Assembly: GCF_004765815.2 (NCBI RefSeq)
Contig: NZ_SBIS02000012.1
Span: forward strand, 124,001-188,000
Direction of reading: 5' to 3'
Origin: Halorussus salinus
GTDB lineage: Archaea > Halobacteriota > Halobacteria > Halobacteriales > Haladaptataceae
Length of the DNA stretch: 64,000 bases
Positions 1-64,000 of this stretch are shown here, one piece after another (the first letter of the stretch is position 1; every line of letters starts with the position of its first letter). Below the pieces are notes generated by a model, which was given only the letters and a program-made list of their open reading frames with translations, did no database searches and was not told the DNA's origin. The translations under genes and the position numbers were made by a program.

Positions 1-168
1 ACTGGTCCCTGCTCGCTGTCCACGCTCGCCGAGCAAACGGATAAATCGAAGAGTACAGTCGGGAGGCATCTCGACACGTTGGAAGAAATTGGTCTCGTTC
101 GAAGCTGGATGGAAGGAAAGCACCGCCATATCGAAATTACCGATGCGGCTCGTCTCCTCACTCGGTGA
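1..168 (+). CDS. Winged-helix DNA-binding protein, C-terminal part (possible CRISPR-locus regulator)
   Basis: The frame is open from base 1 to a TGA at 166-168, giving 55 residues; the start lies outside the window. The visible part is a helix-turn-helix followed by a wing: SLSTLAEQTDKSKSTVGRHL forms the helices, and EEIGLVRSW leads into a basic turn and a short beta segment. This layout is common to MarR/ArsR-like archaeal regulators. The gene ends 122 bp before the first CRISPR repeat and points toward it. Csa3-type regulators end in such a domain and sit beside archaeal CRISPR arrays, so a Csa3-like protein is a reasonable guess. The CARF domain that would prove it is not in the window. 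Confidence 0.65.
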   Translation, partial: TGPCSLSTLAEQTDKSKSTVGRHLDTLEEIGLVRSWMEGKHRHIEITDAARLLTR

Positions 169-289
169 CGGACACCAGAATTTCGTGGACCTTTATTAAC
201 TGTCCGTACAGCAGGGGTCCACGAAGCAACCCTAATCTCTAACAGCGAGAGAAAAGGCTATGTTGCCTCTCCCGCGATTTTCACCCCCT
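169..289 (+). promoter_or_regulatory. CRISPR leader
   Basis: This is the 121-bp stretch between the wHTH gene and the first repeat. It contains the AT-rich segment CTTTATTAACTG, a plausible promoter core. The array is perfect at this end and degenerate at the other, so new spacers should enter here and pre-crRNA should be transcribed rightward. Confidence 0.7.
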
Positions 290-1713
290 GTCACAGAACC
301 CAGAAAACCCACGACGGGATTGAAACTCTGCGAGTCCGCCACCGACCCACTGTCCGGCGTTCTGTCACAGAACCCAGAAAACCCACGACGGGATTGAAAC
401 TACGATGCTCCCGAGTCTCCCACTGGTGACCTATCGTCACAGAACCCAGAAAACCCACGACGGGATTGAAACGTCGTGATGGAGTGGACTACGACCGCCG
501 ACTGGGACGTCACAGAACCCAGAAAACCCACGACGGGATTGAAACACGACTGCGTTCGTGATGCGGTCGGACCCCCGCGTCACAGAACCCAGAAAACCCA
601 CGACGGGATTGAAACACGTTCGATCGAGGGTATGCGTCTTGGTTCACCAGGTCACAGAACCCAGAAAACCCACGACGGGATTGAAACCCGTTCACGCCGA
701 AGGAGGTCCACGAGGCTCGGGACAGTCACAGAACCCAGAAAACCCACGACGGGATTGAAACGCTCCGAGACCTCGTTCATCGGAGCGACGATCTCCGTCA
801 CAGAACCCAGAAAACCCACGACGGGATTGAAACCGTGGCGGTTCTATCGCTACGGTTCGGACGACGAGGTCACAGAACCCAGAAAACCCACGACGGGATT
901 GAAACATATCTTGACCCGTCGAGGCGACCGCGGTCGAGAGGGGTCACAGAACCCAGAAAACCCACGACGGGATTGAAACGTCGGCATCAAGCAGTTCGAA
1001 ACGCTCGACGGTCGGTCACAGAACCCAGAAAACCCACGACGGGATTGAAACACGGTGACGGCGACGGGTGGCGAGGCGGCGAGTGCGTCACAGAACCCAG
1101 AAAACCCACGACGGGATTGAAACTAGTAGGGTTTTCTACAAGCCAGTTGAGGTGTGTAGGTCACAGAACCCAGAAAACCCACGACGGGATTGAAACTTCT
1201 TCCCGGTTTCCGAGTTCACCACGTCCGACTCGTCACAGAACCCAGAAAACCCACGACGGGATTGAAACAGTTCGTCCTTGAAGAACTCCCGTAACTCCAT
1301 GAGCTTCGTCACAGAACCCAGAAAACCCACGACGGGATTGAAACGATGGGAGCGAGTATCTGATTGACCAAGAACCCGTCACAGAACCCAGAAAACCCAC
1401 GACGGGATTGAAACTTCTTTGAGGGCTTTCGCGCCCGCGTCGGTCGTATGGTCACAGAACCCAGAAAACCCACGACGGGATTGAAACTCTACTCCGAACT
1501 CCTCGAAGATGGCGTCTCGCCATGTCACAGAACCCAGAAAACCCACGACGGGATTGAAACACGGACACGTCGGCTATCTACGTCCGCGCGACCAGCGGTC
1601 ACAGAACCCAGAAAACCCACGATAGGATTGAAACTACCGGGACTGCAACCTGCTCGCCATCGCGTACGCTGTGTCGGCCGCAGAACCCAGAAAACCCATG
1701 GTGGAATTGGAAC
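290..1713 (+). CRISPR. CRISPR array: 20 repeats of 37 bp, 19 spacers
   Basis: The repeat begins GTCACAGAACCCAG and ends GGGATTGAAAC. Repeats start at 290, 364, 436, 509, 579, 651, 725, 797, 869, 943, 1015, 1087, 1160, 1232, 1308, 1378, 1451, 1524, 1598 and 1677. The first 18 are identical by eye. The repeat at 1598 has two changes (CGATAGG for CGACGGG) and the last, at 1677, has several, including TGGAATTGGAAC at its end. Most spacers are 33-39 bp; the last is 42 bp. The GATTGAAAC 3' end is typical of type I-B/I-D archaeal repeats and becomes the 3' crRNA handle. No cas gene is in the window; they may lie to the left. I found no spacer matching elsewhere in the window by eye. Confidence 0.98.
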
Positions 1714-1765
1714 GGGGTTGTTGAGGATTTCGGCCCCTTTTCACTTTTTCTCGGCCGCATCATGA

Positions 1766-1807
1766 CTAACCAATGACTGCAGCCGCAGGATAGTAGTCAT
1801 TGGTTAG
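1766..1807. repeat. Dispersed inverted repeat IR-a (CTAACCAATG-N22-CATTGGTTAG)
   Basis: Both 10-bp arms are perfect, and symmetry extends to 15 bp per arm at 1764-1778 and 1795-1809. It lies about 50 bp beyond the end of the CRISPR array. It is one of 11 members in the window, and its 22-bp middle is unrelated to the others. Confidence 0.9.
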
Positions 1808-1989
1808 TCACATACCGTATTTGCACCCCTTTCATTCGACGAGATACTGGTAGCTGTTCCAAACGTGCCTCCGTCAGGTTGAGACGTGCATCTACCCTCC
1901 TCGCATAGGTCCCTCGTCTGAAATGCCGTCTTCCACTGAAAACGCGCATAACGACTTCCGCATCCTCGACGCGCTCACAGACTCTTCCT

Positions 1990-2207
1990 TCTGTTGCATC
2001 ACGACACGCCAGTACAATCCTCCTCAGGTGTGTTTTGCCCCGGCCACAGACGTTGTTGGCGGTCATTTCCCTAGCCCACCCCGTCCGTATCTACCGCTGG
2101 ACACCGCTGGAACTGACACACGCACAAGTAACCGTCCGGTGTCACCGCCACGAGGAGCCACTGTCGAGGGTGGGCTACATGTCGTGGCGGATCCTGTTCG
2201 CGTTTGA
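1990..2207 (+). pseudogene. IS200/IS605-family remnant (probable tnpB 3' end / right-end region)
   Basis: This segment is clearly homologous to 26633-26868. Both plus-strand frames share the residue patterns TxQYNP, TDxVGG, LPLDxAG and PPRGATxxGGLHVV, and the DNA is close throughout, including the block CACCGCCACGAGGAGCCAC. At 26475 the second copy follows the start of an IS200-type tnpA. Haloarchaeal tnpB genes often end in such low-complexity tails overlapping the guide-RNA scaffold, so a degraded tnpB 3' end is likely. No transposase catalytic motif remains here. The 1810-1990 stretch before it shows nothing recognisable. Confidence 0.5.
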
Positions 2208-2268
2208 CCGTGGTGGTTCGTGGGGGAGATATGTCCCTCTCGGGGCTTCTTTTGGCCCGGCCATCCTG

Positions 2269-3177
2269 TTATCCGGCCACCTCGTCTGTTGCCGGGCCAC
2301 CGGTCTCGCCGAGCGATGGTTCACCGGGCAGGTCAGCCTCCTCAGTTAACACCACGACGTTCTCTTTGTAGGTCAAGCCGTCTGTGGTGCGTTTTTTCTG
2401 CGTCGTGATAAGTCGGTGCTTGCTCAACTCGGTCATCGCGTCAAGCGTCCGCCGCGCCAATTCTTGCGCGTAATTCTTCGAGACGCCCTCCTCGTTCGCG
2501 CGAATCCAGTCCGCAAGATCGGACGACTTCAGGTAGACACGCCAGCCGCTACTCCCGCTGGTCCAGAGGTTGTATCGCCCCGGGTCGTCACGCTCCCGCC
2601 ACGCCTTCGCGGCTAGCTCGTCGGGCTTGCGGTTAGTAACGCTCGCGAGCATTTCATCGTCGTAGCGAGCGAGTCGCTGGATCGGCAGCAAGTCGGCCGT
2701 CGAGCGCGCAACTGCACCGCCACGGTCGAGCGCATCCTCCTCGCCGGGAAGGCGGGCATACTGGTTGCCATTGTCTTTCGTGATGCGTTCGACGCGTTCA
2801 CCGTCTACGTCCAGAAGTTCGTCCATGATGTTTGGTTCGACGTTGTCATACTGGAGGTGGGCGCTCTTCTCTAACTCGCGGGATTGCAGTTCCGCGATCA
2901 TTGAGCGCGTCCCGTTCGCCTTCGCTTCGAGCGCGCTCAGGCGTGCGTCGTGTTCTGTGGTGACCGTTTCCTCCCGTTCTGCAAGTCGAGATTCAGCCTT
3001 GCGTCGAGCGTCGCGTTCGTTGGCTAGTTCGTCTCGGAGGTCCTCAACCTCGCGTTCGAGGTCGGCGATGCGTTCGTGGAGGTCTGCAGTTGCTTGTTGG
3101 ATTCGCTGTTCGACGAGTTCGTCGAGCTGGTCGTTGGTTGGAGTCTGCGATTCGTCGGTGGGGATGTCTGTCGTCAT
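2269..3177 (-). CDS. Coiled-coil protein, last gene of operon B1
   Basis: A 302-aa acidic protein. Residues about 15-95 form a long charged heptad-type coiled coil rich in E, R, D and L (from about QLDELVEQRI to LEAKANG). The rest is globular, with a conserved stretch around NIMDELLDVDGERVERITKD and a C-terminal helical part with two lysine/arginine-rich turns (STHRLITTQKK-like). It is about 90% similar to the 302-aa protein at 26912-27820; most differences fall in the coiled coil. It follows the PadR-like gene by 88 bp. I do not recognise the family. The coiled coil beside DNA-binding partners suggests an oligomeric structural or partition-type role, which is inference only. Confidence 0.85.
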   Translation of the reverse strand: MTTDIPTDESQTPTNDQLDELVEQRIQQATADLHERIADLEREVEDLRDELANERDARRKAESRLAEREETVTTEHDARLSALEAKANGTRSMIAELQSRELEKSAHLQYDNVEPNIMDELLDVDGERVERITKDNGNQYARLPGEEDALDRGGAVARSTADLLPIQRLARYDDEMLASVTNRKPDELAAKAWRERDDPGRYNLWTSGSSGWRVYLKSSDLADWIRANEEGVSKNYAQELARRTLDAMTELSKHRLITTQKKRTTDGLTYKENVVVLTEEADLPGEPSLGETGGPATDEVAG

Positions 3178-3202
3178 GGGTTCTCGGGAGTGTGAGTTGG
3201 GT

Positions 3203-3275
3203 GGTTCGGTGGCGATACCGCTAGGCGTGCATGCGCGCGAACGGACGAACTAAGGGGCGGCTGGGCTACCCGCGG
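3203..3275 (-). promoter_or_regulatory. Conserved intergenic element inside operon B1
   Basis: The gap between the PadR-like gene and the coiled-coil gene is almost as conserved as coding sequence when compared with copy 2 at 27850-27921. Shared blocks include GGTGGCGATACCGCTAGGCG and TGCATGCGCGCGAA, then CTGGGCTACCCGCG. CGGT/ACCG can form a short hairpin and TGCATGC is palindromic. An internal promoter, operator or processing site is likely. Confidence 0.45.
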
Positions 3276-3655
3276 GACCGCCCACGGAGACACTCAGTCG
3301 GCAGACTCGCAGGGAGTTCCGCCTCGGGAACGTCGATATCGAGCGACGTAGCACTCCGCACAAACAACTGCGTCAGAAGACTTCGGCCCTCCTCGGTGAG
3401 GTCGCAGGTGAATCCCCGCGCGTCGTCAGGGTGGTCGCGCTTGGTGAGGAAGCCTCGCTCGACGAGTTCGTTGAGTCGCGGATAGAACTGGCCGCCCTCG
3501 GTATTCGTCTGGCCGAGTGCTTCGAGTTCCTCCATGACATCCGTCCCAACCGGAGTGTCGTTCGCTTGGTTCGCGCGGTAGGTCGCCAGCAAGAGATCGC
3601 GTTTATAGCTCGTGAGGTCGGCCGCTGTCGTCGCGATTGAGCGAGACGGCTTCAT
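3266..3655 (-). CDS. PadR-like winged-helix regulator, operon B1
   Basis: A 129-aa protein. The central 80 residues have the PadR/phage-repressor layout: a first helix YKRDLLLATYRANQ, a recognition region ending QFYPRLNELVERGFLTK, and a wing with GFTCDLTEEGRSLL. The C-terminus is short and variable. Its ATG overlaps the stop of the 52-aa zinc gene by 4 bp, so the two are translationally coupled. The paralogue in module B2 is 27910-28308. It probably binds DNA as a dimer; the target could be the operon's own upstream region. The family call is from motif shape, not a search. Confidence 0.8.
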   Translation of the reverse strand: MKPSRSIATTAADLTSYKRDLLLATYRANQANDTPVGTDVMEELEALGQTNTEGGQFYPRLNELVERGFLTKRDHPDDARGFTCDLTEEGRSLLTQLFVRSATSLDIDVPEAELPASLPTECLRGRSRG

Positions 3656-3810
3656 CGACTCTCACCTCCCGTGCGAGCAGTAGGTCCGCCGGGGAGTGTG
3701 CAACCACAGGGTTGGACCGTATGCTGGCTCGGGCTATCGGCAGTGATCGCGGCAATCTTCGAATTACAACACGGACACTCACCATCTTCCAGCGTCGTCG
3801 TGGTACTCAT
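3652..3810 (-). CDS. Small zinc-ribbon protein, 52 aa, operon B1
   Basis: The start is the ATG at 3808-3810 (MSTTTTLEDGE), not the longer upstream reading. This start gives an ATGA overlap with the gene before it and matches the copy at 28305-28463. It holds one CPCC pair and a CGC motif (ECPCCNSKI, QPCGCTLP), enough for a single metal site. The two copies differ mainly in the last 15 residues, so the N-terminal zinc part is constrained. No known family was recognised. Confidence 0.8.
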   Translation of the reverse strand: MSTTTTLEDGECPCCNSKIAAITADSPSQHTVQPCGCTLPGGPTARTGGESR

Positions 3811-4199
3811 TGGCTGGTCACCTCCTCGTTCGCCCGGCGGATCCGCTGGCAGAACTGACACGGCGCGTACCGCTGTGCTTGGGCTTCGGCGCGCGGGAGT
3901 TCTTCGAGTTTCTTGTGATCGACCGGGCAAAGTGGGTTGTCGTTCTCGTTGGTTTCGTGGTAGGCGTACGACCGCTGGCCGGTCGAGCGAATAACCAGCA
4001 CCGTTTCCTGTGCTGGATAGCGGTCGTTGTTGATTCGCGCATCGAGATCTTCCCGCGTCGGGTTATCCACCGTCTCCGGGTCCGGACAGGTGTGACTAGA
4101 GAGTTGAATCGTTGGTGTGCCACAATTGTCGCACACGTCGAACGTCTCGGGAATCGCGTCCGAGAGATCCGGGCCAACCTCCTCGATAGCGTGCGTCAT
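3807..4199 (-). CDS. Zinc-finger protein, 130 aa, operon B1
   Basis: Two metal-binding parts are visible. The N-terminal CDNCGTPT with a downstream SSHTCPD gives a CxxC...HxC set near residues 23-40. The C-terminal LCPVDH and APCQFCQRIRRA give a second set near residues 88-120. The middle (YAYHETNENDNP) is polar. It overlaps both neighbours by 4 bp. Copy 2 is 28460-28852, and a relic of the C-terminus survives at 63046-63129. A DNA- or RNA-binding accessory role within the operon is plausible but unproven. Confidence 0.85.
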   Translation of the reverse strand: MTHAIEEVGPDLSDAIPETFDVCDNCGTPTIQLSSHTCPDPETVDNPTREDLDARINNDRYPAQETVLVIRSTGQRSYAYHETNENDNPLCPVDHKKLEELPRAEAQAQRYAPCQFCQRIRRANEEVTSQ

Positions 4200-4630
4200 G
4201 ACTCGCCCTCCCGTTCGGTCACGTCGGCGTTCGTCTGCTCCGGAACAGATTCCGTCTCCTCGGTTGCATCTACATGGTCTGGGTCGATTTGGTCCGGAGC
4301 AGATTCGATTTCGAGTTCGACGCCGGTCTGTCGTGCGCGCCGACGGGCGAACGCTTCCAGCAGGGTACGTGTTCGGTCGGTGGTCGCGTACTCGTTGGTG
4401 CGGTCGTCCTTCTTGCCCTTCCGGAGGAGACCGCGCTTGATGAGCTGGTCGAGATTCTGGTAGAGTCGAGAATGATTGAGATCATCGTCGTGTTGTTCAT
4501 CGAGGTAGGCCTTGATGGCGAGACCCTTCGGCGGGGTGTCATTGTCGCGTTCCAGTGCGCGGACCGCATACAGGAGGTCGCGCTCGAACGCTCGGAGATC
4601 GCCAACCGACGCAGAGGTGTCCGCGGTCAT
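4196..4630 (-). CDS. PadR-like winged-helix regulator, first gene of operon B1
   Basis: A 144-aa protein. Residues 10-90 form a winged helix: ERDLLYAVRALERDNDT, then HSRLYQNLDQLIKRGLLRK, then the wing with NEYATTDRTRTLL. The C-terminal 45 residues are acidic and low in complexity. It is the first gene after the divergent regulatory region and overlaps the next gene by 4 bp. The copy-2 protein (28849-29220) lacks about 20 residues of the acidic tail. It resembles the other PadR-like gene of the operon in layout, so the operon encodes two different members of the same fold. Confidence 0.8.
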   Translation of the reverse strand: MTADTSASVGDLRAFERDLLYAVRALERDNDTPPKGLAIKAYLDEQHDDDLNHSRLYQNLDQLIKRGLLRKGKKDDRTNEYATTDRTRTLLEAFARRRARQTGVELEIESAPDQIDPDHVDATEETESVPEQTNADVTEREGES

Positions 4631-4671
4631 TTCTGGATACCTCGCGTCGTGTGGGTGGTTGGTAGACTATC

Positions 4672-4701
4672 CGCTGGTCGTGCGGGACATTCAAGTCCCG
4701 T
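4672..4701 (-). promoter_or_regulatory. Conserved hairpin/operator in front of operon B1
   Basis: A 30-bp block is identical to 29262-29291 in front of operon B2. At its core is the inverted repeat CGGGAC-ATTCAA-GTCCCG at 4683-4700. It lies 50-70 bp upstream of the first gene in both modules, while surrounding non-coding DNA has diverged. An operator for one of the local repressors, or a leader hairpin, is likely. The rest of the 4631-4957 gap is AT-rich promoter sequence for the divergent repressor. Confidence 0.65.
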
Positions 4702-4957
4702 GTAGCGTAATGCTTGCATAGCTTCCGTACTGCCTTACGGAGGCTCACGCGGACCCGCTGGCACAACAGCGGGGTCCGCTTTCTGTAGAGACCCATCGGC
4801 GAGCGACGGGTCCGCGATTTTGTCTCCGTAAGAAGTTCCTCTAAACGCCAACCATTTAGTTCTAACTCATTGAGCTGTTGTCTGTAGCTAACAGAATAGT
4901 TGTTTACTGTCTGTATACCGGGGTGACTATAGCATTAGACCGGAGAAAAGCGGTCAA

Positions 4958-5233
4958 ATGCGCCGACCTCGGGTGTCGTGGATGACGAACGCAGACGACT
5001 ACATCTTAGAGTTTCTTCTCAATGAGGGAAACAAAGAGATTGTCGCCACGCCATCCGTAATTGCCGAAAACATCGATTTCAATTCGGGATACGTCCGACA
5101 ACGTATCTCGAAGCTCCTTGATGCAGGGTTAATCGAATACCATAGTGAACCACAAGGAATGTACCAAATCACGCAGAAAGGCCGTGACTACTTAGCTGGT
5201 GACCTCGACGTGACCGACCTCGAAGATGAGTAA
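4958..5233 (+). CDS. PhiH1-repressor-like winged-helix protein
   Basis: A 91-aa protein with the typical opening (MRRPRVSWMTNADDYILEFL), a helix-turn-helix around PSVIAENIDFNSGYVRQRI, and a wing plus the characteristic YQITQKGRDYLAGDLD end. Proteins of this type are annotated as PhiH1-type repressors in haloarchaea after the phage PhiH repressor. It is divergent from operon B1, as is its paralogue (29525) from operon B2. It probably represses the operon and/or itself through the region between them. Confidence 0.85.
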   Translation: MRRPRVSWMTNADDYILEFLLNEGNKEIVATPSVIAENIDFNSGYVRQRISKLLDAGLIEYHSEPQGMYQITQKGRDYLAGDLDVTDLEDE

Positions 5234-5306
5234 AATGCATATTTAGTTCTCTTAGATGAAGAAGAATGGCTACCTAATTCTTAAATTTATCTAAGAGAAA
5301 GATATC

Positions 5307-5534
5307 ATGCTCTCACTCGGTCCACTACATTACAATCTTGAGCAAGAAGGCTTCACTATCGGAATTCAACTGTCCGTGGAAGAATCAAGAAACTCAAATC
5401 TGCTGGACTCATCCAAGACGAAGCAGAAAACGGCACACAGTGCTATTACCGACAAGGGCCGCGCGTACCTCGCGGGCAATCTCGACCTAAAAAACTGGAA
5501 GATTCAAAAGACGATAACTAACCTCTGCATTTGA
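5307..5534 (+). pseudogene. Broken PhiH1-repressor-like gene
   Basis: The open frame ends ITDKGRAYLAGNLDLKN, matching the C-terminus of the intact repressor just upstream. The helix region appears in another frame as GRIKKLKSAGLIQDEAENGT at about 5370-5440, so at least one frameshift separates the recognition helix from the wing. It is a decayed tandem duplicate. Confidence 0.7.
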
Positions 5535-5539
5535 TTGTC

Positions 5540-7573
5540 TTAGCGGTTGGTGGTTTGGAGGGCGTTGGTTTCTTCCAGTTTGTCGGCTTGTTCGTGGAGT
5601 TCTGTAAGGGGAAGGTTGGGTTCGAAGTGCGAGGTTTCATTCATGTCTGGGAAGGGGTAGGTGCAGAGGATTTCTGGCTGGTCCTCTGTCGATTCGAGTG
5701 TCGAGTGTGTCGATGGTGACCGAATTTCGTAGCGCCATTGTCGAAGTTGTTCAATGGCTTCAACAACAGCCGTCGGTGATTCATCGACGTGCTGAGCGAC
5801 CTCCGAGAGAGTATAGCGGGTGTTGCAATGTGATGCGTTGCTGAAGAACGAAAGCACACGCATTCGTGGTGTTTCATCAAGATTGGAGAACTCAACTTGA
5901 GAGCTGTAGTCACTCCGCGTTGTCGAGTAGTGGCCAACAACATCGACAAACTTCTCATAGTTCGTCCGGTGCGCAACATCGCTTGCGATGATTGACCAAA
6001 GATAGTAGATGTCGTTTACTGCAACTTGAGACGCTGAGAGATGAATTTTTGAAACATCGATGACCGGGAGCAGTCCATTACTCGAAGCTAGCTCAAGAAT
6101 AACGTCTCCGCCAGAATGATTTGAATCGATACGCTCTACATCAACCTGTAGCGTTGTTCGCTCGACTGTAGTTGTTGCCGTGTAGATACGCGGCCAGTCT
6201 TCTTCAGAAATTCCACTGGCTTCCGGTGAAGTTGTTCTCGTAAAGAAGCCGTCAAACCCGTACGTAGTGGTTCGTCGAGATGATTGGGTTTGGTCGTCAA
6301 CATCACTCTCGCTAAACTCTTCAAGTCCCCGCTGCTCACTTTTTCTCGCTTGATTCGGATCCCATAATCCTAACTCTTGAAGCCGCTGCCGTGCTTTTCG
6401 CTGATACTCCTCGCTACTTGTTCGTTTACGAGAGCGGAAATTCAACTCGTAATCATCTGGCATCGGAGTTGGTACTTCCAATTCTTGCTCGGGTTGCCAG
6501 TCGAACAGTTGTGCGGCAATCGCTTTTGCAAGAACTTCAGCTAGTCGTGGCGGAACAGAATTCCCGATCTGCTTCACTACTTGGGGGTATCCTCCCTCAA
6601 TCTGATAGTCGTCGGGGAATGATTGCAGTCGCTTGAGTTCTGCCTCTGTGAATTTCCGATTGTCCCAATGGAATGGGCCTGAAGCAGCTCCCGGCTGTGC
6701 TTTCAGGGTTCGGACAGGGCTATTTGGATCGGCTTTATAGAGATAATCTGAAAAGCGGGAACGCCATGCAAAAACCGGGTCGGGATGACCGAGTTTCTCC
6801 GTGTAGAACGAGTAGTTTAGCCCCGGTGGAATTTCGTCGAGAAGATGCGCATGTTTCGAGGTGATCTCGTATGTGCTGTCTTCATCAGCACTCTCTACAT
6901 CAAGATCTGCAAGAACATCGCCTGCTGTTAACTGGGATGGGCCACCTTGTGAGTCTGGTCCGTGTGTTGGTCGTGGGAACAAGAATTCGCGATTGATATC
7001 ATCTCGAATGCCTACGATGAATGTCCGCTCTCGGTGCTGGGGAACTCCGTAATCTGCTGCATCTAGTGTACGGGGTTTTACTGTGTAGCCAGCCTGTTCA
7101 AAGGCATTCTTGATTGGAAGCCAGTCTTCCTCGTTGGCCGTAATTCCGTACACGTTCTCAAAGAGGAAACCCTCGGGTTGCCATTCTGATATGAGATCAC
7201 AGTAGGCTTCAAAGAGTTGTCCGTCTTCGCTATCGGTTCCTTCTGTTCCGCCTGTTCGACGCGCAGCAGCAGAAAATGGCTGGCATGGCGGCCCTCCAAT
7301 CACGAAGTCAACGTCTTCAACCCCGTTTAAATGTTCCAAATTGTAGTCTGCTGTTTCGCCTGCCTGAACTGCGTTTGCAAACTCTACAATGTCTTCGTTA
7401 ACTATATCAGAGTTTTGATTAATATGGTTGCCTTTGTTTGCTCGAAGTGTTTCGATTGCAACGTCGTTAAGATCTAGATGGAAGTTGATATCAAAAATCT
7501 GTGTTTCGTTGAACCCAAGGTCGAGTCCGCCTGCGCCTGAGAAGAGACTCGCAACCTGTACTGTCTTCGTCAT
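5540..7573 (-). CDS. DNA (cytosine-5-)-methyltransferase with long C-terminal extension
   Basis: A 677-aa protein. The order is that of a C5 methyltransferase: motif I FSGAGGLDLGF (11-21, AdoMet binding), motif IV GGPPCQPFS with catalytic Cys97, motif VI ENV (139-141), motif VIII QHRER (179-183) and motif X QIGNSVPP (335-342). All key residues are present. The usual bacterial enzymes are 330-450 aa; here about 330 extra residues follow, ending in a region that looks winged-helix-like (VAQHVDESPTAVVEAIEQL). It transfers a methyl group to C5 of cytosine in a specific DNA site and would protect against the nuclease at 8412-9758. The promoter region is shared with the divergent gene at 7786 and contains an 18-bp palindrome. 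Confidence 0.93.
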   Translation of the reverse strand: MTKTVQVASLFSGAGGLDLGFNETQIFDINFHLDLNDVAIETLRANKGNHINQNSDIVNEDIVEFANAVQAGETADYNLEHLNGVEDVDFVIGGPPCQPFSAAARRTGGTEGTDSEDGQLFEAYCDLISEWQPEGFLFENVYGITANEEDWLPIKNAFEQAGYTVKPRTLDAADYGVPQHRERTFIVGIRDDINREFLFPRPTHGPDSQGGPSQLTAGDVLADLDVESADEDSTYEITSKHAHLLDEIPPGLNYSFYTEKLGHPDPVFAWRSRFSDYLYKADPNSPVRTLKAQPGAASGPFHWDNRKFTEAELKRLQSFPDDYQIEGGYPQVVKQIGNSVPPRLAEVLAKAIAAQLFDWQPEQELEVPTPMPDDYELNFRSRKRTSSEEYQRKARQRLQELGLWDPNQARKSEQRGLEEFSESDVDDQTQSSRRTTTYGFDGFFTRTTSPEASGISEEDWPRIYTATTTVERTTLQVDVERIDSNHSGGDVILELASSNGLLPVIDVSKIHLSASQVAVNDIYYLWSIIASDVAHRTNYEKFVDVVGHYSTTRSDYSSQVEFSNLDETPRMRVLSFFSNASHCNTRYTLSEVAQHVDESPTAVVEAIEQLRQWRYEIRSPSTHSTLESTEDQPEILCTYPFPDMNETSHFEPNLPLTELHEQADKLEETNALQTTNR

Positions 7574-7715
7574 TCTAACTCACCCTGCCAAGTCATTCTG
7601 ATATCGAATTTCTCGCGTACTATCGAGGTTAAAGGTTTCCGTTTGTAAGTATCTACTTGCGCTATCCGTCGTTTTTGCTGATTGGCAGGTGGTAGAACTG
7701 TGGCAATTGGCGACT

Positions 7716-7746
7716 GGTGTAGCATGCTACACCGTATATGGTGTAG
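7716..7746. promoter_or_regulatory. Palindromic operator between methyltransferase and divergent small genes
   Basis: GGTGTAGCATGCTACACC at 7716-7733 is a perfect 18-bp palindrome, followed seven bases on by another half-site GGTGTAG at 7740-7746. The arrangement of one full site plus one half-site resembles operators of controller proteins in restriction-modification loci. The AbrB-like protein at 8081 is a candidate binder. Confidence 0.6.
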
Positions 7747-7785
7747 ATTTATGTAGCTTGGGGAGAAAGTAGAGGGTAGAATATC

Positions 7786-8001
7786 ATGATTGAGATTACG
7801 TGCGACGGCTGTGACAGTTCCCCGGAATTGGATACGGTGGAGAACACTGAGGAGCAGGTGTCTCTGGCATTTTCGTGTCCGAATTGCCAGAGCGAAGGGA
7901 AGGTCCACTTTGAGCAGGGTGGAAATCAGCTTCGTCTTGATACTGATCTTCGTATCACCCATTCGCTTATTGGACAAATAGAAGTTACACCAGATACGTA
8001 A
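7786..8001 (+). CDS. Small zinc-ribbon protein, 71 aa
   Basis: Cys6/Cys9 (TCDGC) and Cys31/Cys34 (SCPNC) form a classic two-CxxC ribbon; the C-terminal part is a short beta-rich stretch. It reads away from the methyltransferase and sits 80 bp before the AbrB-like gene, probably in one transcript with it. The location inside a restriction-modification locus suggests a regulatory or accessory role. No family was recognised. Confidence 0.7.
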   Translation: MIEITCDGCDSSPELDTVENTEEQVSLAFSCPNCQSEGKVHFEQGGNQLRLDTDLRITHSLIGQIEVTPDT

Positions 8002-8080
8002 GTAGAACGGTTGTGGTCTTTAGTTTTTCCGAGTATCATTAGATACGCCTATAACGTTCCAACTGTCAGCACCGTAGTGC

Positions 8081-8407
8081 ATGGAGCTATATGAAGAGGG
8101 AAACAACCGAACTCGACTTTTCTTTCCGGCTAAAATGCGAGATGCATACTCCCTGACCGAAGCCGAGAATCTAAAGATACTCGTTCAATGTAGAGATAGC
8201 GAACCGATTGTTGTCCTTGAACCGCTATCAGACGATGAGTCGCTTCAAAACAGCGAGACAGGTCTTGTTCGTTCGCTCACAGTAAATGCAAATAATCAAG
8301 TAGCAGTTAGTTTCCCACGCCAGCTTGCACAATCTATTGGATTCATGGGGACAGAATTAACCATAGAACGCGATGATAACTGTATGATTCTCAAACCGGC
8401 CGAATGA
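8081..8407 (+). CDS. AbrB/SpoVT-like swapped-hairpin protein (two repeats)
   Basis: A 108-aa protein that reads as two tandem half-barrels. The first is RTRLFFPAKMRDAYSLTEAE and the second VAVSFPRQLAQSIGFMGTEL, each followed by a beta strand (KILVQCRD, LTIERDDNCMIL). That is the pattern of AbrB/MazE-type DNA-binding domains, which normally dimerise; here the two halves are fused. It ends 5 bp before the convergent restriction enzyme gene. It is the best candidate for a controller of this restriction-modification locus. Confidence 0.65.
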   Translation: MELYEEGNNRTRLFFPAKMRDAYSLTEAENLKILVQCRDSEPIVVLEPLSDDESLQNSETGLVRSLTVNANNQVAVSFPRQLAQSIGFMGTELTIERDDNCMILKPAE

Positions 8408-8411
8408 CCAG

Positions 8412-9758
8412 TTAGAGCCGGTGTTGAGTTACGAGTTCGCCCAGTTCACTCGCCCATTCTTGCGTCGGCTCGTCGATAGGTGCTTGATCTCGGCGTTGCT
8501 GGCAAATCGTTTCGGCATAAGCTTCTAACCAGTCTGACGGTGGCACCATGCGATTGTTTAACTTATTCAGCCGCTCCCGGCAAAAGGTGTCGAATGAGAC
8601 GATTTCAACGTCTACATCAAACTCGGCCTCTACCTTCGATATTTGCTCTTGAATTCGGGAATCAAGCTCCGGCTCCGAGCTAGTAATAAACCCAACAATT
8701 TCAGCCTCTTGATGACTGTTGAGTTTCCCTCGAATCTCCTTTAACTCCTGAAGCAAGTGGGTTTTCCCGTACTTTGCGTCCCATGCACGCTTAATGTGGA
8801 ACTCATTGTCGGGACTTACGACCTCGATATCCGCTATGTTTCCGTGTTTCTTGTCAGCGGACCGCATTTGCGTCAGTTGTTTCAACTCGCCGTCAAGTAA
8901 TCCGTTGTTCGCAAGCACTTGATAGAGGCTATGGAGTGCAATCTCGTAAATCCGAGCTGCATGCCGTGATGAGGAGATGTGTGAGTTAATGATTGACTGT
9001 ACTGTTTCGGCAGAGGGGTTCCTTTCGGTAAGTTCTGCGACGTTCTCAAGGGTCTGCTCGTGGATTTCCTGTGCCCGCTCGCCACGATTTGTAAGTCCTA
9101 GGAGGAGGTATTTGAGTGCATTCTCTGCGTCAAGACCACCCTCTTGTTCAACTGCCTCAACAATTTTCCCCCATTCAGCTTGTGCGCCACGAATATTCGC
9201 TTTATAGAACTGTGAATATGGATAGTTTTCAGCAAGCGACCGGGTCATCATCACACCGTCTTTGTTTACTCGGAGTAGATCGTTCGCTCGAAGCGCCGGT
9301 GCGATAAAATCGCTATCGATGCTTCTCATGGACAACCCTTCTTCCCATCCGAAGTGAGCGCTACTTTTACTTCCTTTATGCAGACGGATACTTTGCTCTG
9401 GAGCAATCGATTTAATGGTTAACTGACCAACAAGTAATCCGGCGACAGCACGTCCACGCTCACTTGTAATCGCGTCAACTACCTCGTCCAAGAGTGCTAC
9501 ATGGGTAGAGTCCATTTCCTCCGTATCAAGGTCGAGCGCAGAGTCAACGTTCGTAACCTTCTGGATTAAGTCCCTGAGAAAGCCATCTTCTAATTCACTA
9601 CGGATATGTTGATATCTCTGTCGTGCAGCTTCTGTCTGTGTTCCTTCTTTGTACTCGATTTTATCTCCGTTTTCGTCAACAATTACAACACGGTCATCAT
9701 AGACTCGCATATGGGGCTGTTCCCCCGACGACTCGTCATCCCGGTCCCAGTTAGTCAT
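8412..9758 (-). CDS. Probable type II restriction endonuclease
   Basis: A 448-aa protein. A PD-(D/E)XK-like active site is visible around D310/E312 (NIADIEVVSP) followed by D327-A-K329 (AWDAKYGKTHLL), with the helix after it typical of that fold. The N-terminal 280 residues are helical and may recognise DNA. It is paired with a C5 methyltransferase two genes away, the usual arrangement for a type II system. SacI-type enzymes are similar in length and pairing, but I cannot confirm the family. The recognition site is unknown. Confidence 0.65.
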   Translation of the reverse strand: MTNWDRDDESSGEQPHMRVYDDRVVIVDENGDKIEYKEGTQTEAARQRYQHIRSELEDGFLRDLIQKVTNVDSALDLDTEEMDSTHVALLDEVVDAITSERGRAVAGLLVGQLTIKSIAPEQSIRLHKGSKSSAHFGWEEGLSMRSIDSDFIAPALRANDLLRVNKDGVMMTRSLAENYPYSQFYKANIRGAQAEWGKIVEAVEQEGGLDAENALKYLLLGLTNRGERAQEIHEQTLENVAELTERNPSAETVQSIINSHISSSRHAARIYEIALHSLYQVLANNGLLDGELKQLTQMRSADKKHGNIADIEVVSPDNEFHIKRAWDAKYGKTHLLQELKEIRGKLNSHQEAEIVGFITSSEPELDSRIQEQISKVEAEFDVDVEIVSFDTFCRERLNKLNNRMVPPSDWLEAYAETICQQRRDQAPIDEPTQEWASELGELVTQHRL

Positions 9759-9835
9759 TCAGCAGATGATTTTATTCAGATTCAATAAAGCCAGTGGATT
9801 CGCTGTCGTTTAATATACTCCACAGGGGAATTCTG

Positions 9836-11008
9836 TTATAGCGCGAAGATACTCCCAAGGATCAAAATTAATCCAGCTAACATAACTATCGTTGATCGTT
9901 TGACCATTCGCTTTCGATCACGCCACGGCAGAACACAGCTAAACCCAGCAAACGCAATTAAAATTCCTCCATTCAAAATAAGAGTCAGTCGAGCAGCTTC
10001 CTCAAAACCACGAACGGAGAGGATCACTTGCGTTGTCGAAATAGCAACTGTGATAAGACCAGCAAAAAATCCCAAGAACTGTAGAATGCGTGTTTGGAAT
10101 TCTCGCGTCTCTGTTTCCAGATCATCCTGTAGTGAATCAAGCTGAGACACCACCTCCTGTGATTTTTTCTCAAATGTTTGCTTTTGCTCGGTGAACTCAA
10201 CCTTTGACAGAGCAAGCTGATAATCGCGAACCAAGCCCTTATGCGACTCGCGAGTTCGATTTAGATTCTCGATACCTTCTCGAATACAATTCTTCGCTGC
10301 CTCCGTGTTTCCATCTTGTGCAAGAATTCGACCCCGTACATGGAGATACGGAGAGTACTCAGGATGGTCGCCAAGAGCAGAGCGCGAAGCCTTTTCCGCT
10401 AAATCAAGCAACTCCTCTCGTTGACTTGGAATCTCCCGGTTTGAGCCAGTGTACGTACCTCCGTTTTCAAGAATCACCGCGATGATTTTGCTCACGAGAT
10501 ATTCAAACTCTGGACTAGAATCTTCCTCTCGAATCTGCCAAACATCCTCAAGAGCCCTGTTTACTCTTCGCTCTTGTCCAGACTCAGAACGAAGCTCAGC
10601 ATGTAGATAGCGAAACAAATCCCAATCACCAAACTGTTCTTTATGCTCCTTGATGACTTCGATTGCTTCTTTCGTTTCCCCTAGCTGCTGATGGAGTTTC
10701 GCCAGACAAAACAAAGCAGTAAACTGTATCTTCACTACTTCATCACGATCTAATCCTTCGGTCGATGGTGGATCCGTAAGAACTGACTTTAATATCTCCT
10801 CATAGTATTCTTCCGAGGATAATATCCGGCTCGCCAGTTTTTCAGCTAATCGAGTTAAGTAGTAATTATAGTGAACCTGATCACCATCGAATTTTCGATT
10901 TATCTTTCGCAGTAACTCCCAGATCGCGTCTTCTCTATCGACTGGTTGGCGGAATTGCGGGGAGTCCTCCAACTCTGAATGAACTTCCATATCCAAGATA
11001 AAAATCAA
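9836..11008 (-). CDS. TPR-like protein with C-terminal membrane segments
   Basis: A 390-aa protein. Residues about 20-270 are helical repeats with TPR character (AKLHQQLGETKEAIEVIKEH, GRILAQDGNTEAAKNCIREG). A coiled coil follows at about 275-300 (FEKKSQEVVSQLDSLQDDLE). The last 80 residues hold three hydrophobic helices (FLGFFAGLITVAIS, LILNGGILIAFAGF, STIVMLAGLILILG). The start could be the ATG six codons downstream (MEVHSELED), which avoids the hydrophobic first residues. A soluble sensing part with a membrane end recalls membrane-acting effectors of defence systems, and it sits next to a restriction-modification locus; that role is inference. Confidence 0.75.
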   Translation of the reverse strand: MIFILDMEVHSELEDSPQFRQPVDREDAIWELLRKINRKFDGDQVHYNYYLTRLAEKLASRILSSEEYYEEILKSVLTDPPSTEGLDRDEVVKIQFTALFCLAKLHQQLGETKEAIEVIKEHKEQFGDWDLFRYLHAELRSESGQERRVNRALEDVWQIREEDSSPEFEYLVSKIIAVILENGGTYTGSNREIPSQREELLDLAEKASRSALGDHPEYSPYLHVRGRILAQDGNTEAAKNCIREGIENLNRTRESHKGLVRDYQLALSKVEFTEQKQTFEKKSQEVVSQLDSLQDDLETETREFQTRILQFLGFFAGLITVAISTTQVILSVRGFEEAARLTLILNGGILIAFAGFSCVLPWRDRKRMVKRSTIVMLAGLILILGSIFAL

Positions 11009-11082
11009 CCTTACTTCTTGTTATTGATATCTATATCTTATAGTAATATAACTGAAACAATTACCGGATAGACAGCAGCTTC

Positions 11083-11457
11083 CTATGTCTCGCTTCCTTC
11101 CTCGGGTAAGCTGTACTCCTCTACCTCGACACCTGTCAGCACCAACTGCGTCGTCTGCGAAGAGGCCACTTGCATCACGCCGAGGAACGCGGTGGCCACA
11201 ACCTCGACTGTCCCGAGCGTGGGCGTTTCGAGCGTCCCGCCGTTACACTCCCGACAATAGACCCGCGGGAGGTTCCACTGGTCGTGCCCGGCGGTGCGAT
11301 ACGCGTACACGGTCACACAGTGGCCGTCATGCAGGTCCCGACCGCAACAGCAACACGTGCCTCTCGCACCTTCCAACCCGACCTGCAGTCCGGTCAATAC
11401 CTGCTCGACGTCAGTCTCGACGCACACGGTCTCGGACTCCGACTGGGCGAACGCCAT
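11083..11457 (-). CDS. Zinc protein, 124 aa, last gene of cassette A1
   Basis: The core is GTCCCCGRDL (four consecutive Cys) followed by H/Y-rich VTVYAYRTAGHDQWNLPRVY and CRECNGG, so at least two CxxC pairs can bind zinc. The N-terminal ETVCVETDVEQVLTGLQVGL is a conserved helix. It starts directly after the TAG of the 58-aa gene with no gap. Near-identical copies are 33409-33783 and 63766-64000, and a shrunken relic is at 61553-61695. Function unknown; nucleic-acid binding is plausible from the zinc sites. Confidence 0.88.
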   Translation of the reverse strand: MAFAQSESETVCVETDVEQVLTGLQVGLEGARGTCCCCGRDLHDGHCVTVYAYRTAGHDQWNLPRVYCRECNGGTLETPTLGTVEVVATAFLGVMQVASSQTTQLVLTGVEVEEYSLPEEGSET

Positions 11458-11634
11458 CTAGCGACACCTCCAACAGACGACGCCCTCACCACTCGTCTGA
11501 CCGCCGCACTCGGGACAGTCGGCAACATTAAGCTCTAGTTCCGTGCGCTGGGCTTGTTCTTCGGCGCGCTCCATACGCTCGCACTCACGGCAGATCCGGT
11601 GAGGAGTCGCGCATCCGCATTTCCGACACCCCAT
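11458..11634 (-). CDS. Zinc-ribbon protein, 58 aa, cassette A1
   Basis: The start is the ATG at 11632-11634 (MGCRKCGC), supported by the same position in all three copies and by the preceding ORF ending 2 bp before it. Four Cys clusters are present: CRKCGC, CRECER, CPECGG and CWRC, enough for two zinc sites. A charged helix (ERMERAEEQA) separates them. It resembles a stand-alone double zinc ribbon of the kind seen in transcription or translation factors; no family was recognised. Confidence 0.88.
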   Translation of the reverse strand: MGCRKCGCATPHRICRECERMERAEEQAQRTELELNVADCPECGGQTSGEGVVCWRCR

Positions 11635-11636
11635 AC

Positions 11637-11708
11637 TTACTCCTCCGAATGGTCCGCAGATAGTTCGCTGGCGATACGCTTTTCTTGCGCTAGTGGTAAC
11701 TCGAACAT
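11637..11708 (-). CDS. 23-codon ORF leading cassette A1
   Basis: ATG at 11706-11708, TAA at 11637-11639, then GT and the ATG of the zinc-ribbon gene. The pattern MFExxLxxEKRxAS is kept in the other two copies (24 codons at 33963-34037 and 63511-63585), while third codon positions vary. The ATG follows directly on the leader segment GAAAGCC, so its translation may depend on how the leader folds. It could be a microprotein or a leader peptide that couples translation into the downstream genes. Confidence 0.6.
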   Translation of the reverse strand: MFELPLAQEKRIASELSADHSEE

Positions 11709-11808
11709 GGCTTTCACGCTGGTTGCAGAAAGCCGTGGTCTCGGGTGTTGTCGCACCCGCGGACCGTTCTTCCGAAAAGAAGAACACGTCCGTGTAGCCC
11801 CGGCTTTC
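11709..11808 (-). ncRNA. Structured 5' leader of cassette A1 (possible RNA switch)
   Basis: Reading leftward, segment A is GAAAGCCG (11808-11801), segment B is CGGCTTTC (11735-11728) and segment C is GAAAGCC (11715-11709). B can pair with A, enclosing two hairpins (GTTCTTC/GAAGAAC at 11785-11779 with 11772-11766, and GGGTG/CACCC at 11758-11754 with 11747-11743 in genome order), or with C, which abuts the ATG of the 23-codon ORF. The same three segments and both hairpins occur in the other two copies, with changed loops and changed stem bases. A TATA-like TTTAAGTTAGATA lies about 25 bp before segment A, so the RNA probably begins there. Confidence 0.6.
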
Positions 11809-11827
11809 CTAACTATAATTATGCATG

Positions 11828-11920
11828 TATCTAACTTAAACCTACTGGAAGAAAAACACAAGATAGAGCGCCCACACCGCGAGAAAACACTCATTTCACA
11901 CCACCAGAATTGTACTTAAA
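11828..11920 (-). promoter_or_regulatory. Promoter region of cassette A1
   Basis: The element TATCTAACTTAAA at 11828-11840 (TATA-like on the minus strand) and a second conserved block TTTCACACCACCAGAA...TACTTAAA at 11894-11920 both recur at the same places before cassettes A2 and A3. The second block could be an upstream activator site or another promoter. Confidence 0.5.
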
Positions 11921-11959
11921 CTGCACTCTACAGTCCGCCCCGGACCGGAGTATGTCGAG

Positions 11960-12001
11960 CTAACCAATGAAGGCCGTTTTCCGTTCGGCATCATTGGTTA
12001 G
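11960..12001. repeat. Dispersed inverted repeat IR-b
   Basis: CTAACCAATG at 11960-11969 and CATTGGTTAG at 11992-12001, 22-bp middle starting AAGGCCG. It lies about 40 bp upstream of the cassette A1 promoter block. Its middle is partly shared with IR-e, which holds the same place before cassette A2. Confidence 0.9.
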
Positions 12002-12394
12002 TGAAATCGAGACAGATAGAATATATCTTGAAGTCCTCGAAAACGCGTCAGCTGTCACGATTTTCCCGTGCCCGAGGAGGTGTACATACCTCTCAGAATA
12101 TCTCGTCGGTCATCGACGCCCTCCGCAGCTTCCCTAACTCGGTGTACCGATGCGCTTGCGGGTACTCCTCGCGGAAGGAATCGCTGGCAACTCGTAGTCA
12201 TTTAGGGCGTGCCCGCCGACTTCTATGGGGACTACACTGATGGCGACCACGATGACGTCGCGTCGATTTGGGGCATCTCCCGCGGTGGTGTGGACACGTA
12301 CGGCGACAAGATGAAAGTAAGAGGGTAGCTGTTGGGAAACTGTTACCAATGAGTGTATTATAATAGGTACGCAGTGAACCGGAGCGCGACTGTA
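12002..12394. other. Gene-poor stretch with conserved flank of cassette A and decayed coding remnants
   Basis: The 25-bp block around GATTTTCCCGTGCCCGAGG at 12056-12080 is shared with 34404-34428, also just beyond the cassette's inverted repeat, and may mark the cassette's outer edge. Farther right, a plus frame at about 12207-12329 (ADFYGDYTDGDHDDVASIWG and onward to a stop) looks like the end of a former protein but has no start. I see no intact gene. Confidence 0.4.
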
Positions 12395-12853
12395 ATGTCT
12401 CGACGACGTGTTCTGTCGGCAGTTGCAGGAATGACTGGTATCGCTGGCTGCTCAATGAGTACCGACCGAGCGTCCTCTCCGACACTGCCATCCATACGTA
12501 TAAGCCTGATTGAATTGCAAAATCGCCACGACAGTGAACACGTCGCCTCAGTAGTACTTCAGCAAGGAACCGATTTGCTATTCTGGAACGAGCTTCAGGT
12601 AAAGGCAGGAGGCGGAAATGAGATGCAGGTCGATTGCGTCGAAGAAAAGCGGTGGGAGAAGCCCGGTCAGTATTATATCCGGGTTCGGCTCGACAATCAG
12701 TCCTCATGGAGTGAGCTTCGCACTGCGAAACAGGCTCAGGAACATGCTTACAAAGACGGTGATTTCATGAACGTCATTATTTACATCTCACAATCGGGAG
12801 AGCAAACCTTTAGAACGTATAATGAGAACGTTGACTGTGGTCCACCGCAGTAA
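12395..12853 (+). CDS. Small lipoprotein
   Basis: The chosen start is the ATG at 12395 (MSRRRVLSAVAGMTGIAGC). This gives a twin-arginine-like SRRR segment, a hydrophobic stretch and a lipobox GIAGC, typical of haloarchaeal Tat lipoproteins. The longer reading from 12353 would bury the signal. The mature part, about 130 residues, is polar with two further Cys near the end. It is probably anchored on the outside of the cell membrane. No family recognised. Confidence 0.75.
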   Translation: MSRRRVLSAVAGMTGIAGCSMSTDRASSPTLPSIRISLIELQNRHDSEHVASVVLQQGTDLLFWNELQVKAGGGNEMQVDCVEEKRWEKPGQYYIRVRLDNQSSWSELRTAKQAQEHAYKDGDFMNVIIYISQSGEQTFRTYNENVDCGPPQ

Positions 12854-12935
12854 AGATAGTGGGTGACGGATATCGGCACGGGTCGCTGTTCCTCCGAACT
12901 TTCCGAAGCGCGTACTACAGGCTGAGCAAGGCGAG

Positions 12936-12966
12936 TGCCTCGGGGCTTGATCCCGAAGCGGTTCAC
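12936..12966. mobile_element. Solo IS605-type right-end hairpin (possible PATE-like relic)
   Basis: TGCCTCGGGGCTTGATCCCG followed by AAGCGGTTCAC closely resembles the hairpin and GTTCAC end behind the tnpB gene at 24952-24983. No transposase gene is next to it. Non-autonomous elements carrying only such ends are known in haloarchaea. The left limit is not clear. Confidence 0.5.
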
Positions 12967-12996
12967 AAGAGATTGTCTATCGATACAATAAGCAAA

Positions 12997-13032
12997 TCTA
13001 GAATAGACAAATACAGATTAGGCTATTCTAGA
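12997..13032. promoter_or_regulatory. Inverted-repeat operator before the ATPase/DUF234 gene
   Basis: TCTAGAATAG at 12997-13006 and CTATTCTAGA at 13023-13032 are perfect 10-bp inverted arms separated by 16 bp. They end 46 bp before the ATG at 13079, overlapping the expected promoter. An autoregulatory or repressor site is likely. Confidence 0.55.
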
Positions 13033-13078
13033 ATTGGTTATTCGGTGCGTTTATGCCAGTATCTGACCATCCCATAGT

Positions 13079-14461
13079 ATGGACCAGTTCGTGAACCGAG
13101 AGAACGAACTTGCACGTCTTCAAGACTGTTACGAGTCGGACGATGCGGAGATGGTCGTCATCTTCGGTCGCCGTCGCCTCGGTAAAACTGAACTCGTGAG
13201 ACAGTCGCTCGCTAACCGCGCCAACGTCGTCATGTACCAAGCGACCGAAACCACGAACCAAGTACATCTCGACGAGTTCGTCGACCTCGCTTCCGAGTCG
13301 TTCCCCGGCGTGAACAGAATCAAACCCGAGTGGGAGTCGCTCCTCGGTTATCTCGCCGAACAGGATGCCGTCATCGTACTGGACGAGTTCCCATACCTCA
13401 TCGATGCCGACGACAGTCTGCCGTCAGTTATTCAGCGACTGTGGGACCACGAACTACAGGATACCGCGGCGACACTCATACTGGTCGGTTCATCAATTAG
13501 TATGATGGAAGAGGCCACACTCCTCGGAAACAGTCCGTTGTACGGCCGGTTTACCGAGAAACTCGACCTGCAACAGTTCGACTTCGGCGCTGCGAAGGAG
13601 TTCTTCCCTGCGTCGTACACACCAGAAGAACAAATATTCGCGTGGGGTGTCTTCGGTGGCACACCGTACTATTTGGACGGGGCCGAGCTTGACCACGACC
13701 TCGGAACGGTTATTCAACAGGCCCTCCTCACCCAGCAGGGATTCCTGCACAACGAACCCGAGTACGTCCTCCGCACCGAACTCACCGAACCGAATCGATA
13801 CTTTGCGATTCTGAAAGCAATCGCCGCCGGGAATGCCACATCGAACGAAATTGCGCAAATGGTCGGCATTGATGGGAAGCAAATTTCGACGTACACGAAG
13901 AAACTAGAACGGCTTCGGTTGGTCGAGCGCGAAGTACCGGTCACCGAAGACAAGACGAAGTCGCGGCGAGGACGGTACCGGATTCTCGACCCGCTGTTCC
14001 GCTTCTGGTTCCGGTTCGTCTACGGTAACGAGGATCGGTACGACAGACTGAATGATCACGCCTACGAGGCCGTTATCGAACCAGAAATGGCCGACTTCGT
14101 TAGTCACGAGTTCGAAACACTCTGTCAAGACGCACTACCCAAGCTGTATCCCGACGAGGTGTTCACAGATATTGGCCGCTGGTGGTACAAGGAACACGAA
14201 GTGGACGTCGTCGGTCTCACCGTCGATGGAACGATGGTAACTGGCGAGTGTAAGTTTACGAATAGCCCGCTTGATTATAATGCGCTTGCCTCGCTCGAAG
14301 AACACACGCAGGAAATTCGCTGGTCGCCTGATAGCAGTGATGTGACCCGAAAGTACGCCCTTTTCGCCCGAAATGGCTTCACACAGTCAGTTCGAGACGC
14401 AACAACCGAACGCGACGATCTGCGACTATTCGATCTCGAAGAAATCGTGGGTAGGTTTTGA
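13079..14461 (+). CDS. Archaeal ATPase (ATPase_2) fused to DUF234 nuclease-like domain
   Basis: A 460-aa protein. Walker A is GRRRLGKTEL (about 30-39) and Walker B is VIVLDEFPYL (98-107). A winged helix follows at about 255-300 (NEIAQMVGIDGKQISTYTKK). The C-terminus matches the DUF234 layout (LDPLFRFWFRFVY) and contains a PD-(D/E)XK-like set: D near 377 in the EVDVVG strand and E390-C-K392 in GECKFTN. Length and order fit the archaeal family often found on plasmids and in variable regions. Its role is probably DNA-related, possibly defence. An inverted repeat precedes it. The call is strong for the family and weak for function. Confidence 0.9.
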   Translation: MDQFVNRENELARLQDCYESDDAEMVVIFGRRRLGKTELVRQSLANRANVVMYQATETTNQVHLDEFVDLASESFPGVNRIKPEWESLLGYLAEQDAVIVLDEFPYLIDADDSLPSVIQRLWDHELQDTAATLILVGSSISMMEEATLLGNSPLYGRFTEKLDLQQFDFGAAKEFFPASYTPEEQIFAWGVFGGTPYYLDGAELDHDLGTVIQQALLTQQGFLHNEPEYVLRTELTEPNRYFAILKAIAAGNATSNEIAQMVGIDGKQISTYTKKLERLRLVEREVPVTEDKTKSRRGRYRILDPLFRFWFRFVYGNEDRYDRLNDHAYEAVIEPEMADFVSHEFETLCQDALPKLYPDEVFTDIGRWWYKEHEVDVVGLTVDGTMVTGECKFTNSPLDYNALASLEEHTQEIRWSPDSSDVTRKYALFARNGFTQSVRDATTERDDLRLFDLEEIVGRF

Positions 14462-14622
14462 TCCTCGACTACTTCGTCCAGCTTCGAGACGACGCGCCCG
14501 CGAGCGTAGTCGACGAGGCCGACGAAGGTCCGTTCCGCGCTGTCGGTGAGTCGCCAATCCCACTCGTCACTCATCGTCCGTCGCACCGTCGTCTTATCGG
14601 GCGGAGTATCGGATTCGGACAT
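14458..14622 (-). pseudogene. Truncated haloarchaeal gene (5' part only)
   Basis: An ATG at 14620-14622 opens a normal-looking acidic haloarchaeal sequence (MSESDTPPDKTTVRRTMSDE, then WDWRLTDSAERTFVGLVDYA). At about 14460 it runs into the antisense of the ATPase gene and turns into Ser/Arg-rich nonsense. Only the first 55 codons are believable. It is either a truncated remnant or a gene cut when the ATPase arrived. The 14623-14902 gap after it holds nothing I recognise. Confidence 0.5.
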
Positions 14623-14902
14623 GGCTGTGTGTTGAATTTGTGTAGCAATGACGATTACGCCGAGTGAAGCGTTCACTCGCCTCCGACCGTTGACCTCCTC
14701 CTGCGCCTGAAGACGGAGATATGCGCTATCGGTCTGTATCATCGAGTCGCGAGGAACCCGCTGAGTTTGACGTGATCGTCGGAGAGGTCTCGAAACGGTC
14801 ATACGACCGCACGGTTGGCCGCGCTCGTCGACTCCGTCTAATAGCATAGTAGCCTACATTGGTTGGACGATTCGGCTCCGTCTCTTGAGTCATGGTCGGG
14901 CG

Positions 14903-16105
14903 TTATACGGTTGTGGGAGTGAATGCGTGCAGTCGGCCGTCTCCGTATCTGCCAGCGACGAATAGTTGCCCGTTCATGGCTGATGCTTTCGAGAATCCTT
15001 CACAGAGGCGTGTGAACCGCCATTGTTCAGTCCCTGCTCCATCGATACCGTAGAGCGTGCTGATGCTGTCGTTGACATCCTTCTCACCGGTCTGGCGCAC
15101 GAAATTCGCACACAAACTCCCGTCTGCGATAGATACTGTTCGGAGGCGACCCGGACGCGATAACCGCCACTGTTCCGTTCCATCCGCTGCGTGTAGCGCG
15201 TAGAGAGACCCACCGTCGCCACGTGCGTAGACTGTCGACCTATCGGTAACTGGATCACCGTAGACTCCCGCTGTCTTCCAACGCACGTCACCGGTCGCTG
15301 GGTCAAGTCCGTATGTGAAATTTCGGGTACTCGTGATGAGGGTACCCCCCGCGATCTGTGGTCCCTCCCCCATCCGTGTCGCAGTCGCCTTCGGTTCAAA
15401 CGTCCATTTCTCCGCCCCATCCGAGAGGTCTAGCGCGAAGAGACCAGTCTGCTCAGTCTGGACGTACAGCGTGTCTTCGTAAACGAGTGGAGACGCTACA
15501 ACCGGGTCATGCTTAGCTATATCACGCTTCCAACGGAGGGATCCATTCCCAGTGCCAAACGCAAACAGATCTTCCGCAAACTTCGAATCAGTATGACTCG
15601 TCGGAAGACTACTGTTCGGCAAGTATACCGTCCCCTCCTCAACCGTCGGGCTTGCCTGAATAGTTCCCGCGTCGCCCCACTCACGACGCCACATCTCCTC
15701 GCCCGTTTCGATGTCGTAGACGAAAAGTGTCTCGTAGTCGGTGGCGTATACGTGTCCGTCTGCGGTGGTCGGGGCGAGCCAGCCTGATTGGGGGTGTTGT
15801 TTCTGCCATCGCTGTGTACCGTCGGTGGTATCGAGGGTAGCGAGTCCGTTGGTTGAGCTTGTTGCAAAGACCCATTCTCCTGTATTGTCGATGGCGGGCT
15901 GTGGAATCCGTTTCCCGAGCGGAATATACCAGTCCAGAGAGATGCCGGTCGTTCGGAGTTCCGGAGGGAGGTCTGATTGGTCGGCCGTCGTTGGGTTCGT
16001 GACTGGCTGCTGGCTTGAATTCGAGTCGCTTGAAAGACAGCCTGCTCCGGTGGTCCCAGCGAGAAGAGCAGTTGATGTGAGGAGATCCCGACGCGATAGT
16101 GACAC
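14903..16105 (-). CDS. PQQ-like beta-propeller lipoprotein
   Basis: A 400-aa protein. The signal MSLSRRDLLTSTALLAGTTG ends in GAGC, a Tat-type motif (SRRDLL) plus lipobox. The rest is seven to eight blades with the recurring pattern GxLYALDxxDGxxxWxxxxxG (for example VYATDYETLFVYDIETGEEM, LYVQTEQTGLFALDLSDGAE, SLYALHAADGTEQW). Such propellers usually act as binding or scaffolding domains outside the membrane; PQQ-binding residues cannot be assumed. It is transcribed alone and divergently from the lipoprotein at 16227. Confidence 0.88.
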   Translation of the reverse strand: MSLSRRDLLTSTALLAGTTGAGCLSSDSNSSQQPVTNPTTADQSDLPPELRTTGISLDWYIPLGKRIPQPAIDNTGEWVFATSSTNGLATLDTTDGTQRWQKQHPQSGWLAPTTADGHVYATDYETLFVYDIETGEEMWRREWGDAGTIQASPTVEEGTVYLPNSSLPTSHTDSKFAEDLFAFGTGNGSLRWKRDIAKHDPVVASPLVYEDTLYVQTEQTGLFALDLSDGAEKWTFEPKATATRMGEGPQIAGGTLITSTRNFTYGLDPATGDVRWKTAGVYGDPVTDRSTVYARGDGGSLYALHAADGTEQWRLSRPGRLRTVSIADGSLCANFVRQTGEKDVNDSISTLYGIDGAGTEQWRFTRLCEGFSKASAMNGQLFVAGRYGDGRLHAFTPTTV

Positions 16106-16226
16106 AATTCTAACTTAGCGAGTTATCGTATAAGCTTTCAGGTTCGTACGTGATCCCTGCTTCGCGTCGGTCTCGCCGTCAATCATGAGCAGTATATTCA
16201 AATGGGAAGCGAAACCCTTCTTCGAT

Positions 16227-17165
16227 ATGGTTACCCGCCGCCAGACCCTCCAAGCTATCAGCACAACAGCCCTCCCAGCACTTGCAGGCTGTACAACCGA
16301 TATTCTCGACTCCGGCAAGTCCCAAACAAGGTACACGCTTAACATCGAACCAATCGAAGTCTCCCCGGTCGAACACGCCCTCTTCGACCCCGACGATGAC
16401 GCCCTCTTTGGCAACCCAGCGCAGACCGCGCTCGCCGCCATTCTCCCCGACGGCCGACACACGACGTACGGATACGAACCACTGCCCGATGACGCCTACG
16501 TTGAATACGAAGGGAGCTACTATCAGACCACGAACCTCGTTACCGGTCGCAAGCAGATGGAACGCACTCTAATCCGGGCTGAACCACTCCCAGACAAAGC
16601 TGACGTTCCCAACGACGCGATACTAGTAGACGAACTCAACCGACCGGCCGCGAGGGTCGTCAAGATCCTCCACAGCAACGCAGTTACTGGCGGTGAAGGG
16701 AATAGCGCGGAATTGCTCCGCGAGGACGCCTACGTCTTACGCCGCCCCGTCGAGCGGGAGAGTCGTCTTGCGACGGGCGAGTTAGACGGTCGCATCGTGA
16801 CGATGACTGACGGTGGAAACTGGGCCTATCGACTTCATGTAACTCACAAGCGCATCACCGAGACAGCTCACACGACGCTAGCCATCGAAGTGGCTAATTC
16901 TCACTCACAGTTCCGAGACGTTGTTTTCGGGTCGCGTATCGACGTCGAACTCACGCCCGAGAATCTCTCGGCGGACGTTCGGAACCTGCTTGAGGACGCC
17001 GTCCGGCGAGAAACCTACGAGGAGACCGTGCCGCTCCCCGAGACGTTTGAAGCGTTACTGACGGCGCTCGGTTTGAAGGCCGTCGATACGGCGGTTACTG
17101 GGAAATTGCTGTGGTATGATGGTGAACTCTACCGTTGTGCGCTGTACGTCAACGACAGTTCTTAA
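16227..17165 (+). CDS. Lipoprotein of unknown function
   Basis: The ATG at 16227 (MVTRRQTLQAISTTALPALA) is preferred over 16185 because it puts a Tat-like TRRQTL and the lipobox ALAGC at the N-terminus. The mature part, about 290 residues, is acidic and mixed alpha/beta with no repeat. The final 50 residues (DTAVTGKLLWYDGELYRCAL) end in a strand pair. It is divergent from the propeller lipoprotein, with 121 bp between. I do not recognise the family, though its composition is typical of haloarchaeal secreted proteins. Confidence 0.78.
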   Translation: MVTRRQTLQAISTTALPALAGCTTDILDSGKSQTRYTLNIEPIEVSPVEHALFDPDDDALFGNPAQTALAAILPDGRHTTYGYEPLPDDAYVEYEGSYYQTTNLVTGRKQMERTLIRAEPLPDKADVPNDAILVDELNRPAARVVKILHSNAVTGGEGNSAELLREDAYVLRRPVERESRLATGELDGRIVTMTDGGNWAYRLHVTHKRITETAHTTLAIEVANSHSQFRDVVFGSRIDVELTPENLSADVRNLLEDAVRRETYEETVPLPETFEALLTALGLKAVDTAVTGKLLWYDGELYRCALYVNDSS

Positions 17166-17565
17166 TTCCGCCTTCATTAGATGCCACCTGAACACCACAG
17201 TATCTCCAGTCATCTTATCGCCGGATTCATCGTACGCACCTCTATGGTGGTTTGGGTGACAAGAATAGCTTGAGGACACCGTCTAGTTTTCTTCTTCAAC
17301 TGACGTGTGTTCATCGAGGGCTTGATGCGCCGCGTTTAGGGTTTCTGATTATACTCTGTTGCACTAATTATATTAATTAAAAGTCTGTGACGAATTCATT
17401 TTCGGAGTCAAGTCCTGAGGTACTCCCTTGCTTATCTGTAGACGGCAAGATCTCACGAACAATTCACTATAGAAAACCGGTTCCTTTATTATAACCACAT
17501 TTACATTTGTCCGTATTGAACGGTACCCCCCGAACCGATTTCCCGTCAACGGCTGGTGAGTATCA
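17166..17565. other. Intergenic stretch, no feature recognised
   Basis: No convincing ORF, RNA or repeat is seen in either strand. The part around 17340-17400 is AT-rich and may hold the end of one transcript and the promoter of the membrane protein at 17566. Confidence 0.5.
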
Positions 17566-18045
17566 ATGAGCCCCGATCAATCAAGCCACTCCACTTCGTC
17601 TTTAGCATCCAAGAAGCCACCTCGAAGCCCGCCAACGAAGCGAGCATCACTCGTTGGTAGCGTTGTAGGGGTATGTATCGGCCTGAGTTCACATTTTCTA
17701 TTACTGGATTATTCTATAGTATCCATTACCATTTGTCTCCTATACTCCATCGGGGTTACGCTCATGATCGACTACGTCAGTATCCTCCGACAGACCCCCT
17801 ACGATGGCGGGAGTTGGTGGACGATTGCCTTCGGTGGGACCACTGGACTCGTTATGATGGTTGTACAGCTGGTCTACCGGCCGATTGTTCCAGATGAGAT
17901 CGCAGTAAAGCGCGTCCTCCCTGAGGGAGTGCGGACCATTCCATTTAATTTCATCCTTATCCTGTGGCTTCTCATGTTCGGTGTCGCGTTAGTCTCACTG
18001 ACATACGGAATCGGAATGGCAGTAACGGACATGTCCGAAGGATAA
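17566..18045 (+). CDS. Small membrane protein, about four transmembrane helices
   Basis: A 159-aa protein. The first 27 residues are polar and Ser/Pro/Lys-rich. Hydrophobic helices lie at about 28-48 (LVGSVVGVCIGLSSHFLLL), 52-70 (VSITICLLYSIGVTLMI), 85-105 (WTIAFGGTTGLVMMVVQLVY) and 125-150 (FNFILILWLLMFGVALVSLT). It stands alone upstream of the STAND-TPR gene, 200 bp away. No family recognised. Confidence 0.75.
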   Translation: MSPDQSSHSTSSLASKKPPRSPPTKRASLVGSVVGVCIGLSSHFLLLDYSIVSITICLLYSIGVTLMIDYVSILRQTPYDGGSWWTIAFGGTTGLVMMVVQLVYRPIVPDEIAVKRVLPEGVRTIPFNFILILWLLMFGVALVSLTYGIGMAVTDMSEG

Positions 18046-18244
18046 GGTCGTGTTCACGGGTATCATAATTACCCTCGTTCGGCCGGAGGAGACTAGACTG
18101 AGGTGGTCAAGCGTTTGGGTACCACCGTTCGCCGTTGATATACATTTTCGCCAATCTGTCTAATTCCCATCGCGTAAAGCCAGTATGCATTTTAATACAT
18201 ATTGTTACATACTACTAAGTGATATGTGGTCATAACTTCACTCA

Positions 18245-21200
18245 ATGGACATCGGGACCGCGTTACGAGCCACCCCACTGCTATTCAACGAAGGTGCAGA
18301 CCGACTCCGAGACGACCTCGCGCCACACATCACCGCCGCAGTTGAACAGACAGCCCACGACCACGCCGACGCACTCGCAGCCGACATCCCCAAGACAACA
18401 CAGTCAGCACACTTACCACCATTCGTTGACGACAAAGAACTACCACCCGAGGAGACAGGCGTCTTTGTCATTACTGTACTCTTATATGAGGTTCTTGAAT
18501 CGGAAACATTAGAGTCGCAACTTGACAACTTCGAGACGCTCGGCGAGTCAATTGCAACCGACCTTATCGCAGATGAACTCGAAGAACACGCGGACGAATC
18601 TCTCTCGCTTGACTATACTGCGGTCGCGGCTGACTTCTGTCGGTACCTCGAACGTGAACTCAGTAGCGACCCGGACCTATCCCGGAAACACATCATTCGA
18701 CTACTGCAGCAACTCCTCGAGCGAGCTAGCGGCGATAGTCAGTTCGACGTGTTCACCGAACAAGGGTTCGATTGGATTGACGATGCCTATATTCGGAACC
18801 GTACGGTGGACCCCGAGTACTGCTGGCGGCGGGCGTTCACGTTCTCCGAACTCAATGAAGGGTACGCGATTGACCGGGATTGGCCGGGCGAGGAGTACAC
18901 GACAGTCACCGACCGGCTACTCGCAGATCTCGCTGATGGCGGTGGGACGGTGCTGGTGAGTCCGCCCGGCGCTGGCAAAACGACGACCACTAGAGCGACG
19001 GCCATCGAATGGTATAATCGACATCCAGACGGAGTTATCCTCTACCATAAAGGCGGTGACCCAATCACCGATCCTGACCGGCTAATCGCCGCAATTCAGC
19101 AACTCGCTGCGGACATGCCGGTGCTGGTGGTTGTCGAAGATGCTGCTCGCCAGAGTGTCGTCCCTTTCTATGAGGTTCTTGATGCGTTGGAGCCAGCCGA
19201 CAACGTGTGTTTTCTGTTGAACTCGCGGGAGCGCGAATGGAAGCAGTTCGACGACCATGCAAAACACCATGACGCGTTCGACACTGATAGTCAGAACTAC
19301 CAAGACGTCCTTACAACGCGAACCCGGTATCCCACACGGCGTGATCTCTCGGCACTCACGGAGTCTGAAATCGAACAGTTCATTGATCAGTTTGAATCGG
19401 TGGCTGACCGACGGGTAGAGGCGAACCCCGATGAGTTAGTTGGCCAGATTCACACCCAGCATGGCGCAAGTCCGATGCTCCTGCTGTCTTATCACCTCCC
19501 AATCGGTGGTGTCGAAGCGATGCCCGACGACGAAGCATCGGCACTCGAAGCCAACGTCGCTGAAACGTTCACCCACATCACAACGCAGGATGCCAGTGAC
19601 TACGACGAGGTATCGGACGCTAAGTTGTTCGAACACGTGAGCTTGCTCGCCAACCTCTTGAACGCCGCCGAAATCCCGGTCCACCGAGAACTCCTATATG
19701 TTATCGGCGACGATGAGGAAACCTTCCGAGCAATCGATGAGATACGGACCGCGCTTGACAGCTGGTTGTTTTTCGGCATGGACTCCGACGACCAGCCTCT
19801 GACTCACCATCCTGTCTGGTCGGAACTGTACCTCCAACACTACCTCGATACGGCGACGGTCGAGAGCATCGCACGCGATCAGTTTGAGAGCGTCTTGAAC
19901 GCGTTGTTTCGGTTCCTCGAAGATGCCGACCGACGCGAAGCAATCGAACGCTATCTTGGTCGGCCAACTCAACGGCTTCGCGCACACAACAACCATTCTG
20001 AAACGCTATCAAATTGGTTCGTTCGCGCAGTCTTCGAGATTGGGGAAGCTCGCCCGCGACTCACTCCGCTATTTGGAACGATGGAGTACTCCGGTCTCTC
20101 ACTTCCGGATAACTGTTCGCAGACAGCTACCGCGAACTGTACGCTCTCCCGGTATCAGATGCACCGCAAACAAGGCCATCCCGACATCGCGACCCAAGAA
20201 CTGGAAGCCTTTCGAGATCTCTCAGCTAGTGGGAGTGAGGGTGAAGCCGACTCGATTTATTATAATGCGAAAGGAAACTTGGCGCATGTCGTAGGTGATT
20301 TTGCGACCGCCCGTGACTACCTCGAACGGAGCCTCGCCATCGAGCGGAAACTCAATAATCATGCGGGTGTAGCAAGAAGTCTTGGAAATCTTGGAAATAT
20401 TGCTCGCGACCAAGGCGATTTTGAGGCGGCTCGAGAGTACTACGAGCAGAGTCTTACAATCCAACGTGACCTCGGTAACCGTGCGGGTGTAGCAAGAGGT
20501 CTCGGTAATCTTGCTCTCGTCGCCCGAAATCAAGGTGACCTTGAGGAGGCTCGTGACTATCATAAGCAAAGTCTATCGATCGAACGTGACCTTGGTAACC
20601 GTGCGGGTGAAGCAAAGAATCTCGGTAATCTTGGGCTTGTGGCTTTTGAGCGGGGTGATCTTGAGAAGGCACGTGACTACCACGAACAAAGTCTCACGAT
20701 CAAGCGTGATCTCGGTAATCGTGCGAGTGAAGCAAAGAGCCTCAGTAATCTCGGGAATGTCGCTTTTAAGCAGGATGATTTCGAGGCGGCTCGAGAGTAC
20801 TACCAGCAGAGTCTCACAATTGAGCGAAACCTCGGTAACCGTGCTGGCGTAGCGAGGACTCTCAATAATCTCGCGGGTGTCGCTACGAAGGAGGGCGATT
20901 ACGAGGCGGGTCGTGATTATTACGAGCAGAGCCTTGCGATCAGTCGTGATCTTGATGATCGTGCGAGCGAGGCACGAAGTCTTAGTAATCTTGGGATTAT
21001 TGCAGAAAAACAAGATGACTTTGAGGGGGCGGTGGAGTATCTTGAAGAGGGATATGCTATTTTCCGGGAGCTTGGCGCAGTCCGTATGGAACTGCAGACC
21101 ATTTCGAATCTAATTCATACGTATCTGCGGGCGGAGAACGAGGATGCGGCGCTAGAGTGGTGTCGGAAAGGGATCGAACGCTGTGATTCGATTGACCTAC

Positions 21201-21697
21201 CGGTCGAAGAGCGGGCCTATAAGTTCCGCCGTAACCGTGCCCAGTTAGTTGAGACACCCGAACGCACGTTCGAACTATACAATTACGCGTTGGATACGAT
21301 TCTTGACGATAACGCCAGTCAGGCGGTTCAATTACTCCAAGCGATCTGGGAGCGCCGCGACACATTTGAGCCAGATGACGATATTTACCCAGTCATTCTT
21401 GGCGCGGGTGTTGGCGTTGCCGCACATCTTGTATCGGTCGATACGGATAGCGATATAGACCCGGAAGACGTACTTGAAGAGATTGAACCGGACGACGACC
21501 AGCTGGCGGAAGCGGCCCGCGTTCTCTACGAGTATCTGCACACAGAGACTGTCGAGACAGCGCCAGCGGAATTCATCAAGCAAGCACGGGAACTCGTTGA
21601 GCAAAGACGGGAAGTGGACGAAGAGGAGTTCGGTCTCGACGAATTAGAAGCACTTGCATATGCGAAGCTATTACAGGCGGTGCAGGCAGTCGTTTAA
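18245..21697 (+). CDS. STAND-type P-loop NTPase with C-terminal TPR repeats (likely defence protein)
   Basis: A 1150-aa protein in three parts. Residues 1-230 are helical and unassigned. Residues about 231-660 form a STAND/AAA-like NTPase, with Walker A VSPPGAGKTTTTR (237-249), Walker B PVLVVVEDAAR (291-301) and helical follow-on. Residues about 676-955 are seven 40-residue TPR units of kinesin-light-chain style (GDFEAAREYYEQSLTIxRDL). A helical tail follows. This order resembles NLR-like antiviral sensors, in which the repeat part senses a ligand and the NTPase oligomerises. The N-terminal effector part has no motif I can name, so its output is unknown. It is a single gene with its own promoter, surrounded by other variable genes. 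Confidence 0.85.
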   Translation: MDIGTALRATPLLFNEGADRLRDDLAPHITAAVEQTAHDHADALAADIPKTTQSAHLPPFVDDKELPPEETGVFVITVLLYEVLESETLESQLDNFETLGESIATDLIADELEEHADESLSLDYTAVAADFCRYLERELSSDPDLSRKHIIRLLQQLLERASGDSQFDVFTEQGFDWIDDAYIRNRTVDPEYCWRRAFTFSELNEGYAIDRDWPGEEYTTVTDRLLADLADGGGTVLVSPPGAGKTTTTRATAIEWYNRHPDGVILYHKGGDPITDPDRLIAAIQQLAADMPVLVVVEDAARQSVVPFYEVLDALEPADNVCFLLNSREREWKQFDDHAKHHDAFDTDSQNYQDVLTTRTRYPTRRDLSALTESEIEQFIDQFESVADRRVEANPDELVGQIHTQHGASPMLLLSYHLPIGGVEAMPDDEASALEANVAETFTHITTQDASDYDEVSDAKLFEHVSLLANLLNAAEIPVHRELLYVIGDDEETFRAIDEIRTALDSWLFFGMDSDDQPLTHHPVWSELYLQHYLDTATVESIARDQFESVLNALFRFLEDADRREAIERYLGRPTQRLRAHNNHSETLSNWFVRAVFEIGEARPRLTPLFGTMEYSGLSLPDNCSQTATANCTLSRYQMHRKQGHPDIATQELEAFRDLSASGSEGEADSIYYNAKGNLAHVVGDFATARDYLERSLAIERKLNNHAGVARSLGNLGNIARDQGDFEAAREYYEQSLTIQRDLGNRAGVARGLGNLALVARNQGDLEEARDYHKQSLSIERDLGNRAGEAKNLGNLGLVAFERGDLEKARDYHEQSLTIKRDLGNRASEAKSLSNLGNVAFKQDDFEAAREYYQQSLTIERNLGNRAGVARTLNNLAGVATKEGDYEAGRDYYEQSLAISRDLDDRASEARSLSNLGIIAEKQDDFEGAVEYLEEGYAIFRELGAVRMELQTISNLIHTYLRAENEDAALEWCRKGIERCDSIDLPVEERAYKFRRNRAQLVETPERTFELYNYALDTILDDNASQAVQLLQAIWERRDTFEPDDDIYPVILGAGVGVAAHLVSVDTDSDIDPEDVLEEIEPDDDQLAEAARVLYEYLHTETVETAPAEFIKQARELVEQRREVDEEEFGLDELEALAYAKLLQAVQAVV
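20274..21065 (+). repeat. Seven 120-bp tandem repeats encoding the TPR units
   Basis: The period is 120 bp (40 codons). DNA between adjacent units is close (for example the recurring blocks GACCTCGGTAACCGTGCGGG and GAGCAGAGTCT), closer than typical diverged TPRs. This points to recent amplification or gene conversion within the gene. Confidence 0.85.
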
Positions 21698-21864
21698 TTG
21701 AAGCTTCTTGAAAGGCGCTCTCGTTCTTGTTGGATTTCTGTAGATGGGGGTGGAATACCCTCTACGCTCAACAAAGTGCTTACATGTAGTAGATACATCA
21801 AGAATACACGTTGTATTAGCAGACTCAGGTCCATCTCCGCCAGTGGAAATCTGTGCCCTATTGG

Positions 21865-22662
21865 TCACTCATCGGTGTTGCCACAGAGCGTGTTGCAGAG
21901 GCTCTTATAGACGTGAACGATACCGTGGTAGAGGCTGGTGCGGGCGCGGTCTGAGGCAAAAATGACGCCGAGAAGTCCGACAAGGAGTGCGCTGACACCG
22001 AGTATCAGGTCGCGGTGACGGTCGAAGAGGCATTCGGGGGAGCAGTAGACGGTTATTCGCGAGATGTCTTGATCTATGGGCGTGATTCCGGTGAGGTCTG
22101 CGGGACCATACTTAGCGCGAACAAGGTAGGTTCCGGTTTTCGAGATGTTCGTGATCACAGTATACTGGGCTACGTCGGTCGGTTGCAGTCCGTTATCATA
22201 GCTGTAGATGACGTTGCCGTCTTCCATTCCGTCAACTCCCTCGTCGCGTTTCGGCTTGCCGTCACACTCCTCGGTCTCGCTACGCCCGATTCGCCGGACC
22301 CCAATCGAGTTATCGTTCACGATACAGTCGTCTGGCCCGAATAAATACAGCATCGTGGGCGAATCGCCAGCATGCCAGACGCCAAGAATATCCGACACCG
22401 TCCGGTTCGAGTGATTCACAACGCAAATCGTCAATGTCTGTTCGGTGCCCGCGTCGATTCGGCGCTCGTCGGGAAACACATGTACGGTGATGTCCGGTGG
22501 CGTCGTTGGTGTATCATTACGTACGGCCGTATCGTCCGCTATCGGACGCTTACACGACGAGTGCAGTTCTGGCGTGGCTTGCGACTGGCTTGTGTGTGGC
22601 GTAGCTGTCCCAGCGAGTACCACAACGAGAAAAATAGCTATGAGTATTTTGCATCGTGTCAT
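21865..22662 (-). CDS. Secreted, membrane-anchored protein
   Basis: A 265-aa protein. An N-terminal signal segment (CKILIAIFLVVVLAGTATPH) is followed by about 190 extracellular residues with several Cys (CKRP, CVVN, DDCIV, EECD, CSPECLF). A C-terminal transmembrane helix (LILGVSALLVGLLGVIFAS) and a basic tail follow. The VHVFPDERRIDAGTEQTLTI part looks like an immunoglobulin-type or CARDB-like strand set. It is convergent with the STAND gene. No function can be assigned. Confidence 0.78.
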   Translation of the reverse strand: MTRCKILIAIFLVVVLAGTATPHTSQSQATPELHSSCKRPIADDTAVRNDTPTTPPDITVHVFPDERRIDAGTEQTLTICVVNHSNRTVSDILGVWHAGDSPTMLYLFGPDDCIVNDNSIGVRRIGRSETEECDGKPKRDEGVDGMEDGNVIYSYDNGLQPTDVAQYTVITNISKTGTYLVRAKYGPADLTGITPIDQDISRITVYCSPECLFDRHRDLILGVSALLVGLLGVIFASDRARTSLYHGIVHVYKSLCNTLCGNTDE

Positions 22663-22821
22663 TTGTTCCCACGACCCAGACTAAACCGACGCCCCAACCC
22701 TTCTAAAATCTAACTACTACCGAGAACGACTAACCGATCAAGCTACTAATGAGGGGATTCACCGGCCTCCGTATTGGTTGTGGTCCTACGCTACTCCGCA
22801 TCAACGAATACCGGTCGCTTT

Positions 22822-23718
22822 CTATTTGATTTGGCAGAACTCGATTTCGGTGTTGTAGGGATTGTCGTCGTGCCAGACGACGCGCTTCCCGCCTTGCTTG
22901 ACGTTCACGAATCCGAACCGGTCCGCATCACCTTCCGTGTTCATCTTCCCATTCACGAAACTGGCGACCTCGCTGGCGGTCCAGACGCCCTTGTACGTGT
23001 CCGTCTCACGCATGAACTGCATGAGACAAGTGTCCTTCCGGACGTAGAGACCGTCGATGTCAGCGGTATCCTCGCCACTATAGATACCGTACGTGGTGAC
23101 GGACGCCGTATCTGGGTCTGCTGGACGGTTCACTGCGAACGCGACGTTACAGTCGCCGCAGTGACGGAGTTCGATGAGTGGGTCCGGTACGTCCGTCACT
23201 CGCCCGTGAGACTCCTCGGCGTTGTCCTGCTCGAAGCCGGTGGCGGTCTTCCCGCAGTGGGGGCAATCCCGGTCTGTGGTGACGGTCATGCCTTCTTCGC
23301 CGCCTACGAGTTCGGAAAGGACTGGGTTCTCGCCGACGATAATGTGGTCGTAGGGGATGCGGTCTTCCTCACTCGGCGGTGCGCCCTTCTCGTCGGGAAT
23401 ATCGGCGGCCCACGCGACATCGCCCTCGTCTGGGGCACCGAGAACGAGGGGGCTGTCGGCCTCGTTGAATTCGACTGTCGGGAGTTCAAGTAGCTTCTGG
23501 AGGTAGTGGTCTTGGACGTGGGCGACGTGGTAGGTCTCTCTCTCGATGACTACCTCTTGGCCGGGCACCGCGTCGAGTAGTGCCTCACGGATAGCCTCAG
23601 GAGTACTACCGGCCGTTTGCGGTTCTGTGGTCGGTGATTCCGTCGTTACTTCCTCAGTAGTCGTGGACTGAGATGCCGTGTCGAATCGGTCTTCTCCGAG
23701 ACGGGCCTGATGCCCCAT
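22822..23718 (-). CDS. Zinc-containing protein with a promoter of the CTAAATAGAATAG set
   Basis: A 298-aa acidic protein. C152-x2-C155 (DCPHCGKT) and C187-x2-C190 (HCGDCNVA) form a zinc ribbon in the second half; the first 40 residues are Thr/Ser-rich linker. The final part (GFVNVKQGGKRVVWHDD) is beta-rich. Its promoter and 5' leader are nearly the same as those of the genes at 39633 and 39764, so the three are likely co-regulated. The function is unknown. Confidence 0.8.
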   Translation of the reverse strand: MGHQARLGEDRFDTASQSTTTEEVTTESPTTEPQTAGSTPEAIREALLDAVPGQEVVIERETYHVAHVQDHYLQKLLELPTVEFNEADSPLVLGAPDEGDVAWAADIPDEKGAPPSEEDRIPYDHIIVGENPVLSELVGGEEGMTVTTDRDCPHCGKTATGFEQDNAEESHGRVTDVPDPLIELRHCGDCNVAFAVNRPADPDTASVTTYGIYSGEDTADIDGLYVRKDTCLMQFMRETDTYKGVWTASEVASFVNGKMNTEGDADRFGFVNVKQGGKRVVWHDDNPYNTEIEFCQIK

Positions 23719-23724
23719 TGTTGC

Positions 23725-23776
23725 ATCTAGATAATCGGGAGGCTATTTCATAAGCTTTTCTATTCTATTTAGGTAC
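23725..23776 (-). promoter_or_regulatory. Shared promoter/leader motif (copy 1)
   Basis: On the minus strand: TACCTAAATAGAATAGAAAA, 13 bp, then CCTCCCGATTATC just before the ATG. The same three-part pattern with the same spacing precedes the genes at 39633 (minus) and 39764 (plus). The block is longer than a normal BRE/TATA and probably binds a regulator. Confidence 0.7.
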
Positions 23777-23831
23777 AACAGTGAGTTGATGCTACAGGAC
23801 GGACATCCCAACGACACGGTCTCGATAAGAG

Positions 23832-24521
23832 CTAAACCACTTCGACACTCTCGGTCAATTCGAGCTGGCAGGTGTCCTGCGTAGGTGTCTGAGTCTCTTC
23901 TGTCGCTTCCTCTAACCGCTCCAGATAGTGCCAGTACTCGTTCTGAAACACGGTCGTCGTATCGGCAGAATCGAACCCCGTTTGATATGCCCAGACAAGG
24001 CCGTCCTCACCACCGGGATTCCCAACGTGAACCTGGAGTCCCTCGTCATGGGCGCGGGCGACGATTTCCGGGCCATGCGCTCGCTTCCACCGCTTGCTTC
24101 CTCCGACGAAGATACCGTCCGCGAGCATATCCGTGGCGAACTCGAATAGTTCGTCTATCGACAGACCGGGCTGAAAGGCGACGTAGCGGTTAAAATCCTG
24201 CCGTCGCGGGAGGAGGGGCGCATCACGATGGAATAGGCTTTCGCACAGTTCGCGGGTGGCCTCGGCGTCTCCGTGGACATCGGGCCAGACGATGAAATCT
24301 GGCCACCGAGGCATCTCCGTCTTCGCCTTTTCGAGCGTATCAAGCCACTCGTCCATATCGAACTTGCCGCTATACGCGCCGTTATCTACGAAATAGGGAA
24401 CGTCGTGAGGCGTCATTTTCTGCGGGGTCCATCCCGCGCCGTGGACGTGCGACGGTGCGTGTTCACGGGTCTTCCGTAGGTTCTCCGGCGAAGCCCTAGT
24501 ATAATACAGTCTCATTATCAA
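23832..24521 (-). CDS. DpdA/TGT-like TIM-barrel protein
   Basis: A 229-aa protein. The order FVDNGAYSG (44-52), FIVWPDVHGD (76-85), YVAFQPGLS, GIFVGGSKRWK (136-146) and GFDSADTTT (182-190) is that of small TIM-barrel relatives of tRNA-guanine transglycosylase, including phage DpdA-type enzymes that insert 7-deazaguanines into DNA. Full-size TGT enzymes are longer, so this is the short phage-like form. An aspartate nucleophile is available at D78 or D81, but I cannot say which. The ATG two codons downstream is an alternative start. No other deazaguanine gene is in the window. Confidence 0.55.
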   Translation of the reverse strand: MIMRLYYTRASPENLRKTREHAPSHVHGAGWTPQKMTPHDVPYFVDNGAYSGKFDMDEWLDTLEKAKTEMPRWPDFIVWPDVHGDAEATRELCESLFHRDAPLLPRRQDFNRYVAFQPGLSIDELFEFATDMLADGIFVGGSKRWKRAHGPEIVARAHDEGLQVHVGNPGGEDGLVWAYQTGFDSADTTTVFQNEYWHYLERLEEATEETQTPTQDTCQLELTESVEVV

Positions 24522-24538
24522 AAATAGCGAAGGTCAGC

Positions 24539-24721
24539 TTAGGCGTCTTCGCGAGCAGTTTCAAGCGCCTGATGCAGGTCCCGGTTCAGGACCGGAGCGA
24601 TACCCTCGACCTCGTATCCGCGAGCATTCAGTTCTGAGTGAATGAGGTTCGCAATCTCGCGGGCGTCCTCGCCGCCAAGGTCGTCCGGGTCTACCCCAAG
24701 TGCTTCCCAAAAGGCGACCAT
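24539..24721 (-). CDS. Small acidic protein, 60 aa
   Basis: The ATG at 24719-24721 (MVAFWEALGVDPDDLGGEDA) is chosen because it follows the previous gene's stop by 2 bp. The protein is helical and acidic (REIANLIHSELNARGY, RDLHQALETAREDA). It lies in one operon with the DpdA-like gene, 17 bp downstream of it. Not recognised. Confidence 0.65.
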   Translation of the reverse strand: MVAFWEALGVDPDDLGGEDAREIANLIHSELNARGYEVEGIAPVLNRDLHQALETAREDA

Positions 24722-24723
24722 TT

Positions 24724-24951
24724 CTACTCTCCTCCCTCGCTCCACATCTCTGATTCTTCACCGCCGACCGGACACGTTCCTCGCGCCCAGCCTGCACGGA
24801 CGACTTGCCACTTCCCGCCGGGCTGGCCGCCGAACCGACATGGCTCCTCACCGGCCGAGGCCGCTGGGAACGACTTGACGACTCCGAGTTGCAGATTCCA
24901 CGTCGCAGCGTCTCGGAGGATAGCTGTCAGTGCCGGGCGGCCCGTCCATAC
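24724..24951 (-). pseudogene. Gene truncated at its 5' end by the IS605-type element
   Basis: The frame closes at 24724 and reads a believable protein end (TAILRDAATWNLQLGVVKSF, then CRFGGQPGGKWQVVRAGW and GTCPVGGEE). Upstream it runs into the right end of the insertion element at about 24951. About 75 codons remain. The missing 5' part was not found on the other side of the element. Confidence 0.55.
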
Positions 24952-24983
24952 GTGAACTGCCTCGGGGGCAAGTCCCGAGGCTT
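24952..24983 (-). mobile_element. Right-end hairpin of the IS605-type element
   Basis: GCCTCGGG (24959-24966) and CCCGAGGC (24974-24981) form an 8-bp hairpin with a 7-base loop, followed on the minus strand by AGTTCAC. Subterminal hairpins of this kind are recognised by TnpA and form the 3' part of the guide RNA scaffold. The exact end is probably within a few bases of 24952. Confidence 0.65.
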
Positions 24984-24991
24984 CCCGTGGA

Positions 24992-26269
24992 TTACTCGGA
25001 CACACCCACACGCCCATCGGTACGGCGACCTGTCGCGGTCGGGTGGGTCACGGTCGGGGCGTCCACGGCCCCCGATGCCTGCCGTCGCACCGTCCGAACA
25101 ACGGGAAGGCTGTTGAGAGCAGGCACATTCCAATCCTGATGCTTTTTGATGCCTTTCACGGCGATGTTGACGCTTGCACCACGGTCGCTATGGTCTTGAT
25201 GGGAACACGACCGACACTTGAACCGCTTCTTGTTACGGTTCGCACGATCCGTATGCCCACACATCGGGCACCGTTGGCTGGTGTACTTAGGGTTAACCCA
25301 CGCGGTCGGAACCCCTTCGAACGACGCCTTGTACGATGTAAGGAACTGAAGGGCGCGGAACGGCAAGTGGTGCAAGCGTCGGTTCATCCGGGTACCGTAG
25401 TCGAGACCGTCGCGCATCTCTTTGAGGTCTTCAAAGACGATACACGGCTTCTCGAACTGTTGGCTCCACTCCACGATGTGACGGCTCATCTTATGGAGTC
25501 TATCGTGGACAAACCGTTCCTCACGCCCTTCCAGCGTATCGTGAATACTGTCTTTCCCCGCGTTCTGGACGCGCTTTCGCATCGTAAAGTAGCGGTGGCG
25601 CTCGAACTTGATTTCGGGGAACTCGATAACCAACGTGTCCTTGACGCCATGCTCGGAGAGTGCGGTGAGCGCCACGTTGTCCTCGTTCACGTCCACGCCG
25701 ACGACCGTCCGTGAGTCCTGCTTGTCTCGAACAGTCTGTTCGGTGTTGGTGACGTTGACGTGCAACTCGGCGTTCTCGTTGTGGAACAAGGCTTCTGCCG
25801 TCCCAATCTTCCACTCGTCACTTTTGAGTGCGGTCTTGAGAATGTCGAGGTGGGCGTCACTCCCTTTGAGGACGCCCTTGACGTGATTGTACGGCTTTGC
25901 ACTGATTCGGAACGCCACGTCGCCATCGCCGGAGAGCGACAGGTTGTACCCCTCCTCGTAGTTCGCACGAAGCGGGTACACACTATCCTTGGTGTGACTC
26001 GGGAGTCCAAAGTCGTCGCACTCGTAGTAGTTCTCCATCATGCCGAGTGCCTTTGCAACGACGCGCTGAGTCGTGTTCTTCACGAGGTTGGCGTCGTCGG
26101 CCACGCGGTCGGGAATCGCGTCCCAGTCCACGCCTTGCTTGGCGAGGCGGATAGTTTCGTTGTACACCCGGCGGGCTTCGAGGGTGGCGTCGTACAGCAG
26201 GCTCTCATTGTCACTCTGAATGTCGAGTTGGAAATCCAGCGTCTTGACGAGAGCCTGTGAATCAGTCAT
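24992..26269 (-). CDS. tnpB: TnpB, RNA-guided nuclease of an IS605-type element
   Basis: A 425-aa protein, normal length. The RuvC-like site is complete: D193 (GVDVNEDN), E280 (CIVFEDLKEM) and D362 (HSDRGASVN). The zinc ribbon has C334-x2-C337 and C352-x2-C355. The chosen start (MTDSQALVKTLDFQLDIQ) overlaps the stop of the DUF2080 gene; a longer reading is possible. TnpB proteins cleave DNA guided by an RNA from the element's right end, which helps keep the element in place. After the zinc ribbon a 55-residue low-complexity tail overlaps the predicted guide-RNA region. Confidence 0.95.
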   Translation of the reverse strand: MTDSQALVKTLDFQLDIQSDNESLLYDATLEARRVYNETIRLAKQGVDWDAIPDRVADDANLVKNTTQRVVAKALGMMENYYECDDFGLPSHTKDSVYPLRANYEEGYNLSLSGDGDVAFRISAKPYNHVKGVLKGSDAHLDILKTALKSDEWKIGTAEALFHNENAELHVNVTNTEQTVRDKQDSRTVVGVDVNEDNVALTALSEHGVKDTLVIEFPEIKFERHRYFTMRKRVQNAGKDSIHDTLEGREERFVHDRLHKMSRHIVEWSQQFEKPCIVFEDLKEMRDGLDYGTRMNRRLHHLPFRALQFLTSYKASFEGVPTAWVNPKYTSQRCPMCGHTDRANRNKKRFKCRSCSHQDHSDRGASVNIAVKGIKKHQDWNVPALNSLPVVRTVRRQASGAVDAPTVTHPTATGRRTDGRVGVSE

Positions 26270-26421
26270 TCTTCGTCTTGTTCGGTGGGTTCCGAGATTC
26301 GGACGACTTTCACGTTGGCCCCACGCCAACGTTTCGGGACGGTGACGTGGGCGCTGTTCCCAAACGGTTTGACCTCGCCGTCAAGAACTTCCTCGCCGTC
26401 GATTTCAAAGCGATTCGCCAT
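26266..26421 (-). CDS. DUF2080-family transposon protein
   Basis: A 51-aa protein starting at the ATG 26419-26421. It has the family's pattern: EIDGEEVLDGEVKPFGNSAH then VTVPKRWRGANVKVV, a swapped-hairpin-like DNA-binding fold. In haloarchaea this small gene typically sits directly before tnpB, overlapping its start, as here (4 bp). It may regulate the transposon. Confidence 0.85.
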   Translation of the reverse strand: MANRFEIDGEEVLDGEVKPFGNSAHVTVPKRWRGANVKVVRISEPTEQDEE

Positions 26422-26474
26422 ACCTGTGTATATACTTTATATATACTTAATTGTGTCGGATACTTAGCCTCAAT

Positions 26475-26630
26475 ATGGCCGAGAAGTGGTCGAACAACAC
26501 GGTGTACACCGTCAACTACCACTCCGTGTGGTATCCGAAGTACCGCCACGCGATACTCGAACCAACCGAAGACTCGCTGGACGAGTGTTTCCGCGACACA
26601 TGCGAGGAGTACCAACCTACACGAACGACT
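26475..26630 (+). pseudogene. tnpA (IS200-type transposase), N-terminal fragment
   Basis: The reading MAEKWSNNTVYTVNYHSVWY, then PKYRHAILEPTEDSL, is the N-terminal motif of IS200/IS605 TnpA (the strand before the catalytic HUH). It stops matching at about codon 52, before the HUH and Tyr motifs, and continues into the neighbouring remnant. The gene is dead; TnpA for movement would have to come from elsewhere. Confidence 0.8.
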
Positions 26631-26632
26631 CT

Positions 26633-26868
26633 ACCAATACATCACGACGCACCAGTACAACCCTGCTCGGGCGTGTTCCACCCCGACCACAGACGCTGTT
26701 GGCGGTCGAACCTCTACCTCACCTTCTCCACGGTTGCCGCTGGATGCCGCTGGAATTGACAGACATACTAGTAGCCAGACGGTGCCACCGCCACGAGGAG
26801 CCACCCTAAGGGGCGGGCTACATGTCGTGACGGATCCAGACCGCGACCGGTTAGGGGTGGTTGCGTGA
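26633..26868 (+). pseudogene. IS200/IS605-family remnant, second copy
   Basis: It is homologous to 1990-2207 along its length and precedes operon B2 as that copy precedes operon B1. The frame ends PDRDRLGVVA with a stop at 26866-26868. The remnant was therefore part of module B before the module was duplicated. Confidence 0.55.
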
Positions 26869-26911
26869 GAGGTGTCTCCCTCTCGGGGCCTGATCTGGTC
26901 CGGCCACTCCG

Positions 26912-27820
26912 TTATCCGGCCACCTCGTCTGTTGCCGGACTCCCTGCGTCACCCAGCGACGGTTCGCCTGGTAGGTCGGCCTCCTCGGTCAACACCACGA
27001 CGTTCTCCTTGTAGGTCAAGCCGTCTGTGGTGCGTTTCTTCTGGGTGGTGATGAGCCGGTGCTTGCTTAATTCGGCCATCGCGTCGAGGGTGCGCCGTGC
27101 CAATTCTTGGGCATAGTTCTTCGACACACCTTCTTCGTTCGCGCGAATCCAATCAGCAAGATCTGACGACTTCAGGTAAACACGCCATCCGCTACTCCCG
27201 CTCGTCCATAACTGGTATCGGCCGGAATCGTCACGCTCCCGCCATGCCTTCGCTGCAAGCTCGTCGGGCTTGCGGTTAGTAACGCTCGCGAGCATTTCAT
27301 CATCGTAGCGAGCGAGGCGTTGGATCGGTAGCAGGTCGGCCGTCGAGTGGGCGACTGCGCCACCGCGATTGAGTGCGTCTTCCTCGCCGGGCAGGCGGGC
27401 GTAGTGGTTGCCGTCGTCTTTCGTAATCCGTTCGACACGCTCACCATCCACGTCGAGAAGCTCGTCCATGATGTTCGGCTCGACGTTCTCGTACGCGAGG
27501 TGCGCGCCTTTCTCTAGCTCGCGGGACTGCAGTTCCGCGATCATTGAGCGGGTGCCGTTTGCTTTCGCTTCGAGGGCGTTGAGTCGCGCGTCGTGTTCGC
27601 CTTCGACTGTCTCCTCTATATCTGTGAGTCGCGTTTCGGCCTCGCGGCGCGCCTCGCGCTCTTGGGAGAGTTCGTCGCGGAGTTCGGTTACTTCTGCTTC
27701 AAGGTCGGCAATCTGTTCTCGGAGGTCGGCGGTCGCTTCCTGAATGCGTTGGTCAATGAGTTCGTCAAGCTGTTCGTCGGCCGGAGTCTGCGATTCGTCG
27801 GTGGGGGTGTCGGTGGTCAT
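26912..27820 (-). CDS. Coiled-coil protein, last gene of operon B2
   Basis: A 302-aa protein, the same length as its paralogue at 2269-3177. The C-terminal 190 residues are almost unchanged, while the coiled coil (residues 15-95) has many conservative swaps that keep the heptad pattern. Synonymous differences are frequent, so the duplication is not recent. The role is unknown, as for copy 1. Confidence 0.85.
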   Translation of the reverse strand: MTTDTPTDESQTPADEQLDELIDQRIQEATADLREQIADLEAEVTELRDELSQEREARREAETRLTDIEETVEGEHDARLNALEAKANGTRSMIAELQSRELEKGAHLAYENVEPNIMDELLDVDGERVERITKDDGNHYARLPGEEDALNRGGAVAHSTADLLPIQRLARYDDEMLASVTNRKPDELAAKAWRERDDSGRYQLWTSGSSGWRVYLKSSDLADWIRANEEGVSKNYAQELARRTLDAMAELSKHRLITTQKKRTTDGLTYKENVVVLTEEADLPGEPSLGDAGSPATDEVAG

Positions 27821-27849
27821 CGGTTCTCGGGAGTGATCTTGGGTGATTC

Positions 27850-27921
27850 GGTGGCGATACCGCTAGGCGTGCATGCGCGCGAAGAGGAGCGAACAAGGGG
27901 GCGTCTGGGCTACCCGCGTGT
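27850..27921 (-). promoter_or_regulatory. Conserved intergenic element inside operon B2
   Basis: It keeps the same GGTGGCGATACCGCTAGGCG and TGCATGCGCGCGAA blocks as 3203-3275, with a short length change after them. Confidence 0.45.
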
Positions 27922-28308
27922 TCTCCCGTGTAGGCGTCGCTGTCGCGGACACGATGGGTCGGCGGGCAACTCGAACTCGGCCACGTCGATATCGAGTGAG
28001 GCAGCGGTCCGCACAAACAACTGGGTAAGGAGAATCCGGCCCTCCTCGGTGAGGTCGCAGGTGAATCCGCGTGCGTCGTCAGGGTGGTCGCTCTTCGTCA
28101 GGAACCCCTGCTCGACGAGTTCGTTGAGCCGCGGGTAGAACTGGCCGCCCTCGGTGTTGGTCTGGCCGAGTGTTTCGAGTTCGTCCTTGACATCCGTCCC
28201 AACCGGTGTGTCGTTCGCTTGGTTCGCGCGGTAGGTCGCCAGCAGGAGGTCGCGTTTGTAGCTCGTGAGATCGGCCGCCATCTCCGTGAGTGAACGAAAC
28301 GAATTCAT
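27910..28308 (-). CDS. PadR-like winged-helix regulator, operon B2
   Basis: A 132-aa protein, paralogue of 3266-3655. The DNA-binding core is conserved almost exactly (YKRDLLLATYRANQANDTPV, QFYPRLNELVEQGFLTK). The N-terminal nine residues and the C-terminal 20 differ. Its start overlaps the stop of the 52-aa zinc gene by 4 bp. The near-identical recognition helix suggests both copies bind the same site. Confidence 0.8.
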   Translation of the reverse strand: MNSFRSLTEMAADLTSYKRDLLLATYRANQANDTPVGTDVKDELETLGQTNTEGGQFYPRLNELVEQGFLTKSDHPDDARGFTCDLTEEGRILLTQLFVRTAASLDIDVAEFELPADPSCPRQRRLHGRTRG

Positions 28309-28463
28309 CGACGGTCACCTCCCGTGCGAGCAGTAGATTCCGTGGGCAGTGTGCAACCGCAGGGCTGGAGGGTGTGTTCCGTGGGACTATCGGCAGTGAT
28401 CGCGGCAATCTTCGAATTACAGCACGGACACTCACCATCTTCAAGCGTCGTCGTCGTACTCAT
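28305..28463 (-). CDS. Small zinc-ribbon protein, 52 aa, operon B2
   Basis: The ATG at 28461-28463 gives MSTTTTLEDGECPCCNSKIA, identical to copy 1 over the first 27 residues. The CPCC and CGC motifs are kept. It overlaps both neighbours by 4 bp. Confidence 0.8.
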   Translation of the reverse strand: MSTTTTLEDGECPCCNSKIAAITADSPTEHTLQPCGCTLPTESTARTGGDRR

Positions 28464-28852
28464 CGGTCGGTCACCTCCTCGTTCGCGCGGCGAATCCGCT
28501 GGCAGAACTGGCACGGCGCGTACCGCTGGTCTTGAGCGTCGGCGCGGGCGAGTTGTGTGAGGTCGTCGTGGTCCACCGGGCACAGCGGGGTATCGTCGTG
28601 GTCGGTCTCGTGGTAGGCGTACGTATTCGTCCGATTCGTCGTCCGGACGAGAACGGTGTCACTTGCGGGAAACGGATCCTGTTCGGTGCGGCGATCCAGT
28701 TCCTCGCGCGTCGGGTCAGCAACCGTCTCCGGGTCCGGACACGTATGGCTCGACAACTGGACCGTCGGCGTTCCACACCCGTCGCACACATCGAACGTCT
28801 CGGGAATAGCTTCCGAGAGGTCCGGCCCGACCTCCTCGACCGCCTGCGTCAT
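28460..28852 (-). CDS. Zinc-finger protein, 130 aa, operon B2
   Basis: The paralogue of 3807-4199 with the same length and Cys/His spacing (CDGCGTPT, SSHTCPD, LCPVDH, APCQFCQRIRRA). The middle 40 residues have diverged strongly, which points to selection on the metal sites and ends only. Confidence 0.85.
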   Translation of the reverse strand: MTQAVEEVGPDLSEAIPETFDVCDGCGTPTVQLSSHTCPDPETVADPTREELDRRTEQDPFPASDTVLVRTTNRTNTYAYHETDHDDTPLCPVDHDDLTQLARADAQDQRYAPCQFCQRIRRANEEVTDR

Positions 28853-29220
28853 GACTCGCCCTCCCGTTCGAAGGCGTTCGTTTGGCTCGGGGCAGAATCG
28901 GACTCAAGTTCGATGCCGGTCTGTTCTGCACGTCGGCGCGCGAATGTATTCAGCAGGATGCGGGCTTGCTCAGTCGTCGCATACTCGTTGGTGCGGCCAT
29001 CGCGTTCGGCCTTCTCCAGCAACCCGCGCTCAACGTGTTCATCTAAATTCTGGTACAGCCGCGAATGATTAATCTCCTCGGGGTACTCGGTATCGAGATA
29101 CTGCTTGATTGCGAGGCCCTTCGGTGGACTGTCGCGACGTTCGAGCGCCCGGACCGCGAACAAGAGATCGCGCTCGAACGCACGGAGGTCCGCGACCGAC
29201 CAAGAGGAGTCCACGCTCAT
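28849..29220 (-). CDS. PadR-like winged-helix regulator, first gene of operon B2
   Basis: A 123-aa protein, paralogue of 4196-4630. The core is kept (ERDLLFAVRALERRDSPPKG, HSRLYQNLDEHVERGLLEK). The acidic tail is about 20 residues shorter than in copy 1. It is the first gene of the operon, 42 bp from the conserved hairpin block. Confidence 0.8.
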   Translation of the reverse strand: MSVDSSWSVADLRAFERDLLFAVRALERRDSPPKGLAIKQYLDTEYPEEINHSRLYQNLDEHVERGLLEKAERDGRTNEYATTEQARILLNTFARRRAEQTGIELESDSAPSQTNAFEREGES

Positions 29221-29261
29221 CGCGGGACTCCTCCCGTCGTCAGGGTAGTTGCTAAGCTAGT

Positions 29262-29291
29262 CGCTGGTCGTGCGGGACATTCAAGTCCCGT
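29262..29291 (-). promoter_or_regulatory. Conserved hairpin/operator in front of operon B2
   Basis: Identical over 30 bp to 4672-4701, with the inverted repeat CGGGAC-ATTCAA-GTCCCG at 29273-29290. The rest of the 29221-29524 gap is AT-rich and has diverged from copy 1. Confidence 0.65.
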
Positions 29292-29524
29292 CTGGGTAAA
29301 CGCGAACATGCGGTTCGTTCTCTTAACGACCGCACGATAGGCCCGTGATGCCCCACGGGTCTTTTCTAAGACCAGATGGCCTACCGAGCAGTCTTGTTTT
29401 CTCGATTATAACAGGGGATACTTATTTCTAATGCATAATACTATGCACCAGAATATGCTGTTTTGTGCATTAAGATCGCCTATCAGCGGCGTTAAATGGC
29501 TTATACCCATTCCAGATACCACAA

Positions 29525-29806
29525 ATGAGACGGCCGCACGTTGATTGGATGACTCGTGCGGACGATGCAATTCTCGAATTTCTACTTAACGAGGGCAATG
29601 AAGAGTTGGTTGCTACTCCCGGTGTTATTGAGGCGAATCTCCCATATACACTCTCAACGGTAAATCAGCGCCTGCGCGAACTCAAAAATGGGAATCTCAT
29701 CGCGTATGAAAACGAAGAGCGAGCATTATACAAACTAACTACAAAAGGTCGCGCATATCTCGCTGGCGAACTTGACGCAGAAGAACTCGAAAGCGGCGAG
29801 AAGTAG
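29525..29806 (+). CDS. PhiH1-repressor-like winged-helix protein, module B2
   Basis: A 93-aa protein with the opening MRRPHVDWMTRADDAILEFL and the ending YKLTTKGRAYLAGELDAEEL. The recognition helix (TLSTVNQRLRELKNGNLI) differs from that of the 4958 copy (SGYVRQRISKLLDAGLI), so the two repressors may bind different DNA although the operons' hairpin block is the same. Confidence 0.85.
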   Translation: MRRPHVDWMTRADDAILEFLLNEGNEELVATPGVIEANLPYTLSTVNQRLRELKNGNLIAYENEERALYKLTTKGRAYLAGELDAEELESGEK

Positions 29807-30242
29807 TTGATGATCGGTCGGTCAGTCCATCGCTGGACACGAATTTTTTAGTGTTTCTGGTCGTCTTCGTCGTGGCGACCGTCGGGTTCGTAGTTCGGAT
29901 GGCTTCGCTGGTGTAGTCCGGTTCCCTCGATCGTCGTGTATCCAGCGCATTTTGAGTTCGATTTGGCCCGTATCTATCTTCATCTTGGCCACGGTTTGGT
30001 GGCATACTCGGCGCAAGACCGTCCGACTAAAAGGGCGTATGGCGAGCGTGAACGAATAAACCCAATTATTGACAGTATGGCATCTGGTTCATCGATGAGT
30101 AGGCAGTAGAGTCGATGAACCGAAGTCAACGACTCTCGATACCATATTAGAGTTACAACAGCCTATTTTTAATATAGCGTACGCTTGGCATGACCCAAAT
30201 ATATAAATCCCATAACCAATTATCCTAGATCGAGGCTAACAA
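29807..30242. other. Intergenic stretch, no firm feature
   Basis: A 64-codon minus-strand frame (29822-30016) exists but is very basic and Arg-rich, unlike haloarchaeal proteins, and is not called. The last 100 bp before 30243 are AT-rich and probably a promoter. Confidence 0.4.
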
Positions 30243-30797
30243 ATGACAACTTGGGCTGAAGATTTCTACGAAATCCCGGAGGCAGTAACCGCCAATGAAG
30301 AGCTTCAAAACAACATTTTAGACTTAGTAAATGAACAACCTATTCACGGGAAGGTAACTCAGGGGGGTAACCGAACCGAATCTCTCCGTGAAATCTTGAG
30401 AGAGTATTTCCGAGGTGAGACCAACTTAGAGCAAGCGTTTCAAGAAGTCTCCTCGGAATTGCCGCGCCACGAGTCACCTCACGCGAGCAACAATCAGGTA
30501 TTCGCAAAGGGGTGGGCAGAACGGTTAGTTCGGACACAAGCCAGTCGGTTCTACAACCAAGCCGTACTCCTGCTTCTGCAAGAACGCGGCGACCAGACCT
30601 GTTTCATCCCTCACTCTTCCGAAGAGGATGTTAGTTCTGACTGTACGCAGATGCTGGCAGGAAATGAAGTAGAAATTGAATTACTCTTAAATCGACTGCG
30701 GCGCGCCCATGTAGATGGGGAGTGGCACGAAGAGGTTATGATTCCAGACCATCCGCATTGTACTCATACAGTTGTCTCTACGTCAGAATCCATGTAG
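30243..30797 (+). CDS. Hypothetical protein, 184 aa
   Basis: A polar, helical protein. A conserved-looking central helix (KGWAERLVRTQASRFYNQAV) and a C-terminal PDHPHCTHTVV segment recall the end of Mu-F-like phage head proteins, where an arginine-rich helix and a terminal HC motif occur, but the similarity is short and could be chance. It ends 25 bp from the convergent nuclease gene. Not assigned. Confidence 0.6.
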   Translation: MTTWAEDFYEIPEAVTANEELQNNILDLVNEQPIHGKVTQGGNRTESLREILREYFRGETNLEQAFQEVSSELPRHESPHASNNQVFAKGWAERLVRTQASRFYNQAVLLLLQERGDQTCFIPHSSEEDVSSDCTQMLAGNEVEIELLLNRLRRAHVDGEWHEEVMIPDHPHCTHTVVSTSESM

Positions 30798-30821
30798 GAA
30801 GCAAAACACCTCGATTGGTAA

Positions 30822-31700
30822 CTACCCAAAGTCGTCAAAATCGGCTTGCTCAGCTATTTTCTGGACAAAATCTGTGCCGTTCATGCGCTTCTGAATCGCT
30901 TGAGCAGTTTTCGGTGAAATTTTCCATTTATCTGCTGAGTCTGCTACATTCTCAATATACTCTTGAAGTTCTGACCGCTCGAGGATTTCGATTACCTTCT
31001 TAGTCTCGTCTACAAATCGAGACTGTTTCTCAGACCCGATATGGTCCCAATGAGGATGAGCCTCCTTCACTATTTGTTTCGTCTTAGTTGTGTTTTCCAT
31101 AAGGGCAGTCCGGAGTAGCGCCTGAATAATTGTAGCCACGAATTGCTCGCGGTCTTCTGGTTGGTCAACGTCGAAAGGATAGTATTCCGTGGGAAGAGCC
31201 TCGTCTGGGTCCATATTGATGGGGAACCGGGATGCTAGCTCCGAAAATTGGAATGGAAGAGAGTTTTCGATTAAGACTCCACTCGTGGAAGAGTGCGAAA
31301 ACTGTACAAATGGTGTATCTGTCTCCGTTAACAACTCCCTTGTCGAGAGGTCAGACAGCGAAGAGTAACAAACCTCGAGTCCGAACTTGGAGGAGTCAAG
31401 TAGGGCATCTAGATTCGTTCGGTCCAATAGTTTCTCGGGATTTTTCTCGAATCGTTTATATCGTCGAAGTTGGTCCGAATCCAATCTCTCAGATTTGCAC
31501 TCCGCGATTATTGAATAATTATCCAACTCAGAAGATAGGATAATATCAGGATGGACATCGTCGTCTCCAATTTCAAATTCGTGTTCGATTAAATCACATG
31601 CATATTTTCGATCTGACAACGAATGGGAGAATCCTTCGTTACCTTTTGCAAGGGAGATCCAACCGTTTATTTGAACCGTATGAGCCGAGACACTATACAT
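30822..31700 (-). CDS. PD-(D/E)XK nuclease-like protein
   Basis: A 292-aa protein. A restriction-type active site is clear: D52 (HPDIILSSEL), E67-C-K69 (SIIAECKSERL) and the following QLRRYKRF helix, which is the usual Q-x3-Y/F element. The rest is helical. Its start lies 1 bp after the stop of the 31702 gene, so the two form an operon. A DNA-cutting role in defence is likely; the target is unknown. Confidence 0.75.
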   Translation of the reverse strand: MYSVSAHTVQINGWISLAKGNEGFSHSLSDRKYACDLIEHEFEIGDDDVHPDIILSSELDNYSIIAECKSERLDSDQLRRYKRFEKNPEKLLDRTNLDALLDSSKFGLEVCYSSLSDLSTRELLTETDTPFVQFSHSSTSGVLIENSLPFQFSELASRFPINMDPDEALPTEYYPFDVDQPEDREQFVATIIQALLRTALMENTTKTKQIVKEAHPHWDHIGSEKQSRFVDETKKVIEILERSELQEYIENVADSADKWKISPKTAQAIQKRMNGTDFVQKIAEQADFDDFG

Positions 31701-31701
31701 C

Positions 31702-32790
31702 CTATATGTCCATCACTGCTGCGGGGTCATAATGTTGTTGAATATTAGAAAATATTCGGAGGGCAGTGTTACCGCAAGCGTCGTCATAGAGGTAGACACG
31801 AATCCAAGTTGGGCCAACCTCTAAGGTGATTTTGTCCCCGTTGTGGAGATCGACTCCTTTCATCTTGTAATAGTTCTCGCTAAGCTGTGTCGTCGTCCCC
31901 ATCAGACGGAAGGGATTTTTTGCGTTAACGACGTATGAGAGGAACTCTTCAATGTCATTTATTCGGTTTTCTAAGTCGATACGAAGATGTTTCCCATTAA
32001 CTCGGGTACCATGATCTACTTCGCTATAGGAAAGCCGATACTTTCCCTCTATTTCGTGGACCATCTCCCGGTATATGTTTTTCACCTTCTCTACAATGTC
32101 GAGGTGCAGTTGGATATTAGTACCTCCACGAGCAGTAAATGCCCCGTCGCTGGTAATCCGCTCCGTGATATAGTCCGACCCTTTACTGTGGCGGATTTTA
32201 ACCCGTGAAAGGGAGAGTATCTTCTCAATGTCTATATCGTCTTGAAACAGCGAATAGATTCTATTAGTATCTTCACCATTTAGGTCCAGTCGAAGGTCAC
32301 CAATCCCACCTTGCTCTTTGATATACTCTGGTGGGAATGCATCTTCACCCAGTTGTTTTAGACCAGCACCTTGGAACTCACCCCACTCTATTATTTCCTT
32401 TTGGGTACCATTGGGAATCCAAGGGTGATCAAGACCATTACCATCCGTTGTCGTCAATCTATTGAAAGTCTGTTGAGCAGATTGCGAGCCTTCCAGTGTG
32501 TAAAGTGACCAAAATCGGTTATCGCTGGCATCTAAGTAGTAAGTACCTCCATCACCGTAATTAATATCCAACCGGTATAGTTCGGCGTCAATAGGGCTAT
32601 ATGTAGTTATTATTTCACTCTCTTCAAGGAAATCCTCGGCCGAAACATTAGACTCAATAACATAGGTCTTGACCATTTCCTGACCTTTGTCAAGTCGCTG
32701 ATCTTGAGAAAGATTTCTTTGAGTGCCCACTAATCGTTGTTGAAAATAGTCATGTAATTCGTTCCGGCTGTAGAATTCAGTTGTGGACAT
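31702..32790 (-). CDS. Unknown protein paired with a nuclease
   Basis: A 362-aa mixed alpha/beta protein. No Walker, nuclease or zinc motif is visible. A lysine-rich patch (SRVKIRHSKGSDYITERI) and a strand-rich C-terminus (DKITLEVGPTWIRVYLYDD) stand out. It is the first gene of a two-gene operon with the PD-(D/E)XK protein, so it is probably the sensor or specificity partner. Confidence 0.7.
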   Translation of the reverse strand: MSTTEFYSRNELHDYFQQRLVGTQRNLSQDQRLDKGQEMVKTYVIESNVSAEDFLEESEIITTYSPIDAELYRLDINYGDGGTYYLDASDNRFWSLYTLEGSQSAQQTFNRLTTTDGNGLDHPWIPNGTQKEIIEWGEFQGAGLKQLGEDAFPPEYIKEQGGIGDLRLDLNGEDTNRIYSLFQDDIDIEKILSLSRVKIRHSKGSDYITERITSDGAFTARGGTNIQLHLDIVEKVKNIYREMVHEIEGKYRLSYSEVDHGTRVNGKHLRIDLENRINDIEEFLSYVVNAKNPFRLMGTTTQLSENYYKMKGVDLHNGDKITLEVGPTWIRVYLYDDACGNTALRIFSNIQQHYDPAAVMDI

Positions 32791-33144
32791 TTTTTATAGC
32801 TAACTTGTTCATTAGGTGTTCTGTACTAACTTAACTAAAGGCTTGTGTAAATGCGTTTTTACTACGACCGGATTCGTCGTCCTAAGAGGAGGGCCTCCAT
32901 GCACTTGATGATTCCCCTGAAATCGGTCATTTCACCACTCTCTATATCTAAAGTCAACTTCTAATACCCTCACTACAGAGACCGCCGACGAAATGGTTCA
33001 AATATGGAGTCTCCACGCGCTCCTCGTACGCCGAGTCCAACTCACCTCGTTGCAACATCATTGCCGGTAAAACAAGACCTATCCGAGTAATCCGGAATTG
33101 TGTGGTGTGACTGAGCGAGCTTCAAGCGGCGGACCGTATCACTA

Positions 33145-33186
33145 CTAACCAATGAGACCGTCTTTTGGATAGAACTCATTGGTTAG
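33145..33186. repeat. Dispersed inverted repeat IR-c
   Basis: CTAACCAATG at 33145-33154 and CATTGGTTAG at 33177-33186. The symmetry continues one or two bases inward (GAG / CTC). It lies downstream of cassette A2. The preceding stretch 32791-33144 shows no gene. Confidence 0.9.
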
Positions 33187-33267
33187 CAGTGCATGGAATT
33201 GGATTCTCCCCGCTTGGAAACACCTGCTTGGTCGTATGGTGAGAAATAGATTGCACCGGCAATAGTG

Positions 33268-33309
33268 CTAACCAATGGATTCAACTCCGATAGCCGATTC
33301 ATTGGTTAG
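33268..33309. repeat. Dispersed inverted repeat IR-d
   Basis: CTAACCAATG at 33268-33277 and CATTGGTTAG at 33300-33309. It is 123 bp from IR-c and 100 bp from the end of cassette A2. Both arms are perfect. Confidence 0.9.
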
Positions 33310-33408
33310 CGTGAGACGAATCCTATTCCGACCGTTTCCACCGAATTCAGATACCAAGAAGCAAATATAGCGATTGAGAGCGGTTCTGACTAACCGACCC
33401 CTCGTCCA

Positions 33409-41971: not shown

Positions 41972-42529
41972 ATGTCCATGGAAGAAGATCAGAATAGTGA
42001 TTATTCTATCACTCTCCCCGACCTCGGGAGTAAAGATGTGCGGTTCCTCCGAGCAATCGCAGCGGTCAACGAGAGCTACGCAACGCCCAACGAGAAGGTT
42101 GATGCACCCGCCACGACGGGCCGGATTCGGAAAGTCTCGGGGTTAGATGATAAGGAAGTCCAGCATCGGCTGAAACGGAGCAAGAAGGTAGCTAACCTCA
42201 TCGAGGTCTACGATGCCCCGGTCTACGAGGGCGGCCAGCTCGGACCAAAGAGTGCGGAGTTAACTGCCGCTGGAGAACAGGCACTCGATCAGATAACGAG
42301 CGGCGACCTCGGTCACGACCTTGCATCGCCAGAGGACCTGAGTCAGGTAGAAGACGAACTCATCGAGATTCGAGAGACGTTGACCGCGATTGAAGAAAGC
42401 TCGACTGGTGCCCTTGATGAAGATGTAGCGGAGAACTTGGAGGCGCTCAAGAGGATGATGGTGACGTTCCAACGCGCCTTCGAGGAGATGGGGGTAGACC
42501 TCGACCAGCATCGACCGGACACCGATTAG
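41972..42529 (+). CDS. Winged-helix DNA-binding protein with coiled-coil C-terminus
   Basis: The ATG at 41972 (MSMEEDQN) is chosen; a TTG at 41960 is also in frame. The central part (GRIRKVSGLDDKEVQHRLKR followed by VYEGGQLGPKSAELTAAGEQ) has a helix-turn-helix and wing. Residues about 110-165 form an acidic coiled coil (VEDELIEIRETLTAIEES). The last palindrome of the array ends 17 bp before the start. It is the only plus-strand gene before the transfer operon and could regulate it. Confidence 0.75.
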   Translation: MSMEEDQNSDYSITLPDLGSKDVRFLRAIAAVNESYATPNEKVDAPATTGRIRKVSGLDDKEVQHRLKRSKKVANLIEVYDAPVYEGGQLGPKSAELTAAGEQALDQITSGDLGHDLASPEDLSQVEDELIEIRETLTAIEESSTGALDEDVAENLEALKRMMVTFQRAFEEMGVDLDQHRPDTD

Positions 42530-42644
42530 AACCTTGTCGGAGTTGCTTACTCAGTTTCAGTAAGGGGGGACGGGCCTACTCGTTTTGAGTAGCCATCGCG
42601 GCCGCTTTGAAACGTGGTGCCCGCCGGAACTTCGCTTGCCAGAA

Positions 42645-42686
42645 CTAACCAATGAATCTGCAATCACTCACAGAAGCATTGGTTAG
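42645..42686. repeat. Dispersed inverted repeat IR-g
   Basis: CTAACCAATG at 42645-42654 and CATTGGTTAG at 42677-42686, between two convergent genes at the end of the transfer operon. Confidence 0.9.
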
Positions 42687-42763
42687 CGAGCGGGAAGCCA
42701 GATACAACCGTCCTTGGCCCGTTCTATCGGCTTTTCTGCGACCCGCTCTTTGCTTTCGTTCTT

Positions 42764-43147
42764 CTATCTATCTCCGCCGTCAATAGGTTGTAGAACGTGG
42801 AACATGATTTTATGAACGAAAATTAAGAAACCGGTAGTAACCGCGAGACCTCCCGTGACTCTCGTTTTGAAAAACAAGATAGTCCGTGGGTGGTCCCGGA
42901 GTAGCGTCATAGGGTCCGCGGGAGACTGCTGTAGTATCTCCGGAGCTGGAAGCGCGAAGACCATCCTCCCAAATGCGAAAAGGAGAGTCACAAGCACGAG
43001 CGTTTGCGGTGGTGATACGTACCGATACGCCGCGAGAGCCTGTTGATGAAGCCACCTTCTCTGCCACTGCTGGAGGTAGCAATACAGTCGGGGGACTACC
43101 GATACTGTAGCACCGATACCGTACATCAAAACGAACTGGGGTTGCAT
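42764..43147 (-). CDS. Small membrane protein, last gene of the transfer operon
   Basis: A 127-aa protein with three hydrophobic helices (FVLMYGIGATVSVVPRLYCY, TLVLVTLLFAFGRMVFALPA, GGLAVTTGFLIFVHKIMFHV). The start is 8 bp after the stop of the VirD4-like gene, so they share a transcript. It may be a small partner of the coupling ATPase. Confidence 0.7.
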   Translation of the reverse strand: MQPQFVLMYGIGATVSVVPRLYCYLQQWQRRWLHQQALAAYRYVSPPQTLVLVTLLFAFGRMVFALPAPEILQQSPADPMTLLRDHPRTILFFKTRVTGGLAVTTGFLIFVHKIMFHVLQPIDGGDR

Positions 43148-43154
43148 GAACCGT

Positions 43155-46100
43155 CTACGTCCACTCTTTCAGCACTTCGTCCACGTCGTCCGACGACTCA
43201 CTCTCCGCTTCTTTTTCCCCCTCTTTCTCCAGCGGCTCAACGGGAGCCTCATGTCCCTCTTCATCATCGGTCGATTGAATCGGCTCTCCATCTGGCGAGA
43301 ACTCCGTAAAGCACGAACTACAGACCCAGCCCGTCTGAGTCTCGCCGTCTTTCTGGGCGGCCAACGACGGTGACTCACAACACTCAACCTCGGGCCGATC
43401 AGCCGTCTCGCTGGTCGTCTCACTCTCGTCCGCATCCTCTCGACCGCCTTCGCCACCTTCGGCTTCGGCGGCGTCGGGGGTCGCCGAGGGTACATCCTCC
43501 GAGGGGGTGTTCATCGCGGCTCGAAGGCGGTCCCGGACCGAAGCCCGCGGCATATACCCGCAGGAGACGCACTGGAGATTCCCGGTCCTCGGATCGTCTT
43601 CCCAGTTGTCCCCGCCCGCTTCGCCGCACTCCGAACACTCGATATCCACGAGGTCGTCTCGTTCGGCGTTTTCCTGTTGGCCACGTCGGTCGTCACGCTC
43701 GTCCGAGGCCGGATTCTCCCAATCAGCATCTCCATCCCCGAGAATGTCGGCGTCGAAATCATCGGGGAACAGCGGTCGAAGGTCGCCCCGCTCGTACATC
43801 ACGGGTTCATCGTACTGGTCGTTGTCGTCGTTCGGGAAGATTACGAACTCGAAGTCCTCCAGTTCGGGCAGCCGGTCGAACTCGACTTCGGGGATGAACG
43901 GCCGGTAGATGAACGCCCACTCCGCCTTCATCTCGTCGCGAGACCCATACGTGTACTTCTCACTCCCGGAACGCACGACGTACTCACCGTCATCCTCCTC
44001 GTAGTAGGCCGCCACGTCCGCCTTTTCCGGGTTATCAACGGCTTCGACCGACGAGAGTTCGGCCTGTACTTCTCCCTCGTGGTCTTCGAGGACGACCCCG
44101 CCGTCGCGCTCTTGCCACGTCGCGGCCCGCGTCCGGCCCTCCTGTTCGGCGTCAGTCTTCGGCCGGACCGCCGTCTCACCCTCGACCGAGAGAAAGGCAG
44201 CAGTGTTGAAGAACGTCCGATTGTCGCGGGCATCGACATCCGAGACGAAGGTCAGCTCGCTGTAGTCGAGCGTGCCATCGGGATTCTCACCGTAGATGAT
44301 CTGTTCACCGCGGCGCGCCCAGTACGCGATATCGCCCCTGTCGCTCCCTTCCTTCAGGGCGAACACGCACAGACGGCCCGCTTCGACAGCCTTCCGGAGG
44401 TTATGAAGCGTCTGCTTGGGCTTGTCCATCGTGGTGGTTTCGGCCTCGATAGAAACGTGCTGGCCTTTCGTCAACTCCCACAGATGGGGTTCTTCCTCGC
44501 GTAGTCGGCGTTCGCGCTCGCGCTGGTCCTGATACGTGTCGCCTGTGCGTGGGTTCGGGTCCAGTGCTGGCGGCAAGTCAGCGACTCCGTCGGGCTGTTC
44601 GTCGCCCTCCTGCGTTGGCAGGGTACAGTGCATTCCGAGTTTCGTGAACGACTCGTACGCCTTCGTGAGTACCCAGCGGTGGTCGTTCCCACCGCCACTC
44701 CCGCTGCTCCCGGTATCCTGCGTGAGTCCGGCCTCCTCAAGACCATCCGGGGTTACGCGGAGATTCAGGCCGTCCTCGTGGCGCTCGCGTTCAAGCAGTT
44801 TTTCGGGCACCTGTTCGATGATGTTCGCAACCTGACTCTGGTAGCCGAGGTCGCCCGCCCGACGCTCCCACTCGTCTTTCACTGCGTCCACCGGCACGAA
44901 CTCGCCTTTCGCGTCCTGCTTGATTTGGACCGCGTACACCGACCGGAATAACGTATCTCGCTCGTCAATCGAAGCGCCACCGTCCGATTCAGGCGCAATA
45001 CTGCCGGTCGTCGTCTCGTTGCCCGCAACCCCCTGCCGTTCGAGAACCCCGGTCCCGAACTGGTACATCAACTCGTCTTTCACCTCTTGGTTGGTCTTCC
45101 GGCGGTGGCCGTACCGCCGGAGTGATTCTCCGACGAGATTCATCGCCTGCTCTCGGGATCGAACCGGAGGGTACGGCGGGAACGTGTAGACTTGGAACGC
45201 CGGAGAGAGTTCGTTGTTCTCCAGCGTGAGCTGCATCCAGACCTTATAATTCGGCGTGCCGAGTAGGGTCTGTGAATCCACGTTGAGGTTTTCGGCGATT
45301 GCTTGCGCTTCCTCGATGTGACCGGGGTTGAACGAGATCAGCGAGTCCGAGTTCACGAACATCGCCTTGGTTACATCCTCGGGAAGCATCGACGGATACT
45401 GGGTACAGAACGTAATTGAGAGCCGGTAGGACCGTGCCTCTGACAGCATCTTCTCGATAGTCCCGTCTTCGTTAGCAACGTTGTCGAACTCGTCCACGAA
45501 CAGGTAGAAGGGGTCACGCTCCTGCTCGGCCATGTCGGCTCGAGAGCGAACCGTCGCCCAGATCCGTCGCAAGACCGCCATCCCGATCATGCCCTTCAAT
45601 TCCTCGGACTCCGACCCCATCCGCACGATAATGATTTTGTCTTCTTCGATAGCCTGCGGGATGTTGATATCGGAGTCGCGGAACGCAATCAGTCGCCGGG
45701 CAATCGGGTTCTCGACCCACTGCTGAAGCCGCCCCAACAAGGGTTCCAGCTTTTCGTCGTCCATGTCCGCGATCTCTTGAAGATATACGTCGACGAAATC
45801 GATCCCTTCCTCGGCCATGAGGTCCGCGAAGTGCTGGCGGCTCTCTTGGTCTGCGAGGATGTAGTACATGTCGATGATGTTGAAATCGTGTTCTGACCGA
45901 TTCATCGCCCGGATGAGTGACTGTGAGACACGCTTCATCCGGGCGTAATCGCCGGATCCGAACATCGACACGAGGTCGTCCACCAAGTTCTCTGCCGCTG
46001 TCTCGTATGCCGGGTCGTCGGGGTCCAGACCGAGTTCCAGAAAATTGAATCCCGAGACGTACTCCCGTGAGGAGCCCGGTTCGATCCAGATTACGTCGTC

Positions 46101-47036
46101 CGTCCGATGCTCGGGGATGATCTCCATCAACTCCTCGCTGTCGTCGCCCTTCGGGTCAATGAAACACGCCCCATAGCCCGCGTTAACCAGCTGCTGGAAT
46201 TCGTTCTTGATCAGCGTCGATTTCCCATATCCTGTGACGCCGAAGATACCCTGATGGCGGAATAGGATGTCCTTCTCGATACCTGCATCCCGGCCGTTCC
46301 GCGTCCCTTCCCCAATCCAGAGTGGTTGCTCGGGATTCTCGCGTGACGTTTCAATCATCTCACGGGCCCGCGGCCCTGCATAGGCTTCACTCTCTCCGTT
46401 CAGTTGCTTTTCAATTCCGCCTTCCTCTTGGAGGTCTTCTACGTCGATATCGAGCTGTGGTGGGTCGTCGAATACACCGGAAACCGCAGGGTCATACCCC
46501 CCAATCGTCACGGCCCCGTCCGCATCTTCGTCGTCTTCGTCCTCGTCGATGGCGTCATATCGGACGCCGTTCGCGATGACGTTCTTCCCCTTAAACTCCT
46601 CCACCTTCAGTTCCTCGAACGCGTACGGCCACTCATTGCCCTCCTCGCTATCCAGCACTTGTTCGATGTCGGCAACCGCGTTCTGAATCTCCAAGAGGTG
46701 GTTCGTGTCGTGGATCGTACTGGTGCGAATTCGGGCGGCGAACTCCCGTAACCGAGCAATCTGCTCGGCCTGCCCGTCCTCCGGCGACCGACTCGTGTTC
46801 AATAGATGCCGGTCGTCAGTCCGGGGAATGTACTGTTCAACCTCATCCAGCGCCGTTTCGAGGTCGGCTATCTGGCCGGGAGTGAGGTCGCGGCGGTCGG
46901 CGTCGTTCGCCACCTCGTCGAACACGTCCGCCAGCTGGTCATCACTGAGCGGGACCTCCGGAGACTCCTCGGACTGTTCTGTGGCGTTTTCCTCGGGAGT
47001 GTCGTCGTCTTGCAGTATCGTGGAGAAGTCGATCAT
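43155..47036 (-). CDS. VirD4/TraG-like coupling ATPase with zinc ribbons
   Basis: A 1293-aa protein. Walker A is GVTGYGKST (266-274) and Walker B FYLFVDEFDN (510-519), with the family's IDPKGD (293-298) and the TQYPSMLPEDV segment after it, as in type IV coupling proteins and HerA relatives. The C-terminal 450 residues add a long beta-rich part and two zinc ribbons (CSECGEA...CVSCG near 1130-1156, CCES...CSSC near 1216-1240). It should pump DNA toward the secretion channel. No transmembrane helix is seen at its N-terminus; the small membrane protein after it may supply the anchor. Confidence 0.85.
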   Translation of the reverse strand: MIDFSTILQDDDTPEENATEQSEESPEVPLSDDQLADVFDEVANDADRRDLTPGQIADLETALDEVEQYIPRTDDRHLLNTSRSPEDGQAEQIARLREFAARIRTSTIHDTNHLLEIQNAVADIEQVLDSEEGNEWPYAFEELKVEEFKGKNVIANGVRYDAIDEDEDDEDADGAVTIGGYDPAVSGVFDDPPQLDIDVEDLQEEGGIEKQLNGESEAYAGPRAREMIETSRENPEQPLWIGEGTRNGRDAGIEKDILFRHQGIFGVTGYGKSTLIKNEFQQLVNAGYGACFIDPKGDDSEELMEIIPEHRTDDVIWIEPGSSREYVSGFNFLELGLDPDDPAYETAAENLVDDLVSMFGSGDYARMKRVSQSLIRAMNRSEHDFNIIDMYYILADQESRQHFADLMAEEGIDFVDVYLQEIADMDDEKLEPLLGRLQQWVENPIARRLIAFRDSDINIPQAIEEDKIIIVRMGSESEELKGMIGMAVLRRIWATVRSRADMAEQERDPFYLFVDEFDNVANEDGTIEKMLSEARSYRLSITFCTQYPSMLPEDVTKAMFVNSDSLISFNPGHIEEAQAIAENLNVDSQTLLGTPNYKVWMQLTLENNELSPAFQVYTFPPYPPVRSREQAMNLVGESLRRYGHRRKTNQEVKDELMYQFGTGVLERQGVAGNETTTGSIAPESDGGASIDERDTLFRSVYAVQIKQDAKGEFVPVDAVKDEWERRAGDLGYQSQVANIIEQVPEKLLERERHEDGLNLRVTPDGLEEAGLTQDTGSSGSGGGNDHRWVLTKAYESFTKLGMHCTLPTQEGDEQPDGVADLPPALDPNPRTGDTYQDQRERERRLREEEPHLWELTKGQHVSIEAETTTMDKPKQTLHNLRKAVEAGRLCVFALKEGSDRGDIAYWARRGEQIIYGENPDGTLDYSELTFVSDVDARDNRTFFNTAAFLSVEGETAVRPKTDAEQEGRTRAATWQERDGGVVLEDHEGEVQAELSSVEAVDNPEKADVAAYYEEDDGEYVVRSGSEKYTYGSRDEMKAEWAFIYRPFIPEVEFDRLPELEDFEFVIFPNDDNDQYDEPVMYERGDLRPLFPDDFDADILGDGDADWENPASDERDDRRGQQENAERDDLVDIECSECGEAGGDNWEDDPRTGNLQCVSCGYMPRASVRDRLRAAMNTPSEDVPSATPDAAEAEGGEGGREDADESETTSETADRPEVECCESPSLAAQKDGETQTGWVCSSCFTEFSPDGEPIQSTDDEEGHEAPVEPLEKEGEKEAESESSDDVDEVLKEWT

Positions 47037-47042
47037 GGGAAT

Positions 47043-48218
47043 TCACTCCGTGTTGGTCTGGTCGTCGAACTGCGGTGCGTCTGCGGGAACACCTGGACTC
47101 GATTCGGTATAGGTCCAATCGACATTCGGTGTCGCAATATCATCACTCGGGATATGAGCGATACCTGCCAACTCCGGCGGTGTGAGGATCGTCTTTCCGG
47201 ACGTAGCGAACTTCTCGCGAAGGCTGAGTGAGAGTGTCCGACTCGCCGCTTTCTCGACCGTCTCACGGAGCTGATCTTCTGGGAGGGGATGACTGACGAG
47301 TCCCTGTTCGGTCACCGCGTTGTAGTATGTCTCGAATACTTCCGCGACACCGCGGGCGTGGCGCTCGGCAATCTCCCGATACGGCGAAAGTGCAAGGACA
47401 CGAATCCGAGTGTAGAAGCCGGGTTGTCCGCGCTGTTTCGCAATCTGCTCGCCCGCTTTCTTCATCTTCCGCGAAGCGTCCTTCACTTCGACCTCGCCTG
47501 CGACTTGACGACTGAGGCTGTCCTTCAGTCGGCCGTCCTTCAGTTCCATACCGCGGTCCTCGACGTCGACTCCGAACGGGAGTTTCTGACTCCACGTCCG
47601 CTTCGCTGGCTTGAACACTACCTGCACCAGCATCCGGCAGTCGTCGCTGGCGACCTGCTGGCCGTCGCTCGTCCGCTCCTCTTGGACGACCATCTCGCTT
47701 GTTAATGGGCCGTAGGGGTCTTCCTCGAACGTCTCGACACCCTCTACGGGCGTCTTGATCGGAAAGTAGAACATCTTCCGGAGGTCCATCGTCGCCCCCG
47801 CAACGAAATCACCTTCTTCGACCTTGGGAAACCGCGTGTGGTAATTTTCGATTTTGCTACCGGGATGCTTGTCCAGTACCTGTTTCTCGAAGCGCTCGCG
47901 AAGAACTTCGTTGGCGGGCTTGAACAGGAACTTGACTTTCGACTCGTCGTACCACACCTCAAACGATTGGACCGGCGACTCGTTACGGTAGTCGAGTTGG
48001 CCGGTCCTGACCGTGTAGAGCGTATTGACGAGTTCACGGGCCGCATCGATTCCATCGTTCTCGGGACGGGGCGCTATCTTCGTCAGCGGGATGTTAGGTT
48101 GCCGGGCCTGAATCGTATCTGCGAGGTCGGCGTCCACGACGGTCGTCTCGAAGGACTCGCCAGTAATGCGGTCCCATACGGCGTCTTTTATTCGGGTCGT
48201 GATATCGCTGGAATTCAT
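47043..48218 (-). CDS. Transfer-operon protein next to the coupling ATPase
   Basis: The ATG at 48216-48218 (MNSSDITTRIKDAVWDRI) is preferred because the longer reading enters a tRNA-like hairpin. It has 391 residues with a mixed fold; VQSFEVWYDESKVKFLFKPA and CRMLVQVVFKPAKRTW look like two related beta-sheet halves, similar to the N-terminal half of VirB4-type proteins. No ATPase motif. It ends 6 bp before the coupling ATPase start. It probably forms a complex with that ATPase. Confidence 0.75.
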   Translation of the reverse strand: MNSSDITTRIKDAVWDRITGESFETTVVDADLADTIQARQPNIPLTKIAPRPENDGIDAARELVNTLYTVRTGQLDYRNESPVQSFEVWYDESKVKFLFKPANEVLRERFEKQVLDKHPGSKIENYHTRFPKVEEGDFVAGATMDLRKMFYFPIKTPVEGVETFEEDPYGPLTSEMVVQEERTSDGQQVASDDCRMLVQVVFKPAKRTWSQKLPFGVDVEDRGMELKDGRLKDSLSRQVAGEVEVKDASRKMKKAGEQIAKQRGQPGFYTRIRVLALSPYREIAERHARGVAEVFETYYNAVTEQGLVSHPLPEDQLRETVEKAASRTLSLSLREKFATSGKTILTPPELAGIAHIPSDDIATPNVDWTYTESSPGVPADAPQFDDQTNTE

Positions 48219-48225
48219 GTGTGAG

Positions 48226-48268
48226 GCTCCGGTCCCGGAATCGAACCGAGAAACTGCCAACCCGGAGC
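48226..48268 (-). other. tRNA-minihelix-like element
   Basis: On the minus strand GCTCCGG (48268-48262) and CCGGAGC (48232-48226) pair over 7 bp. They enclose a T-arm-like hairpin CTCGG-TTCGATT-CCGGG (48250-48234), with the TTCGATT loop typical of tRNA. The D-arm and anticodon arm are missing, only 11 bases being left between. It sits in the 78-bp gap between two operon genes. A tRNA relic or a tRNA mimic is possible. Confidence 0.5.
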
Positions 48269-48295
48269 AGACGCATAGCCGAAATCGTCCGGGCG

Positions 48296-50884
48296 CTACG
48301 CGGTTGACTCCTCGGTGCGGGTGCCGAAGGTCCGCTGCACGTCCGCTGGGTCAACCTCAATGTCGAAATCGAGAACGCGGTCCATCTCGCGGAGCTTCTC
48401 GACCACCGCGTTCGCGATTATCTCGTCGGGATGTTGGTCCGCGTCTTCAGCACGCTCCAACACTCCGTAGGCTTCCTCGACCGACAGCAGGTTGAGGAGT
48501 GCTTCTTGATCGTCGGTCAGATGGCCGTCTGCGCCGGGGAAATCGCCGGACAACGGCTCACCTTCGTCCACGATGTGGGTGGCCTCGTGGTCGCCTTCGC
48601 GAAGCCTCTGCTGGAGTTTCTTGGCGAACGCGGACTGCCGGGCTTCCCGTCCGCCAGGCAGGTCGTCAAGTGAGTCTTCGTCGGTGTCGAAGTCAGCCAC
48701 TGCGAGTTCGCCTTTGAGCGGTTCGATTCTGGCCGGGACCCACCGGTCGTTGAACTGGTAGAGTGCGTTCGAGTACCCGCCGTCGCCCGTGTTGGCATTC
48801 TTCACGAACTGGACCATCTGGTCGTTCAACCCGAGTTGGTCGGCCCACTCGTCAATCTCCGAAATTCTATGGAGGACCGTGAACGCCGAGTTGTTGATGA
48901 TGGCCTCGGAGTGAGGGTGCTGGAAGAAGTCGTTGACGTCTTGCGTCACGAACCGGACGCTCGTGTCGAAGTGACGAGCGTGCCGAATCCGCTGGCCGAG
49001 CCACGCGAGACTCGTGCTGTTCTTCATAATCTTCTGGGCTTCGTCAATCACGAAGATGACGTTTTTCGGCGTCTCCTTCGCGCGTTCGTACACCATCGAG
49101 AACAGCAACTGCATCATGAGCGAGGTGCCGCCAGCCTGTTCCTGCTGGCTCAAATCAAGATAGATGATATCCTCGTTCTGAAGGTCGAACTCCGAGGACT
49201 GAGCAAGGTTCTCGTACTGGCCACCTTCCCGGAACGGTCGGAGGAACGTTGCGAGGTCCCGAGCGGCCTCCTCAACATCGTCTCTGTCCGCGTCTTTCGC
49301 CATCACGGCGTACTCACCCGGATTCTGCTCCATATCGTCGAGGACCTCGAAGACGGTCTGAAGCGTCGGACTCTCACGATGATGGGTAGCCGGGTCGCTC
49401 GTGATTCCCTTCCGCTCGTAGGCTGTCCGAACTGCGTCTTGGAGGAAGAACCGTTCATCGTCAAGCTCGACGTTCTCGATGTTCGCGTACGTGTCGAACA
49501 TCCCCATTACTTCGTCAATCTTCGCTGAGAGCGGGTCCTTGTCTTCACCCGTTACTCGGTCCTGTTTGTGGTCTGGCGGCTGGCGAATCTCCAGCGGGTT
49601 TAGGCCACGACTGCCACCGACTGTAATCCACTTCGCCCCGAGTGCTTTCGCAAGCCCGGTCAACCCTTCGAGCGGGTCCAGAAAGATGAGCATCGTGTCT
49701 TCGGTGGCCTCGCGCGTCCGGAGCGCGTTCAGTTTCGTATTCAGGCTCTTGCCCGCACCGGAATCGCCCATCCACGTATGGTTGTAATTCGTCTCACTCT
49801 CAAACGGATGCTTGATAATCGGGCTATTGTTGAACGCGTGTGACCCCCATTCGATCCCATTCTCCTCGATCAGAGTACTCCGAGAGAGCGAGGCGAATAG
49901 TGCCCCGACACCTCGTCCGAGGACTTGCGTGCTGAATCGATCATGGAAGTCGAGGGGGTTGCGGCCGTCCGGTGCAAGTGCTTGCAACGCCTGCTCCTGT
50001 CTCCCGACCGCGGTTTCGAGGCCGATATCCGCGGGTTCCCGCCAGAACGTATCTTTCAGTTCATCAGCCTGCCGTGACAGTTCCTCCTCGTCCTCGCCTC
50101 GTGCGGCCACCCAGAGCGAGATTTCCGCTGGACGTTCACCACTACTGATAGCGTCACGATAGGCGCGAAGCTTCCCGATCTCCTCGGAGGTCTCCTTCGT
50201 CGCCTCCTCGTCCTCGTCACTATCGAACACGCCACTCTGAACGGCTTCCAACCCTTCTTTCCGCATCTTCGCGTCACCCTTCGCCTCACGACGGTCTTTC
50301 GGCCGGACTTGAAGCGTCAGATCGAACTTGAGGTCGGGATTCTGGAAGACGTTCTGAAGCGCCCCCGGAGCGATAACATCACTGAAATCGTTTGGTTCGG
50401 CGAAAAATACGCGCCTGTAGGTGTCGCCAGTTCGGACCGACCGGTATGACTCGTCGATGTCGATAGGCGCGACTGCCTGCTGATGGAGACGGTCAACCTC
50501 GTCGCCCGGATCATCGGGCGCGGGCAAGCCGCCTTCCGGAGCTGTCTCTATAGTCTCGTCTTCGAACTGACTGACCTGCCGTGGCACACCCTCAGTCGCT
50601 GCTATCGAACCAGTAGCCGATTGGCTGGCGGTGGTCTTCGACTGAGAGGGGTCGGCTACTCCTTCATCGGTAGACTCCGCTGTGTCTCCGGACGTGGAGT
50701 CGTTGGACCGACTGTAGAGGTAGACCGCGAAAATGCTCGTCGCCACGAGGAGGTAGAAGCCGAGACCACTAAGCGGGACTGGGCATGTCGCGGACTTGCA
50801 GACCGACTGAGTCTGGGGAAGCCACCCGAACAGTCGAGTCCACACATCTGCTGGAAGTGATATAACAAGGGCAAGCCTAAGCAT
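48296..50884 (-). CDS. VirB4-like ATPase
   Basis: The ATG at 50882-50884 (MLRLALVISL) gives 862 aa and an 8-bp overlap with the upstream gene; the longer reading has no such support. A membrane segment lies at about 40-60. Walker A is MGDSGAGKS (about 371-379) and Walker B VIFVIDEAQ (about 608-616), followed by the RHARHFDTSVRFVTQ segment typical of VirB4/TraC. VirB4 powers assembly and substrate passage in type IV secretion. The order with the VirB3/VirB4-N-like gene before it and the VirD4-like gene after it supports a transfer system. Confidence 0.88.
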   Translation of the reverse strand: MLRLALVISLPADVWTRLFGWLPQTQSVCKSATCPVPLSGLGFYLLVATSIFAVYLYSRSNDSTSGDTAESTDEGVADPSQSKTTASQSATGSIAATEGVPRQVSQFEDETIETAPEGGLPAPDDPGDEVDRLHQQAVAPIDIDESYRSVRTGDTYRRVFFAEPNDFSDVIAPGALQNVFQNPDLKFDLTLQVRPKDRREAKGDAKMRKEGLEAVQSGVFDSDEDEEATKETSEEIGKLRAYRDAISSGERPAEISLWVAARGEDEEELSRQADELKDTFWREPADIGLETAVGRQEQALQALAPDGRNPLDFHDRFSTQVLGRGVGALFASLSRSTLIEENGIEWGSHAFNNSPIIKHPFESETNYNHTWMGDSGAGKSLNTKLNALRTREATEDTMLIFLDPLEGLTGLAKALGAKWITVGGSRGLNPLEIRQPPDHKQDRVTGEDKDPLSAKIDEVMGMFDTYANIENVELDDERFFLQDAVRTAYERKGITSDPATHHRESPTLQTVFEVLDDMEQNPGEYAVMAKDADRDDVEEAARDLATFLRPFREGGQYENLAQSSEFDLQNEDIIYLDLSQQEQAGGTSLMMQLLFSMVYERAKETPKNVIFVIDEAQKIMKNSTSLAWLGQRIRHARHFDTSVRFVTQDVNDFFQHPHSEAIINNSAFTVLHRISEIDEWADQLGLNDQMVQFVKNANTGDGGYSNALYQFNDRWVPARIEPLKGELAVADFDTDEDSLDDLPGGREARQSAFAKKLQQRLREGDHEATHIVDEGEPLSGDFPGADGHLTDDQEALLNLLSVEEAYGVLERAEDADQHPDEIIANAVVEKLREMDRVLDFDIEVDPADVQRTFGTRTEESTA

Positions 50885-51962
50885 CGGAGTCCTCCATGCG
50901 GATACCGTCGCTCGCCGGTTCGTTGCGAGGCTGGACTGCATCGTTCGCGGCATCGACCTCACTCGGCCGCCAGAACCCACGCTGTAGGCCGAACGCTTCC
51001 GCGGTCGAGAGTTGGGCAAAGTCGTACTCTTCGAGTTCCCGGTTGAGACTGAGAACCTGTTCGAGGCGGCGATTCAGCTTGCGAAGCATCTCTGACCGCC
51101 GCTGGTTGTCCGAGAGATCTCCTTGTCCCGCGACGTAGTACTGGATGACCTCGAACACGACACCGATTTTGTTGATACGGGCGAGCTTTTCGAGAGCGGT
51201 CTGGTCGGTCGCTGACGAGGTGGTGACTTCGGTCTCCTCCAGTGGAACGATGAGATAGAAATGCGAGATCTGTGTTCCGGCGGCCTCGAACTGCGTTGGG
51301 CGTTCGGATAGTCGCTCCTCGAGCAACGCTCGCAGGTGGGGGTTCCCAAGGACATCGGAGTCGTCAAGTCGGTCGTCTAAATGTTGGAGATGTTGCTCGA
51401 TTGGGAACGGTTGGTTGGTAACGTGGATGTCGTAGTCGAAGTCGATGCGGTTGTTGAACCATGTCGCGATGGAAACCATCGTCTGGTACCAGTCGTCGAA
51501 CTCGGCGAAATCACGGTGGGGAGGGTCAAGTTCGACGAACGCGACGAGTGAGCCGTCTTCTAGCTCAAGAACGTGGTCGCGGGGATAGAACCGCGCTACA
51601 CCAGTTAAATCTTGAGTTGACTCTGTAGTGTCGAACGCGCTGTGGTCGGCGTCGACCGCGGCTTCCTCGATGCTGTCGTAGTGGGTCGGGGATTTGGCGT
51701 AGTGAAGGAGTGTTTTCGTCCACTGGACTGCGGTCAAGTAGCTCGGAGCGGCGACGACATAGAGGCTTCCGAGGCCTAGAGAGGCAATTGGGAGGCTAAG
51801 ACCGAGGTAGCCCATATCGAGGAAGAGCCAGCAAAGTAAGCCGATGCCTCCGGGCAGGAGGACCGTGTAGAAGTCGTGAGTGTTGATTTCGATAATTGGG
51901 ACGACAGATGGCTGGCGGAACGTTGGGACTGTAACCTGTCCTAATTCTTCTCGGGTGGACAT
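50877..51962 (-). CDS. Membrane protein resembling VirB3/PrgI plus VirB4 N-terminal domain
   Basis: A 361-aa protein. Residues 1-30 precede two close transmembrane helices (TVLLPGGIGLLCWLFLDMGY, LSLPIASLGLGSLYVVAAPS), as in PrgI/VirB3. From about 120 on it reads like the N-terminal half of VirB4 (VLELEDGSLVAFVELDPPH, ISHFYLIVPLEETEV). The catalytic half is the next gene, overlapping by 8 bp. The VirB4 functions are thus divided between two proteins. Confidence 0.75.
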   Translation of the reverse strand: MSTREELGQVTVPTFRQPSVVPIIEINTHDFYTVLLPGGIGLLCWLFLDMGYLGLSLPIASLGLGSLYVVAAPSYLTAVQWTKTLLHYAKSPTHYDSIEEAAVDADHSAFDTTESTQDLTGVARFYPRDHVLELEDGSLVAFVELDPPHRDFAEFDDWYQTMVSIATWFNNRIDFDYDIHVTNQPFPIEQHLQHLDDRLDDSDVLGNPHLRALLEERLSERPTQFEAAGTQISHFYLIVPLEETEVTTSSATDQTALEKLARINKIGVVFEVIQYYVAGQGDLSDNQRRSEMLRKLNRRLEQVLSLNRELEEYDFAQLSTAEAFGLQRGFWRPSEVDAANDAVQPRNEPASDGIRMEDSDA

Positions 51963-52040
51963 AATTGAATCTCTTCTCGATTATTCATCTATACTCCTAG
52001 TCTATGTAATTTAATTAGGTAAAATTAACTATCTACCCTA

Positions 52041-53906
52041 TCATCGTAGCAACCGCCATGGCGGCCACGTCTCAGCCCCCGGCACCCGATTCAAAAAATA
52101 CAACACGAGCAACAACGGCACGACGAGAGCAAGAATAGTACTGAGAACTCGTCCCAAGCCAACAGCGCCGAAGATTCCGGACCGAGGAAGAACGCGCGCT
52201 CGATCAGACAGATAAGCCACGTCCTCGGCCCACCACGACGCAGGCTCATATTTCGCAGTCACCAGTCCTGAGTTCTGTACCGTCACAATCGCCTCACCGG
52301 ACTTGTTCGTCTCAATTTGAGCTCCCCGAAGACGTACGAATCCACCTCGGCCGGTCGTGTTGATCGGGTCGCCAGTCCGGTTCTCTCGGAGCGTCACACG
52401 AACATTCGCATACGTCGAATTCCAATCGGTCACTGAGAGAGTGAGATTTGCCTTCCGGACTTCAACCGGGCCCCCCGACTGTGTAATATCAGCCTCGACT
52501 CCTTGGACTACGCCCGTTGCAGATGCGGATTGACTGAGATTCGAGTATCGTACAGCGATAGTCCTCGTCGAATTATACGGCTTACTCGTCACCGGTACGG
52601 ACACGTTCTCGGGAAGTGACGAAGCAGGACTCGAATATCGAGAACTGTCAAATGCCGATACCTCGTAGAGATTCGTCCCACGGCTGGTAGTCGTCGTCAG
52701 ACCGAACCGACTCGGGAACGCCCGTACTTGAGCTGGTAGCGTCGGCGACGCACGCCACGAAGTCTCGTTCCGCGTCGAGGTACCTAGTCGGTCCCAGTCG
52801 GAATCACGCATCGAGAAGAACCGCCACTGAGTATGAATTGAAGCCCGTGAACCGAACTCGATACCGTTCCACCGGTCTGACGACTGAATAATCACGCCGC
52901 GGTCGCCATCCGGAAATTCGGCGGTTCGCAGGGCCGTCCGTAACTGGTAGACGGTTGCAGACACTTGGTCCGAGACTATCACACTGTCCGTAACCGAAGT
53001 CGATTCCGACGACCACCACGTCTCCGTGACCGTTTCACAAACCGTCTTAATACCATCACCCGTATCGATTTTCCGGCATTCCTCCTCGGATTCCGTATGC
53101 TTCGTGAGAACGGTCTTGTTCACTACAACTTCGACTTCGGCAACGAGTGAGATCGGCGTCCCCGAGGTAGTTTGGGTCCGGGCTGAATACGACATATTCA
53201 CTGCATGTCCCGGATCATTAGCCGTTCCAATACGAGGTCCTGACCGCTGACAACCGCCCGCTTGCCGAGGAGCGCTCGGACCTTGAACAACGCAGGCTGA
53301 CTTGATCTCGTGGTGGCGGAGCGTCCAAAGGACCTTCCTGCCGTCCGAGCCGTCCGTATCGTCCGCGGGCATCTGCACGCGATAATCGACGAGACCACGC
53401 ACTCGTCCGTCAGGTGCGATGTAGTGGACCGTCTGATTTGGAGTCTGATAGAGCCGGGTCGATGGCTGAATCCGGTAGAGCGTCGCGTGAGCGTCCTGTA
53501 TCCATCCCCGAGAACTCTGGCGGAGGGTAGCGTCTTCCGGATGCACTGACCGGGTACGGGTCGTCGAGAAGTTCCGAGCGTACGCAGCCCAGTCCCGCCG
53601 GTTCCACTGGCTCGGAAGCTCGGGTGGGGACGTCCAAATATAGTCAGTCCCGTTTAGGAGAGCCTCCATCGCAGTCCGGTTTTCCCCTGTCAGATTTCGA
53701 TACTGAGATTGGTTGATGTACTCGTCGTCGTCCATCGCCCAGAGCTTTGCAGTCTCGTTCGGTGAAATTCCGTGGCCTCCTCCATTGGAAGGTTGGTCTG
53801 CAGTGACGATGTGACCGCTCGCGAGTAAGGTGGCAGCGATGGCGATTAGGACTACAAGCTGGCGCGAAGTGTCCGTATCTATGTTGATAGTAGGGGTTTG
53901 TCTCAT
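52041..53906 (-). CDS. Secreted membrane-anchored protein of the transfer operon
   Basis: A 621-aa protein. An N-terminal signal helix (RQLVVLIAIAATLLASGHIV), a long Ser/Thr/Asn-rich extracellular part, and a C-terminal helix (STILALVVPLLLVLYFLNRV) with a short basic tail. The region at about 500-560 (LTLSVTDWNSTYANVRVTLR, GGFVRLRGAQIETNKSGEAI) is an immunoglobulin-like strand set. It probably forms part of the outer structure of the transfer apparatus. Confidence 0.78.
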   Translation of the reverse strand: MRQTPTINIDTDTSRQLVVLIAIAATLLASGHIVTADQPSNGGGHGISPNETAKLWAMDDDEYINQSQYRNLTGENRTAMEALLNGTDYIWTSPPELPSQWNRRDWAAYARNFSTTRTRSVHPEDATLRQSSRGWIQDAHATLYRIQPSTRLYQTPNQTVHYIAPDGRVRGLVDYRVQMPADDTDGSDGRKVLWTLRHHEIKSACVVQGPSAPRQAGGCQRSGPRIGTANDPGHAVNMSYSARTQTTSGTPISLVAEVEVVVNKTVLTKHTESEEECRKIDTGDGIKTVCETVTETWWSSESTSVTDSVIVSDQVSATVYQLRTALRTAEFPDGDRGVIIQSSDRWNGIEFGSRASIHTQWRFFSMRDSDWDRLGTSTRNETSWRASPTLPAQVRAFPSRFGLTTTTSRGTNLYEVSAFDSSRYSSPASSLPENVSVPVTSKPYNSTRTIAVRYSNLSQSASATGVVQGVEADITQSGGPVEVRKANLTLSVTDWNSTYANVRVTLRENRTGDPINTTGRGGFVRLRGAQIETNKSGEAIVTVQNSGLVTAKYEPASWWAEDVAYLSDRARVLPRSGIFGAVGLGRVLSTILALVVPLLLVLYFLNRVPGAETWPPWRLLR

Positions 53907-53973
53907 CGTACGAAAATCCGGAAATTGGGTTGCTAAACAGGACAGCTATTGACCCCCAGCAATTCCACCCGAA

Positions 53974-54387
53974 TTACCACGGGATGAAATTGATACACTT
54001 TGCAAGCGGGAAGCCTGCCTGCTTGGCGTACGTTACACCAATAGGTAGACCGATACAGATACTCGCGGCCGAAATCAGGGCTTCCCCGCGCCACTGCTTG
54101 AATTTCTTCTTGCGTTTCTTTCCGATGGGGAGTGAGCTGATGACGCGATCACCCAGAATAGCGATGACAGCGATTGGTGAGAAGCCGACGACCAACCCCC
54201 GAATCATGAGGTTGACCGAGTTCTTGAAAATGCCAACCTTACAGAGGAACGACTTGTCGTTTCCTGCTGCTGCTGGACCGACGAAGAGAAAGAGGAACAC
54301 AAGTAGCTTCCCGTACAGTTTGAGGCTTTTCACCAGTGGTCGGCTTGTACTCCGTGTCATTTCCGATGTGGATGAAGTTTCTGTCAT
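53974..54387 (-). CDS. Small membrane protein with VirB2-like topology
   Basis: A 137-aa protein. Hydrophobic parts at about 28-42 (LYGKLLVFLFLFVGPAAAGN, resembling a signal peptide with an AAA-G cleavage site), 63-82 (LVVGFSPIAVIAILGDRVIS) and 105-122 (ALISAASICIGLPIGVTYAK), with a strongly basic loop between (GKKRKKKFKQWRG). Signal plus two helices with a basic cytoplasmic loop is the layout of VirB2/TrbC pilins. Sequence similarity is not proven. Confidence 0.6.
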   Translation of the reverse strand: MTETSSTSEMTRSTSRPLVKSLKLYGKLLVFLFLFVGPAAAGNDKSFLCKVGIFKNSVNLMIRGLVVGFSPIAVIAILGDRVISSLPIGKKRKKKFKQWRGEALISAASICIGLPIGVTYAKQAGFPLAKCINFIPW

Positions 54388-54686
54388 GTTTTGGATTCTT
54401 GCTGGGTGTTTGGTTCGTTCGGCTTGTCATGTTGGCCAGATCGAGGACTGAACTGGCAGAATTCTGTAAGGCTGTGGGCGCGGTCGAGGATCTCGTCGAC
54501 CGTTACTTGGTCGCTCTCCTCGATGGCTTCGTAGTGTTGCTTGACTTCCCGCGGAGAGTAGCCGCTCCGTCGGATTTCGCGGTCGATGGCATCGCGGAGA
54601 AGACCTGCACCATTGACGCGGTCGGTCAGTCGCAGAAATACGTCTTGGTACGGGTCGACGCCGTTCGTTCGTGTTACTTTACCCAT
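54384..54686 (-). CDS. Small charged protein, 100 aa
   Basis: The ATG at 54684-54686 (MGKVTRTNGVDPYQDVFLRL) is chosen over 54707 as it starts the conserved-looking part. It is helical with the stretch RDAIDREIRRSGYSPREVKQ and a polar tail. It overlaps the VirB2-like gene by 4 bp. Not recognised; perhaps a regulator or chaperone for the operon. Confidence 0.65.
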   Translation of the reverse strand: MGKVTRTNGVDPYQDVFLRLTDRVNGAGLLRDAIDREIRRSGYSPREVKQHYEAIEESDQVTVDEILDRAHSLTEFCQFSPRSGQHDKPNEPNTQQESKT

Positions 54687-54822
54687 AATGCTTCTCCTGT
54701 TGAACAATGTGGTTTGACATTGGTATTCAGCAGTCTACCCAACTCCAAATAGTCTTATTTACGACAAATACTTTTATTAGGGAATTTTATTAACTAGAAT
54801 TAGTAGACTCGCGGGAGAGGCG

Positions 54823-55110
54823 TCACTCAACGAGTTCGGGAAGACGATTCGGCTGGCGATCACTGATGAACTCTCGAATCTCGTCCATCATCGCCAACAT
54901 CGGACACCGACCGTCCGGATTCGAACTACACATCGGACACGGACCCGGTGCAGTGACGTAGCTCGCGTAGACGCCGTATATCTCAATCAGAAGGTCTACC
55001 GCGACATCCACATCGTCTCGACCATCACGAACGGGTCTGGACACTCCCAACTCCGACCGCTCTATCCCATCTTCCGTAGAACGAACTTCGGTTTCTTCGG
55101 AGTATTGCAT
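54823..55110 (-). CDS. Small Cys-containing protein, 95 aa
   Basis: The ATG at 55108-55110 (MQYSEETEVRSTED) follows the previous gene by 11 bp. PCPMCSSNPDGRCPM gives a CxxC plus a later Cys, a possible metal site. The ends are acidic. It is cotranscribed with the large surface protein. Not recognised. Confidence 0.65.
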   Translation of the reverse strand: MQYSEETEVRSTEDGIERSELGVSRPVRDGRDDVDVAVDLLIEIYGVYASYVTAPGPCPMCSSNPDGRCPMLAMMDEIREFISDRQPNRLPELVE

Positions 55111-55121
55111 TGTTACGATAC

Positions 55122-58100
55122 TTAACTCGAAGTGGTGTTGGTTCTGGCCACCTGTTCGAAAGTGCTGTACTGGTAGGTCAACCCACTTCCCTCGACGAAT
55201 GCGTAGACCTGCGAGGAGTCGGCTGTCTTCACGCGAATTATGTTTTCGCCTTCGGTGAACCACTCTGCCGGTAACTCCGTGGTCACATTTCCGTACAGCT
55301 GGCCGTCAACGAGTTTCGACATGGGTATTCTTTTGGAATACCGTTCGTCGTTCGCATTCCTGACGACGATTTTCGGTTCGTAGGTCTGGGACCGCTCGCC
55401 GTCATAGCTCACCGAAGCAGCAGCCTTGGTCGTGACTCCATCGACAGGTTCTGTGAGTATTTCCAACTCGTTTGCTCCAAGCGACAACTCCGAAATATTG
55501 AGACCTGACGGAGCCGAGAGTCCAGTGTTCTCTTGCGAGGTCTCGAACTCGTCTGGGTAGGTGTACGCCTGCCCATTGATTTGGACCGTCGCTTCTTCGG
55601 GGACGGCTCGAGCCTCGTACGTGAACGTGTAGTTCACAGGCCCGCTTTCAGTCTTCAATTCGAGAGATTCTATTCCAGCTTTCGAGACTTCATGAGCCGG
55701 AATATCACACGTTTTTGTCTCCTTGAGAACCCCGTTGAACGAACAGATTTTGTTCCCTCCAAGTTTGACTATGGGACTACGGGTTCCCGTGCGCTCAGTC
55801 CGACTGAGACTGTATTTGACAGCACTCCCACCAGATGTCGAAACCGAAATCGTGTTCTGACCGGACTCTAAGGGAAGCGAAATCGATTCTGTTTCTCCTG
55901 CCGAGAGCGACGATGTTCGTTTTGTCTCACCGTTTACCGAGACCGTTACACGGCCCGTATCAGCTTTCGTCACCACTCCTTCATCAGAACTATACACGTT
56001 GGCGTATCCAGCGTCTCTCGCTTTCGTTTCGACGTCGATTGACTCACCTTGTTCCAAGTACACTCGTTTAGTGATTGTCCCTTCTCGGGATTCCTCCTCT
56101 CCAGCCATCGTATACACGTCTTTACTGACTACAGTCTCACCTGCTATGCTGATGTCTATTGAAGCGTACCCCCCAATATCGTCCCCCCACGTTCCCATGG
56201 TATACGCTCGAATGAACCACGGGATATTGAGGTGATAATACCCGTCTTCCGGCGCTTTGAACAGCGTCTTTTCCGTTGTTTGATATCCGCCTTCCCACAC
56301 GTCTCCACTTGAGCCAGGCCCCGGTGTTTTGTAAGCAGTTTCTACACTATTTCGCCCTGTTAACGTCATTTCTACATCAGTCGGGGAAAGATTCCCATCG
56401 ATAGTCACGGACTTCTTTGACGAAGTACTCCCCTGATAGGTTCCGACCCTACTGTCGGTGAATTCCACATAGTTATTTCCAAATCCGTCGGCAGAAAACA
56501 CTAGCTCGTCTCCTTTCTCAACGGTGACAGTAGCTTCAAGTGTACCCCCTCGTCTGTTCCCCCAGCGTTGCTTGTACCCGCCAATGTTGTTTTTATTTAT
56601 ACTTTCGACGGTACTGCACCCGCCATTCTTCTTGCATACTTCCAATGCGACAGAACCACTGAAGGACCGTGAATAGTATGGATTATACATTTTCCAATCT
56701 GCCGCTATTTTGTACGTCCCACTTCTAGGCACGGTGATTTTACCTTCATCGTGTTCATTTTCCCAACCATGTGTACGGGGCAGATTGTAGAGATTGAGTT
56801 CTGTGGGTATAGTACTCGTTTTGAATTTCCCGTTGTCAGTTACCTCCGTTCTTGATAGAGTCGAAGCCAGGTCTATCTCAAGGTTCCGTGGCTGGAGATT
56901 CCCTCGAACGCCGAGATTCGGGGAATTTCCACGGTAGGTGCCAGACTGCGAGACGTTTTCAGATGTTGGGACTCCCCACAACCGCACCCGTTGATTTGTC
57001 GGGCGCTGAGTCCCGTCAATCGAAAACCGAGTACTATTCTCGGTGCCTCGAATCGTAGTGATCTGTCTACTCAAGGTATTCACTCCTCTCAATCTCACAG
57101 TCAGATTATCTGCGTTCCGCGGTTGCTCGAATTGTATCGTTGAACGAATATCCGTTCCTTGACCCTCTACTCGAATCGGCTGTTTCGAGGGAACGACCAG
57201 TTCCAGTTCGTTGTCAGTGATTGTTCCATCTTGAGTTTCGAAGTAGATAGCGTTCGGATTGCCAAGTATGGCTACCGACCCGTTCTCGAACATCCGGAAC
57301 CGAACGTCGTCTGAAACTGCCAGTTTTCTGTCGTTCGGAGGTTCGACGTAGATTCTGTGTTTACCAGCGGAAATATTCCTAAACTCGTATGCTCCCGAGG
57401 AGTTAGTGGTGATCGTCCGAGAGGACGAGGAGAGATGGACTGTCGCTCCACTAAGCGCGGTGTCGTTCGAGTCGTAAACAGTGCCCCGGAGAAGATGCAG
57501 TTCATTCTGGGTAGAGCCGGTTCGATTGGTAACGTCATTTGACTCAGTTCGGTCGTCTGTTTCATCTAGATCCGGATGTTCGATTCCATCCCAGTGGTAC
57601 TCGTCTGGTTCCGAATCACTTCCATCTGGGTCCCAGTCCTCTAAGTCGGATTGAACCTCCTCGACCGGAATGGGGTCGACGCTCGGGAGACTGCCGGGGA
57701 ATTGGTCGTCGTACGACTCCCAGATGATAATCGCGCCTTCTGCGTGAGATTTGTTCTCGTAGAAGAAGGGGTCGTCGCCATACGTCGCGTTCGGATAGAG
57801 ATAGACGACACTCCCGTTGATTTTGCCACCAACCACATAGCTTCCGTTATGCTCGAAGACGGACCAGTTAGTCGACCACCTGCTCTCAAGTTCGCTTCCG
57901 GAAGGAGCCTCTGGTTCTGGATACCGCGTTTGGTTCTGGTCGTGTTTCGAACTCCACGCGAGAACTGAGTTCCGAACGTTTGGCCGTAGATCGTAGAAAT
58001 ACGGCACCTGAGTAACATTTCCGTTCGGTTCCAAGTAGACTATTTCTCCATCAATTTTACCGGTTACGACGAATTGACTGTTGTACTCGTAGATCGTCCA

Positions 58101-58562
58101 GTTTCTCGTCTCGTTATAAATATTAAGTGTGGGGTCAGAAACCTCCGTGAGATTCGCGTATGCTGCCGCGGTGCCTGACGAACTATTCCCGAATGGTATA
58201 GTGAGAAGACCGGAGAACGCGAGGAGGCCTGCGATAGTCACTAATCCGATGAACGCTGCCATCAGAAGTGTAGAGCGGTCGGGCTCAAGAGAGACATCGA
58301 AATCGAAGCGGAACGACCTGCGGGCCGTAGTAACGGCCCCTGAGAGTAGTTCGAGTAGCCCGGAATCGTCGCTGGTAGCCGATTCGAGCTGGCGGCGAAT
58401 TTTATTGGGTGGCACCTGCTCGGTGGAACAACCGCCATTTGGACACCGACTCGCGTAAATGAGTTCATGCTCGTGGTCATCGTACTGGCTGGCAAGTCGG
58501 GATAGCGGTGCGAGTGGGCCTTGGCAATTCGGACAGCGAAGGTCTGAACGGTCGGTTGTCAT
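55122..58562 (-). CDS. Large surface protein with cytoplasmic zinc ribbon and one membrane helix
   Basis: An 1146-aa protein. An N-terminal zinc ribbon (CPNCQGPL near 10 and CPNGGC near 40) is followed by one helix (98-124, LLMAAFIGLVTIAGLLAFSG) and then about 1000 extracellular residues. A carboxypeptidase-regulatory-like domain is at about 355-415 (GTVYDSNDTALSGATVHLSS), then several jelly-roll-like, Ser/Thr-rich domains with repeated phrases such as LPRTHGWENEHDEGKITVPR. It is likely an adhesin or pilus-tip-like part for cell contact during transfer. Confidence 0.82.
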   Translation of the reverse strand: MTTDRSDLRCPNCQGPLAPLSRLASQYDDHEHELIYASRCPNGGCSTEQVPPNKIRRQLESATSDDSGLLELLSGAVTTARRSFRFDFDVSLEPDRSTLLMAAFIGLVTIAGLLAFSGLLTIPFGNSSSGTAAAYANLTEVSDPTLNIYNETRNWTIYEYNSQFVVTGKIDGEIVYLEPNGNVTQVPYFYDLRPNVRNSVLAWSSKHDQNQTRYPEPEAPSGSELESRWSTNWSVFEHNGSYVVGGKINGSVVYLYPNATYGDDPFFYENKSHAEGAIIIWESYDDQFPGSLPSVDPIPVEEVQSDLEDWDPDGSDSEPDEYHWDGIEHPDLDETDDRTESNDVTNRTGSTQNELHLLRGTVYDSNDTALSGATVHLSSSSRTITTNSSGAYEFRNISAGKHRIYVEPPNDRKLAVSDDVRFRMFENGSVAILGNPNAIYFETQDGTITDNELELVVPSKQPIRVEGQGTDIRSTIQFEQPRNADNLTVRLRGVNTLSRQITTIRGTENSTRFSIDGTQRPTNQRVRLWGVPTSENVSQSGTYRGNSPNLGVRGNLQPRNLEIDLASTLSRTEVTDNGKFKTSTIPTELNLYNLPRTHGWENEHDEGKITVPRSGTYKIAADWKMYNPYYSRSFSGSVALEVCKKNGGCSTVESINKNNIGGYKQRWGNRRGGTLEATVTVEKGDELVFSADGFGNNYVEFTDSRVGTYQGSTSSKKSVTIDGNLSPTDVEMTLTGRNSVETAYKTPGPGSSGDVWEGGYQTTEKTLFKAPEDGYYHLNIPWFIRAYTMGTWGDDIGGYASIDISIAGETVVSKDVYTMAGEEESREGTITKRVYLEQGESIDVETKARDAGYANVYSSDEGVVTKADTGRVTVSVNGETKRTSSLSAGETESISLPLESGQNTISVSTSGGSAVKYSLSRTERTGTRSPIVKLGGNKICSFNGVLKETKTCDIPAHEVSKAGIESLELKTESGPVNYTFTYEARAVPEEATVQINGQAYTYPDEFETSQENTGLSAPSGLNISELSLGANELEILTEPVDGVTTKAAASVSYDGERSQTYEPKIVVRNANDERYSKRIPMSKLVDGQLYGNVTTELPAEWFTEGENIIRVKTADSSQVYAFVEGSGLTYQYSTFEQVARTNTTSS

Positions 58563-58693
58563 GGTTCGAGTGTGTTTTAAGAGAGGTTGATTGTCGGACG
58601 GATTACTTCAATAAAAGTATTCCAATCAGTCTTTTTAACCATTTATTAGGGATATTTAACTAACCACGTTCCCGTCGGGCTATCTCAGAACAG

Positions 58694-58734
58694 CTAACCA
58701 ATGAGCCGGTAGATCGAGAACATCCATTGGTTAG
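58694..58734. repeat. Dispersed inverted repeat IR-h
   Basis: CTAACCAATG at 58694-58703 and CATTGGTTAG at 58725-58734, with a 21-bp middle, one base shorter than in the other ten. It lies between two transfer-operon genes, beside a promoter-like AT-rich stretch. Confidence 0.9.
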
Positions 58735-58760
58735 CCAAACGAGAGTGAATCAATAGCATA

Positions 58761-60608
58761 TCACATCCGCCAATCGGGAGGCGATATTATATCCTCGACT
58801 TGACTCGGATCAAGAGACACTTCTGCTTGTTCACGCCCGGATTCCCGTGCAAGCTGAACATAGGACATTTCGTCCATCTTCTCTTTCATCACATCCTCGC
58901 CGTATTCATCCTGTATGTTCTCCATGAGAATCTGCGCACCTTCAATCGAGAGATCACTTTCATCAATCATCCGATCAAACGGCTCCTCGCCTTGCTCTAC
59001 TGATTCCGGGTCTATCGGTCCCGAGTTTACCGTTCCGGGGTCTACCGAACCCGGTTCTACTCCTTCAATCGAATTTCTCTCTTCTGCGTCAACTCCACCG
59101 CTTGGCATCTGAGACTCCTCGGCGATCTCCTCTATCGACCTACCGGATTCCCGAACTGACCCCATCGTCCGTGCAATTGACTTGCCGGTGTTCTCATCTT
59201 GGACTAACTTGCGTTCAAACCAGTTATCCCACTCCCCAAATTGATACGCAGCCGTGTCAGTATCCGGTCTTTTCTTTCCCATCGAACCAACGTTCCCACG
59301 GTCGCGGCCTTCTCGACCTTCTGTTTCTCCCCGTGATACTGCCTTCGACGCGGACTCTGGGACATTCTTGTAAGCAGATAGCTTGTTTTTTGTTGCTTGT
59401 GCTGCCTGCTTGGCTTTGGATAAATGGGGAGTTGAGGAAGGGGCCACTTCACGAGCGCTTTGGTGTTCTCCCTTCATCATGCGAGGTACCTTCTTCGGAT
59501 TCTTTGCCCATGTCGTAGCTCCAGAGGCATAATGTAATCCTGCGCGCTTCGTCATGTTTGCGAGAGGCTTTGAACCCTGTTGGACGCGATTCTCTAGCTG
59601 GGCAGTCTTCTCCTCGACGAGTCCACCGTACTCGTCGCTGGACGCTTCGCCGAGGTCACCAACAGCCGTTCCACTCGCCGCTGATTCGACTTTCCCGAGT
59701 GTTTTGGACATCCCGGACAGCATCGCCCCCTTGAGCGCGAGATGGTAGAGGCCGAGCGAAGCGGCTGGTAGCACCATCGAGATAGTAGCTTGAGCGAATC
59801 CGCCGAGGTCTGGGAGAAAAGGAAGACTTTCCGACGAGAAAACGGTTGTTGCGAAGTCGAACATGCCAGCGACCAATATTGGAAGGAATGATAAAGCGAT
59901 AAAGATCTCAAAGATTTTTGTGGTGATTCCGTTCAGGACCGGAACGTCAAGTAGGTAGATGACAGCCAGCAGGTGGATGTACTGCATTACGAATATCAAG
60001 AAGAGAATTCTGAAGAGATACGCTAACACGGCACCGATAAGGAGAGCGCCATCGAGACCGCTGACTCCGAGTGCCAGAAAGTTTCCACCGGGGGTTGCCG
60101 CCGCAGTGAGAAGTGCAGTGAGTTGTGTCGTAACGATAGGAAGGAGTTCATCGGGAGTCGGCGCAAGTGCTTTCGTCAGTCCGGAGAAGAAAACGAGGAC
60201 GCCTGCGCCAAACGACCACGAGAACGGAAGTGTGACGAGCGCTCCGAAGATGCTAGTCTGGGCCTGACGGGTTTTCTTTTGTGAGATGCCGGGAACAGCC
60301 TCGAGAACGCGAATCACGAGATAGAGAACGAACAGAATGGTAACTGCGGTTGGCATAACCTCCGACCACGCAGTCTTAAACACGCTCGGCCACGGCGGAT
60401 TTGCTGGCTTCTGGACGAGTGCAACGGTCGTTGGACAGTTCGGATACGACTGACTCGCTCCTTTGACACACCGTTTTGGAACAGGTGTGTATAGGATAAT
60501 CTCAAGCCCAGTTTGGATAATACCTTCGAGGCCGTCAATGAAGCCCGGTAAGAGCTTTTTGAATATTCCAAGAAGTGCTTTTATGAAATCGGCGACTAAG
60601 TTAGCCAT
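58761..60608 (-). CDS. VirB6/TrbL-like polytopic membrane protein
   Basis: A 615-aa protein. Residues 1-320 contain six or more hydrophobic helices (VMPTAVTILFVLYLVIRVLE, LDGALLIGAVLAYLFRILFL, LAVIYLLDVPVLNGITTKIF, ISMVLPAASLGLYHLALKGA). Residues 320-615 are hydrophilic and acidic (coiled and low complexity). A membrane N-terminal half with a long soluble tail is the layout of VirB6/TrbL channel proteins. It belongs to the same operon, being followed by the surface protein. Confidence 0.78.
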   Translation of the reverse strand: MANLVADFIKALLGIFKKLLPGFIDGLEGIIQTGLEIILYTPVPKRCVKGASQSYPNCPTTVALVQKPANPPWPSVFKTAWSEVMPTAVTILFVLYLVIRVLEAVPGISQKKTRQAQTSIFGALVTLPFSWSFGAGVLVFFSGLTKALAPTPDELLPIVTTQLTALLTAAATPGGNFLALGVSGLDGALLIGAVLAYLFRILFLIFVMQYIHLLAVIYLLDVPVLNGITTKIFEIFIALSFLPILVAGMFDFATTVFSSESLPFLPDLGGFAQATISMVLPAASLGLYHLALKGAMLSGMSKTLGKVESAASGTAVGDLGEASSDEYGGLVEEKTAQLENRVQQGSKPLANMTKRAGLHYASGATTWAKNPKKVPRMMKGEHQSAREVAPSSTPHLSKAKQAAQATKNKLSAYKNVPESASKAVSRGETEGREGRDRGNVGSMGKKRPDTDTAAYQFGEWDNWFERKLVQDENTGKSIARTMGSVRESGRSIEEIAEESQMPSGGVDAEERNSIEGVEPGSVDPGTVNSGPIDPESVEQGEEPFDRMIDESDLSIEGAQILMENIQDEYGEDVMKEKMDEMSYVQLARESGREQAEVSLDPSQVEDIISPPDWRM

Positions 60609-60609
60609 T

Positions 60610-61407
60610 TTACTGAGGTTTCAGGTATTTCTGACAGGCTTTCTGCGGATCATCTGAGTCTTCTGTTACAAGACGATATTTGTTTTCGATATTTTCACCG
60701 ATTTTTGTTGACAAAATGACGGACAGTTCTGTAGACTCACCGCATGTAAATTCGGAACCGAAGAGGAATGGTCCGTTTTGGGTCAAGAGTTGCTTAGTTT
60801 CTCCAGGCCGGATTGTGACATTCTCCAGTTGTTCATCTTGAAGTGTCTGGAGGCCAGAGAACAGTGAGGTGGACTCCTTTGACCATGGATTCGGCACCCC
60901 CGGCATCGTGACGAAGGTTATCTGTTGGGGAACCGTTCCCGTGTTAGAGATTTCTAGATAGGCCTGATAGTGTTTTGCTCCGAGCGGCCACTCCACATCA
61001 TCGGTCTGAAACCATGTCGCTACTCGGTCGATTTCTACGTTCGGTTGGAGGTCTACCGAGGCTTCACCGATGACGTTGTCGGATGAGATGGCGACTACTC
61101 GATGGGTGCCACGGGGGACCGACTGCAAGATGTTGAACGACGCTTTGGTTGACCCGGTCGGAATCGATTGCGACCCGAGCGATGGTGAACCGTCCGGCCC
61201 GATGACGTTCACCTTCTCGACGTCTGCTTCTGGGGACAGCGAGACGACGAGTTTCGTTCTATCGATTGACGCCTTCTCGATAGCACCTTGCGTCTGTGTC
61301 GTAGTGGTGGTTGAACCTGATTCTGTGTTGGAAAGCATTCCGGCACATCCTGCAAGAGCAGTAAGCGAGGTGGTACCAGCGACTTGGAGCAGCGTACGTC
61401 GATTCAT
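60610..61407 (-). CDS. Lipoprotein, first part of the transfer operon
   Basis: A 265-aa protein. The signal MNRRTLLQVAGTTSLTALAG ends in a Cys (ALAGC lipobox) with a Tat-type RR. A Ser/Thr linker follows, then two beta-rich parts (IDRTKLVVSLSPEADVEKVN, YQAYLEISNTGTVPQQITFV). Its stop lies 1 bp before the start of the VirB6-like gene. Probably an external part of the transfer channel. Confidence 0.75.
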   Translation of the reverse strand: MNRRTLLQVAGTTSLTALAGCAGMLSNTESGSTTTTTQTQGAIEKASIDRTKLVVSLSPEADVEKVNVIGPDGSPSLGSQSIPTGSTKASFNILQSVPRGTHRVVAISSDNVIGEASVDLQPNVEIDRVATWFQTDDVEWPLGAKHYQAYLEISNTGTVPQQITFVTMPGVPNPWSKESTSLFSGLQTLQDEQLENVTIRPGETKQLLTQNGPFLFGSEFTCGESTELSVILSTKIGENIENKYRLVTEDSDDPQKACQKYLKPQ

Positions 61408-61510
61408 TTGTGCCTGATTGTGTATCCTTTATTCAACCTTTTAATACTTAATTAACTGAAGTTAACTATCAGGAAGGAACCCGTCTAGTCTACGCACGGT
61501 TCAACTAGTG

Positions 61511-61695
61511 GGACGAACGGGGACATTGTCTGTTGGCGGTGTCGCTAGCTGGTGTTCGCCGACGTTGAGACCGTATCCGTCGAGCAGATCCTCACGGACC
61601 TGCCGGAGCGAAGGGGCATCGAGATGCTCACTCTCGGGGCGGCCGAAGTCGTCGTCGGTATCCGACCTCGGTGGAAACGGTGCGCGCCCTACTAA
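61511..61695 (+). pseudogene. Relic of cassette A
   Basis: DIVCWRCR and a TAG at 61523-61549 are the end of the 58-aa zinc gene. Directly after, FADVETVSVEQILTDLPE and LTLGAAEVVVGI match both ends of the 124-aa gene (VETDVEQVLTGL, TLGTVEVVATAF), with the Cys-rich middle deleted. The frame ends at 61695 inside IR-i. The 61408-61510 stretch has nothing else. Confidence 0.65.
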
Positions 61696-61733
61696 CCAAT
61701 GAAGCGGTTTTCAGACAAGGACTCATTGGTTAG
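61692..61733. repeat. Dispersed inverted repeat IR-i
   Basis: CTAACCAATG at 61692-61701 and CATTGGTTAG at 61724-61733; both arms perfect. It begins at the very end of the cassette A relic. Confidence 0.9.
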
Positions 61734-61818
61734 TAGAGTTGGTGGTGCAATCCGCTTTTCTCGCTCCGAGACAGGCACGCGGGTGTTCAAGCAGTGAGAG
61801 GCAAAATGCGGCCTGCGG

Positions 61819-61860
61819 CTAACCAATGAGTTCTATTCGGTAGACGGCGTCATTGGTTAG
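61819..61860. repeat. Dispersed inverted repeat IR-j
   Basis: CTAACCAATG at 61819-61828 and CATTGGTTAG at 61851-61860, 118 bp after IR-i, the same pair spacing as IR-c/IR-d (about 120 bp). The 61861-62075 stretch beyond it contains only a short GC hairpin (GAGCGCG/CGCGCTC). Confidence 0.9.
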
Positions 61861-62075
61861 TAGCCATGCGACCCGGCGCTCGAACCAGATACGCGAGCGC
61901 GGTCGCGCTCGAGCGCAAGGTGTTTTGCAAACGTGGACACCGCGTGATGTGTGCAATTCTCGGCGTCGATTTCTGAGCGTGCGTGACCACGAGAGGACCA
62001 CGAAAAGTAGTCCGACTCTAAACGTAGGGAAAAGCGATTGTTGGTGTTGGAGCCGATTCAACGCGACGGCGAGCC

Positions 62076-62888
62076 TTACTCGTCAGGTGCTTCTAGCGTG
62101 AACTTCTGTACCGTGCGGGGGTTCGAGAACGTGGTGTTCGTCAGGCCAGTCCCCGTGATATCGATGTCGTACTTTTGGCCGGGATTCATAACGATCTCGA
62201 AGCGGGCGTAGACGGAGAACTCGGCAATTCCGGTCGGGTCCGAACCGCCGAAACCATCCCACTCGAACGTCCTCATCGAGCCGTCCTTCGTCAAACCGAC
62301 TAGTCCTGTAACGAACTCGCCAACATCCATCACCACGTTGTACGCGGTTCCAATCGTGCTATCGGCGGCGTCGATAGCTAAGCCCGCGACTTGCTTTCCG
62401 GTATCCGACAGGAAGTCCAGTGCTTCGTTGTTATTTCGCTCTTCGTACGTCCCCCAGCGACCGACCCAGTCACTGTCGTCTCGGAACTGAGCGTCATCTT
62501 CCGCTTTGTCGGGGTAGTCAACCTCGATGTCTGCTCCTACGAAGTTCTTGGACGCGCTACCATCGTCGTATGCCATCACGCCACTCAGGTCGGTCTCGAC
62601 GCTAATCCGCCACTCTCTGTCACCGTCGTTCTGATACGCGTCGAAACTTACGTACTGGGACAAGACACGGTTTCGGGTGCTTCTTCCGATAGAAACGGAA
62701 TCTTCGAATTCTTCGAAGGTTATCGTTTCTGCCGAGGCATCAGGGGAGGGTTTTACGTGTTGCCGGTCGTCGGCACTCACACTACCTGCCGAACCGAGAA
62801 TGCCTGTTGCACCGACCGACGCGCCGAGCGATTTGAGAGTGGTTCTTCTGGAGACCAGACGATTCTGCTTCTGAGTCACAAAAATCAA
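62076..62888 (-). CDS. Secreted protein with Tat-type signal
   Basis: A 270-aa protein. VSRRTTLKSLGASVGATGIL then GSAGSVSADD is a Tat signal without a lipobox, so the protein may be released or cell-wall bound. The mature part is beta-rich (DREWRISVETDLSGVMAYDD, YDIDITGTGLTNTTFSNPRT). It is 668 bp upstream of the transfer operon's lipoprotein and may not share its promoter. No family recognised. Confidence 0.75.
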   Translation of the reverse strand: MIFVTQKQNRLVSRRTTLKSLGASVGATGILGSAGSVSADDRQHVKPSPDASAETITFEEFEDSVSIGRSTRNRVLSQYVSFDAYQNDGDREWRISVETDLSGVMAYDDGSASKNFVGADIEVDYPDKAEDDAQFRDDSDWVGRWGTYEERNNNEALDFLSDTGKQVAGLAIDAADSTIGTAYNVVMDVGEFVTGLVGLTKDGSMRTFEWDGFGGSDPTGIAEFSVYARFEIVMNPGQKYDIDITGTGLTNTTFSNPRTVQKFTLEAPDE

Positions 62889-63045
62889 TAGTTGTTAGAG
62901 TATAAAATATCTTTTTGCATATTAATGATATTAACAATTATACTGTGAGAGTTATCATTCTTAGATATAATTATAAGTAATTATAATAAATTTTATTTTT
63001 ATATTCATAGTAATATCAGATGGGAGAGAGTCCAGACAACGTTCC
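62889..63045. other. Very AT-rich intergenic stretch
   Basis: From about 62900 to 63020 the sequence is nearly all A and T (TTATAAGTAATTATAATAAA and similar), far from the window's average. It is partly the promoter of the secreted protein gene; its length suggests an easily unwound region or foreign origin. Confidence 0.5.
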
Positions 63046-63129
63046 CGTGCCGAAGCCCAGCAACAGCGGTACGCGCCCTGCCAGTTCTGTCAGCGTATCC
63101 GTGACGCTAGCCGGGAGGTGAGTAGCTAA
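63046..63129 (+). pseudogene. Relic of the 130-aa zinc-finger gene of module B
   Basis: The frame RAEAQQQRYAPCQFCQRIRD then ASREVSS and a TAA at 63127-63129 matches the C-terminus of the 3807-4199 and 28460-28852 genes (RAEAQAQRYAPCQFCQRIRR). Nothing upstream of 63046 matches the rest. It is a third, broken copy, next to IR-k and cassette A3. Confidence 0.75.
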
Positions 63130-63204
63130 GGACATCATTAGTTAGTACCAAGTCACCTCCAAGATGCAGTGTTATCTTGGGTGTCGCGTTGGTCCTATAC
63201 TACG

Positions 63205-63246
63205 CTAACCAATGCAGCTGGACGAAAACCATCTTTCATTGGTTAG
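63205..63246. repeat. Dispersed inverted repeat IR-k
   Basis: CTAACCAATG at 63205-63214 and CATTGGTTAG at 63237-63246. It lies about 50 bp upstream of the conserved promoter block of cassette A3, as IR-b and IR-e do for A1 and A2. Confidence 0.9.
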
Positions 63247-63299
63247 CGTGGCATACATCAAGGAGTTGCTTGGATTTTCGTGCGTGGTGTAGAACGCGA

Positions 63300-63393
63300 T
63301 TTAAGTATGATTCGAGTAGTGTGAAATGTTCGTTTTCTCGGGATAGAAGTGTTCTAGCTTGTGTTTTGCTTTCAATAGTTTTAACTTAGATAA
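63300..63393 (+). promoter_or_regulatory. Promoter region of cassette A3
   Basis: TTTAAGTATGATTCGAGTAG followed by TGTGAAA (63300-63326) is the conserved upstream block. TTTTAACTTAGATAA (63379-63393) is the TATA-like element, centred 26 bp before leader segment A. Confidence 0.5.
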
Positions 63394-63411
63394 GTACCTA
63401 GTAATAGTTAA

Positions 63412-63510
63412 GAAAGCCGGGGCTATTCGGACGTGTTCTCTCTTCTCGGAGAACGGTCCACGGGTGTTCCAGCACCCGAGACCACGGCTTTCCGTTGGAT
63501 GGAGAAAGCC
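63412..63510 (+). ncRNA. Structured 5' leader of cassette A3 (possible RNA switch)
   Basis: Segment A GAAAGCCG at 63412-63419, B CGGCTTTC at 63485-63492 and C GAAAGCC at 63504-63510. Inner hairpins are GTTCTC/GAGAAC and GGGTG/CACCC, as in A2. The leader is 99 bases against 100 in A1 and A2; the one-base change breaks any reading frame but not the stems. Confidence 0.6.
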
Positions 63511-63585
63511 ATGTTCGAGTCAACATTACGCGAAGAAAAGCGTATCGCCAGCGAACTGCCTGCGGTCTTTTCCGAGGGGGTGTAA
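63511..63585 (+). CDS. 24-codon ORF leading cassette A3
   Basis: ATG at 63511, TAA at 63583-63585, then GT and the ATG of the zinc gene. The N-terminal MFESTLREEKRIAS agrees with the other copies. Start directly after leader segment C. Confidence 0.6.
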   Translation: MFESTLREEKRIASELPAVFSEGV

Positions 63586-63587
63586 GT

Positions 63588-63764
63588 ATGGGGTGTCGCA
63601 AGTGCGGCTGTCCCACTCAGTACCGTATGTGTCGAGAGTGTGAGCGTATGGAGCGCGCCGAAGAACAAGCGCGGCGCTCGGATCTCGGGCTTGACGTTGC
63701 GGACTGTCCTGAGTGTGGCGGTGAGACGAGTGGTGAGGGCGTTGTCTGTTGGAGGTGCCGGTAG
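63588..63764 (+). CDS. Zinc-ribbon protein, 58 aa, cassette A3
   Basis: MGCRKCGCPTQYRMCRECER and CPECGGETSGEGVVCWRCR keep all four Cys clusters. It agrees with A1 and A2 at most positions. It ends one base before the next ATG. Confidence 0.88.
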   Translation: MGCRKCGCPTQYRMCRECERMERAEEQARRSDLGLDVADCPECGGETSGEGVVCWRCR

Positions 63765-63765
63765 G

Positions 63766-64000
63766 ATGGCGTATGCCGAACCCGACGGCGAGACCGTGCG
63801 CGTCGAAACCGACATCGAGCAGGTGTTGACCGGCCTGCAAGTCGGGGTGGACGGTGCGAGAGGCACGTGTTGCTGTTGCGGCCGGGACCTATATGACGGA
63901 CATTATGTGACCGTCTACGCGTATCGCACCGCCGGACACGACCAGTGGAACCTCCCACGGGCCTACTGTCGCGAGTGCAACGGTGGCAACATCGAGATAC
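63766..64000 (+). CDS. Zinc protein of cassette A3, cut by the window end
   Basis: MAYAEPDGETVRVETDIEQV, then GTCCCCGRDLYDGHYVTVYA and YCRECNGG, as in the 124-aa proteins of A1 and A2. About 78 codons are visible; the stop lies beyond the window. Confidence 0.88.
   Translation, partial: MAYAEPDGETVRVETDIEQVLTGLQVGVDGARGTCCCCGRDLYDGHYVTVYAYRTAGHDQWNLPRAYCRECNGGNIEI

Follow-up and report, generated by a model that had tools for sequence, protein, structure and literature searches.

A unit of coding and non-coding DNA that recurs at several places on one haloarchaeal plasmid raises the question of what its conserved parts do and whether its copies have spread by moving or are kept by selection, the two explanations named in the original prediction. 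The sequence comparisons presented here suggest that the unit (cassette A) is a multi-copy plasmid operon of three genes under two-level control, by a switch in its leader RNA and by a putative protein binding the inverted repeats (dyads) around it, a reading to which we assign a probability of roughly 0.6.

The unit and its plasmid

The window, meaning the whole analysed stretch of 64,000 nucleotides, covers bases 124001-188000 of contig C7 (G000:C7) of a Halorussus genome. The ends of the contig overlap by 19,341 identical bases, and the replicon is therefore a 199,725-bp circle. Self-BLASTN of the window gave cassette copies at 11083-11930, 33409-34259 and 63286-63997 with 81.7-81.9% identity to each other, and the coding parts match in all copies: a microprotein of 23-24 aa, a 58 aa protein with four CxxC-type pairs (zinc protein 1) and a 124 aa CxxC protein (zinc protein 2). 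Chance is excluded as the source of this similarity. The predicted three sites and collapsed copy were recovered, and the window shows only part of the set: the plasmid carries seven dispersed, non-tandem copies, at 26, 58, 85, 100, 135, 157 and 188 kb (the one at 85 kb decayed), plus the collapsed one. No coding copy of zinc protein 2 was found in the rest of the host genome.

Along transcription, the cassette consists of a conserved block (ACCTCCT...GGGCACGGGAAAATC), a 5' dyad, about 100-150 bp containing a second conserved stretch (TTTAAGTA), a TATA-like box, the leader, the microprotein from its AUG, zinc protein 1, zinc protein 2 and a pair of dyads about 126 bp apart. In copy 1, on the minus strand, the conserved ACCTCCTCGGGCACGGGAAAATC block (12056..12084) lies upstream of the 5' dyad (CTAACCAATG-N22-CATTGGTTAG, 11960..12001), and the TATA-like box (TTTAAG, 11835..11840), recognised by sequence and by a positional test over 42 loci, places the predicted transcription start at or just before the stem P1 of the leader. 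The structured leader RNA including the AUG spans 11706..11809 (match to covariance model R2 with E 4.6e-15, and fold), with the P1 5' strand at 11801-11809, the P1 3' strand at 11728-11735, a competing strand GAAAGCC at 11709-11715 and the AUG at 11706-11708. The microprotein (23 aa, MFELPLAQEKRIASELSADHSEE) is encoded at 11637..11708, zinc protein 1 at 11458..11634 and zinc protein 2 at 11083..11457; this copy is without the 3' dyad pair.

Copy 2, also on the minus strand, has its 5' dyad at 34308..34349, leader with AUG at 34035..34138 (R2 match E 3.7e-17), microprotein (24 aa) at 33963..34037, zinc protein 1 at 33784..33960, zinc protein 2 at 33409..33783, and proximal and distal 3' dyads at 33268..33309 and 33145..33186, spaced by 123 bp. 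Copy 3, on the plus strand, begins with the 5' dyad at 63205..63246, followed by the leader with AUG (63411..63513, R2 match E 2e-16), the microprotein (24 aa, 63511..63585), zinc protein 1 (63588..63764) and zinc protein 2 (63766..64000), which is cut at the window end and complete on the plasmid, where the 3' dyads follow it at C7 188241 and 188371. The collapsed copy retains the end of zinc protein 1 together with a zinc protein 2 that has an internal deletion (61527..61660, plus strand), then two dyads at 61692..61733 and 61819..61860 with a pair spacing of 127 bp. Conservation was also expected to reach past the inverted repeat to the block at 12056 and 34404, and this block is kept in four plasmid copies of the cassette. 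A gene X (VVFESGILYELA) upstream of three copies was considered as a part of the cassette and rejected, being partial, and downstream in other copies.

A folded RNA before the first gene

That the non-coding parts are conserved had been seen correctly from the sequence of the window, but the most general of them, the leader RNA, had been missed. In the ten Halorussus leaders, P1 is formed by GGAAAGCCG with CGGCUUUCC and closes a junction with hairpins P2 and P3, and GAAAGCC is repeated directly before the AUG. A covariance model built from the Halorussus leaders (R1) retrieved weak but structured relatives in the sister genus Haladaptatus and upstream of distant zinc protein 2 genes. In these relatives three strands have changed together, to GGAAGACCG, CGGUCUUCC and GAAGACC-AUG in one set and to AGAAGCGCGG, CCGCGCUUCU and AGAAGC-AAUG in another. 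Over 23 leaders from several genera, compensatory double changes are present in 11 out of 11 P1 pairs and 95.5% of the cells are paired, all shuffles and slides of the alignment being far lower. With a second model of P1 and P3 only (R2), 25 further loci had 95.0% of cells paired and double changes in 13 of 17 pairs, in an alignment that is itself fitted to the model. The leader is thus a conserved folded 5' domain with compensatory changes, as riboswitches are. When folded alone, 47 of 51 leaders give a three-way junction. Conservation is strongest in the junction and P3 (GGGUG...CACCC). Beyond Halorussus few unpaired nucleotides are strictly conserved, a pattern equally compatible with a protein-bound or purely structural element and with a ligand-binding aptamer.

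A TATA-like box is located 28-31 nt upstream of the RNA in 34 of the 42 loci, compared to 1-4 in displaced controls, and transcription should therefore begin at or just before P1. At the other end, three named plasmids have the RNA stopping on the annotated start codon: pHTUR03 of Haloterrigena turkmenica, a Natrinema plasmid and a Haladaptatus plasmid.

In many leaders of other genera we observed a near-perfect palindrome between the TATA box and the RNA, 45 nt upstream (L175, L176, L183, L185, L193 and others), for example CCAATTGCTACGTAGCAATTGG, which often differs from copy to copy. Palindromes with arms of at least 7 occur in 19% of the leaders versus 0.8% of shuffles, and they look like a set of distinct operators.

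Proposed control at the start codon

In this reading the leader acts in cis and opens with the 5' strand of the long stem P1, which closes the three-way junction with P2 and P3. The sequence of the P1 5' strand recurs in a third strand next to the AUG, which can instead pair with the P1 3' strand as hairpin P4. The start codon would be free when P1 is formed and sequestered when P4 is formed, and the leader would then function as a translational on/off switch.

The P4 pairs are GAAAGCC-AUG with GGCUUUC, GAAGACC-AUG with GGUCUUC and AGAAGC-AAUG with GCUUCU. In the 25 loci outside the model, the strand adjacent to the AUG fits the P1 3' strand of its own locus better than those of other loci (14.1 vs 11.8; 0 of 2000 swaps), a test that is independent of the model because P4 is absent from it, with the related loci themselves not independent of each other. 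In alignment A4 the paired cells and the covariation score of P4 beat all shuffles (0/500), the count of doubly changed pairs is not above them (132/500), and P4 is mismatched in several leaders. From the ten Halorussus leaders alone, the case for the apical pairing of P4 is weak. Taken over the alignments, both alternative pairings appear to co-vary, with mixed pair counts for P4, and the evidence for P4 is weaker than that for P1. By its structure, the leader has a predicted expression platform exclusive with its folded domain, as riboswitches do, the counts in A4 being mixed. The two-state start-codon switch is thus well supported by sequence comparison as a structure, and from the same comparison we infer it as a function. 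For the ten Halorussus leaders the predicted stability of P1 exceeds that of P4 by 1.4-9.7 kcal/mol, and therefore the default state is probably open and switching needs a further factor.

Leader occurrence and the genes behind it

Matches to R2 (E up to 0.01, with E-values from a shortened calibration) were found in 155 of 292 haloarchaeal genomes and in 57 of 77 genera, at most 13 per genome. Among about 100 non-haloarchaeal genomes of the same phylum there was none, a good though imperfect control, as these outgroup genomes tend to be smaller. The host genome has one more leader copy on another contig (locus L201, G000:C2:445123-445214), preceded by a palindrome and followed by a truncated ORF of 33 aa.

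In Halorussus the leaders precede the microprotein and zinc proteins 1 and 2, and in Haladaptatus a SWIM zinc finger protein of about 130 aa; a single plasmid record contains as many as 25 places similar to this, of which part were checked for the leader. Behind the leader in other genera is either a Cys-rich/basic ORF of 45-68 aa followed by a relative of zinc protein 2, or a short basic peptide with a small CxxC protein. The KRIA stretch of the microprotein recurs near the N-terminus of several SWIM-type and small leader ORFs that follow this RNA in other genera. By a crude motif, a zinc-motif ORF is downstream in 25 of the 42 loci and absent in 17, with 0 and 2 in the controls. No ribosomal protein gene was recognised by inspection of the ORFs downstream of the leader at 45 loci.

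Zinc protein 2 belongs to a haloarchaea-wide family, present in 126 of 391 haloarchaeal genomes, and its close relatives within Halorussus are mostly on plasmids (H. pelagicus, H. aquaticus, H. caseinilyticus, H. vallis, H. ruber). The zinc proteins gave no match above cut-off in Pfam and NCBIfam for the cassette proteins or in Pfam for the relatives. The AlphaFold2 model of zinc protein 2 (pLDDT 75) had no match at E 0.001 in a fold search of the PDB, where no solved relative was found either, and no phage record matched the protein. On the H. pelagicus plasmid (G020:C4 45817) the leader, zinc protein 2 and dyads are retained, but zinc protein 1 has been lost except for its last residues (CWRCR), to which the microprotein is fused. 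Small zinc finger proteins are also the likeness between the cassette and the haloarchaeal C(P)XCG zinc finger micro-proteins, including the brz-brb operon of Halobacterium salinarum, which according to the available parts of the reports are sometimes encoded with a small basic protein and act as regulators (PMC2253796, PMC3184054, PMC11241148). Unlike in the cassette, those same parts describe no structured leader for these genes (PMC2253796, PMC3184054, PMC11241148), and zinc protein 2 is larger than the C(P)XCG micro-proteins (124 aa) and forms its own unannotated family.

As the RNA family often precedes small zinc-protein genes, the signal may be the encoded zinc proteins, by feedback, or a metal or metabolite. 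A leader acting as a feedback element, in which the operon's own zinc protein binds the junction or P3 and brings about the closed-AUG state, with a protein and not a small molecule as the signal, is a possibility we hold tentatively. Zinc-binding proteins being the commonest downstream genes, the few strictly conserved unpaired bases and the strong conservation of the junction and P3 all agree with it, but the downstream proteins are of unrelated types (SWIM, CxxC, C2H2-like, basic microproteins), and therefore no single protein family explains all leader copies. It is improbable that the leader owes its structure to something else, such as a role in mRNA stability or processing into a small RNA, with P4 a coincidence: P1 is indeed much more stable than P4 in most Halorussus leaders, but in loci outside the model the third strand shows covariation with the P1 3' strand, and in nearly all loci it stands directly before the AUG. 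We favour the two-state switch, in which P1 and P4 would compete for the same strand.

Repeats at the cassette ends

The second level of control would be the dyads. On C7 they read CTAACCAATG-N20-24-CATTGGTTAG at 26 sites, 24 exact and two near-exact, and the same dyad was found neither on the other contigs of the host nor in other genera among the 292 genomes. Only one of the 26 is inside a called gene (18.3 expected) and 25 are intergenic, so that, like parS-type sites, they are repeated between the genes of one replicon and restricted to it. Nineteen are parts of cassettes and seven are solitary; those of the seven in the window are at 1766..1807, 38923..38964 (with one arm mismatch), 42645..42686 and 58694..58734. 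On both H. caseinilyticus plasmids nearly all dyad arms are CTAACCAACA, and on the G016:C3 plasmid they are CTAACCAAC, with a total length of 40-42 bp, the same as on C7. Zinc protein 2 has no match in the G016 genome, though its plasmid carries these related dyads.

A dyad that occurs with and without the cassette, and in own versions on the plasmids of two relatives, is therefore not simply a transposon end, and the inverted repeat is not an end peculiar to the cassette. The whole set changes in step on each replicon, as expected for the sites of a plasmid-encoded DNA-binding protein. The dyads are putative binding sites of a plasmid-encoded protein that reads only its own replicon and that would bind at both ends of the cassette. 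Zinc protein 1 as this reader is a weakened candidate, as the H. pelagicus plasmid keeps the dyads and has zinc protein 1 only as fragments.

The H. aquaticus plasmid has another dyad type, TCCGTCGACC, which was dropped as a replicon-specific analogue because it is part of a repeat of about 129 bp that is also on C7 and G013:C4. Copies of this repeat, 82-96% identical, were seen at C7 32967-33096 and 195830-195957, on G012:C4 and on G013:C4; the H. aquaticus copies carry the TCCGTCGACC inverted repeats, and on C7 the repeat is near CRISPR-like arrays and is possibly a CRISPR leader.

Selection versus movement

Between cassette copies, the DNA of zinc protein 2 is 79-86% identical, dN/dS is 0.09-0.25 within the plasmid and 0.07-0.25 over all pairs, and dS is 0.5-1.3. 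Because of this high synonymous divergence and low dN/dS the copies are old and under selection, and the intact ones are, judged from their sequences, under purifying selection, which bears out the strong selection considered originally. The zinc protein 2 tree is star-like, and amplification in place and a collection of copies are indistinguishable from it.

On the 5' side the copies cease to be homologous within a few hundred bp, and on the 3' side about 60 bp beyond the distal dyad, and they are therefore not parts of large segmental duplications. The left ends are ragged and not sharp. Among the contigs of relatives compared, no empty cassette site was found. The gene of 1898 aa next to the 85-kb copy is common to Halorussus aquaticus, and the homology continues from it into a likewise truncated cassette, so that the decayed H. 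aquaticus cassette is orthologous to the 85-kb copy of C7. With ragged left ends, no empty site and this shared neighbour, mobility is neither shown nor needed; the copies are old and not recently spread, and the suggestion of mobility is not upheld. As had been noted, there is no transposase inside the cassette.

A role of the dyads as segregation or DNA-organisation sites (parS-like), with the cassettes multiplied as their carriers and the operon as a passenger or a part of partition, seems unlikely, even if some of its features fit. The dyads are replicon-specific, intergenic and spread round the circle, their arm sequence changes in step on each plasmid, and one is located 11 bp beyond the gene following a ParA-like gene (a lead only). 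Against this, cassettes account for 19 of the 26 dyads, and a unit that served only to carry the sites would have no need of the conservation also seen in its leader, promoter and proteins. The dyads resemble ParB-parS and similar dispersed sites of a single replicon as several intergenic inverted repeats in a replicon-specific version, but the dyad arms are about two helical turns of variable sequence apart and most sites are at operon ends. Still less probable is a non-autonomous mobile element (MITE-like or cassette-like) with the dyads as its ends and a recombinase or transposase acting in trans. Seven dispersed copies, most with dyads at both ends, and a tyrosine recombinase gene recognised on the plasmid by inspection would suit such an element, and MITEs and integron cassettes share with cassette A the dispersed non-tandem copies and the inverted repeats at or near the ends. 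However, the arms are 20-24 bp apart around variable centres, unlike a recombination core, and end repeats confined to the element, as in IS elements, MITEs or integron cassettes, are not what is seen, since seven dyads on C7 are without a cassette and related ones are on the plasmid of a genome without zinc protein 2. No sharp left end, empty site or target duplication was seen, the copies diverged long ago, and, unlike MITEs and integron cassettes, the operon has its own promoter-like sequence. The amplified operon with dyads as putative protein-binding sites remains the reading we prefer.

Relation to known RNA regulators

The leader is a candidate for a new haloarchaeal cis-regulatory RNA, here used by an amplified plasmid operon with replicon-specific flanking dyads, and the structured RNA class to which it belongs is apparently previously undescribed. 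Rfam 15 holds no family matching it; the scan of the window gave no hit at gathering cut-offs, nor the leader region at E up to 1, and on six relatives' loci only tRNA and spurious miRNA were found, with just a chance antisense overlap of a few bases on the leader itself. No prior description was found in the open-access literature. Haloarchaeal messages are mostly leaderless. Control by structured leaders has been judged "not typical in haloarchaea" (PMC4983044), and as of 2021 the fluoride riboswitch was the only natural archaeal riboswitch experimentally determined (PMC8241225).

Like translational riboswitches (in archaea the fluoride riboswitch of Thermococcus kodakarensis), the leader has a folded cis-acting 5' junction domain and a mutually exclusive hairpin covering the translation start, but its sequestering strand adjoins the AUG itself and not a Shine-Dalgarno site. 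It resembles the autogenous leaders of ribosomal proteins in being structured and placed before small, often zinc-binding protein genes, where feedback is plausible, and differs from them in having several unrelated protein types and no ribosomal protein gene seen downstream. The leader may work like a translational riboswitch, a class defined by ligand binding, or like an autogenous leader. A wider proposal, that it is an undescribed haloarchaea-wide translational switch sensing a zinc-linked signal (metal or zinc proteins), multiplied to ten or more copies in some genomes, is speculative, and we consider it the weaker bet. If true, a covarying two-state leader in about half of the sampled haloarchaeal genomes would change the "not typical" picture, by adding a riboswitch-like layer of native control to a group in which structured leaders were considered untypical. 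It would also offer a tractable system for archaeal translation initiation, with the AUG-adjacent strand as a testable prediction for each copy. The replicon-specific dyads raise another question open to experiment: which plasmid protein recognises them.

Further plasmid modules

The plasmid carries other repeated features. A CRISPR array at 294-1720 of the window contains 20 copies of a 37-bp repeat (GTCACAGAACCCAGAAAACCCACGACGGGATTGAAAC) with 70-79 bp spacing, the last ones degenerate, and C7 has more array-like stretches (about 30, 113 and 194-195 kb) and, by inspection, two Cas1-like proteins. A second multi-copy module, at 1997-4217 and 26640-28870 of the window and near 18, 72, 91, 110, 127 and 151 kb on C7, carries a divergent winged-helix gene together with PadR-like proteins, a CxxC protein of 130 aa and a coiled-coil protein of 302 aa; its copies are 66-95% identical and it is also on the plasmids of relatives. 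An antitoxin/toxin-like module of 624 bp is duplicated at 97% identity (C7 108079-108702 and 188559-189182), and these duplicates are much younger than the cassettes, each being close to dyads.
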